DNA of 33,699 nt, from positions 1 through 33,699 of the forward strand of contig JAAZKX010000063.1 in assembly GCA_012799605.1 (NCBI GenBank), in the 5' to 3' direction. This stretch comes from Bacillota bacterium (GTDB lineage Bacteria; Bacillota; DTU030; DUMP01). The position numbers were made by a program, and so were the translations under genes. Shown piece by piece: positions 1 to 33,699 of the stretch. The notes beneath the pieces are model-generated. The model did not search any database. It saw nothing but the letters and a program-made list of their open reading frames with translations, and was not told the origin of the DNA. Every line of letters starts with the position of its first letter. The stretch's first letter is position 1.

Positions 1-71
1 CCCTTTCTTTTCTTATTTTCCCACCCTGCAGGAAATTATTGGAAATTAACCATTTCGGGTTTTGTGGATCT

Positions 72-110
72 CCCCCCCTTAAGGGGGGGAGGGGGGGATA
101 CTATCCCCCT
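72..110. repeat. C/G-run palindromes upstream of the first gene
   Basis: Two adjacent inverted repeats. Positions 72-89 are a perfect palindrome of seven C, TTAA, seven G. Positions 90-110 contain AGGGGG..ATA facing TATCCCCCT. They lie about 120 bases before the first gene. No U-rich tract follows directly, so a terminator for a gene left of the window is possible but not shown. The rest of 1-232 holds no gene that I can support. Confidence 0.55.
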
Positions 111-174
111 TTATTTACTTCTATACCCGAGAAGTTCTTACTCATACTAATTTAAATAGTTCCGGGAACAAAAC

Positions 175-203
175 TTGATCTTATTCCGTCTTAAACTTAT
201 GAG
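175..203 (+). promoter_or_regulatory. possible sigma-A promoter for the TolB-like lipoprotein gene
   Basis: TTGATC at 175-180 and TATGAG at 198-203 are separated by 17 bases, 30 bases before the start codon. The -10 match is weak, so this is only a candidate. Confidence 0.3.
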
Positions 204-232
204 AACGATTAACGAGGAGGACAAAATTTATT

Positions 233-1726
233 ATGTTGTTTAAAAAGAAACTACCCTTTATTTTTGTTATATTAATGTCGATAGGTACGCTGGGCTGCCA
301 AGCTACCAAGCCGGTAGAGTCATTTCCCAGCCTACAAATTAAAGGGGATTTCATTCTCCCAGCGGGTGATCTGGGCTGGATCGCTTCCGATCACATTTCC
401 TCGGATGGTAGGTGGCTGGCCCTAACTATCAGAGATCAAAAGTACGATAGCTTATGGATATATTCTTTATCCAATCAAAAAGGGACAGAATTGTTTCAGA
501 TACCAACTGCCGAAGTTTCAGCCGGGCGACTCCTGTTAACCATCATCGGCTGGACTACCGACAACCGGCTGATCTTTGCCCGGCAAGGTACCCAGCCCGA
601 TGGTAATTATCGGGGGGAGCGGGGTCTGCTTCTTTTTGCTACTGATCCAGAATCGCTTGAAATTGAAGAACTAGGTTGGATTCCCAATCCAACCCATTAT
701 ATTAAACAGGTGCTGTTAAACCAACAATCTGGGCATATACTCGTTCACGCCGGAACCTCGCTTTGGCAACTACCTCTGACCGGAGCTGAAGCCGAACTGA
801 TCCGAACTGATTTTCCTAGCTACGACGGCCTTTTTTACCTGCAACCAACAGTGGACAATTCCAAGCTGGTATATCAGTTATTTGAGCCGGACCGGCATGG
901 TATTTATCTGCTTGACATCGACAGCAATCTAGAAACCTGTTTGGCCGCTACCGGGGAAACTTTTAAATTTGGCCCTCAATGGTCGCCCGACGGCAAAAAT
1001 ATTGCAGCTTACAGCGCTGACAGCAAGTACGATACGCCCGCGGATGAACAGCATTTTCGGCTGACCGACCGTTACAATATCATCAGTGGCGAAGATGCCC
1101 CGGCTCCCATCGCCGATGCTATTAGCATCATAGATACCGCTGGTGGGCCGGTAGCCCGCTTAAGTGTACCCGATTTAAAAGTGGGTATGTTCGCCTGGGC
1201 CCCCGACAGCCATCATTTAGGCTTTTTGACTGCTGCCCCTGATGATACCGGGCTCGAGTATCCACTTTTTAATTTTAACTGGCAATCCATTTATCTAGCT
1301 AACCTCGACGGCGCTATCATAAAAGTTGCTGATTTGCCCGCTGATACCTCGTATGTAGATCTGGTTCGGGTATCCGCGGACGGAATATATTATCTAATGC
1401 ATCAGTCTGAGACATGCAGTCTTTGGTGGGCCCGGCTTGGCCAGGAGCCGTTGAAGTTGGATCTGCCAGCCCAATTGCCATCTCCAAAATCGGGCAGTTT
1501 GAATGCTCCCTATGTGCCGGCCACGAGCGGCGACAGCTTCTTTGTTGCTTACACAGTGGCGGATAAAACGTATTATCTGCAAGTGTGGCAAGATCAAATT
1601 GAATATTTAACCGAAACTGACCTAAACAGCTTTATTGTCTCAACCCCAACCGGCGCAATTTTGGTCGGATCGGTCTCTTATCTGCCAACCCGGAGTAAAT
1701 TAACCTTATTTACCCCTGAACCTTAG
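233..1726 (+). CDS. lipoprotein with TolB/WD40-like beta-propeller
   Basis: A 497-residue exported lipoprotein of unknown precise role. The N-terminus is a lipoprotein signal: KKK at residues 4-6, a hydrophobic stretch, and a lipobox TLGC with Cys22 as the lipidated residue. The rest shows TolB-like propeller blades, for example SDGRWLALTIRD near residue 57, QWSPDGKNIAAYS near 250, and FAWAPDSHHLGFL near 320. Such propellers usually bind partners or ligands rather than catalyse, and no peptidase domain is visible. GAGGAGG at 214-220 lies 12 bases before the ATG. The gene is convergent with the CapA-like gene, with only 2 bases between stop codons. Export and the propeller fold are read from sequence; the function is not known. 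Confidence 0.85.
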   Translation: MLFKKKLPFIFVILMSIGTLGCQATKPVESFPSLQIKGDFILPAGDLGWIASDHISSDGRWLALTIRDQKYDSLWIYSLSNQKGTELFQIPTAEVSAGRLLLTIIGWTTDNRLIFARQGTQPDGNYRGERGLLLFATDPESLEIEELGWIPNPTHYIKQVLLNQQSGHILVHAGTSLWQLPLTGAEAELIRTDFPSYDGLFYLQPTVDNSKLVYQLFEPDRHGIYLLDIDSNLETCLAATGETFKFGPQWSPDGKNIAAYSADSKYDTPADEQHFRLTDRYNIISGEDAPAPIADAISIIDTAGGPVARLSVPDLKVGMFAWAPDSHHLGFLTAAPDDTGLEYPLFNFNWQSIYLANLDGAIIKVADLPADTSYVDLVRVSADGIYYLMHQSETCSLWWARLGQEPLKLDLPAQLPSPKSGSLNAPYVPATSGDSFFVAYTVADKTYYLQVWQDQIEYLTETDLNSFIVSTPTGAILVGSVSYLPTRSKLTLFTPEP

Positions 1727-1728
1727 TA

Positions 1729-2793
1729 TCACATCTCGTCCGCCGAGGGCCATTTCGGAAACTCCGGCTGATCGTCAACTACGATTGTATGGTGTTGTTC
1801 TCGCAGGACTTTGGTCGGTATCAGCCGGTAAGAATCGAGCGAAACCATCTTTGTCAACGGGTCTTGAATTAACGTAGCTTTTAAGATAACGCCGCGATCG
1901 GTATAAGGAAAATACTGGTTGGAAAGAAAATTGCCCAACGAATAAATGATCAGCACCCGCTGCTCACCGTTGGGCTTTATCTGTTCTTCCCATGGCTGAA
2001 CTACATGAGGGTGGCAGCCTAATATTAAATCAGCCCCAATTTCGACCAGTTCCCGGGCAATCTGTTTTTGCTCTTGCGCTGGATAGCGTTGATACTCGGG
2101 ACCAAAATGAATGCTAACAATCACAAAATCTGCTCCTTGCCGTCGGGCAAGCCGAATATCAGCTTCAGCTTGGTCCGGATCCCAGATATTGACCAAATAA
2201 TCCTTGCCTTTCGGCACCGGCAGCCCATTGGTGGTAGTGGTATAGGCCAGACAAGCCAGGCCAATTCCCCGAACATCGATATGTAAAGGTTGCCTTTCAG
2301 CTTCATTCCTAAAAGTCCCAGTATGCCCAATCCCAATTTCATCCAAATGATCGAGGCAGTTTAACAGTCCGCTTTCGCCCTGATCCAAAGCATGATTATT
2401 CGCCGTAGTGACTATATCAACCCCAGCATCTAGTAAGGCTACGGCCAAAGCACTAGGGCTGTTAAAGCGCGGATAACCACTGTAAGGTCGGCTATCATCG
2501 AGGACCGTCTCTAAATTGGCAATGGTAAGATCGGCAGCTTGTAAATACGGCGCAATTTCCTTGAAAGAAGGGCTGAAATCATATACCTCCCGTTCCGGAT
2601 CCCAAGCGCCGTTCACCTGTGGCATATGGGCCATCACATCTCCCACCGCCGCAATCGTAATCAGGATCGGATCCGAATCCGGCAGCTCTTCCACCATATC
2701 TGCCTGGATTTCTTCTTTAACTTTAGCTGTACAGCCCCCAAAGGCTACCATTACAGTTAGCAACAGGACTATACTTATAGTTTTTCTGCTCAT
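1729..2793 (-). CDS. CapA family (PGA_cap) metallophosphatase-like lipoprotein
   Basis: A 354-residue CapA-family protein (poly-gamma-glutamate capsule synthesis domain, a calcineurin-like phosphoesterase fold). Signal residues 1-20 end in the lipobox FGGC with Cys21, so it is probably anchored on the outer face of the membrane. Family motifs appear in order: AVGDVMAH (near residue 50), ANLETVLDD, TANNHALDQGESG, VSIHFGPEY, GCHPHVVQPWE and YSLGNFLSNQ, which carry the expected Asp/Asn/His metal ligands. No other polyglutamate synthesis genes (capB/capC) are nearby, so a role in capsule is not supported; a general envelope phosphoesterase or hydrolase is more likely. Its ATG overlaps the stop of the dipeptidase gene (ATGA), so the two are translationally coupled. 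GAAGGGG precedes the start by about 10 bases. Confidence 0.88.
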   Translation of the reverse strand: MSRKTISIVLLLTVMVAFGGCTAKVKEEIQADMVEELPDSDPILITIAAVGDVMAHMPQVNGAWDPEREVYDFSPSFKEIAPYLQAADLTIANLETVLDDSRPYSGYPRFNSPSALAVALLDAGVDIVTTANNHALDQGESGLLNCLDHLDEIGIGHTGTFRNEAERQPLHIDVRGIGLACLAYTTTTNGLPVPKGKDYLVNIWDPDQAEADIRLARRQGADFVIVSIHFGPEYQRYPAQEQKQIARELVEIGADLILGCHPHVVQPWEEQIKPNGEQRVLIIYSLGNFLSNQYFPYTDRGVILKATLIQDPLTKMVSLDSYRLIPTKVLREQHHTIVVDDQPEFPKWPSADEM

Positions 2794-3788
2794 GCCGGAT
2801 TTCCCCTTCCCATTTTCTTAAAGTGCTGTACCGAACCGTCGCCCTTTAGCTGCGGTATAACCCGGAAAAAATTTAGACCCATTATTGCTTTTATTTCTTT
2901 CTGACCGTAACCTCGCTTCTTCAAAGCCCGGGCTAAAGCCGGAAAATGATGCGGCCCCTCCAAACCCTGGGGAGGGACCGGAATGCCGTCGAAATCAGAC
3001 CCCAAGCCTACATGCTCCGGACCGACAAGTTGCACCAGGTAATCAATATGATCGACTACATCTTCTAGTTGAGCCCGTTCGGCCCGGCACAAAAACGGCG
3101 TATGAAAATTGACGCCGATAACACCGCCGGTCTGGGCCAGGGCGCGGGCTTGCTCGTCGGTGAGGTTGCGCGGATGCGGACACAGGGCAAAGGCCGAAGA
3201 ATGAGAAGCGATAACCGGCCCGCGGGCCAAATGGAGTAGATCCCAAAAAGATTTCGTGCTCAAATGAGACACATCCAATAGCATACCAAGCTCCTGGGCT
3301 ATCTTCACGGCCTGGCAGCCCAAAGCGGTAAGACCGCTGCCTGAATCATTATCCGCTATTCCGGAAGCGAGCAAATTGCGTTCATTCCAGGTCAATCCGA
3401 TAGCCCGTACCCCTAATTGATAAAAAACCTCCAGCAAGCCAGGATCATCCCCTAGCGCCTCCCCTCCCTCAAGGCTTAGCACAACAGCTATTTTCCCCTG
3501 GGCCCGGGCCGCTACTATATCCTCCTGCCCGCGGGCTAACACCAGCTCCGGATTGATCTTGATTTGGCGGTAAAGAATTTTGATTTGCTTCAAAGCGCTG
3601 GCCTGGGCCAATAGTAGCCTATTTGGTTCACCACCATAAAGGGCTAGAAATTGGGCTGCTACTTTCCCTGTTTGCCAGCGCTTTATATCTACCTGTCCTT
3701 GGGGCCGCACCCAAAGTGACCCTGCCCCGCATTGCTCCAACTGGTAGAGCAGATCACAATGGGCATCGATAACAAAATAATCTTCCAT
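2790..3788 (-). CDS. membrane dipeptidase-like (peptidase M19, renal dipeptidase family)
   Basis: A 332-residue zinc peptidase of family M19, which cleaves dipeptides including D-residue-containing ones. The binuclear metal site is visible: DAHCD (His10, Asp12), SLEGGEALG (bridging Glu), DVSHLS and IASHSSA (two His), and LGSDFDG (Asp). Length is normal for bacterial members. No signal peptide is seen, so it is probably cytoplasmic. AAGGAGG lies just upstream of the ATG. It is the first gene of a two-gene operon with the CapA-like lipoprotein; peptidoglycan or peptide turnover is a reasonable inference but is not shown. Confidence 0.92.
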   Translation of the reverse strand: MEDYFVIDAHCDLLYQLEQCGAGSLWVRPQGQVDIKRWQTGKVAAQFLALYGGEPNRLLLAQASALKQIKILYRQIKINPELVLARGQEDIVAARAQGKIAVVLSLEGGEALGDDPGLLEVFYQLGVRAIGLTWNERNLLASGIADNDSGSGLTALGCQAVKIAQELGMLLDVSHLSTKSFWDLLHLARGPVIASHSSAFALCPHPRNLTDEQARALAQTGGVIGVNFHTPFLCRAERAQLEDVVDHIDYLVQLVGPEHVGLGSDFDGIPVPPQGLEGPHHFPALARALKKRGYGQKEIKAIMGLNFFRVIPQLKGDGSVQHFKKMGRGNPA

Positions 3789-3845
3789 CAGTCCTGTGCC
3801 TCCTTTTTCTGTCGGTGCAGCCTGATTCCCGCCGTTTTTTACACC

Positions 3846-3865
3846 AGGTTAATACAGGCTAATAC
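3846..3865 (+). repeat. tandem 10-bp repeat upstream of feoA, possible metalloregulator site
   Basis: AGGTTAATAC at 3846-3855 is followed directly by AGGCTAATAC at 3856-3865, 9 of 10 bases identical. The half-units AGGTTA/AGGCTA resemble the half-sites of DtxR-type boxes, and a DtxR-family gene lies at the end of the feo operon. The arrangement is direct rather than inverted, so binding is only a guess. Confidence 0.3.
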
Positions 3866-3994
3866 TTCCACTACCGGCACCGCTATACCTTTTTTCTAGC
3901 CGCCAAGGTAACCAACAACCATTGTGACTCATATTATAAGAGCAGTTATAGCCGCGGCTAAGATTGTTTGCCGCGCCTAAAATGGGGTGATTTT

Positions 3995-4252
3995 ATGTCA
4001 GCCGAACTTCAGTCCGATATTTCTCCATTGGCACAGCTTCCACCCGCTGCAGAAGCGGAAATCATAAACCTCAACATCGAGGGCCAGCAAAAGCGGCGCC
4101 TACTCGATCTGGGTTTTGTTCCGGGGACCAAAATCAAAGTCGCCTTCCCTAGTCCGCTTGGCGACCCCAAAGCTTATCAGATCCGGAACACCCTGTTAGC
4201 ACTAAGAGATGCTGAAGCCGTCTCCATTATGGTAAGGAGGCTAGATCCATGA
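3995..4252 (+). CDS. feoA: ferrous iron transport protein A (FeoA)
   Basis: An 85-residue SH3-like FeoA protein, the small cytosolic partner of the FeoB ferrous iron transporter. The core RRLLDLGFVPGTKIKV and the following PLGDPKAYQIRNTLLALR match the family well. The start is the ATG at 3995, preceded by GGGGTGA at 3984-3990; an in-frame TTG at 3968 has no ribosome site. Its TGA overlaps the ATG of the next gene (ATGA), so feoA and the FeoB GTPase gene are translationally coupled. Confidence 0.93.
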   Translation: MSAELQSDISPLAQLPPAAEAEIINLNIEGQQKRRLLDLGFVPGTKIKVAFPSPLGDPKAYQIRNTLLALRDAEAVSIMVRRLDP

Positions 4253-4995
4253 TGAATCTGCAGCGTCCCCTCGTTGCCCTGGCCGGTAATCCCAACACAG
4301 GCAAGAGCACCGTCTTTAATTCCCTCACCGGCCTCAATCAACATACCGGGAACTGGCCCGGAAAAACAGTTGTTACCGCCTCAGGTACCTTTACCTGGGC
4401 CGGCACCACATTTACCATAATAGACCTGCCGGGCACGTATTCTTTAGTTGCCCATTCGCCCGATGAAGAAGCAGCCCGCGATTTCCTGCTTCTCAATACC
4501 CCTGATGTGACAGTAGTGGTTGTCGATGCCTGCTGTTTGGAACGGAATCTCAACCTAGCCCTCCAAGTGCTGGAAATCACACCCAAAGCAGTGTTATGCG
4601 TAAACTTGATGGACGAAGCCCGCCGGCGCGGCCTGAGTATAGATGCCAGCCGGTTGGCCCTCGAGCTGGGTATACCGGTAGTACCTTGCACTGCCCGTAG
4701 CGGTGAGGGCTTATCAGCCTTAAAAGACGCCATTGGGCGTATTGCTACCGGACAGATAGCCACATCCCCGCGTATTGTCGATTATAACCCCCGGTTAGAA
4801 AGCCGTTTGGCAATTATCGCCTCCCAGTTGACCCCGCTGTCGCCACAGCTGTCCCCCCGCTGGGTAGCGTTGCGGTTATTGGAGCGAAACCAATCCTTAT
4901 TACAACTGCTGACCAGGAACCAAGCCGAGCCCTTGCCTCCAAGCGGAATCATCTCCTGTAGCGGTACCGATGAGGTGGTTACATGGTTAAATTAA
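4249..4995 (+). CDS. feoB: FeoB N-terminal GTPase protein (split FeoB)
   Basis: A 248-residue protein that equals the cytosolic G domain and part of the helical GDI domain of FeoB. G motifs: GNPNTGKS (residues 13-20), DLPG (59-62), NLMD (119-122) and a TARSGEG stretch near 150. A full-length FeoB would continue into the membrane domain, but here the frame ends at 4993-4995. The rest is encoded by the next gene, which starts 10 bases before this stop in another frame. AGGAGG lies upstream of the double ATG. Together the two halves total about 707 residues, a normal FeoB length, so nothing seems lost. Confidence 0.92.
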   Translation: MMNLQRPLVALAGNPNTGKSTVFNSLTGLNQHTGNWPGKTVVTASGTFTWAGTTFTIIDLPGTYSLVAHSPDEEAARDFLLLNTPDVTVVVVDACCLERNLNLALQVLEITPKAVLCVNLMDEARRRGLSIDASRLALELGIPVVPCTARSGEGLSALKDAIGRIATGQIATSPRIVDYNPRLESRLAIIASQLTPLSPQLSPRWVALRLLERNQSLLQLLTRNQAEPLPPSGIISCSGTDEVVTWLN

Positions 4996-6362
4996 CACCG
5001 CAACAAATGACAGCTTTACAACGGGCTTGGCAGCAGGCCGATGGCATGCCAATAGCTTCTTCGGATGAGATAGTCCATGATATTTTTGCTACCGCCCAAA
5101 CCATCGCCGCCAACTCCGTCCGTAAAACAGGTCCGGCCCGGATTAGCTGGCAACAGAGCTTGGACCGGATCCTTACCTCCCGCCTGCTTGGTTTCCCACT
5201 GATGCTCCTTCTCCTGGCCGCAGTGTTTTGGCTATCCATCGAGGGAGCGGAGTACCCGTCAAAGTTCCTGTTTGCCCTCTTTAACACCGGCGAACAGTTC
5301 CTTAGCAACCTGCCCGGGCTCAATGCCCACCCCTGGCTATACGGCTTTTTTATCCAGGGTATCTACCGGTCTACTGGCTGGGTCATCGCCGTCATGCTTC
5401 CACCTATGGCTATATTCTTCCCTCTGTTTACCCTGCTGGAGGATCTCGGTTACCTGCCGCGCATCGCTTTCAATCTCGACCGGCTATTTCAAAGAGCCGG
5501 CGGGCATGGCAAGCAAGCCCTTACCATGTGCATGGGCTTCGGCTGCAACGCTGCCGGTGTAATTTCCTGCCGGATCATCAATTCTCCCCGCGAGCGGTTG
5601 GTAGCCATTCTCACCAATACTTTCGCCCCCTGTAATGGCCGGTTCCCCACTTTCTTCGCCCTCAGCAGCATCTTTTTAAGTAGCGCTTATTACAGCTTTG
5701 GATCCAGTTTGTTAGTTTCAGTCAGTATAGTCACCCTGGTTCTCATTGGTATCGCCGCTACCTTTTTGACAACGTGGCTGCTGACGCACACCATCCTCAA
5801 AGGCGTTCCCAGCGCATTTTTACTTGAGCTGCCCCCGTACCGGCCGCCGCAAGTGGGGCAGATAATCGTCCGCTCCATTTTTGATCGTACCATACAAGTC
5901 CTGGTAAGAGCGATTGTGTGGGCGGCCCCGGCCGGGGCTATCACTTGGCTGCTTGCTAACACCTACTCTGGTTCCGAAAGTTTATTGACCCTAACAGCCG
6001 CTTATTTAGATCCGGTGGCCCGTTTGTTGGGGTTGGACGGCATTATTTTGCTCGCTTTTTTTCTCGGCTTGCCGGCCAACGAAATTGTTCTGCCAATCAT
6101 GCTAATGGGCTACCTGTCGGCAGGGGCCCTGTTATGGCCCGACAGCCTGCCGCTACTGCAAAAGCTGTTAATAGCCAACGGATGGACTGTAAAGACGGCT
6201 GTATTTGTAATGTTGTTTTCCCTTCTGCACTTTCCCTGCAGCACAACCTTATGGACGATTTTCAAAGAAACCGGCAGCAAATTATGGACGGCGGCAGCCT
6301 TCCTGATGCCAACAGCATTAGCTTGCAGCCTACTGTTCGTTCTTAACCTATGGCTGCCCTAG
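4983..6362 (+). CDS. feoB: FeoB membrane (permease) half of split FeoB
   Basis: A 459-residue polytopic membrane protein corresponding to the end of the GDI domain plus the two Gate regions of FeoB, the Fe(II) permease. Family signatures include CMGFGCNAAGVISCRII, NTFAPCNGRFPTFF and LLHFPCSTTLWTIFKETGS. These Cys residues lie where FeoB proteins carry conserved pore cysteines. The ATG at 4983 has its own site GAGGTGG at 4972-4978 with a 4-base gap, inside the end of the upstream gene. A plausible start with its own ribosome site argues for a real split gene rather than a sequencing frameshift. Both halves should assemble in the cytoplasmic membrane with FeoA. Confidence 0.92.
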   Translation: MVKLTPQQMTALQRAWQQADGMPIASSDEIVHDIFATAQTIAANSVRKTGPARISWQQSLDRILTSRLLGFPLMLLLLAAVFWLSIEGAEYPSKFLFALFNTGEQFLSNLPGLNAHPWLYGFFIQGIYRSTGWVIAVMLPPMAIFFPLFTLLEDLGYLPRIAFNLDRLFQRAGGHGKQALTMCMGFGCNAAGVISCRIINSPRERLVAILTNTFAPCNGRFPTFFALSSIFLSSAYYSFGSSLLVSVSIVTLVLIGIAATFLTTWLLTHTILKGVPSAFLLELPPYRPPQVGQIIVRSIFDRTIQVLVRAIVWAAPAGAITWLLANTYSGSESLLTLTAAYLDPVARLLGLDGIILLAFFLGLPANEIVLPIMLMGYLSAGALLWPDSLPLLQKLLIANGWTVKTAVFVMLFSLLHFPCSTTLWTIFKETGSKLWTAAAFLMPTALACSLLFVLNLWLP

Positions 6363-6424
6363 CTCCCTTGACTGTTAAAGCGTAGCAACAAAAGCGTGAC
6401 TGGGGCGAAAGGAGGGGTCGGATT

Positions 6425-6889
6425 GTGAATACTGACCAGGATTTTTATACTGTTCGCGGCTATCATCTGCGCAACCGGCGACATCGGGAGAGCCTGACCC
6501 CGAGCATGGAGGATTATCTGGAAATGATTTACCGCCTAAGCCAAAGGGAGGATTTTACTCGGGTGTTGAAACTGGCCTCAGCTCTCAATGTTCAGCCGCC
6601 ATCGGCCTCGAACATGGTACAAAAACTGGCGGATAACAATTGGCTCCACTATGAAAAGTACGGGATTATCCGCCTTACCGACAAAGGACGACAGCGGGGC
6701 TCCTATCTCCTTCAGCGGCATCGGACAGTGGAAAAATTCCTGCTTTTTTTGGGCCTCGAGGATGTACTCGAAGATACCGAAAAAATCGAGCATAATATTA
6801 GTCCAGCCGCCTTGGCTCAGATAGAAAAACTGCTGGCTTTTTTCGCTTCCGAGCCGGAAACCCTCTCTCGTTGGCAAGCTTTCTCTTAA
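6425..6889 (+). CDS. DtxR/MntR-family metal-dependent transcriptional regulator
   Basis: A 154-residue metalloregulator with an N-terminal winged helix (LTPSMEDYLEMIYRL; PPSASNMVQKLADNNWLHYEKYG) and a metal-binding/dimerisation helix. The ligands known from Bacillus MntR are all present at matching spacing: Asp30, Glu33, His99, Glu119, Glu122, His123. There is no C-terminal SH3 domain, as in MntR. A 24-residue N-terminal extension (basic, HLRNRRHRES) precedes the usual start. The start is GTG with AAAGGAGG 9 bases upstream. It lies 62 bases after feoB, so regulation of the feo operon by Fe(II) or Mn(II) is a good inference; metal choice cannot be read from the sequence. Confidence 0.88.
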   Translation: MNTDQDFYTVRGYHLRNRRHRESLTPSMEDYLEMIYRLSQREDFTRVLKLASALNVQPPSASNMVQKLADNNWLHYEKYGIIRLTDKGRQRGSYLLQRHRTVEKFLLFLGLEDVLEDTEKIEHNISPAALAQIEKLLAFFASEPETLSRWQAFS

Positions 6890-6910
6890 AATAAATAATA
6901 GCTTTGAACC

Positions 6911-6938
6911 AAAAACAGGGCTGCTTTTCGCAGCCCTG
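6911..6938 (-). terminator. intrinsic terminator after plsY
   Basis: Stem CAGGGCTGC (6916-6924) with GCAGCCCTG (6930-6938) and a 5-base loop. On the minus strand it is followed by TTTTT, so it ends the plsY transcript. It also lies just after the DtxR-family gene on the plus strand but has no U-run in that direction. Confidence 0.85.
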
Positions 6939-6964
6939 CCCGCATCTTACTACCTTCACCCAGC

Positions 6965-7546
6965 CTAGACCCGATCCCCCATCCTCAGCTCAGTGCCAGC
7001 TAACAGACGCTCAATATTGCCCCGGTGCCGGTAAATAATGAGTGCAGCCCCAGCTACACCGAACCAAAACACCGGCCAACCTTGCCTAAGAAAACCGGCC
7101 ATAAGCGGGGCCAGGCCGGCACCTATAATCGAACCCAATGACGAATAGCGAGTGACAGCCACTATTATTATCCAGATGGCAATTAAGATCAACGCCAACA
7201 GCGGTGACAAAGCTAGGCAGGCCCCAAATGATGTAGCCACGCTCTTACCGCCTTTGAAGCCCAAAAAGATCGGCCAACTATGCCCACAAGCTGCAATCAA
7301 GCCGCATAGTACGGCTGTCATCGGCGTCCCGCCCAGCCAGCGTCCTACATAAACTGCTAGAAAGCCCTTGAGCATATCGCCGCCAAAAACTGCCAGGGCT
7401 GTGGGCACCCCTAAAACCCGGGCCACATTGGCTGCCCCGATGTTCCCGCTACCGAAGCGGGTAATATCCCGTCTTTTGATCTTACCGGCAATGACCCCTG
7501 AGGGGATCGATCCTAGAAGGTAGGATATTATTATGCTGAGGATCAA
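6965..7546 (-). CDS. plsY: acyl-phosphate:glycerol-3-phosphate acyltransferase PlsY
   Basis: A 193-residue membrane acyltransferase that makes lysophosphatidic acid from acyl-phosphate and glycerol-3-phosphate, the first step of phospholipid synthesis in most Firmicutes. The three conserved cytoplasmic motifs are present: LLGSIPSG, GSGNIGAANVAR and GHSWPIFLGFKGGKSVAT. Several membrane segments fit the family. The start appears to be TTG at 7546 with AAGGGGG 9 bases upstream; no ATG start fits the conserved N-terminus. It follows nfo by about 90 bases on the same strand and probably shares its transcript. Confidence 0.93.
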   Translation of the reverse strand: MILSIIISYLLGSIPSGVIAGKIKRRDITRFGSGNIGAANVARVLGVPTALAVFGGDMLKGFLAVYVGRWLGGTPMTAVLCGLIAACGHSWPIFLGFKGGKSVATSFGACLALSPLLALILIAIWIIIVAVTRYSSLGSIIGAGLAPLMAGFLRQGWPVFWFGVAGAALIIYRHRGNIERLLAGTELRMGDRV

Positions 7547-7637
7547 AAGCCCCTACCCCCTTACTTCTTGTCCCTTCTTACTGTAATAATATTCTGCCCA
7601 AGTAGCTCATTATCCTTCCTGAACAAACAAATTTTTA

Positions 7638-8516
7638 CTATAACCCCCTATTGGGGGCGCTGTTTTCGTTTTTATTTCCCCGAACCTGTTCGCGCACGAG
7701 CTGGGCCTCCTGTTGGTACTGTTTATAATCATCGACTGGGCTTTCCAAAAACAGCGGCAGCCGTCCCAGCAGCGGATGATTGACAATAGCCCTGATCCCG
7801 GCCAGCCCTATTTCTCCCTGCCCGATCCGCTCATGCCGATCGCGGCGGCTACCGCGTGCGGTTTTGGAATCGTTAAGATGCATCATCTTTACCCGTTCCC
7901 AACCGAACGAAGCTCTTATTGCCGCCACCAACTCATCCAAGCCCTCTCGGCTTCCCATATCCCAGCCGGCAGCAAACAAATGAGCCGAGTCGAGGCAAAT
8001 GCCAACTTTGACCTCAGGGCCCACCAAGTCAATGATGTAAGCCAGCTCTTCCAACCGTCCGCCAATTTCCCGCCCCTGACCGGCCATAGTTTCCAGACAT
8101 AAACACGGTCCGGCCGGTGCATCCTTCAAACTAGTTTTTAAAACTGCCGCCACCTGTTCTAAACTTCTTTCCAACCCGGCTTCACCATAATGGCCGGGAT
8201 GAGCCACCACCAAAGGAGTACCTACCGCCGCCGCCCGCTTCAGATCTTCTTTTAACACCAGCCGGGCAAACTGTTGCAGCCTTTCATCGACGCTACCTAG
8301 ATTTACTGTATAGGGCAGGTGAGCGGCATTTACTTTTAGGCCCTGGCGCTGCACTTCCTGCTTAAATTTTTCGATCTCGGCGTCCGGCAATGAGCGTACT
8401 GACCCGCCGCGGGGGTTGCGGGTAAAATACTGAAACCCGTTCAGCCCCAGGCGCCCAGCTTGCCTAGCCGCTGCCGGATAGCCGCGCCCAATAGATAAGT
8501 GAGCCCCAATAATCAT
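7638..8516 (-). CDS. nfo: deoxyribonuclease IV (endonuclease IV, AP endonuclease)
   Basis: A 292-residue TIM-barrel AP endonuclease of base excision repair. It cuts the backbone 5' of abasic sites using a trinuclear zinc centre. Family motifs: IGAHLSIGRG at the N-terminus, VAHPGHYGE, CLETMAGQG, VGICLDSAHLFAAGWD, MMHLNDSK, and RHERIGQGEIG. The start was set at the ATG at 8516 because GGAAGGA sits about 9 bases upstream; an ATG at 8525 lies too close to that site. It lies downstream of the groEL terminator and upstream of plsY on the same strand. Confidence 0.93.
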   Translation of the reverse strand: MIIGAHLSIGRGYPAAARQAGRLGLNGFQYFTRNPRGGSVRSLPDAEIEKFKQEVQRQGLKVNAAHLPYTVNLGSVDERLQQFARLVLKEDLKRAAAVGTPLVVAHPGHYGEAGLERSLEQVAAVLKTSLKDAPAGPCLCLETMAGQGREIGGRLEELAYIIDLVGPEVKVGICLDSAHLFAAGWDMGSREGLDELVAAIRASFGWERVKMMHLNDSKTARGSRRDRHERIGQGEIGLAGIRAIVNHPLLGRLPLFLESPVDDYKQYQQEAQLVREQVRGNKNENSAPNRGL

Positions 8517-8594
8517 GGTCGTCATCCTTCCGCAGCCTTATTAGCCACAAATAGTACCCTTCCCCCTCGACAAAGCCATAATGCGAGCCCGAGG

Positions 8595-8618
8595 AAAAAA
8601 GGCTGCCTTTCGGCAGCC
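8595..8618 (-). terminator. intrinsic terminator of the groESL operon
   Basis: GGCTGCC (8601-8607) pairs with GGCAGCC (8612-8618) around a TTTC loop. On the minus strand the stem is followed by a run of six T, 15 bases after the groEL stop. Confidence 0.9.
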
Positions 8619-8632
8619 TTTTGCTCGCTCTA

Positions 8633-10261
8633 CTAGTAGTCCATGCCTCCCATGCCTCCCGGGGGCATGCCAGGCATCGGTTTTTCTTCTTCAGGAAGAT
8701 CAGCCACTAGGCACTCGGTAGTAAGCAGTAACGAGGCAATACTAGCAGCGTTTTCCAAAGCCGACCGGGTGACCTTGACCGGATCCACGATACCGGCTTT
8801 AACCATATCTACATATTCCTCAGTTACTGCATCGAAGCCAATGCCAGGATCAAGCTCTTTTACCTTGTTCACGACAACAGACCCTTCAAACCCAGCATTA
8901 GTCGCAATCTGCCGTAGCGGCTCTTCCACCGCCCGGCGGACTATGTTCAGTGCCACCGCCTCATCATCAGAAACATCGAGGTTATCCAAGGCATGAACAG
9001 CATTGAGTAAAGCTGTGCCGCCGCCGGCAACGATGCCTTCCTCTACCGCTGCCCGGGTAGCATTGAGAGCGTCCTCGACTCGCATCTTGCGTTCTTTGAG
9101 CTCGGTTTCCGTGGCTGCGCCTACTTTAACCACAGCAACCCCGCCCGCAAGTTTGGCCAACCGCTCCTGTAGCTTCTCGCGATCATAATCGGAATCGGTT
9201 TCCTCGATTTGTTTCTTAATCTGAGCCACACGGGCTTCAATATCTTTTTTCTGGCCCAAACCTTCTACGATAGTCGTCTTTTCTTTACCGATCTTAACTT
9301 TCTTAGCCTGGCCCATATCATCCAGATCGAGGTTTTCCAGTTTGATTCCCAGATCTTCGGAAATGAATTTTCCGCCGGTCAAGATGGCAATGTCTTCCAT
9401 CATGGCCTTGCGGCGATCACCGAAGCCCGGAGCCTTTACGGCTACACACTGCAGTGTTCCCCGTATTCTATTTAGCACCAAAGTAGCCAGCGCTTCGCCT
9501 TCGATATCTTCAGCAATGATCAAGAGCGGCTTGCTGATCCGGACCATTTTTTCCAGCAACGGGAGCAGGTCGTTTACGGCCGTAATCTTTTTCTCATACA
9601 AGAGAATATAAGGCTCATCCAGCTCAGCTTCCATGGTATCAGCGTTAGTAACAAAGTAAGGTGAAATATAGCCGCGGTCAAATTCCATGCCTTCTACGAT
9701 CTCGACCGTAGTGGTCAGACTTTGGGACTCTTCGACGGTGATAACGCCATCTTTGCCAACTTTGTCCATAGCGTCGGCGACAAAACCGCCCACTTCTTTG
9801 TCATTAGCCGCGATAGAAGCAACGTGGGCAATGCTTTCTTTCGATTCTACCGGAATTGCTTTCTGCTTGATTTCATCGGTTAAAGCCTTGACGGCTTTGT
9901 CAATACCACGTTTAAGGAATATAGGGTTGGCCCCAGCCGCTACGTTTTTCATCCCTTGACGCATAATTGCCTGGGCTAAAACTGTAGCCGTTGTGGTTCC
10001 ATCTCCGGCCACATCGTTGGTCTTAGAGGCAACTTCACGGCACAGCTGCGCACCCATGTTTTCAAATGCGTCTTCCAGTTCGATTTCCTTAGCCACGGTA
10101 ACACCGTCTTTGGTTACCGCAGGAGATCCAAATTTTTTGCTCAATACAACCCTGCGTCCTTTCGGCCCGAGGGTAACTTTCACCGCATCGGCTACGGCGC
10201 TGACACCGCGCTCCAACGCGTGACGTGCTTCTTCTTTATAAAGAAGTTGTTTACCGGCCAT
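8633..10261 (-). CDS. groEL: chaperonin GroEL (Hsp60)
   Basis: A 542-residue group I chaperonin subunit that forms the double-ring ATP-driven folding chamber with GroES. It is nearly invariant in sequence: [41 protein letters not shown], the [14 protein letters not shown] signature and the flexible C-terminal tail [12 protein letters not shown]. Full length for the family, with no substitutions that stand out. The start ATG is preceded by GAAGGAGGG. It lies 17 bases after groES in the CIRCE-controlled operon. Confidence 0.99.
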
Positions 10262-10278
10262 TTAAATCCCTCCTTCAG

Positions 10279-10566
10279 TTATTTGTCTACAATAGCCAAA
10301 ACGTCACTTTCTCTGAGGATGAGGTATTCCTCATCATTATACTTAACCTCGGTACCGCCGTATTTGGCGTAAATTACCCGATCGCCGACTTTAACTTCGG
10401 GGGTAAGGCGCTCTCCGTTGTCAAGGACTCTTCCTGGCCCAACTGCAATTACCTCACCCTCTTGAGGCTTCTCTTTAGCCGTATCGGGTAAAACGATACC
10501 TCCTTTGGTCCGTTCTTCGGGTGTGACTGTCTGTACCACAACCCTATCACCGAGTGGTTTCAGCAT
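10279..10566 (-). CDS. groES: co-chaperonin GroES (Hsp10)
   Basis: A 95-residue GroES, the heptameric lid for GroEL. It begins [12 protein letters not shown] and contains the mobile-loop region ([21 protein letters not shown]) and the closing [19 protein letters not shown]. The start was set at the ATG at 10566, because AGGAGG at 10575-10580 is 8 bases away; a TTG at 10572 would be only 2 bases from it. It is the first gene after the CIRCE operator and is followed 17 bases later by groEL. Confidence 0.98.
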
Positions 10567-10589
10567 AAACAAGACCTCCTTTCATTTTA

Positions 10590-10616
10590 TTAGCACTCTC
10601 CCGAGGTGAGTGCTAA
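10590..10616 (-). promoter_or_regulatory. CIRCE operator (HrcA binding site)
   Basis: A perfect CIRCE element: TTAGCACTC (10590-10598), 9 bases, GAGTGCTAA (10608-10616). It lies between the groESL promoter and groES, 24 bases before the start codon. This is the known target of the heat-shock repressor HrcA, whose gene is not in this window. Confidence 0.98.
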
Positions 10617-10628
10617 TAACTAAGACTT

Positions 10629-10657
10629 ATATTACACAATTTCCTTCTGTTAGTCAA
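10629..10657 (-). promoter_or_regulatory. sigma-A promoter of groESL
   Basis: On the minus strand TTGACT (10652-10657) and TAATAT (10629-10634) are separated by exactly 17 bases. Transcription would begin at the edge of the CIRCE element, giving the classic repression geometry. The -35 box overlaps the stop codon of the upstream kinase gene. Confidence 0.88.
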
Positions 10658-12321
10658 GAGTTCCAATTGGAAAACCCGATAAATTCCCGTAAGATGGAGT
10701 TGCGCGGTATAAATTCCAGCTCAGCCAGGGGATGGATATAAGCCAAAAATTTCATCAGCATTTTTGCTTGCGGGTAAGCTGGGCTTCCGATAGGTATCCG
10801 GGCCAACATAGTTTCGGCCTCGGGTTTGATCGCCCCCAGCTCATATACTAAGGCCGAGTTGAACATCACATCAGCCTCTTCCTGATAGGGAAATATATTC
10901 CGCTCCTCACCCCGCCGGACCGAAGGCCAACGCAAAATCGTGTCCTCGGGACTCACTGAACGATATTTCTTGTCTCGTACCATCCGCCGCAGCAGTCTGG
11001 TATCCGTGGTAGGTATCCGATTATGGCGGTCAATATTAAGCTGGGTTAAGGCACTGATATAAATGCGGAACTGTTTTTCCTTAGGGATGGCCGGGATAAG
11101 GCGGGGATTGAGCCCGTGAATACCCTCGATCAGGATTGGCTGCCCGGGCTTCACCTTAAACCGCTTACCGACCCAAGTGCGGCGGCCGCGCTGAAAATCA
11201 AAGACTGGAACTTCTACCTCTGAGCCTTGTATTAATTTAACCAATTGATGGTTAAATAATTTAAGATCCAAAGCTGCTAAAGCTTCAAAATCGTATTCAC
11301 CGCTACTGTCCCGTGGTGTCTCTTTTCGGTTAACAAAATAATCGTCCAAGGAAATCGTCACCGGACGCAGTCCGTTCACCCGCAACTGGGTGTAGAGCCG
11401 CTGGCAGAAAGTTGTTTTGCCAGAGGACGAAGGCCCGGCAATAAGCACCAGCCGCACATCATCATGCCGGCGCGTAACCTCATCGGCAATGGCCGCAATC
11501 TTTTTTTCGTGCAGGGCTTCCGCAATCTGCACCAGTTCCGGCCCTTTCCCGGCAGCCAGCTGACGATTCAACGAGGCGACATCCCCTACTTCCAATATAT
11601 CGCCCCAACGTTCGGCCTCGTTAAAAATCCGGGCCAGCTTGGGCTGGTCTTGGTAAGCCGGTAGCGTGTCCGGGCGGTAACGATTAGGAAACAGCAGGAT
11701 CAAACCGGGCAAATAGAAATGCAAGCTAAACTGACGCAAAAAACCAGTGCTCGGAACCATATAGCCGAAAAAATAATCATAAAGACCATCCAGTTCGTAC
11801 ACGTTAAGATAATCTTTCTTGCGGTACTTAAGCAGCCCCACCTTATCCGGCTGTCCCTGGGCACGGAAAATTTCTTCCGCCTGCTTCAAGGGCACTTGGC
11901 TTTTAGTAAACGGTAAATCAGCCTCAACCATCTGGCACATGCGCTCTTTTAACAACAGTATATCTTCCTCAGTAAGAAGATGAGGCCCGCGCAACCCTAC
12001 ATAAAGTCCGTTTCCCAGCGAATGCTCAATATACACTTGACTGTCAGGAAGAATATCTTTGGCAGCCCGGATCAAAAGAAAAGAAAGGCCGCGTATGTAA
12101 ATGCGCTGCCCGTCATCGTCCGCTAAATCCAAAAATCTAATAGCAGACTCGGACGTCAAGGCATAATTAAGATCGCGCAGCTCGCCGTTTACCATGGCAG
12201 CCACAATCGTAGATGTATGTTTTGGTTGCCAGCGGCGGCTAAGATCTTTAAGCTTTGTTCCGGCTGGTACCCATTTTTCGTCATTGCCGATCAAAACTTT
12301 AATGCTGTTATCCTGTACCAT
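10654..12321 (-). CDS. uridine kinase-like protein with N-terminal TGS/ThrRS-like domain
   Basis: A 555-residue protein. The C-terminal half is a phosphoribulokinase/uridine kinase domain with P-loop GPSSSGKTT (296-304), the ISLDDYFVNR motif and GIHGLNPRL. The N-terminal part resembles a TGS domain (IKVLIGNDEKWVPAGTKL, residues 7-24) and the second domain of threonyl-tRNA synthetase. This architecture is common in Clostridia and is usually annotated as uridine kinase or nucleoside kinase; the true substrate is uncertain. The start at 12321 is preferred because a GGGGGG run lies 7-13 bases upstream; the longer ATG at 12339 has no ribosome site. It ends inside the groESL promoter. Confidence 0.85.
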   Translation of the reverse strand: MVQDNSIKVLIGNDEKWVPAGTKLKDLSRRWQPKHTSTIVAAMVNGELRDLNYALTSESAIRFLDLADDDGQRIYIRGLSFLLIRAAKDILPDSQVYIEHSLGNGLYVGLRGPHLLTEEDILLLKERMCQMVEADLPFTKSQVPLKQAEEIFRAQGQPDKVGLLKYRKKDYLNVYELDGLYDYFFGYMVPSTGFLRQFSLHFYLPGLILLFPNRYRPDTLPAYQDQPKLARIFNEAERWGDILEVGDVASLNRQLAAGKGPELVQIAEALHEKKIAAIADEVTRRHDDVRLVLIAGPSSSGKTTFCQRLYTQLRVNGLRPVTISLDDYFVNRKETPRDSSGEYDFEALAALDLKLFNHQLVKLIQGSEVEVPVFDFQRGRRTWVGKRFKVKPGQPILIEGIHGLNPRLIPAIPKEKQFRIYISALTQLNIDRHNRIPTTDTRLLRRMVRDKKYRSVSPEDTILRWPSVRRGEERNIFPYQEEADVMFNSALVYELGAIKPEAETMLARIPIGSPAYPQAKMLMKFLAYIHPLAELEFIPRNSILREFIGFSNWNS

Positions 12322-12439
12322 CTCTGCCCCCCCTTTCATACAGCTATCATCTTACCCTTCAACCGGGTCAAGAAGGGCCATCGGCCTAACCAAGTTTTTA
12401 GACCGACAGCCCCACTTTAGCATAAATTCCCCCGCGGCG

Positions 12440-13399
12440 TCAAAGAGCCAACACTGCTGCCAGGTCATAAAGCGACTGATCCAGCCGTTTACTGGCAGCA
12501 AACAACCGCGAAAAAGGAACCATTTCAATTCGCCCGGCTGCAAAAGTAGCCGCTCCCGCCCGCTCACCGGCCAGTAGCGCTTCTACCGCCCGGGCCCCCA
12601 TCCGGCTGGCCAAAATTCGGTCAAACGCCGATGGGGCACCTCCTCGCTGCAGATGACCCAGTACTATTACTCTGGTGTCAAAGCCGGTTCGTTTCTTTAC
12701 CTCTTCGCCTAATGTATAAGCTGAAGCCACCCCTTCAGCTACCAGAATGATGCTGTGCGTTTTCCCCCGCTCGGCCCCGCATTGTAAGCGTTCGCAGATA
12801 TCAACCAGATCGAACGGAATCTCGGGCACCAATATGGATTCAGCCCCTCCGGCCAAGCCAGCCATCAGGGCGATATGTCCTGAAGCCCGGCCCATCACCT
12901 CCACCACAAAAGTTCGTTCATGGGCCGAGGCTGTGTCTCTGATCTTATTCATAGCGTCAACTACCGTATTCAAAGCCGTGTCAAAGCCGATGCTAGTATC
13001 AGTACAAGGGATATCGTTATCGATAGTGCCCGGCACCCCCACCACTTTAATCCCCCGTTTTGCTAGCGCAGCCCCGCCACGGAAGGTGCCCTCACCACCA
13101 ATAACAACCAGGCCTTCTATACCCTCGCTTTTCAGGTTGGCAGCTCCCAGATCCTGCCCGGCTGCCGTCAGGAAACAATCGCAACGGGCACTTCTGAGCA
13201 CCGTTCCCCCGTGTTGAATAATGCCGTCTACCGAGCATAGATCCAATTCCAAAAAATCCCGCTCTAGCAGGCCCTGAAAACCATGCTTGATACCTATAGT
13301 TGTCAGCCGGCGGTCAGCCGCCTGATGAACCGCAGCCCGGATAGCGGCATTCATTCCCGGGGCATCTCCCCCGCTAGTAAGAACTGCAATTTTACGCAC
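12440..13399 (-). CDS. pfkA: ATP-dependent 6-phosphofructokinase
   Basis: A 319-residue glycolytic phosphofructokinase (fructose-6-phosphate + ATP to fructose-1,6-bisphosphate). Motifs: TSGGDAPGMNAAIR (8-21), PGTIDNDI (123-130, catalytic Asp127), MGRASGHIAL and LGHLQRGGAPSAFDR. Gly at position 104 in GGEGT (101-105) and Gly124 in PGTIDND point to ATP rather than pyrophosphate as donor. The usual Asp103 is Glu, a conservative change. The start is GTG with AAGGTGA upstream. It lies 18 bases after the cupin isomerase-like gene, so the two probably share a transcript. Confidence 0.95.
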   Translation of the reverse strand: MRKIAVLTSGGDAPGMNAAIRAAVHQAADRRLTTIGIKHGFQGLLERDFLELDLCSVDGIIQHGGTVLRSARCDCFLTAAGQDLGAANLKSEGIEGLVVIGGEGTFRGGAALAKRGIKVVGVPGTIDNDIPCTDTSIGFDTALNTVVDAMNKIRDTASAHERTFVVEVMGRASGHIALMAGLAGGAESILVPEIPFDLVDICERLQCGAERGKTHSIILVAEGVASAYTLGEEVKKRTGFDTRVIVLGHLQRGGAPSAFDRILASRMGARAVEALLAGERAGAATFAAGRIEMVPFSRLFAASKRLDQSLYDLAAVLAL

Positions 13400-13417
13400 T
13401 AAGCCATCACCTTCGAT

Positions 13418-14188
13418 TTAGGGCGGACATAAGCTGGGATCAGTAAGATAATTAAATAAATCTGGTTGGTTAATAAACGCCTCGTATAGTGTAACCCCTT
13501 TGACCAAACCTAAATCCCGATACTGGCGGGCTAGTCGCCGCTGCAGTTGAGGAATATAATCATAATAGGGATTAGCAATAAAAGTGGATACCCCTTGCAC
13601 TCGCACCTCATAATAAACAGCGCCGGCCGATCGGGTAAATTGTTCCGCTAATGGAGAAAAACCATTAGCCACCCAGTTGGCGGTTACCAGCGTTTCATTA
13701 GCCGGGTTAATCAGCACCAAACCCCAGTTAGGCGGAACAACTACCTTATCGCCGCTGTTAGCCTCAATCAACACTACCTCTTCAACCGAGTTTAACTCCG
13801 GGTCGAGGTACTGCATCAAAAAATGGGCTTGCCCCTGCGCTACTTCATACACTTCCGGGTAAGCCTCATCCGATCCCGCCGCTGTCGGATTATAATGACC
13901 GCTGGTTTTAACGTATTCCGGTCCGATTAAAGCCGGTGGCATTATGGTAATATCATACCGCAAGCCGTGGCGCTTTATAAGTTCCTGGTCTTTTTGTTTA
14001 CAAACGCCGCGATAGATAAAATAAAGCTGCTGTTTGGAGTCCACCGCCGCCGGTGCATAAAACAGGTCCCGCATATCTCCGGCTAAACATATCGTCGGGT
14101 CCACCGGCTCCATGGTTGCTCCAAAGCGCAGCTCCGTTCCCTCCAGGGCTAATGGCAGGGCTGTATTGGCTGATAAATCAATCTGCAT
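13418..14188 (-). CDS. cupin-type glucose-6-phosphate isomerase homologue, metal site altered
   Basis: A 256-residue protein with the GPI cupin domain (archaeal-type phosphoglucose isomerase). The core is recognisable: VKTSGHYNP, YPEVYEVAQGQAHFLMQ and GDKVVVPPNWG. In the characterised archaeal enzyme the metal is held by His-x-His, Glu and a later His. Here only His98 and Glu112 remain: the second His is Asn100, and the His after PPxW is Leu157. Activity as an isomerase is therefore doubtful; it may use an altered site or act as a sugar-phosphate binding protein. The C-terminal region after about residue 180 is an extension beyond the compact archaeal enzyme. Start ATG 14188 has AAGGGGG about 9 bases upstream; a GTG at 14197 overlaps that site. 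Confidence 0.78.
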   Translation of the reverse strand: MQIDLSANTALPLALEGTELRFGATMEPVDPTICLAGDMRDLFYAPAAVDSKQQLYFIYRGVCKQKDQELIKRHGLRYDITIMPPALIGPEYVKTSGHYNPTAAGSDEAYPEVYEVAQGQAHFLMQYLDPELNSVEEVVLIEANSGDKVVVPPNWGLVLINPANETLVTANWVANGFSPLAEQFTRSAGAVYYEVRVQGVSTFIANPYYDYIPQLQRRLARQYRDLGLVKGVTLYEAFINQPDLFNYLTDPSLCPP

Positions 14189-14222
14189 AGATAACACCCC
14201 CTTCCATTGGTCTTTAAAATAG

Positions 14223-14238
14223 GGCCGCCCTGGCGGCC
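14223..14238 (-). terminator. possible terminator after the JAMM-LysM gene
   Basis: GGCCGC..GCGGCC stem; on the minus strand it is followed by CTATTTTAA. The stem is GC-rich but the U-run is short, so it is weak or partial. Confidence 0.4.
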
Positions 14239-14302
14239 ACTACCTACGCATAATATTATATTCGCCCGCGCGAAGGTTAATCCTGCCCCTGCTGGCTAAA
14301 AC

Positions 14303-15223
14303 TTACTCCCCAGCTTCACCGTTAACCCCCGGTTCATCCCAACCCAGCCGGTCAGCCAGAGGAGGTAGCAGCAACATCTGCCCCGGAACCAACTTTCGGG
14401 CATTGTCAATTTGGTTATAGTCTAAAATATAGCCATAGTAGGATCCCCGGCCATAATAGCGTTCGCTGATCCCCCACAATGTATCATTTGGTTCCACGAT
14501 ATGGACGATTTCTTCGGCCGGATAGTCGGCCGTACTCTCCAGCGCCGGCTCCGGGGATGGGGGAAGCGGATCAGGCAACCCCGGTTGCTCGTCATCGGGC
14601 AGCCCCGACAATTCTGTCAACTGATCGCCACCAGCCGGCTCCGATGGTTCCTTAAGCCAACGCCAAAGGCCGGTACCGGCGGCTGCTAGCAAAACCAGCA
14701 ATGCCAACGAAGCTAACAACCGTTTAGGATTTACCAACCGGTAACGGCTGCCGGGCAAACCCGTCGGGATCAGCTCGTAGTGATGCCTGCTTGGGCCGCC
14801 CTGATAGGGAAGAAGCTCGCCCTCATCATCATAAACATAAATTGCTTCTTCTTTTAGCACCGGATCTGATACCAAAGATATCTGCCAGGGCCAAGGAAAG
14901 TTCGTTTTATGCACGCCGATATCATAGCTGGATAAAAAGGCTCCCAACCCATTATGGGTGTGGAACCAGCCCACCACCTCGAAGGTGGGATATTCCGCCT
15001 CCGCCTGGCGGGTAAGATCAGCCACCAAAGCAGGCGTCAAACGGATGCTACTGCCGACTGAATCAGCCTTCTGGGCTAAGATAGCCGCTTCAACCCGAAC
15101 GCGCTGGACGAAATCGCCGCGGCGCTGGACACAGCCTAACAAGATGCCTCCTATTTCTTTACCTTCCTGCCGGGACCAAATACCGATTTGGCTCTTTACC
15201 ACCTGGGCTATATGAACCCTCAT
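14303..15223 (-). CDS. JAMM/MPN metalloprotease domain, one TM segment, LysM domain
   Basis: A 306-residue protein of unusual design. Residues 1-155 are an MPN/JAB domain with a complete JAMM zinc motif: Glu23, His88-Thr-His90, then Ser98 and Asp101 in the HxHx7SxxD spacing. JAMM enzymes remove ubiquitin-like proteins or cleave small sulfur-carrier fusions. Residues 168-187 form a single membrane helix preceded by NPKR, so the JAMM part should be cytoplasmic. A Pro/Glu/Asp-rich linker (190-235) leads to a LysM domain (239-288, VEPNDTLWGISERYYG..LVPGQMLLLP) placed outside to bind peptidoglycan. The start at 15223 is fixed by AAGGAGGAG 7 bases upstream; the 40-residue in-frame extension has none. 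It is divergent from the ribU leader. The substrate is unknown. Confidence 0.85.
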   Translation of the reverse strand: MRVHIAQVVKSQIGIWSRQEGKEIGGILLGCVQRRGDFVQRVRVEAAILAQKADSVGSSIRLTPALVADLTRQAEAEYPTFEVVGWFHTHNGLGAFLSSYDIGVHKTNFPWPWQISLVSDPVLKEEAIYVYDDEGELLPYQGGPSRHHYELIPTGLPGSRYRLVNPKRLLASLALLVLLAAAGTGLWRWLKEPSEPAGGDQLTELSGLPDDEQPGLPDPLPPSPEPALESTADYPAEEIVHIVEPNDTLWGISERYYGRGSYYGYILDYNQIDNARKLVPGQMLLLPPLADRLGWDEPGVNGEAGE

Positions 15224-15350
15224 GGCCGCTCTCCTCCTTGCCAGTCCAGCCGGCCGCGGTTTTGGGCTTAAATTTTCGCGCTTTACACTGTATTCGTTAC
15301 CGGCCCTTGAATCCCTGCCGCTTAAGTCGAAAAACTCCGCCAAAGGCAGC

Positions 15351-15379
15351 TTGTTTTTTAAAGCTGGTTATGTTATGTT
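15351..15379 (+). promoter_or_regulatory. probable sigma-A promoter of the ribU leader
   Basis: TTGTTT (15351-15356) and TATGTT (15374-15379) with 17 bases between, about 25 bases before the first helix of the FMN riboswitch. Position fits well; the hexamers are moderate matches. Confidence 0.45.
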
Positions 15380-15404
15380 AAATAGTGAAATGAATAAGGA
15401 AGAA

Positions 15405-15555
15405 GTCCTTCAGGGCAAGGTGAAGAGGCCCGGCGGCCTCTAATTCCTGACCGGCGGTGAATATCGGCCCAAGCCGAGATGAGCCCGCAAGCCACAACAG
15501 TGGTTGATCTGGTAAAACCCAGAGCCGACGGTATAGTCCGGATGGGAGAAGGCAT
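15405..15555 (+). ncRNA. FMN riboswitch (RFN element)
   Basis: The conserved RFN segments occur in order: TCAGGGCAAGGTGAA, TTCCTGACCGGCGGT, GAGCCCGCAAGCC, TGATCTGGTAAAA, AGAGCCGACGGTATAGTCCGGATGGGAGAAGG. The closing helix pairs CCTTC near 15407 with GAAGG near 15548. The variable P2-P3 arm is short. It should sense FMN and switch off ribU at high flavin levels. Confidence 0.97.
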
Positions 15556-15576
15556 TATTTCCCACAGTCTGTTATC

Positions 15577-15615
15577 ATTCCTCGGAAGGTACTTCTTCCG
15601 GGGAATTTAATTTTT
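15577..15615 (+). terminator. riboswitch-controlled intrinsic terminator
   Basis: A 12-bp stem (one G-U pair): ATTCCTCGGAAG (15577-15588) with CTTCCGGGGAAT (15595-15606), then TTAATTTTT. It lies between the FMN riboswitch and the ribU ribosome site, the usual layout for transcriptional control by FMN. Confidence 0.9.
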
Positions 15616-15630
15616 CAAGGAGGTTTTTCC

Positions 15631-16206
15631 ATGTCCCGTATTCCTAACACCAAATACCTAATCAAAATTGCCTTTTTAGGTGCCCTAGGATTTCTGCTCA
15701 TGTACCTCGAGTTTCCGCTTCCATTTATGCCACCGTTTCTCAAGTTTGACTTCGGCGATGTACCCACCCTTATTGCCGGTTTCGCTTATGGGCCCATAGC
15801 CGGTATCATAACCGAAACGATCAAAAGCGTTATTTTCCTTTTATCCGGGCGTTCAGAAGCAGGCATTATCGGAACATCGGCCAGTTTTGTCACCGGTATC
15901 AGCCTGGTCATCCCGGCAGCCCTTATCTACCGCTGGCACCGCACCTTAAAAGGTGCCATCGTCTCTCTAGCTGTCGGTACCGTTGTAATGACGGTTGTAA
16001 TCACAGTAGCAGACATTTATGTCTTTTTACCTTTATGGAACATCCCGGTAGATCAAATAATGCCGATGATAAAATCAGCTGTTATTCCCTTTAACCTCCT
16101 TAAAGGCTTGATTACCTCAACTGCCACTTTTCTCCTTTATAAACGGATGAGCAGTTGGCTCGAAACTGAAGCGTTGCTGACTACCGCGGACAAATACCAG
16201 CCCTGA
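15631..16206 (+). CDS. ribU: riboflavin ECF transporter S component RibU
   Basis: A 191-residue membrane protein, the riboflavin-binding subunit of an energy-coupling factor transporter. It has about six membrane segments, with family features FPLPFMPPFLKFDFGDVP near residue 30, GPIAGIITETIKS, and YVFLPLWNIP near 130 followed by PFNLLKGLI. The ATPase and T subunits (EcfA/EcfT) are not encoded here, as is normal for group II ECF systems that share a module. AAGGAGG at 15617-15623 precedes the ATG by 7 bases. Control by the FMN riboswitch directly upstream strongly supports riboflavin as substrate. Confidence 0.96.
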   Translation: MSRIPNTKYLIKIAFLGALGFLLMYLEFPLPFMPPFLKFDFGDVPTLIAGFAYGPIAGIITETIKSVIFLLSGRSEAGIIGTSASFVTGISLVIPAALIYRWHRTLKGAIVSLAVGTVVMTVVITVADIYVFLPLWNIPVDQIMPMIKSAVIPFNLLKGLITSTATFLLYKRMSSWLETEALLTTADKYQP

Positions 16207-16238
16207 TCATTGCGCTCGTACTGTTTGGGCTCGGCCGA

Positions 16239-19200
16239 TTAGGTGCGATGAATGCGCTGGCGGACAGCCTCCGGTATGAGCTCGGCCACAGTAGCTGAAG
16301 CCAGGCAAAGATACGTATCGGAGGCTCCGTAATAACAGAGCACTTCATCATCATCATCGAGCAGCTCCTTATCCGTTCCCGCTACCGCGCCACAGGTAAA
16401 AACCACATTCGGTACCCATGAATGACCCGGCGCACCGATCTCATGCTCAGTCTCCGGGGACAAAACCGGATTAGGCGATCGGTACAGCAGCCGGCCCGGG
16501 TTATTAAGATCGGCCAAAATAACTCCCAACCGGTAGACCATCGTGTTGCTGACCCCATGATAAATAAGCAGCCACCCGTATTTGGTCTTAATCGGCTGAG
16601 CGCCGGCCCCAATCTTAAACGAATCCCACATCAGCCCTGAACGTGGGCCCATAATAATTTTGTGGTTTTCCTTGGGCCAAGGCAACTGCAGTTCGTCAGC
16701 ATAAGATACCCAGATGCTGGGCTCAACCCGATGGTACATCACCCAGCGGCCATCAATCTGTTCTGGAAATAATACCGCATCTTTATCCCACAAACCGGGA
16801 AAAGCCAAACCCAAATGTTCAAAACGATTAAAGCGGCGGGCTAAAAAATCATCGACATCGATAGCAGCTGCGGCTATTTGAGCAACAACACCATCGTAGG
16901 CTGTGTAGACCATATACAGGCGGTCATCGATTACTACCACCCGCGGGTCCTCACAACCGTGGCTTTCTTCGGGAATCAAGGGGCCGAAAATTGGTTCCGG
17001 CAACCGTTCCAGCAACCGGGCTCCGTCAAAAATCGCCAGCCCGATTCGGGATATTTCATCCTGGCCATAAGCCCGGTAAAGCACATATACCTTGCCTTCT
17101 AACCGTACCGCAGCAGCATTAAATACATAGCGGTTTTCCCAAAGATGGTCTTCTAGCGGCGTCAACAACGGGTTTAGCTCGTGCCGGACCAGTTCTCCCG
17201 CCGGCGGATAAGAATCTACATCCTGCATCAATACTACTTCCTCATGCGCCGGGCTACGAACAACAGCATCGAGCAAGCTGGTAGCCTCCCGTCCCTGCCC
17301 GATACGCTTGGCTACTTCGAGCATAATATCGCGAGATTCGAAACCCATCTCTTTATAAATTTCCTCCAGCAAATCATGGTGGAACCAGTCGCGCTCAATG
17401 CGGGCTGATAGCGGCGTAGGAATGCCGCGGCCGCCGCGGAAGCTGTAGCTAGCCCAGGTCCAGGCCGAACAGGGGATAAACGTTCCGTCAGCTAAGGTTA
17501 AACTGAGGCCATAACCTTTAGCCAGCAGCTCCAATAGCCGCGCATCCTCGATTTGGCCTTTCTTTTTCAGTTGTTGTTGTAAAAACAAAAACCGCTGGGT
17601 AAGTTTCCGTTGATGCCAGTTTTGGAAGATGTTGGCGGCCGAAAAAACCTCCCGCCCCCGGTGCTTGATAACCGAATTGACTAGTTCTAAACCAAACCCT
17701 TTGTGTCCGCGGGCATACGTTTGCCAGATATAAGAATAGTGCTCGGCTTCAATCAAAATCTTAGCTACATGGGTAAAATAACGCAGTTTGGGGAACCGGC
17801 CCCCTAACCCCTTAGGCAAGTTGCTGGCCGTAAGGCGTGCTGCTAACCGGTCAAAATGAGAAATGTCCCTCAGCTCGCCGACCCCGGGGAAGTTCTCCGG
17901 TGTAAATATTAGCGACCCCATCTCAGCCTCTTCCAGACTATCGGGGCGAAGGTTGTCCCCTAGCCACCACAGCAGCCGGTCGGTATACTCTCGTTCCTCA
18001 CTGATTCCCGCCAGAGCCAAGGCATCGCGAACACTATGGTGGCTGAGCAATTCCCCAGTGCTGGAATAACCTAGCCGGATCAATAAATTCATCGGCGGAA
18101 ATTCGACCAACAGGCGGCGCAGAACCTCTTCCTTGACTGCTAAAATCTTACGGTGGGGGATCAGTTCAAATACCCGTTCCACTACCTGCCCGGTTCCCTC
18201 AGCTGTCGATAAATCCCCCGGCAGCAGCCGTTCCGCCATCTGCTCCAGCCGCTCCATAAACTTCTCCAGCTCAAGACCCACCTGGCCCGGTGACAAATTT
18301 TCGGCTAACCCCAAATCGTCATGAATAAACCGGTGAAAAGCAGCACTATATCGTTCTTCAAGGCGCCGAAAGACTCTTTTTGTCCGGATCGGCAGCCCGC
18401 CGATACCGGCCAAATCCCTGGGTAGTGCCACCGGCACCCCCGGGATAAATTCTAAGTAATCGAGCGGAGTAATCAGCGGGCGGGTCTCTTCCGCCTGTTC
18501 CACCCAGGACTTAATAAATGCGCCCTTGCGGTTTAAAAACTCCGCCACCTGATCTTTGCGCAACCGCTCAGCCTGGCCATAGACCAGTTCTTGCCGATCA
18601 AACTGTTTCAGATCAGCGCTCAGATGGGAAAACTGGTTCATATCACCGATAAAGGAAGCCAGCCGCCCGTGATAAAGCGTTTTTAAGCCTTCGATGATGT
18701 CCTCGGTTTTTTCATCAACAGAAAATGCATAGGCCTGAAGAAAACTGTAAACAACTGTACTCCAGAGCTGGGCATCAAAGCCAACCTGTTTATCGGCTTC
18801 ACGGGCCACGTTTTCCACCGCAGCATAAGCCTCTTGGGACAGCACCCGGGACAATAAAGAACTGTACTGATCAAATCCCTGGGCAAAACTGGCCGCATGA
18901 TCCCCTAAATGGCAGCTGAGCTCAGGCGCCCGGCCACGGGTCTCCAGCCCATAAATATCCGGCTGTTTTAAGATTAGCTGTGATTTAAGCCAATAATCTT
19001 CATTGGCTTTAATGCAGTCAAACAGTGCCCGCACCAGCTGCTTAAACACAAAAACGCGTTTACTCATAGCCGGCGGATCGACTTTGGCCCCGAGGCTAAC
19101 CTGGCAAATTTTTTTATCCCATACAGCTGCTTGAGCCAATAGCCATGGATCGACACCGTAGCCGCCGAGTCCGCCATACCACCAATCCAAATCAGTACAG

Positions 19201-19808
19201 CAATCCTCTGCAAACCGGCGTGAAATCCCATACAATCCGCTCAAAGGATCGCGTAAACGTAAACCAAAAAATACTTCCAGTAAAGGACCGACAAAAAAAC
19301 TCCCGGTCGGATCTTCGAAGTAATGGCGGCGAAAGCAGCCAGTTACCAAATCATAATCCTGCAGCAGCGGAAAATATAATCGCTCTAACCACGAGGGCCG
19401 AAATCCAAATTCGCCCCGTTTTTTTAGATCAGCTTCGAGCAAAACCACATGGGCAGCCAGCCCCCGGGCGATCTCCAGTATAGCCCGGATACTAAAACCC
19501 CGTCCGTTAATCTCTGGCTTCAACAAGAATCCATGCCACGGCACCCCAACATTTAGTCCCTTCAATGCCGCTAGTGCTTGGGCTCCGGCCGGATCGCCGA
19601 CACATACTATCAAGGGTTTGATATTGAGAAACGGGCTCAACCCTTGCGCCGCAGTAGTTACTACTTGGGCCAAGGTTTCTTGCTCGTTATAAAAAGGCAC
19701 ACCTATCACAACGTCAATACTTTTGTAGGGCGCGATTTTTTTCAGTTCCCGGTTTAAGCTATTTTGAAACAGCTCTTCTTTGGTACGCAGTTCTTGAATA
19801 TCCAGCAT
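16239..19808 (-). CDS. fused retaining GT-A glycosyltransferase and GH130 phosphorylase-like protein
   Basis: A 1189-residue three-part protein. Residues about 28-260 are a GT-A glycosyltransferase domain: VVIGVPFYNEQETLAQVV, EAD (125-127) in the DXD position, DPLSG (187-191) and GYGVD (216-220), a pattern like glucosyl-3-phosphoglycerate/mannosylglycerate synthases. Residues about 260-875 are mostly helical and match nothing I recognise. Residues about 876-1185 are a GH130 five-bladed propeller (NPLLTP, HGCEDPRVVVID with the EDPR catalytic region near 953, GAGAQPIKT, YRLGVILADL, CYYGASDTYL); known GH130 members phosphorolyse beta-mannosides. No signal peptide is seen, so it is cytoplasmic. 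A joint role in making and recycling an intracellular mannoside or mannan-like glycan is inference. Start 19808 has GGGGAGGG close upstream; ATG 19859 lacks one. Confidence 0.82.
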   Translation of the reverse strand: MLDIQELRTKEELFQNSLNRELKKIAPYKSIDVVIGVPFYNEQETLAQVVTTAAQGLSPFLNIKPLIVCVGDPAGAQALAALKGLNVGVPWHGFLLKPEINGRGFSIRAILEIARGLAAHVVLLEADLKKRGEFGFRPSWLERLYFPLLQDYDLVTGCFRRHYFEDPTGSFFVGPLLEVFFGLRLRDPLSGLYGISRRFAEDCCTDLDWWYGGLGGYGVDPWLLAQAAVWDKKICQVSLGAKVDPPAMSKRVFVFKQLVRALFDCIKANEDYWLKSQLILKQPDIYGLETRGRAPELSCHLGDHAASFAQGFDQYSSLLSRVLSQEAYAAVENVAREADKQVGFDAQLWSTVVYSFLQAYAFSVDEKTEDIIEGLKTLYHGRLASFIGDMNQFSHLSADLKQFDRQELVYGQAERLRKDQVAEFLNRKGAFIKSWVEQAEETRPLITPLDYLEFIPGVPVALPRDLAGIGGLPIRTKRVFRRLEERYSAAFHRFIHDDLGLAENLSPGQVGLELEKFMERLEQMAERLLPGDLSTAEGTGQVVERVFELIPHRKILAVKEEVLRRLLVEFPPMNLLIRLGYSSTGELLSHHSVRDALALAGISEEREYTDRLLWWLGDNLRPDSLEEAEMGSLIFTPENFPGVGELRDISHFDRLAARLTASNLPKGLGGRFPKLRYFTHVAKILIEAEHYSYIWQTYARGHKGFGLELVNSVIKHRGREVFSAANIFQNWHQRKLTQRFLFLQQQLKKKGQIEDARLLELLAKGYGLSLTLADGTFIPCSAWTWASYSFRGGRGIPTPLSARIERDWFHHDLLEEIYKEMGFESRDIMLEVAKRIGQGREATSLLDAVVRSPAHEEVVLMQDVDSYPPAGELVRHELNPLLTPLEDHLWENRYVFNAAAVRLEGKVYVLYRAYGQDEISRIGLAIFDGARLLERLPEPIFGPLIPEESHGCEDPRVVVIDDRLYMVYTAYDGVVAQIAAAAIDVDDFLARRFNRFEHLGLAFPGLWDKDAVLFPEQIDGRWVMYHRVEPSIWVSYADELQLPWPKENHKIIMGPRSGLMWDSFKIGAGAQPIKTKYGWLLIYHGVSNTMVYRLGVILADLNNPGRLLYRSPNPVLSPETEHEIGAPGHSWVPNVVFTCGAVAGTDKELLDDDDEVLCYYGASDTYLCLASATVAELIPEAVRQRIHRT

Positions 19809-19879
19809 AAACCCTCCCCATTGTACTTTGGTCAAGATAGCGGTTATATGTTTCCCCAATTCCAGCAGTCTAACAATAA

Positions 19880-19901
19880 AAAAAGCCCGGTTATCCCGGG
19901 C
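19880..19901 (-). terminator. intrinsic terminator of the GntR gene
   Basis: GCCCGG (19885-19890) and CCGGGC (19896-19901) with a 5-base loop; on the minus strand followed by TTTTTTT. It lies 11 bases after the regulator stop and separates it from the GT/GH130 gene. Confidence 0.88.
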
Positions 19902-19912
19902 GTTGGACTGCC

Positions 19913-20599
19913 TTAACTTTTTTTCTCCTGCTGGGCGGAATACATTAGCATATTTTGTCGAGCTTGCCGCATATGGTCAGCCATTAATTCTTTGGCTAAC
20001 TCGGAGTTGCCGTCTGCTACAGCGGCGAGAATATGCCTGTGTTCTCGGACCGAGACGCTGATCCGCCCCGGAACCCGTAGGGAGCGGAAGCGGGCTTGTT
20101 CTACATAATCCAGCATCCCGCCCAGGGCATAACGGAGCGATTTACTTCGGCTGGCATCGAGCAACAACCGGTGGAAATCCGTGTCCAAAACGGTAAGCTG
20201 CTCGACATCATTTTTAGCCGCATAAAATTCTTGCAGATCCAAAATTTCCTCGGCCTTTTTAATTTCTTCTGGGCGAATTTTTTGCGCGGCCCATTCCGCC
20301 GCCAGCGCTTCTAAATATTCACGAATAAGGAAAATATCCTTTACATCCTGGGCAGTTATTCCCTCCACCAGCACGCCCCGATTAGGCAGGTATTTCACCA
20401 ACCCTTCCAGCTCCAGCTGCCTTAGGGCTTCCCTGATCGGTGTCCGACTCACACCATAAAGATCGGCCAATTTCAGCTCGACCAGGCTTTCCCCTGGTTC
20501 AAACCGTCCTTTGAGGATATCATCCCGCAGCTGGGAAAAAATGCTTCTTCTGAGTACCGTTGAGCCCCCCTGACGGCGACCACTTCCACGTCCAGCCAA
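19913..20599 (-). CDS. GntR-family transcriptional regulator, FadR/FCD type
   Basis: A 228-residue regulator. The N-terminal winged helix (IFSQLRDDILKGRFEPGE, GVSRTPIREALRQLE, GLVKYLPNRGVLV) is followed by an FCD ligand domain with the metal-site residues visible in DTDFHRLLLDA, EHRHILAAV and ADHMRQAR. FCD regulators bind small carboxylates or sugar acids; the ligand here is not known. The start is taken as TTG at 20599, because GGGAGGGG lies 6 bases upstream; the longer in-frame GTG at 20671 has no such site. It is followed by a terminator. Palindromes of the type bound by this family occur 400 bases upstream at the promoter of the small ORF. Confidence 0.9.
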   Translation of the reverse strand: MAGRGSGRRQGGSTVLRRSIFSQLRDDILKGRFEPGESLVELKLADLYGVSRTPIREALRQLELEGLVKYLPNRGVLVEGITAQDVKDIFLIREYLEALAAEWAAQKIRPEEIKKAEEILDLQEFYAAKNDVEQLTVLDTDFHRLLLDASRSKSLRYALGGMLDYVEQARFRSLRVPGRISVSVREHRHILAAVADGNSELAKELMADHMRQARQNMLMYSAQQEKKS

Positions 20600-20740
20600 T
20601 CTTATCCCCTCCCAGTCTTGGATCCTCAATGTATAATTACAGTCCGGCTCATCAATAAAAGACGCTGCCACTTATAATTGTACGTGATGTCTACAGTTAC
20701 CGCAAGAACAAAGCCGGGTAGAAAAATTCTTCTTTACCAA

Positions 20741-20774
20741 AAAAAGGCACCTGCGCTGTTATAGACACAGGTGC
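20741..20774 (-). terminator. intrinsic terminator of the small ORF transcript
   Basis: GCACCTG (20747-20753) pairs with CAGGTGC (20768-20774); on the minus strand the stem is followed by CTTTTTTTGG. It lies about 45 bases after the stop of the 52-residue ORF, supporting a short separate transcript. Confidence 0.8.
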
Positions 20775-20817
20775 TGTATAAAAGAAGCCTGCTAGACAAA
20801 TCATTAATATTAATCGC

Positions 20818-20976
20818 TTAATCTTCCAGCGGTCGGGACTGCAGAAAATCTTCCTGCAGTTGATGGTACCATAAACAGAAAGCATCCGCTGAAGATGATT
20901 TTTGCTTGGGCCCACTTTCCGTCTTAGTAGTTAAATAGTAATCATGTGGATTACGGCAATCAGTGCGTGCTTTCAT
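20818..20976 (-). CDS. small hypothetical protein, 52 residues
   Basis: I do not recognise this protein. It begins MKARTDCRNPHDYYL and ends QEDFLQSRPLED, is charged and soluble-looking, with two Cys residues and no membrane segment. Support for a real gene comes from context: a consensus sigma-A promoter 40 to 70 bases upstream, a GAGGGG ribosome site about 10 bases before the ATG, and a strong terminator shortly after the stop. The promoter is overlaid by two GntR-like operators, so the gene is probably controlled by the neighbouring regulator. A regulatory RNA with a chance ORF is the main alternative. Confidence 0.55.
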   Translation of the reverse strand: MKARTDCRNPHDYYLTTKTESGPKQKSSSADAFCLWYHQLQEDFLQSRPLED

Positions 20977-21001
20977 GACCAGCGCCCCTCTGTTGGCTAT
21001 T

Positions 21002-21027
21002 TTGTATACTGGTATTATTGTATACAA
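21002..21027. promoter_or_regulatory. paired GntR-like operators
   Basis: TTGTATACAA, a perfect palindrome, at 21018-21027, and TTGTATACTG at 21002-21011. The centres are 16 bases apart. Even-spaced palindromes with a GTATAC core are typical of FCD-type GntR regulators (compare the UxuR/ExuR core GGTATACC). One copy covers the -10 box and the other the transcription start region of the small ORF promoter. Confidence 0.65.
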
Positions 21028-21045
21028 CCAAAGCTAAAAAGTCAA
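21017..21045 (-). promoter_or_regulatory. sigma-A promoter of the small ORF
   Basis: On the minus strand TTGACT (21040-21045) and TACAAT (21017-21022) are separated by exactly 17 bases. The -10 box lies inside the TTGTATACAA operator, so repressor binding should block it. Confidence 0.75.
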
Positions 21046-21064
21046 GCCCGCTCGGGCTTTTTTT
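21039..21064. terminator. probable bidirectional terminator after the DMT transporter gene
   Basis: AAGCCCG (21044-21050) faces CGGGCTT (21053-21059). On the plus strand five T follow; on the minus strand GACTTTTT follows. It lies about 55 bases after the DMT transporter stop and overlaps the -35 box of the next promoter. No plus-strand gene ends here. Confidence 0.55.
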
Positions 21065-21114
21065 CTGATTTTTATTGCTGGCGATAGCGTTTTAACCACA
21101 ACAGGCTGGAATGG

Positions 21115-22029
21115 TTATAGTACCATCATTTCCTGCTCCGCTGCCACCTCTTCGGCTGAACCTTTTGCTGGCAAAACAGCCACCACAATTCCGGCCATCA
21201 TAACTGCCATCCCTATAATCTGAATAAACTCTAGCTGCTCTCCTAGGATAAAGTAACCGAACAAACCGGCCGGAATAGGCTCCAGCATCGAAGCAATGCT
21301 GGCAATGCCAGCTTCGGTCCGCTGCAAGCCATAGGTAAATAACAAAAATCCTGCCAGCGTGTTGATAAGCCCAATACCCAGTACACCTAGCCAGGCCGCC
21401 AACGGCAGCTTAAGTGGCATAGGAACCCCGGACAGCAGAAGTATCGGCCACAGCATAATCAAGCCGGTTCCGAATGAGTAAAACATTGCCGGAACTGCCG
21501 GATAACGTACAGAAACATTTTTCATGGTCAGTGTTTGGACACCCTGTAAAAACCCCGCTACCAGGCCCAATATCAGCCCAGTCGGGGTAACCGCCCATCC
21601 TTCTAGATTAAAAACATTGACCACGAGCAGCAGACCGATCACAGCCAAAGCCAAGGCGGTGCACTTGCGTACCGTAATCGGTTCTGCATAGATAATGCGG
21701 GCAAAAAAAATAGCATAGAATGGAGATGTATATAAAAAAATTGTCGTGATCGCAATGGGGTTAGCCTCCAAGGCTAAAAACAACACAGGATGGGCTAGAA
21801 CTAGACTAACAAACCCAGATAAGAAAAACCGCCAGCGATCCTCGCGCTTGATCACCAACAAATCGCGGCGGAAAAAAACCATATACATCCCTAAACAAAA
21901 TACAGCGACCGCAGCACGCAAAACTACAATATAAAAAGGGCTTAGCTGGTACGAGCTGAGCATACGGGCAAACACACCCACCGAACCCCAAAAAACACCA
22001 GCTAAAACTATGGCCAAAACTCCGTCCAT
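21115..22029 (-). CDS. EamA/DMT-superfamily transporter
   Basis: A 304-residue membrane protein with about ten helices in two EamA repeats, for example GVFWGSVGVFARML and LALEANPIAITTIFLYTSPFYAIFFARII in the first half, and GLINTLAGFLLFTYGLQRTEAGIASIASMLEPIPAGLFGYFILGEQ in the second. Family members export or import metabolites such as amino acids; the substrate cannot be told from sequence. The ATG is preceded by GAGGTG. It lies between the ArAE-like gene and the operator region, on the minus strand. Confidence 0.9.
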   Translation of the reverse strand: MDGVLAIVLAGVFWGSVGVFARMLSSYQLSPFYIVVLRAAVAVFCLGMYMVFFRRDLLVIKREDRWRFFLSGFVSLVLAHPVLFLALEANPIAITTIFLYTSPFYAIFFARIIYAEPITVRKCTALALAVIGLLLVVNVFNLEGWAVTPTGLILGLVAGFLQGVQTLTMKNVSVRYPAVPAMFYSFGTGLIMLWPILLLSGVPMPLKLPLAAWLGVLGIGLINTLAGFLLFTYGLQRTEAGIASIASMLEPIPAGLFGYFILGEQLEFIQIIGMAVMMAGIVVAVLPAKGSAEEVAAEQEMMVL

Positions 22030-22161
22030 GGCAGCACCTCATGTGTTTTCTTTATCTTTATTTTAACCTGCATTCTTTCCCTTGTCCATAGGAAGGCCCC
22101 CGGAAAACCAGTTAGCTCTTGGCAAAAGCGGCTGATCAAAGGCGGTCGAGCTGTCCTGTTT

Positions 22162-22701
22162 TCAAACACCGGCTGCTGGCCCTTTGTTGTTTAGCCCCGG
22201 TATCTGTTCGCCATTTTTATGCGGGTAAATATATTTATTGACAAGTAGTGCGATTACAATCCCGGCTGCCGTATCCAACATTCGATCCAGTGCATATAAA
22301 TAAGGTGACTTCTCGCCGACTCCAATTATAATGGCTAAAACCACTATGCTCGATATCACCGCCGCACTGCTTTTATTGAATAAATTGCATAGGTAGATAA
22401 CAGTTAAAATACCCAATCCTGCTACCAAAGCTTCTGCATACGGGAGCGAAAAACGATTGTTTATCAGCAAAAAGGCCAAACCGACCAAGCCCCCGAGCAG
22501 CGTACCGATCAGCCTATCTACCCCCATCTGGTAAGAATAACGTATCGTCTCCTTCATGCATATGATAGCCGCGGAGCAAGCAAAGAGCGGATTCGGTCTG
22601 CCAATCAGCTCAAATAGCAGGATGCATAGGAACACAGACAGCGCTGTTTTGGTGTTGCGCAAGCCTGGCTTGGGTATTTTAATCCCATTAGGTAGGGGCA
22701 T
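22162..22701 (-). CDS. ArAE/FUSC-like small membrane protein
   Basis: A 179-residue protein with about five membrane helices. It resembles the N-terminal membrane part of the aromatic acid exporter family (ArAE_1/FUSC): RNTKTALSVFLCILLFELIGRPNPLFACSAAIICM near residue 15, then the conserved RLIGTLLGGLVGL, and a final AAGIVIALLVNKYI. The C-terminal cytoplasmic domain of longer members is missing. The start at the ATG 22701 is placed 8 bases after AGGCGGTGA; a GTG at 22713 overlaps this site. Substrate and direction of transport are not known. Confidence 0.75.
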   Translation of the reverse strand: MPLPNGIKIPKPGLRNTKTALSVFLCILLFELIGRPNPLFACSAAIICMKETIRYSYQMGVDRLIGTLLGGLVGLAFLLINNRFSLPYAEALVAGLGILTVIYLCNLFNKSSAAVISSIVVLAIIIGVGEKSPYLYALDRMLDTAAGIVIALLVNKYIYPHKNGEQIPGLNNKGPAAGV

Positions 22702-22835
22702 AAAACTAGTCACCGCCTTTTTTAAAGCCTAAACCAAAAGCTGATTTTCTTAAAATATACTTTATCATTTGTTAGCCGCCGGGACAATACTATAAACACT
22801 GCTTACCCGGCCGGGCCGGTTATCTTCAACATACA

Positions 22836-23435
22836 CTATCGGCAGCGATAAACTAAAAATTTCTTGGTCTTATCCGTTTCCCTTGGTATTCTAATCTTGG
22901 TCAGTAATCTAAAAGGAGTCTTTGTCTGCAATATTTTTTTATATTTCGGTAGGGGATAATAAAGAATTATATCCACTGGGCGCCTTTTTTTCTTAACCGA
23001 AGTCATTATATTAGCAGTCACCAGTTTAAATGTGCTGACAGAAAAAGGATTGAAGAAATAGAACTTATTATCCTCGGGCTCGACTTCATAATGTTCCGCC
23101 AATCCAAAAACAAGGCGAATAGGGGCTTTTATATGCTGCGCCCTCAGCCTGTAAGTCGCTTTGTTCCTGAGCGCTTCTTCATATGTCCGTTCATTGGCTT
23201 CAATCCCCACTACCGGCACCTGAAAACGATTGTGGACATAAAACGCCACCCGGCCGCGCCCGCAGCCAAAATCCACCATCTTGTCCGTCTTACTCAGTTT
23301 ATAAACCTGAAAAAGGCTCTCTAAAGCACTATAGGGTGTAGGCTCATAGCGATTATAAGTTACGCCCGGATCCCGCCATTCCCTTAACCCTCTGGTCTTG
23401 ATATTGAGTAATCTGTCATGCTGTTTCTCTTCCAT
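22836..23435 (-). CDS. class I SAM-dependent methyltransferase
   Basis: A 200-residue methyltransferase-like protein. Motif I is clear: MVDFGCGRGRVAFYVH, followed by VVGIEANERTYEEAL (acidic residue of motif II), and a FFFNPFSVSTFKLV stretch where motif IV is expected. The substrate is unknown. The start ATG at 23435 has GGAGGGG 4 bases upstream; the in-frame extension to 23561 has no ribosome site and lies over the divergent promoter region. It is divergent from the cardiolipin synthase gene. Confidence 0.83.
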   Translation of the reverse strand: MEEKQHDRLLNIKTRGLREWRDPGVTYNRYEPTPYSALESLFQVYKLSKTDKMVDFGCGRGRVAFYVHNRFQVPVVGIEANERTYEEALRNKATYRLRAQHIKAPIRLVFGLAEHYEVEPEDNKFYFFNPFSVSTFKLVTANIMTSVKKKRRPVDIILYYPLPKYKKILQTKTPFRLLTKIRIPRETDKTKKFLVYRCR

Positions 23436-23579
23436 TAAGCCCCTCCATTTCCTATTAGGTTCGTGCCCACCTACCAGCGCCGCATCCCCCCGTTTTATGG
23501 TATGCTGATAAGGATCGGCCTGGCCGTCTTTTGATAGCCGCCCGCAATTTTCACCCATCAACAGTAAAGGGGGACCACA

Positions 23580-25001
23580 ATGCGGCCCATTTATTATCTG
23601 TATTACGTTCTTTATTTGTTTTTGATGATTTTTTTAATCTTTTTCGATCAACGAAAACCGAGAAAACGATTCGGCTGGATTCTAACTTTAGTCCTTTTAC
23701 CCGGCTTGGGCTTACTTCTTTACTGGTTTTTCGGCGGCGAGAGCTTTGTCGCCTATCACCGGAGGAAAATTTTACAAAAGCACAAAGCTTCCTTGGCCCA
23801 ATTAGAAGAAATCACGGCTGAAACCAGCCGCAGATTTGAACCGCCCTTATCAAAAAACATTCTCTTTCATCAAAAGTGCTGCAACAGTATCGCTACTTCT
23901 GACAATGAGGTCGAAATTTATATCTCTGGCGTCGCCAAATTCGACCGGCTGTTTGCAGATATCGCCCGGGCCCGGGATAGCATCCATATCGTATACTTCA
24001 CTATTCATAATGACCGCTTGGGTAATCAGCTCATCGATGCCTTGGTAACCAAAGTTCAGCAAGGGGTAGAAGTCAAACTGCTGTACGACGGGTTCGGCTG
24101 CCTGGCTACCTTCGCCTATCGCGTTGTAAAAAAACTGCGGCAAGCCGGGGGCAGCGCCCACTGCATCAGGCCCTACACCCGCACAATCAATTACCGGAAC
24201 CACCGGAAAATCGTTATCATCGATGGTCGAATCGGTTACTTGGGCGGAATAAACGTGGGCGATCATTATCGGGACGGCCTTGGGGGAAAACGTTGGCGCG
24301 ACACCCATATCCGAATCACCGGCAGTGCGGTTCATGATCTGCAAAAAGTGTTTTTTTCCGACTGGATATCATCCGTCCGGGGAACAGATATTGGATTCCG
24401 ACAAGAACTGCAGCACTACTTTCCAATCCCTGCAACCCAAGGCAAGATACAAGCTCAAATAGTAGCCAGCGGCCTATATAACACCCCCCAAGCTGAAATC
24501 ATCAACCTGAGCTACTTTAATCTTATCTCCCGAGCTCAAACGCGGCTTTGGCTCCAAACACCATACTTCCGCCCCTCCGATGCCATAATTATGGCCTTAA
24601 AAACAGCAGCAGCTTCAGGGGTAGACGTCCGGCTGATGGTATCTTTGGCTTTTGGCTGGGGCAATGTATTTAACCGCAGCCTAAACCGCTATTTCTTGCG
24701 CCAGTTAGTCCAAAGTGAAGTAAAAGTATTTGGCTATAAAGATATTATGCATGCCAAAACCCTGATCGTAGATGATCAGGGGCTGTGCATAGGTTCTGTC
24801 AACCTAAATACCCGCAGCTTGCAGATAGATGACGAAATCTACGCTTACTTCGAATCCAAGCCTTTAGTCAAAAAGTACGAACAGGTCTTCGAGCACGATT
24901 TAAACTGCTGCATCGAAGTCGATCAATACAGGTTTGAAGATCAGGGCCTGGTGTCCAAAGCGATCGAATCCGTGCTCAGCTTCCTGGCACCCCTATCCTA
25001 G
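23580..25001 (+). CDS. cls: cardiolipin synthase (phospholipase D family)
   Basis: A 473-residue membrane enzyme that joins two phosphatidylglycerols into cardiolipin. Two N-terminal membrane helices (residues 5-22 and 33-51) are followed by two HKD motifs: NHRKIVIID (His208, Lys210, Asp215) with GGINVGDHYRDG, and MHAKTLIVDD near residue 395 with GSVNLNTRS. Both catalytic motifs are intact and the length is normal for the bacterial family. AAAGGGGGA precedes the ATG. It is transcribed alone on the plus strand. Confidence 0.93.
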   Translation: MRPIYYLYYVLYLFLMIFLIFFDQRKPRKRFGWILTLVLLPGLGLLLYWFFGGESFVAYHRRKILQKHKASLAQLEEITAETSRRFEPPLSKNILFHQKCCNSIATSDNEVEIYISGVAKFDRLFADIARARDSIHIVYFTIHNDRLGNQLIDALVTKVQQGVEVKLLYDGFGCLATFAYRVVKKLRQAGGSAHCIRPYTRTINYRNHRKIVIIDGRIGYLGGINVGDHYRDGLGGKRWRDTHIRITGSAVHDLQKVFFSDWISSVRGTDIGFRQELQHYFPIPATQGKIQAQIVASGLYNTPQAEIINLSYFNLISRAQTRLWLQTPYFRPSDAIIMALKTAAASGVDVRLMVSLAFGWGNVFNRSLNRYFLRQLVQSEVKVFGYKDIMHAKTLIVDDQGLCIGSVNLNTRSLQIDDEIYAYFESKPLVKKYEQVFEHDLNCCIEVDQYRFEDQGLVSKAIESVLSFLAPLS

Positions 25002-25076
25002 CTGCTTTTTGGAAACCATCTTTTCCCGTCCATCCTCCGGCGCTGCCTGTTAACGGCTGATAAAGATGCCAATCAA

Positions 25077-25937
25077 TTATTCGTCATCAGCTTCAAAAAT
25101 ACCTTCAAGTTTGATCTTTTCTTTGCCAGCATAAACACAGCCCAAGTGCGAATCACAACCGGCCGATCCGGGACGGCACTCCTCAATACTGCCCTTGGCC
25201 CCACTGACAGCGGCCCGCTTTAGCTTAAGTATAAGACGACAGATTTTCTGTACTTTGGCTTTTTCCCCTTGGATTACAAAAGTTGTCGCTCCTTCAGCCC
25301 CCATGATACCTCCACGGCCTATAACTGTAGCTGTTACAGGAGCTAACAGACTAAAAGCAGTCAGCTCGGTAATAACCCTCCCCGGAATTGGTATCAACCC
25401 TGTTGCCATACCCATAGACCAAGCCACACCCTTTCGTCTGGCAGCCAAAATAGCTTCGGGGACCGAACCTGGGGTCAGCTTTTCCAACCCTGCCGGTATG
25501 ATAACGGCTATCCCCTCAGCTGCCAGAGCCGAAACAATGCGGCCCGGCTTTCCACCTAAAGCACTTCCGGCCATCATAGCTGCCCGTCCGGAAGAATCGA
25601 TTAAATTGGCTCCACAGATCGCAACATCATCCGGCCCCATGCCCAGCACTGCCTGTTCCAGCCGGTCATCAACTCCTATGGGCACCCCGTTATCGATTAA
25701 GATCGAATGCGGTTCCGTTATAGCCATCCGGGCTGATTTGGCCCCCAAAGGGCTGATACGACCCGATATACGAAGCGGAATCCCCACTAGCTCTTCGGCT
25801 ATTGCCGATACAGTAGTTCCGCCCTTGAGAAGAATCTTCCCCGATTTGATAGCCCTACGCACCTTAGGTAAATTGGCGACAGCCAAAGCAATAAGTTGTT
25901 TGCCCTCATTAACCGTCAAGGTTATCTGCGCGATCAT
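25077..25937 (-). CDS. unrecognised conserved-looking protein with C-terminal Cys cluster
   Basis: A 286-residue protein that I cannot assign to a family with confidence. The N-terminal two thirds are rich in Gly/Ala and beta-alpha patterns (KSGKILLKGGTTVSAIAEEL, VAICGANLIDSSGRAAMMAG, GIAVIIPAGLEKLTPGS), suggesting a Rossmann-like or phospho-sugar/nucleotide binding fold. Near the C-terminus Cys254, Cys261 and Cys267 lie within 14 residues (EECRPGSAGCDSHLGC), a possible metal or cluster site. No signal peptide or membrane helix. GGAGG is 10 bases before the ATG. A long plus-strand frame overlaps it but has no ribosome site. It appears monocistronic. Confidence 0.75.
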   Translation of the reverse strand: MIAQITLTVNEGKQLIALAVANLPKVRRAIKSGKILLKGGTTVSAIAEELVGIPLRISGRISPLGAKSARMAITEPHSILIDNGVPIGVDDRLEQAVLGMGPDDVAICGANLIDSSGRAAMMAGSALGGKPGRIVSALAAEGIAVIIPAGLEKLTPGSVPEAILAARRKGVAWSMGMATGLIPIPGRVITELTAFSLLAPVTATVIGRGGIMGAEGATTFVIQGEKAKVQKICRLILKLKRAAVSGAKGSIEECRPGSAGCDSHLGCVYAGKEKIKLEGIFEADDE

Positions 25938-26005
25938 GTTATCTTAACCTCCAGTAAAATTTGCAACAAGCCACAAACCATCAATTCCTTCTCCAACCAT
26001 TAATC

Positions 26006-26029
26006 TGGGGGGCTCTTTTAAGCCCCCCA
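26006..26029. terminator. G/C-rich hairpin, possible terminator
   Basis: TGGGGGGCT (26006-26014) and AGCCCCCCA (26021-26029) with a 6-base loop. It lies after the small helical protein gene on the minus strand, but the minus-strand U-run is poor (GATTAATGG); on the plus strand CTTTTGG follows. Confidence 0.5.
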
Positions 26030-26075
26030 CTTTTGGTTCGACCTAGTTTATTTGCAGCCTCATTGTGGATGACCT

Positions 26076-26330
26076 TTATAAATTCGGCCGTTGGGCTTGA
26101 TACTGGCTTACATCCTGATAGACATTAAGTGCCCTTTTATCAGTGGCCAAATCATCCAGTTGATCCCTGATAACAGTAATATGTTTTTCCTCTGCTTTAG
26201 CCAAATCCGCAAACACCGCCGCTAACGTCGGCTTCTGGCTATCCTGGGCTTCACGCATATATTTTACATACTGAATCAATGCCTGTTCCTTCTGTTGCAG
26301 AGTACATTTTAAGTGGTCAAGGGTATGCAT
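26076..26330 (-). CDS. small helical hypothetical protein, 84 residues
   Basis: Two long predicted helices (HLKCTLQQKEQALIQYVKYM and LAAVFADLAKAEEKHITVIRDQL) give an antiparallel hairpin that resembles half of a ferritin-like/rubrerythrin bundle, but the set of Glu/His iron ligands is incomplete (only E..EKH is seen). No family could be named. GGAGG and GAGGT lie upstream of the ATG. It is divergent from the DUF2512-like gene. Confidence 0.65.
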   Translation of the reverse strand: MHTLDHLKCTLQQKEQALIQYVKYMREAQDSQKPTLAAVFADLAKAEEKHITVIRDQLDDLATDKRALNVYQDVSQYQAQRPNL

Positions 26331-26510
26331 ACCTCAAGCCTCCGTTTTAAACTTGGTAACTGTGAGCATTCCCTGAAAAAGCACGTTTAATACTAGCACT
26401 GCCTTAAGGAACAGCAAGACCTGACCGCATTTTAGCATCGCTTTTTATCGGCCACACCGTCAGTATAAATGGACTATGCTTGGGGCAAAATCTTAGGCAG
26501 GGGTGATAAA

Positions 26511-26864
26511 ATGAGTAAAACTACTAATGCTCTTTTATTTAAGTTCTTACTTACTTTGGTAGTGGCTGGAATTGCGTTTGGCATCATGGGCGGCAATGCT
26601 TTTAAATGGGTACTGCTGGTGGCCGTTTTAGGAGCAGTAATAGACTACTTAGCCGGCGATCTTTTAATACTGCCTAAAGTCGGCAGCCTGATCGGTGCCA
26701 TAATAAACGCGGCCTTAGCGGCCATAATTGCAATTGTAATCGCTAGAGCTATCCCGGACTTTACAATAACAACGCCTTCTGTATTGACTTTTGCAATACT
26801 GGTGGGGATAGGTGAATATTTTTTCCATCAGTATTTATTAAGAGCGGACAAAGTTGAACCTTAA
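26511..26864 (+). CDS. DUF2512-like four-helix membrane protein
   Basis: A 118-residue membrane protein with about four helices: FKFLLTLVVAGIAFGIMGG, WVLLVAVLGAVIDYLAGDLLILPKVG, LIGAIINAALAAIIAIVIARAI and TFAILVGIGEYFFHQYLL. The DYLAGDLLILPKVG loop is like that of the DUF2512 (YndM) family, whose function is unknown. The start ATG at 26511 is preceded by AGGGGTGATAAA; the longer frame from 26469 has no ribosome site. Confidence 0.75.
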   Translation: MSKTTNALLFKFLLTLVVAGIAFGIMGGNAFKWVLLVAVLGAVIDYLAGDLLILPKVGSLIGAIINAALAAIIAIVIARAIPDFTITTPSVLTFAILVGIGEYFFHQYLLRADKVEP

Positions 26865-26884
26865 AGATCTCCCCGATTAACTCA

Positions 26885-26905
26885 CCGCGGGGACGTAGCT
26901 GGTGG
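26885..26905 (-). repeat. REP-like repeat copy A
   Basis: On the minus strand this reads CCACCAGCTACGTCCCCGCGG. Its 16-base core AGCTACGTCCCCGCGG is identical to copy B at 27952-27967 but in the opposite orientation, so copies A and B are inverted repeats flanking the epimerase gene. It sits just after the DUF2512-like gene. Downstream, 26922-26942 also form a small GGCAG/CTGCC hairpin. Confidence 0.75.
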
Positions 26906-26989
26906 TAGGGCTATCCCGGCAGGCAGTCCGTTTCGGTCTGCCCAGCAACTTACCCAAAATACCCGTCGGGTGACTCCACCTACCGTAAG

Positions 26990-27904
26990 CTAAGTCCCCA
27001 GCAGCATATCCTCTAATCCTTCTTTCAGCTCATACCGTGGTTGCCAACCCAAAATTCGTTTTGCTTTTTGGTTGGCAAGGCACGAGGCATAAATATCGCC
27101 CGGTCGGGCCGGGGCATAAATTGTCCCGCCTGCCCACTTCAATATCCCAGCTAGTTGAGCCAACAGCTCACTGACCGAGGTTTGCATGCCCGTGCTGATA
27201 TTTATCGTTTCCCCCCGCCCTTTGTTTAGAGCCAATAAATTAGCCCTGGCCACATCTTTTACATAGACAAAGTCCCTGGTCTGTTTCCCATCGCCATATA
27301 TTACTGGTGCATTCCCGTTGGACATCCGGTCAGTAAATATAGCGACTACGCCGCCCTCGCCGGTTGAATCTTGTCCCGGACCGTATACATTTGCATATCT
27401 TAGAATGGTAAAATTTAATCCATATTGCTGTTCATACAGTTTTAAATACATCTCGCCCATATACTTGGATAGACCATATGGCGATAGAGCAGCTACCGGA
27501 TGATCCTCGGTAATTGGTAGACTGACCGGCTGCCCATAAACCGCAGCCGATGAAGCGTAAACTACCTTAGCACCGATGGCCCGACATGCCTCTAAAACCC
27601 GCAATAATCCCAGAATGTTCACAGACGCATCGACTAGCGGCTGTTTGAGCGACACCTGAACATCCACCTGTGCCGCCAAATGGATTACCGCCTCTGGTTG
27701 GAAGGATCGAAATACTTGCTTCAGTGCTTCATACTCCTTCTCGACCGCAATATCCAGCCGGCAAAACTCAACCCGGACCGGTAGATTTTCCTTCCGGCCC
27801 CGAACAAGATTATCGATAACTAAAACCTCATGACCTGCTTTTATACAAGCCCTTACCACATGGGATCCAATAAAACCGGCCCCACCTGTTATCAGCACAC
27901 GCAA
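26990..27904 (-). CDS. NAD-dependent sugar-nucleotide epimerase (UDP-glucose 4-epimerase-like)
   Basis: A 304-residue extended short-chain dehydrogenase. The NAD-binding motif GGAGFIG is at residues 7-13, the catalytic region VYASSAAVYG near 115-124 and YxxxK at Tyr143/Lys147. Family features also include HLAAQVDVQVS and NVYGPGQ. It is most like GalE-type UDP-hexose epimerases, but 4,6-dehydratase-like or UDP-GlcNAc/GlcA epimerases cannot be excluded. The open frame runs back to 28150, but that extension crosses palindromes and repeats and encodes nothing family-like. The start is taken as TTG at 27904 (reads MRVLITGG), with GAAGGT about 9 bases upstream. Confidence 0.87.
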   Translation of the reverse strand: MRVLITGGAGFIGSHVVRACIKAGHEVLVIDNLVRGRKENLPVRVEFCRLDIAVEKEYEALKQVFRSFQPEAVIHLAAQVDVQVSLKQPLVDASVNILGLLRVLEACRAIGAKVVYASSAAVYGQPVSLPITEDHPVAALSPYGLSKYMGEMYLKLYEQQYGLNFTILRYANVYGPGQDSTGEGGVVAIFTDRMSNGNAPVIYGDGKQTRDFVYVKDVARANLLALNKGRGETINISTGMQTSVSELLAQLAGILKWAGGTIYAPARPGDIYASCLANQKAKRILGWQPRYELKEGLEDMLLGT

Positions 27905-27945
27905 TACGCATAACCTTCTTTCCCAAAGTTCCCAAAATAGCGCTA

Positions 27946-27967
27946 GCCACAAGCTACGTCCCCGCGG
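27946..27967 (+). repeat. REP-like repeat copy B
   Basis: GCCACAAGCTACGTCCCCGCG followed by G. The first 19 bases are identical to copy C at 28321, and the last 16 are the inverse of copy A at 26885. It lies just upstream of the epimerase gene. Confidence 0.8.
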
Positions 27968-28083
27968 CGCCTTTAAATTTTCCCCTTGTAATTTATTCGC
28001 CGGTAAAATCGTTGATCCCTGCAGAAGCATATTTATACTGGCTGTAAACCTGCTCCAAACTGTGACCCGTCTTAGCGTCATCT

Positions 28084-28102
28084 CCACTTTACGGTAAAGT
28101 GG
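28084..28102. repeat. 19-bp perfect palindrome
   Basis: CCACTTTAC, one G, GTAAAGTGG. It lies in the gene-free stretch 27905-28392 and 13 bases before a strong plus-strand terminator. It could be an operator or part of a structured RNA. Confidence 0.7.
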
Positions 28103-28114
28103 AATCATTGCCAG

Positions 28115-28139
28115 GCACCCCCTTGGGGTGCTTTTTTTT
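28115..28139 (+). terminator. strong intrinsic terminator without an assigned gene
   Basis: GCACCCC (28115-28121) and GGGGTGC (28125-28131) followed by eight T. It points along the plus strand, but no plus-strand gene lies between 26864 and here, so it may end an unannotated short RNA. The CCAGGCACCCC sequence also resembles REP-type repeats of Firmicutes. Confidence 0.75.
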
Positions 28140-28266
28140 ATCTGGGCCACGGATAGCCCAAGCTGTAGGTAACGCTATCGGCCGCAACCCTGTGTCTTAT
28201 TTTCTTCCTACCCACCGGATCTTCCCCCAGCACGGTCTTGGAATCTGTAAGACAAGCGCAGGCCAT
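28138..28266 (-). CDS. doubtful 42-residue ORF in gene-free stretch
   Basis: A short frame that starts MACACLTDSKTVLGEDPVG and ends VTYSLGYPWPR. It has no ribosome site: the bases before the ATG are occupied by a palindrome at 28269-28288. Its stop codon overlaps the T-run of the plus-strand terminator. The amino acid composition is protein-like, so it may be a remnant of a degraded gene. I would not rely on it. Confidence 0.2.
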   Translation of the reverse strand: MACACLTDSKTVLGEDPVGRKKIRHRVAADSVTYSLGYPWPR

Positions 28267-28268
28267 TC

Positions 28269-28288
28269 GGGCAAGAAACTTCTTGCCC
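28269..28288. repeat. 20-bp palindrome
   Basis: GGGCAAGAA (28269-28277), AC, TTCTTGCCC (28280-28288). It is part of the 27905-28392 gene-free stretch, which also holds the structured segment at 28144-28186 (GGCC..GATAGC..GCTATC..GGCC) and the REP-like copies B, C and D. Confidence 0.65.
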
Positions 28289-28320
28289 TGGTAATATCAC
28301 AAGCCCATCTTCCCGAACCT

Positions 28321-28359
28321 GCCACAAGCTACGTCCCCGTGGAAGCTACGTCCCCGTGG
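28321..28359 (+). repeat. REP-like repeat copies C and D, in tandem
   Basis: AAGCTACGTCCCCGTGG occurs at 28326-28342 and again at 28343-28359 without a gap. Copy C extends left to GCCACAAGC, identical to copy B. Each unit can fold with CCAC pairing to GTGG. Confidence 0.85.
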
Positions 28360-28392
28360 AAGGTAAGGGGGTAAAAAAATGGAATAAAGGTT

Positions 28393-28587
28393 TTAATTCC
28401 TGCTGCCCTCTTCCAGGGCTATGTACAACTCCTCCAACTCCGCTTGCATTTTTATTAGTGCGATTTCGCAAGTACACACCAGATCCCCAGCCTGTTGCAT
28501 CATATCTGCTATATTAGCTACTTTGGCGCTAAGTTCGACTACTGTTCGCTGTTGTTGGTGTCTTTCGCGTGCAATTTTCTGTCGCAT
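28393..28587 (-). CDS. small coiled-coil protein, 64 residues
   Basis: A short, almost wholly helical protein: a basic/Gln-rich start (MRQKIARERHQQQRT) followed by heptad-like leucine/valine/methionine patterns and an acidic end (ELEELYIALEEGSRN), with two Cys at CTC in the middle. No family recognised. The ATG at 28587 is preceded by GGGAGGGG. It is transcribed from a consensus promoter (28626-28654) that is overlaid by an inverted repeat, divergent from the XRE regulator gene, so it is probably that regulator's target. Confidence 0.65.
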   Translation of the reverse strand: MRQKIARERHQQQRTVVELSAKVANIADMMQQAGDLVCTCEIALIKMQAELEELYIALEEGSRN

Positions 28588-28625
28588 CAATGCCCCTCCC
28601 GCTTCTATCTAAAGTGCTTTTAACC

Positions 28626-28654
28626 AGTGTAAGGGAATAGCCCTTAAATGTCAA
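28626..28654 (-). promoter_or_regulatory. sigma-A promoter of the small coiled-coil gene
   Basis: On the minus strand TTGACA (28649-28654, perfect -35) and TACACT (28626-28631) with exactly 17 bases between. The left operator arm (28631-28645) fills the spacer. Confidence 0.8.
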
Positions 28655-28670
28655 CAAGGGCTATTCCCTT
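28631..28670. promoter_or_regulatory. double operator between divergent genes (XRE regulator site)
   Basis: AAGGGAATAGCCCTT (28631-28645) and AAGGGCTATTCCCTT (28656-28670) are perfect inverted copies 10 bases apart. Each arm is itself a dyad, AAGGG-N5-CCCTT. The left arm lies in the spacer of the minus-strand promoter; the right arm precedes CATAAT (28675-28680), a probable -10 of the XRE gene. This fits autoregulation and control of both genes. Confidence 0.8.
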
Positions 28671-28694
28671 AGAGCATAATTATCTGGGGTGATT

Positions 28695-28943
28695 ATGGTG
28701 TATAAAAGAATTCGAAATTTGCGGGAAGACCGCGATCTAACCCAGGCGGAGGTAGCAAAATATCTTTGTGTCCACCAGACTACCTATTCCGATTATGAGC
28801 TAGGTTATCTCAATATCCCAGTTCCTGTGCTAGATAAACTGGCCAATTTGTTTGAAACTAGCGTTGATTATTTAGTAAACCGTACTGATGAACAAAAGCC
28901 GTACCCGCCACCGAAAAAACCTAAAGGTGAATCTTCAACCTAG
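28695..28943 (+). CDS. XRE-family HTH transcriptional regulator
   Basis: An 82-residue regulator consisting of one HTH_3 (Cro/CI-type) domain: IRNLREDRDLTQAEVAKYL, VHQTTYSDYELGYLNIPV, LDKLANLFETSVDYLV, followed by a short Pro/Lys-rich tail (PYPPPKKPK). The start at ATG 28695 follows GGGGTGA. It has no ligand domain. It is divergent from the small coiled-coil gene, with the paired AAGGG-N5-CCCTT dyads between them. No other phage genes are present, so a free-standing switch is more likely than a prophage remnant. Confidence 0.88.
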   Translation: MVYKRIRNLREDRDLTQAEVAKYLCVHQTTYSDYELGYLNIPVPVLDKLANLFETSVDYLVNRTDEQKPYPPPKKPKGESST

Positions 28944-28958
28944 CTGAAAACGATGTGC

Positions 28959-29918
28959 TTAATCGATGATGTGCTGGGGCGGTTCGGAGACGCTCATTTT
29001 GATTTTTTCGAGTTTCGCGCTACGGATCCGATCGGCTATTTGCCGGGTATGTTCGAGCAGCCACATATATGTAATAGTTCCTTTGGTATAATCCGCTTCC
29101 CCAAACATATCGATCCTGCCATCTACCCGCAATTGATCCACCTGCCGGAACCGTTTGGCATCCCCGCGCGGAAATACGGCGAATGTCCGGCCGCCATTAT
29201 TTTTCAAGAGTGAAAATGCGGGAACATCTGTCGGCCCATCGGCGATATAGATCATGTTTTCAAACGGAACCCGACGGTCTGCAGCAGCCATTTTGGAATT
29301 GACGTCGATCTCGGGGTATTTGTTTACCCCTTTGTTTATTTTAAATATCACCCGCGTTTTTGAAGTGTTGTCGAGGGCATATCCCACTTGCTGTATCTCG
29401 GTGGAGATAGCTGGGGTGCAATTTCCTCGTTTATATTCTTTTATCTGCAAGGTTGATTTAATCGGTGTTTCGATAAATTCGCAGCCCCAAATACCGTCCA
29501 CGTGGGCGGCGACTGCTGAGCCTCTTATCATTTCGGCCAGGCCGGTGCTGACAATATAGTGCTCAACCTGGATATTAAAGGCTTGATACTTTTCATTTTT
29601 AGCTATATGGTCTTTGATAATCTTAAATATATCCGGAACCCCGGGATAAAACCGTAGCTTCTGGCCCAACTCACGCAGCACTTTGTTGTTTAGCCCCGGA
29701 AAGATCCCCTGGTCCACACAGGTAAGGAAATGGTTAAGGTAAATTATGTCTTTATTTACCCTAACTTTCTGCTGCTCATATTCCTGTTCCAAACGTTTGA
29801 TCTCCTGCCAAAACTTCGCCTCTTTGATTTGGTAGCGCTCGAAGATAGGAGTCTGCATGTACCCGTCCACTAAGGTTTTGTCAAAATCCCAGATCAAGGC
29901 AATAATATTTTGCTCCAT
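28959..29918 (-). CDS. HAD-superfamily hydrolase
   Basis: A 319-residue HAD phosphatase-like protein. Motif I is WDFDKTLVDG at residues 10-19 (nucleophile and acid Asp), motif II is VSTGLAEM, and motif IV is IADGPTDVPAF. A large helical insert follows motif I, acting as a cap. Substrate is unknown; the length and cap are larger than in typical small-molecule phosphatases. It is convergent with the XRE gene, with 15 bases between stops, and lies downstream of the 105-residue helical protein gene. Confidence 0.85.
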   Translation of the reverse strand: MEQNIIALIWDFDKTLVDGYMQTPIFERYQIKEAKFWQEIKRLEQEYEQQKVRVNKDIIYLNHFLTCVDQGIFPGLNNKVLRELGQKLRFYPGVPDIFKIIKDHIAKNEKYQAFNIQVEHYIVSTGLAEMIRGSAVAAHVDGIWGCEFIETPIKSTLQIKEYKRGNCTPAISTEIQQVGYALDNTSKTRVIFKINKGVNKYPEIDVNSKMAAADRRVPFENMIYIADGPTDVPAFSLLKNNGGRTFAVFPRGDAKRFRQVDQLRVDGRIDMFGEADYTKGTITYMWLLEHTRQIADRIRSAKLEKIKMSVSEPPQHIID

Positions 29919-29949
29919 AAAATTCCTCCCCGGGCTTAAGCTGCCCAGC

Positions 29950-30267
29950 CTAGTCGGCTGGTTTTGGTTCCGCGGTCAGCTCTTGGAGTTTGTTTTCCCA
30001 ATAAGCGTGACGTTCTTCGAGTTGTTTGAGGATTTTACGGTCTGCGGGGGTAAAAAAACCGCTCCGGGCTCGCTGGTGGGCCTGATCAAGGTATTGGCCG
30101 TAAAGTTTAAGGCTGCGGGTAAACAGCTCCTTAGCATAAACGGCCCGCTCCTTTTCGTGTGGCCAGGGCGAATTTAGCCATTCGCGTATAACAGCTTTCA
30201 GCAGATCAAATATTTTATCCCCATCCCGGTAAAGATTAATACATACATCCAAATCCGATAGGGACAC
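29950..30267 (-). CDS. hypothetical helical protein, 105 residues
   Basis: Not recognised. Helical throughout, with many charged and aromatic residues (FDLLKAVIREWLNSPWPHEKERAVYAKELF, ILKQLEERHAYWENKLQELT); no membrane segment or known motif. The start is taken as GTG at 30267 with AAGGAGGT about 7 bases upstream. It lies 31 bases ahead of the HAD hydrolase gene on the same strand and is probably co-transcribed with it. Confidence 0.65.
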   Translation of the reverse strand: MSLSDLDVCINLYRDGDKIFDLLKAVIREWLNSPWPHEKERAVYAKELFTRSLKLYGQYLDQAHQRARSGFFTPADRKILKQLEERHAYWENKLQELTAEPKPAD

Positions 30268-30354
30268 TGGCACGACCTCCTTCAATACCCAGCCGAGCAA
30301 CTTATTTTGCTAGTTGGTTAGTGTCTTAATAGTTTCTACATTTAATCTAAAAGT

Positions 30355-30387
30355 CCTGCCCGTTTAGCCATCGGCTAATCCGGCAGG
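30355..30387. repeat. nested inverted repeat between divergent genes
   Basis: Outer arms CCTGCC (30355-30360) and GGCAGG (30382-30387); inner arms TTAGCC (30364-30369) and GGCTAA (30373-30378) around ATC. It lies in the 208-base space between the helical protein gene and the FtsA-like gene. On the minus strand it is followed by ACTTTTAG. Operator, attenuator or terminator are all possible. Confidence 0.6.
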
Positions 30388-30475
30388 ATAAGATAAATAG
30401 TAACTGGCCGGGGCGGTAATAAAGGCAGGAAAGTTTGGGCCAGATCGCGAACTGTGTAGCGAGGTGGTGCCATAT

Positions 30476-32623
30476 ATGCCGCATGAGGGTGAAGTTTTGG
30501 CTTTGGATATCGGTACAAGGACCATCATGGGTGTAGTGCTGGAAAAAGCCCCGAACGGGTACCGCATCCGAGCGGCCGAACAATTTGAGCATCAGGACCG
30601 GGCTATGTACCAAGGCCAGGTTCATGATGTGCTGGCCGTAGCCGAAAGCGTCAAGAAACTAAAGACCGTTTTAGAGCGGCGCCGGAAAAAAACCTTCGAA
30701 CGAGCTGCTGTGGCTGCTGCCGGTCGCTCGCTTAAAATGTCAGCCGGTCAGGCCCGGCGGCGGCGAAATAGCCTGGCGGCGGTAACAGCGGCCGAGATCG
30801 AACTTTTGGAGCTGGAGGCGCTGCGGGCGGCCCAGGCTCAGCTAGTTAGCGCGGAAGGCGAAGCGGCGGCGGTTGGTTTCTTCTGCGTTGGCTATAGTAC
30901 CAGCCGCTATTTGCTGGACGGTGAGCCTATTTCCGAGCTGCGGGGACAGGTATGTGCGGAAATCGGGGTGGAGTTAATCGCAACCTTTTTACCCCGGGTA
31001 GTGGTCAACGCTTTGCTTTCAGTGTTAAAGCATGCTGAGTTGGAGCCGGCCAGCCTAACTTTGGAACCGATTGCCGCTTTGGAAGCATCTGTTCCGGCCG
31101 GTATGCGCCAGCTCAATCTAGCCTTGCTGGATATCGGCGCCGGTACTACCGATATTGCTTTGGTGCGCCGGGGACGCGTTTTTGCTTACGGGATGGCCCC
31201 GCTGGCCGGCGATAAAATCACTGATGCAATTTGCCAGAAATATTTGCTCGATTTTGCTGTGGCCGAAGCTGTCAAAAAAAAGCTGGCACAGCAAGATGAG
31301 GTTACTTTCACCGATATTTTAGGAAACAAACAGCGGCTAGCCAGCGAACGTATTATCGCTTCCTTGAGCGAACTTATCGAGCAAATGGCTGCCGATATTG
31401 CCGCTCAGGTTTTATCTTTAAACGGTGGCCGGCCGGACGCAGTCCTTCTTGTAGGCGGTGGCAGCCTTACGCCCGGCTTTCCCCAAGCATTGGCTGACGC
31501 AATGGAACTACCCCAATCGCGGGTAGGGATCCGCACCCGCGAAATGATCACTACAGTAACCGGGCAGTCAAAAAAACTGGGCGGGCCCCAAGGGGTGACC
31601 CCGCTGGGGATTGCCATGACTGCTTTTGGATCCGGACCACTTCATTTTGTCGATGTTACCGTAAACGGTCAGCCCGTACCGCTGTGGCAGGGAGCCGGCC
31701 AGACAGTAGCTGATGCCCTGCTGGCAGCCAGCGGCAGCTGGACTCATTTGTTCGGGCGGCCCGGGTTGGCTCTGACGGTAGAAATAAACGGCCGGCTGAA
31801 AGTTATCCCCGGGGAGCAGGGCCAGTCGCCGCATATTTTGGTTAACGGACAGCCTGCCGCTTTAGATACCGTGCTTAGCCCAGGTGCCAAGATCGAATTT
31901 ACTCCCGGAAAACATGGTCGTCCAGCTCAGGCGCTGGTACGCGATCTGATTGCAGAAGGCCGTACTATAACAATAAACGGAAAAAGCTACCCTTTCCCGG
32001 CGGCGGTTTACCTTAATGGGCACCCGGCTGATTTGGATGCCAAGGTACCCGATCGCGCCTGTGTGACCATAGATTGGGAGCAGCCGCTTGCGGAAATACT
32101 TATGGCTACCGGGGTAGATCCGGCCCAGCTCAAAAAAGAAGATATCCCCTACCGGTTGGGCGCAAAGCAACATGTTTTCTCCTTTTGTCCCTGCCAGGTC
32201 AGCGTAAATGGCCGGGCTGCATCGTTGACCGAGCTGGTCCGCCCCGGCGATACAATCGAATACGTACTAAACCGCCCCAGGCCTACGGTGGGATCAGTCC
32301 TAGCGGCTCACATGGTACCCAAGCCGCCGCTGGTCATCGCCGTAAACGGACAGGAGCTGAAGCTGCCGGCCAGCGGAACTGAGATCCTGGTCAGCGGCAG
32401 GCCAGCCCGGGCTGAAGATCCGCTCGAGCCGGGGGCGGAAATCACCCTGATTCCCGGACGGTCAGATTATATTGTCAGCGATTTGTTCGCATTGATCGAT
32501 GTGAAAAAACAAGCTGTGCCCGGTGGTAAATTAGACATGCTTATCAATGGCAAACCAGCTACCTTTACCACTCCTTTGGGCCCCGGCGACCAAGTAACCC
32601 TGGTTTGGAACCAAAAGATGTAA
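30476..32623 (+). CDS. FtsA-like ATPase with C-terminal run of beta-grasp-like modules
   Basis: A 715-residue actin-fold protein. The ATPase part (residues 6-385) shows phosphate-1 ALDIGTRTIMGVV (9-21), phosphate-2 LLDIGAGTTDIALV (217-230) and the adenosine motif LLVGGGSLTPGF (324-335), as in FtsA/PilM. The 330-residue C-terminal part is a chain of modules with a repeated NG signature (396, 437, 456, 500, 513, 577, 623, 690), most followed by L..LxPGDxIxxxxG, like small beta-grasp/ubiquitin-like folds. No membrane anchor helix is evident. Normal FtsA is about 420 residues with an amphipathic end, so this is not canonical FtsA. Start ATG 30476 follows GAGGTGG by 8 bases. A role at the envelope or in division is inference. 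Confidence 0.82.
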   Translation: MPHEGEVLALDIGTRTIMGVVLEKAPNGYRIRAAEQFEHQDRAMYQGQVHDVLAVAESVKKLKTVLERRRKKTFERAAVAAAGRSLKMSAGQARRRRNSLAAVTAAEIELLELEALRAAQAQLVSAEGEAAAVGFFCVGYSTSRYLLDGEPISELRGQVCAEIGVELIATFLPRVVVNALLSVLKHAELEPASLTLEPIAALEASVPAGMRQLNLALLDIGAGTTDIALVRRGRVFAYGMAPLAGDKITDAICQKYLLDFAVAEAVKKKLAQQDEVTFTDILGNKQRLASERIIASLSELIEQMAADIAAQVLSLNGGRPDAVLLVGGGSLTPGFPQALADAMELPQSRVGIRTREMITTVTGQSKKLGGPQGVTPLGIAMTAFGSGPLHFVDVTVNGQPVPLWQGAGQTVADALLAASGSWTHLFGRPGLALTVEINGRLKVIPGEQGQSPHILVNGQPAALDTVLSPGAKIEFTPGKHGRPAQALVRDLIAEGRTITINGKSYPFPAAVYLNGHPADLDAKVPDRACVTIDWEQPLAEILMATGVDPAQLKKEDIPYRLGAKQHVFSFCPCQVSVNGRAASLTELVRPGDTIEYVLNRPRPTVGSVLAAHMVPKPPLVIAVNGQELKLPASGTEILVSGRPARAEDPLEPGAEITLIPGRSDYIVSDLFALIDVKKQAVPGGKLDMLINGKPATFTTPLGPGDQVTLVWNQKM

Positions 32624-32638
32624 GGTGGCGATATCTAG

Positions 32639-33274
32639 ATGCCGATTGATGAAGCGCGGTTAAAGTCTGTTTTATCATCCAATAAGCGCACCATTATAAA
32701 TAGTGATATGTTTGCCCGGTCAGCGGTGCTAGTCCCTTTGATCAAATCAGATACAGGCTCCTGGGAAATACTTTTTCAAGTGCGGGCTTCGCATTTAAAA
32801 CGCCAGCCGGGGGAGATTTGTTTTCCGGGCGGAACCTTGGACAGCCCCCAGGAAAGCCCACGCCGAGCAGCCCGCCGCGAGACCTGTGAGGAGTTGGGAC
32901 TGCGGCCGGAGGAAGTTTACATGTGGGGCCGGCTGGGGCTTCTCATTTCTTTGTTCAACATGCTACTTTTTTCTTTTGTAGGTAAAATTCCGCCAATCGA
33001 GCGCTTGAACCCCAGTGCAGCCGAAGTTGCAGCTGTATTTACTGTGCCCATTGAGCGCCTGCTCCGCTTGGAGCCGGAAATTCACTATGTGCATTTGACA
33101 GCCTCGCCAGGGAAGAATTTTCCCTATCATAAAATACCCGGTGGCCGGGATTACCCTTGGCACACCGGGGTCGTTGAGGAAGTCTTTTATGAAGTTGACG
33201 GGCACATTATCTGGGGGCTGACTGCCCGCGTCCTGCAGTACTTTCTAGCTTTGGTCCGAAAAAGCCAGCTATGA
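32639..33274 (+). CDS. Nudix hydrolase, CoA pyrophosphatase-like
   Basis: A 211-residue Nudix protein. The sequence LKRQPGEICFPGG (53-65) matches the CoA-hydrolase (NuCoA) motif, and the Nudix helix RETCEELG (80-87) is intact with the catalytic Glu residues. CoA pyrophosphatases split CoA into 3',5'-ADP and phosphopantetheine. The C-terminal part is longer than usual, with a YxxHxTASPGKNFPYHKIPGG region. It starts 15 bases after the FtsA-like gene and is probably in its operon. Its last bases overlap the stop of the convergent radical SAM gene by 6 bases. Confidence 0.88.
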   Translation: MPIDEARLKSVLSSNKRTIINSDMFARSAVLVPLIKSDTGSWEILFQVRASHLKRQPGEICFPGGTLDSPQESPRRAARRETCEELGLRPEEVYMWGRLGLLISLFNMLLFSFVGKIPPIERLNPSAAEVAAVFTVPIERLLRLEPEIHYVHLTASPGKNFPYHKIPGGRDYPWHTGVVEEVFYEVDGHIIWGLTARVLQYFLALVRKSQL

Positions 33275-33699
33275 TTTTATTTTGTGGGTAAAAACACCGC
33301 CCCAGCCGCATTGACCACAGCTACCGTCCTCCTTTGCCCCGATAAAGCGGGGACTATAACCGCGGCGGCTAATCAACACCGCGCCGCATTTGGGGCAGCA
33401 GGTATCGCGGCCGGAAGCCAGGTCAGCGTTGCCGATATAAACATAATTTAGACTCCGGCGAGAAATTTGGGCTGCCTGCTCCAACGTCTCAAGCGGCGTT
33501 GGCGGCAGGTTTAGTTTATAGTGGGGAAAATAACGGCTCAAGTGAAGCGGTATATCTGGAGACAAGTCCGATATCCATTCGGTCAAGGCTGTTATTTCAG
33601 CCGGCGAATCATTGTAGCCAGGGATCACCAATGTAGTCAGCTCAAGGTGGCAGCCAGCCTCGATAACTGTCCGGATGCTATCTAGTACCGGCTCGAGCC
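33269..33699 (-). CDS. AmmeMemoRadiSam-type radical SAM enzyme, C-terminal part (cut by window end)
   Basis: The frame is open from the right edge of the window, so only the C-terminal 142 residues or so are present; the CxxxCxxC cluster motif lies outside. What remains is typical of the PflA-like radical SAM protein of the AMMECR1/Memo set: LELTTLVIPGYNDSP, LSPDIPLHLSRYFPHYK, and a C-terminal zinc-ribbon-like pair CPKCG and CGQCG. The biochemical role of this family is not established. An internal start near 33631 would be an artefact of truncation, since homology continues before it. Confidence 0.82.
   Translation of the reverse strand, partial: LEPVLDSIRTVIEAGCHLELTTLVIPGYNDSPAEITALTEWISDLSPDIPLHLSRYFPHYKLNLPPTPLETLEQAAQISRRSLNYVYIGNADLASGRDTCCPKCGAVLISRRGYSPRFIGAKEDGSCGQCGWGGVFTHKIKS

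Follow-up and report, generated by a model that had tools for sequence, protein, structure and literature searches.

Members of GH130 act on beta-mannosides (PMC4264767); their acid is probably an Asp, beta-1,2 specificity is determined by a lysine, and phosphate is bound by basic residues (PMC4599007); phosphorylases are recognised by the catalytic Asp together with the phosphate-binding basic residues, in place of which GH130 hydrolases have Glu. Described settings for such chemistry are the published Thermoanaerobacter cluster Teth514_1785-1789 and the beta-1,2-mannan reserve known from Leishmania (both PMC4264767), an organism whose GT108/MTP mannogen phosphorylase-synthases use a five-bladed propeller phosphorylase on beta-mannosides (PMC8950772). 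Among transferases, GT78 is a retaining family, and mannosylglycerate synthase (MGS) and GpgS share conserved residues, namely an acid (Glu232 in GpgS, Asp192 in MGS) and a His serving as metal ligand (His258 and His217, respectively; PMC2581804). Chains uniting a transferase and a phosphorylase are documented for the CGS layout (PMC10834661, PMC11842490). Here, we describe a gene within a 33,699-nucleotide stretch of DNA (hereafter, the window) whose product joins a GT78-like module, a middle domain (MID) and a GH130 module. No description of a GT-GH130 fusion was found in the open-licence literature, and no characterised family with this architecture, the existence of which would have undone the first-pass annotation, was found.

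Reading frame and surroundings of the fusion gene

The open frame of the fusion gene lies on the minus strand (16239-19859, 1206 aa from a TTG). Judged from the sequence, the ATG at 19808 is the likelier start (1189 aa, with the end coordinate given earlier), since it is preceded by the RBS-like GGGGAGGG; residues are counted from this ATG unless stated otherwise. The full-length homologues are 36-79% identical and spread over 11 family codes, and the nonsynonymous/synonymous ratio (in measurable pairs) is 0.03-0.11 in most modules, while the GT part of certain pairs goes up to 0.31. Thus, the modules are under constraint and, given the range of homologues, the frame is not a chance one. In some pairs the GT part is less constrained (0.13-0.31) than the GH130 part (0.03-0.09).

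Pfam recognised only GH130 over threshold and GT2 below it (E 0.17), and AlphaFold2 modelled the protein in full (alignment of 41 full-length homologues) with a mean pLDDT of 85.5 and a pTM of 0.74. The three parts previously proposed for this polypeptide (GT-A, middle and GH130) are real, but the middle comprises about 425 residues (~443-868) and not 600, because the MGS-like module takes in the helices that follow its GT-A core; standalone homologues of 413-428 aa align with residues ~41-452 of the 1206-aa frame.

Table 1. Features of the fusion gene and its upstream region (window coordinates)
Feature	Coordinates	Strand	Remarks
Whole gene, 1189 aa	16239..19808	-	Open frame extends to TTG 19859; RBS-like GGGGAGGG precedes ATG
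RBS-like GGGGAGGG	19812..19819	-	
GT78 (mannosylglycerate synthase)-like module, residues 1-442	18483..19808	-	GT-A core (~30-245) plus helical C-terminal part; Foldseek, GpgS profile, standalone homologues
EAD motif E125-A126-D127, DxD equivalent	19428..19436	-	D127 retained in 31/41 homologues
Middle domain (MID), residues 443-868	17205..18482	-	No known family or fold; seen in this architecture only
MID signature CSAWTWASYSFRGGRGIPTPLSARIERDWFHHDLLE, residues 781-815	17364..17468	-	Invariant W783, W785, G792, G793, P797, E805, W808, F809
GH130 module, residues 870-1189	16242..17201	-	Pfam, NCBIfam, Foldseek, Teth514_1789 alignment
GH130 EDPR motif (E953-D954), catalytic Asp954	16941..16952	-	Invariant 41/41; aligns with Teth514_1789 EDPR
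Intrinsic-terminator-like hairpin and T run, between GntR/FCD gene and fusion gene	19885..19901	-	
GntR/FCD regulator, directly upstream of fusion gene	19913..20671	-	Pfam

At four further loci in the window's family the fusion gene likewise has a GntR/FCD regulator as its neighbour. The two genes are separated by the hairpin listed in Table 1 (the region holds ten terminator-like sites vs 7.5 expected), and therefore one shared transcript may not apply. Elsewhere in the window we noted a single protein that combines a LysM domain at its C-terminus with a protease domain of JAB/MPN type and what seems to be a hydrophobic segment (14303-15343, minus strand), as well as a cupin-type (PF06560) glucose-6-phosphate isomerase (13418-14197, minus strand) adjoining a phosphofructokinase-like (PfkA-like) gene (12440-13399). 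The latter was read from its sequence, as were a FeoB-like transporter apparently split into overlapping GTPase/permease frames (4249-4995 and 4983-6362, plus strand) and an FtsA/pilus-ATPase-like protein with a long C-terminal run of small repeated segments (30464-32623, plus strand).

The three modules

The N-terminal module has the fold of the whole GT78 enzyme: Foldseek against the PDB recovered mannosylglycerate synthase (2y4j, E 4.4e-12, TM by target 0.72; 2bo4, TM by target 0.73), with a match spanning essentially all 377-380 MGS residues, the helical C-terminal part included. A GpgS profile matched the module at 2.6e-4; Pfam MGS_GT did not match the window protein at E<=10 nor the 41 family members at E<=1, and reached 1e-4 (22.3 bits, below the cut-off of 27 bits) with a standalone GT relative. 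The EAD (125-127) and DPLSG (187-191) motifs, which the first-pass annotation had listed with its GT-A assignment, were confirmed by sequence, and the assignment itself by Foldseek; PFYNE (E42) and GRG are likewise retained. The donor site, the lack of which would have spoken against the first-pass reading, is preserved in part: of the metal-binding Asp and His and the acid-Lys-acid ion network expected of mannosylglycerate synthases, E125, D127 and R103 (in GRG, replacing Lys) are present, but the His metal ligand and the second acid are absent from the window protein and from nearly the whole fusion family (the acid partner position is Leu192 in the window and hydrophobic in most fusions). 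Standalone GT relatives keep acid and His at both positions. Ten of the 41 homologues have lost the metal-binding Asp127 (seven of them belonging to a single clade of eight), and three genomes (G072, G332 and G110) encode two fusion copies each, one with and one without it; paired copies of this kind lie at loci L061/L062, L064/L065 and L058/L059. In one pair without Asp127 the GT part has a nonsynonymous/synonymous ratio of 0.04, and was therefore retained for a reason, perhaps a structural one.

The MID was modelled confidently on its own (pLDDT 89, pTM 0.87) and is mostly helical, as first described, but contains some strands too. Profile searches and structure prediction, both suggested earlier as checks, thus returned a confident fold with no known family or PDB match. 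Foldseek against the PDB gave as its best hit a designed protein (E 0.042, prob 0.20, TM <0.2), which is no credible match, and viral models (BFVD) gave none; no family was recognised in Pfam (41 full-length members searched), NCBIfam (41 MIDs), PHROGs (two) or by sequence/profile search of the PDB. Credible homology with a known family was thus not found by sequence, profile and fold searches (the last covering PDB and viral models). No relationship with GH189 or any glycosidase was detectable by PDB fold search, and profile comparison of the MID with the GT4-partner family (see below) and with the GT module yielded nothing credible. The MID was absent from viral contigs, and the plasmid matches listed for the full protein span the GH130 part only (23-28% of the query).

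The same three-part architecture, which the first-pass annotation had proposed to look for in other genomes, occurs in 48 of the 399 genomes sampled from the phylum. A profile search of these 399 recovered 55 strong MID matches, separated from the rest by a gap (nothing between E ~6e-119 and 0.04), and all 55 were situated in three-part frames or in contig-edge fragments of such frames; a MID alone or with another partner was not found down to the next match at E 0.04. Nineteen MID residues do not vary across the 41 homologues; they include E453, E604, E805, W783, W785, W808 and F809, and many are concentrated in the signature CSAWTWASYSFRGGRGIPTPLSARIERDWF. The MID is therefore a 425-residue family with a confident predicted fold, unmatched in the PDB and the searched family libraries, that recurs across one phylum and is tied to one enzyme chemistry.

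The C-terminal part is a full GH130, as had been proposed, by Pfam (PF04041, 4.9e-53, 180.6 bits vs a threshold of 26), by the NCBIfam beta-1,2-mannobiose phosphorylase model (NF052550, 2.9e-69, 233.7 bits, under the cut-off of 450) and by Foldseek, which supported the five-bladed propeller and placed Teth514_1788 (1,2-beta-oligomannan phosphorylase) first (E 1.7e-22, TM 0.85 by target). By these scores the module is a relative of the NF052550 equivalog and not a member. Twelve residues are invariant in 41/41 homologues (N897, R912, E953, D954, K1009, H1026, R1027, R1056, K1065, H1084, D1154 and D1164), and the motifs around them align with Teth514_1789. The catalytic Asp, whose absence would have counted against the first-pass reading, is thus in place, and D954, K1009, K1065 and H1084, which we equate by alignment and spacing with the residues of PMC4599007, are those expected of a phosphorylase. 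Hence, the module is probably a competent phosphorylase, with a presumed specificity for beta-1,2-mannosides. In a quick tree (some branches long) built from 41 fused GH130s and 16 standalone ones, the former made up one clade (SH-aLRT 99), and the simplest reading is that the fusion family had one origin.

Genomic setting and possible roles

Mannose metabolism, the setting anticipated for the fusion family, was borne out by its neighbourhoods. In 38 fusion loci, GT4-type genes or the partner occurred in 25, phosphomannomutase in 17 and ManC (GDP-mannose pyrophosphorylase) in 15, and at one locus (L050) the neighbouring GT4 carries a mannose-6-phosphate isomerase domain. At genome level, the GT4-partner family was found in 42 of 48 carriers vs 47 of 351 others (Fisher p 2e-25). 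For ManC the counts were 41 of 48 and 127 of 351, respectively (p 8e-11). Both comparisons are hand tallies that ignore shared ancestry; outside the window's family both ManC and the GT4 partner reach 39/40 carriers. There is also a family of ~340-aa proteins with a conserved GYTxDDNARAL motif, paired with or fused to GT4 (L051:4185-5201, L049:11581-12603, L127, L128); those of its members that were scanned matched nothing in Pfam or NCBIfam. Among the 47 partner-bearing non-carriers, 17 have a standalone GH130 within ~6 kb of the GT4 partner (hand count); eleven such loci hold GH130, GT4 and partner, several with a sugar-1-phosphate nucleotidyltransferase, and one (L122) has ABC-transporter-like genes. 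Considering that a similar GT4/partner cluster contains a standalone GH130, the fusion appears to occupy the place of the latter.

The window's genus departs from this pattern. Neither ManC nor a GT4 partner was found in the window genome (92.5% complete) and two congeners, in which PF00483 is represented by GlmU alone and one PGM/PMM-type protein occurs. Within the window's family, the closed genome G003 has ManC, phosphomannomutase and GT4 in one cluster, as does G006; in this one genus of the family the cluster (L118 and L119, respectively) lies away from the fusion gene. The GC content of the G003 cluster (0.655) is ordinary for the genome (0.63-0.66 at other loci), and therefore loss of the cluster in binning as an island of odd composition is not suggested, with incomplete MAGs remaining a caveat. 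Apparently, the window's genus lacks GDP-mannose synthesis and the GT4 pair and still keeps the fusion gene; thus, the pathway setting of the other carriers may not extend to it. Should the absence be real, the enzyme of this genus would do without GDP-mannose, for example by reverse phosphorolysis from mannose-1-phosphate or on scavenged glycans.

In the reading that we favour, with a probability of about one half, the fusion protein would be an enzyme of three modules that works in the cytoplasm on intracellular mannose glycans with beta-1,2 linkages. By homology, its GH130 module would reversibly phosphorolyse beta-1,2-oligomannan (mannan(n) + Pi <-> mannan(n-1) + mannose-1-phosphate) and so trim or extend the chain. 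The MID, with its three invariant glutamates and Trp-rich signature, may be a new glycan-handling domain, possibly a catalytic one (transglycosylating or chain-holding). Where its metal site is intact, the GT78-like module could use an alpha-linked sugar to start or cap the glycan; in the lineages that lost the site it would be a structural pseudo-transferase. In most carriers, the co-occurring ManC and phosphomannomutase would provide GDP-mannose as the source of the mannose units, with a partner GT4 as its user. Points against this model are the NCBIfam score (234/450 bits), a MID without detectable glycosidase kinship, co-occurrence tests that ignore shared ancestry and a window's genus apparently without GDP-mannose synthesis and the GT4 pair. 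The fusion may be part of a mannose-glycan pathway not described so far, and a bacterial beta-1,2-mannan reserve, if real, would help explain the role of GH130 phosphorylases where the organism has no known source of 1,2-beta-oligomannan.

A less probable role, to which we give perhaps half the credence of the intracellular glycan enzyme, is salvage, in which imported or foreign beta-1,2-mannosides would be phosphorolysed to mannose-1-phosphate for GDP-mannose, the GT and MID being regulatory or scaffolding parts. The closest GH130s, Teth514_1788/1789, have been interpreted in this manner (PMC4264767), and the like gene set with standalone GH130, together with the transporter-like genes at L122, would fit; however, the conserved annotated neighbours of the fusion are genes of GDP-mannose synthesis and a GT4 carrying a mannose-6-phosphate isomerase domain rather than recognised importers, and no GDP-mannose step to feed was found in the window's genus.

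The first-pass annotation had proposed that the GT builds a mannoside (from GDP-mannose onto glycerate or similar) that GH130 recycles within one polypeptide. This agrees with the GT78 fold match, the EAD and GRG motifs and the co-occurrence of ManC in most carriers, but it was weakened to the point of being improbable: a retaining GT yields alpha linkages and GH130 takes beta ones, and therefore one end, if the GT is active and retaining, is unlikely to form the bond that the other breaks; moreover, the metal Asp of the GT is lost in 10/41 homologues whereas the checked GH130 residues are invariant, and GDP-mannose pyrophosphorylase was not found in the window's genus. Comparably doubtful is a mixed glycan, to which the GT would add a non-mannose sugar, which the MID would handle and from which GH130 would remove (or to which it would add) one terminal beta-mannose cap: the only nucleotidyltransferase found in the window's genus being of UDP-GlcNAc type (GlmU) and two GT residues differing from MGS/GpgS speak for it, and the association with ManC in 39/40 other carriers against.

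Comparison with known systems

The GT78-like module shares the EAD, PFYNE and GRG elements with mannosylglycerate synthase (GT78; 2BO4/2Y4J) and glucosyl-3-phosphoglycerate synthase (GT81), and resembles MGS in the fold of the whole module (TM ~0.72-0.73) at ~15% identity, but lacks the Glu/Asp partner and the His metal ligand of MGS/GpgS, with the metal Asp lost in about a quarter of the homologues. The order of transferase, middle and inverting phosphorylase in one chain is common to the fusion and the CGS-type layout; they differ in the sugar and in the transferase (GT78-like, not GT84), and homology between their middle domains was not found. The GT108/MTP enzymes of Leishmania are single-module and eukaryotic, and the fusion GH130 is like them in its five-bladed propeller phosphorylase and presumed action on beta-mannosides.

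By both sequence and fold the GH130 module is closest to the two Thermoanaerobacter beta-1,2-mannoside phosphorylases Teth514_1789 (7FIP) and Teth514_1788 (9FJ8), acting on beta-1,2-mannobiose and 1,2-beta-oligomannan (36-38% identity, TM 0.83-0.86 by target), and has the EDPR, NKD/DKD, HR, KIG and YHG positions in common with Teth514_1789. The loci of the phylum that combine standalone GH130, GT4, partner and a ManC-type gene resemble the Teth514_1785-1789 cluster (PMC4264767). While Teth514_1788/1789 are free enzymes of ~300 aa, the fusion GH130 is the C-terminal part of a 1189-aa protein and forms a clade of its own.
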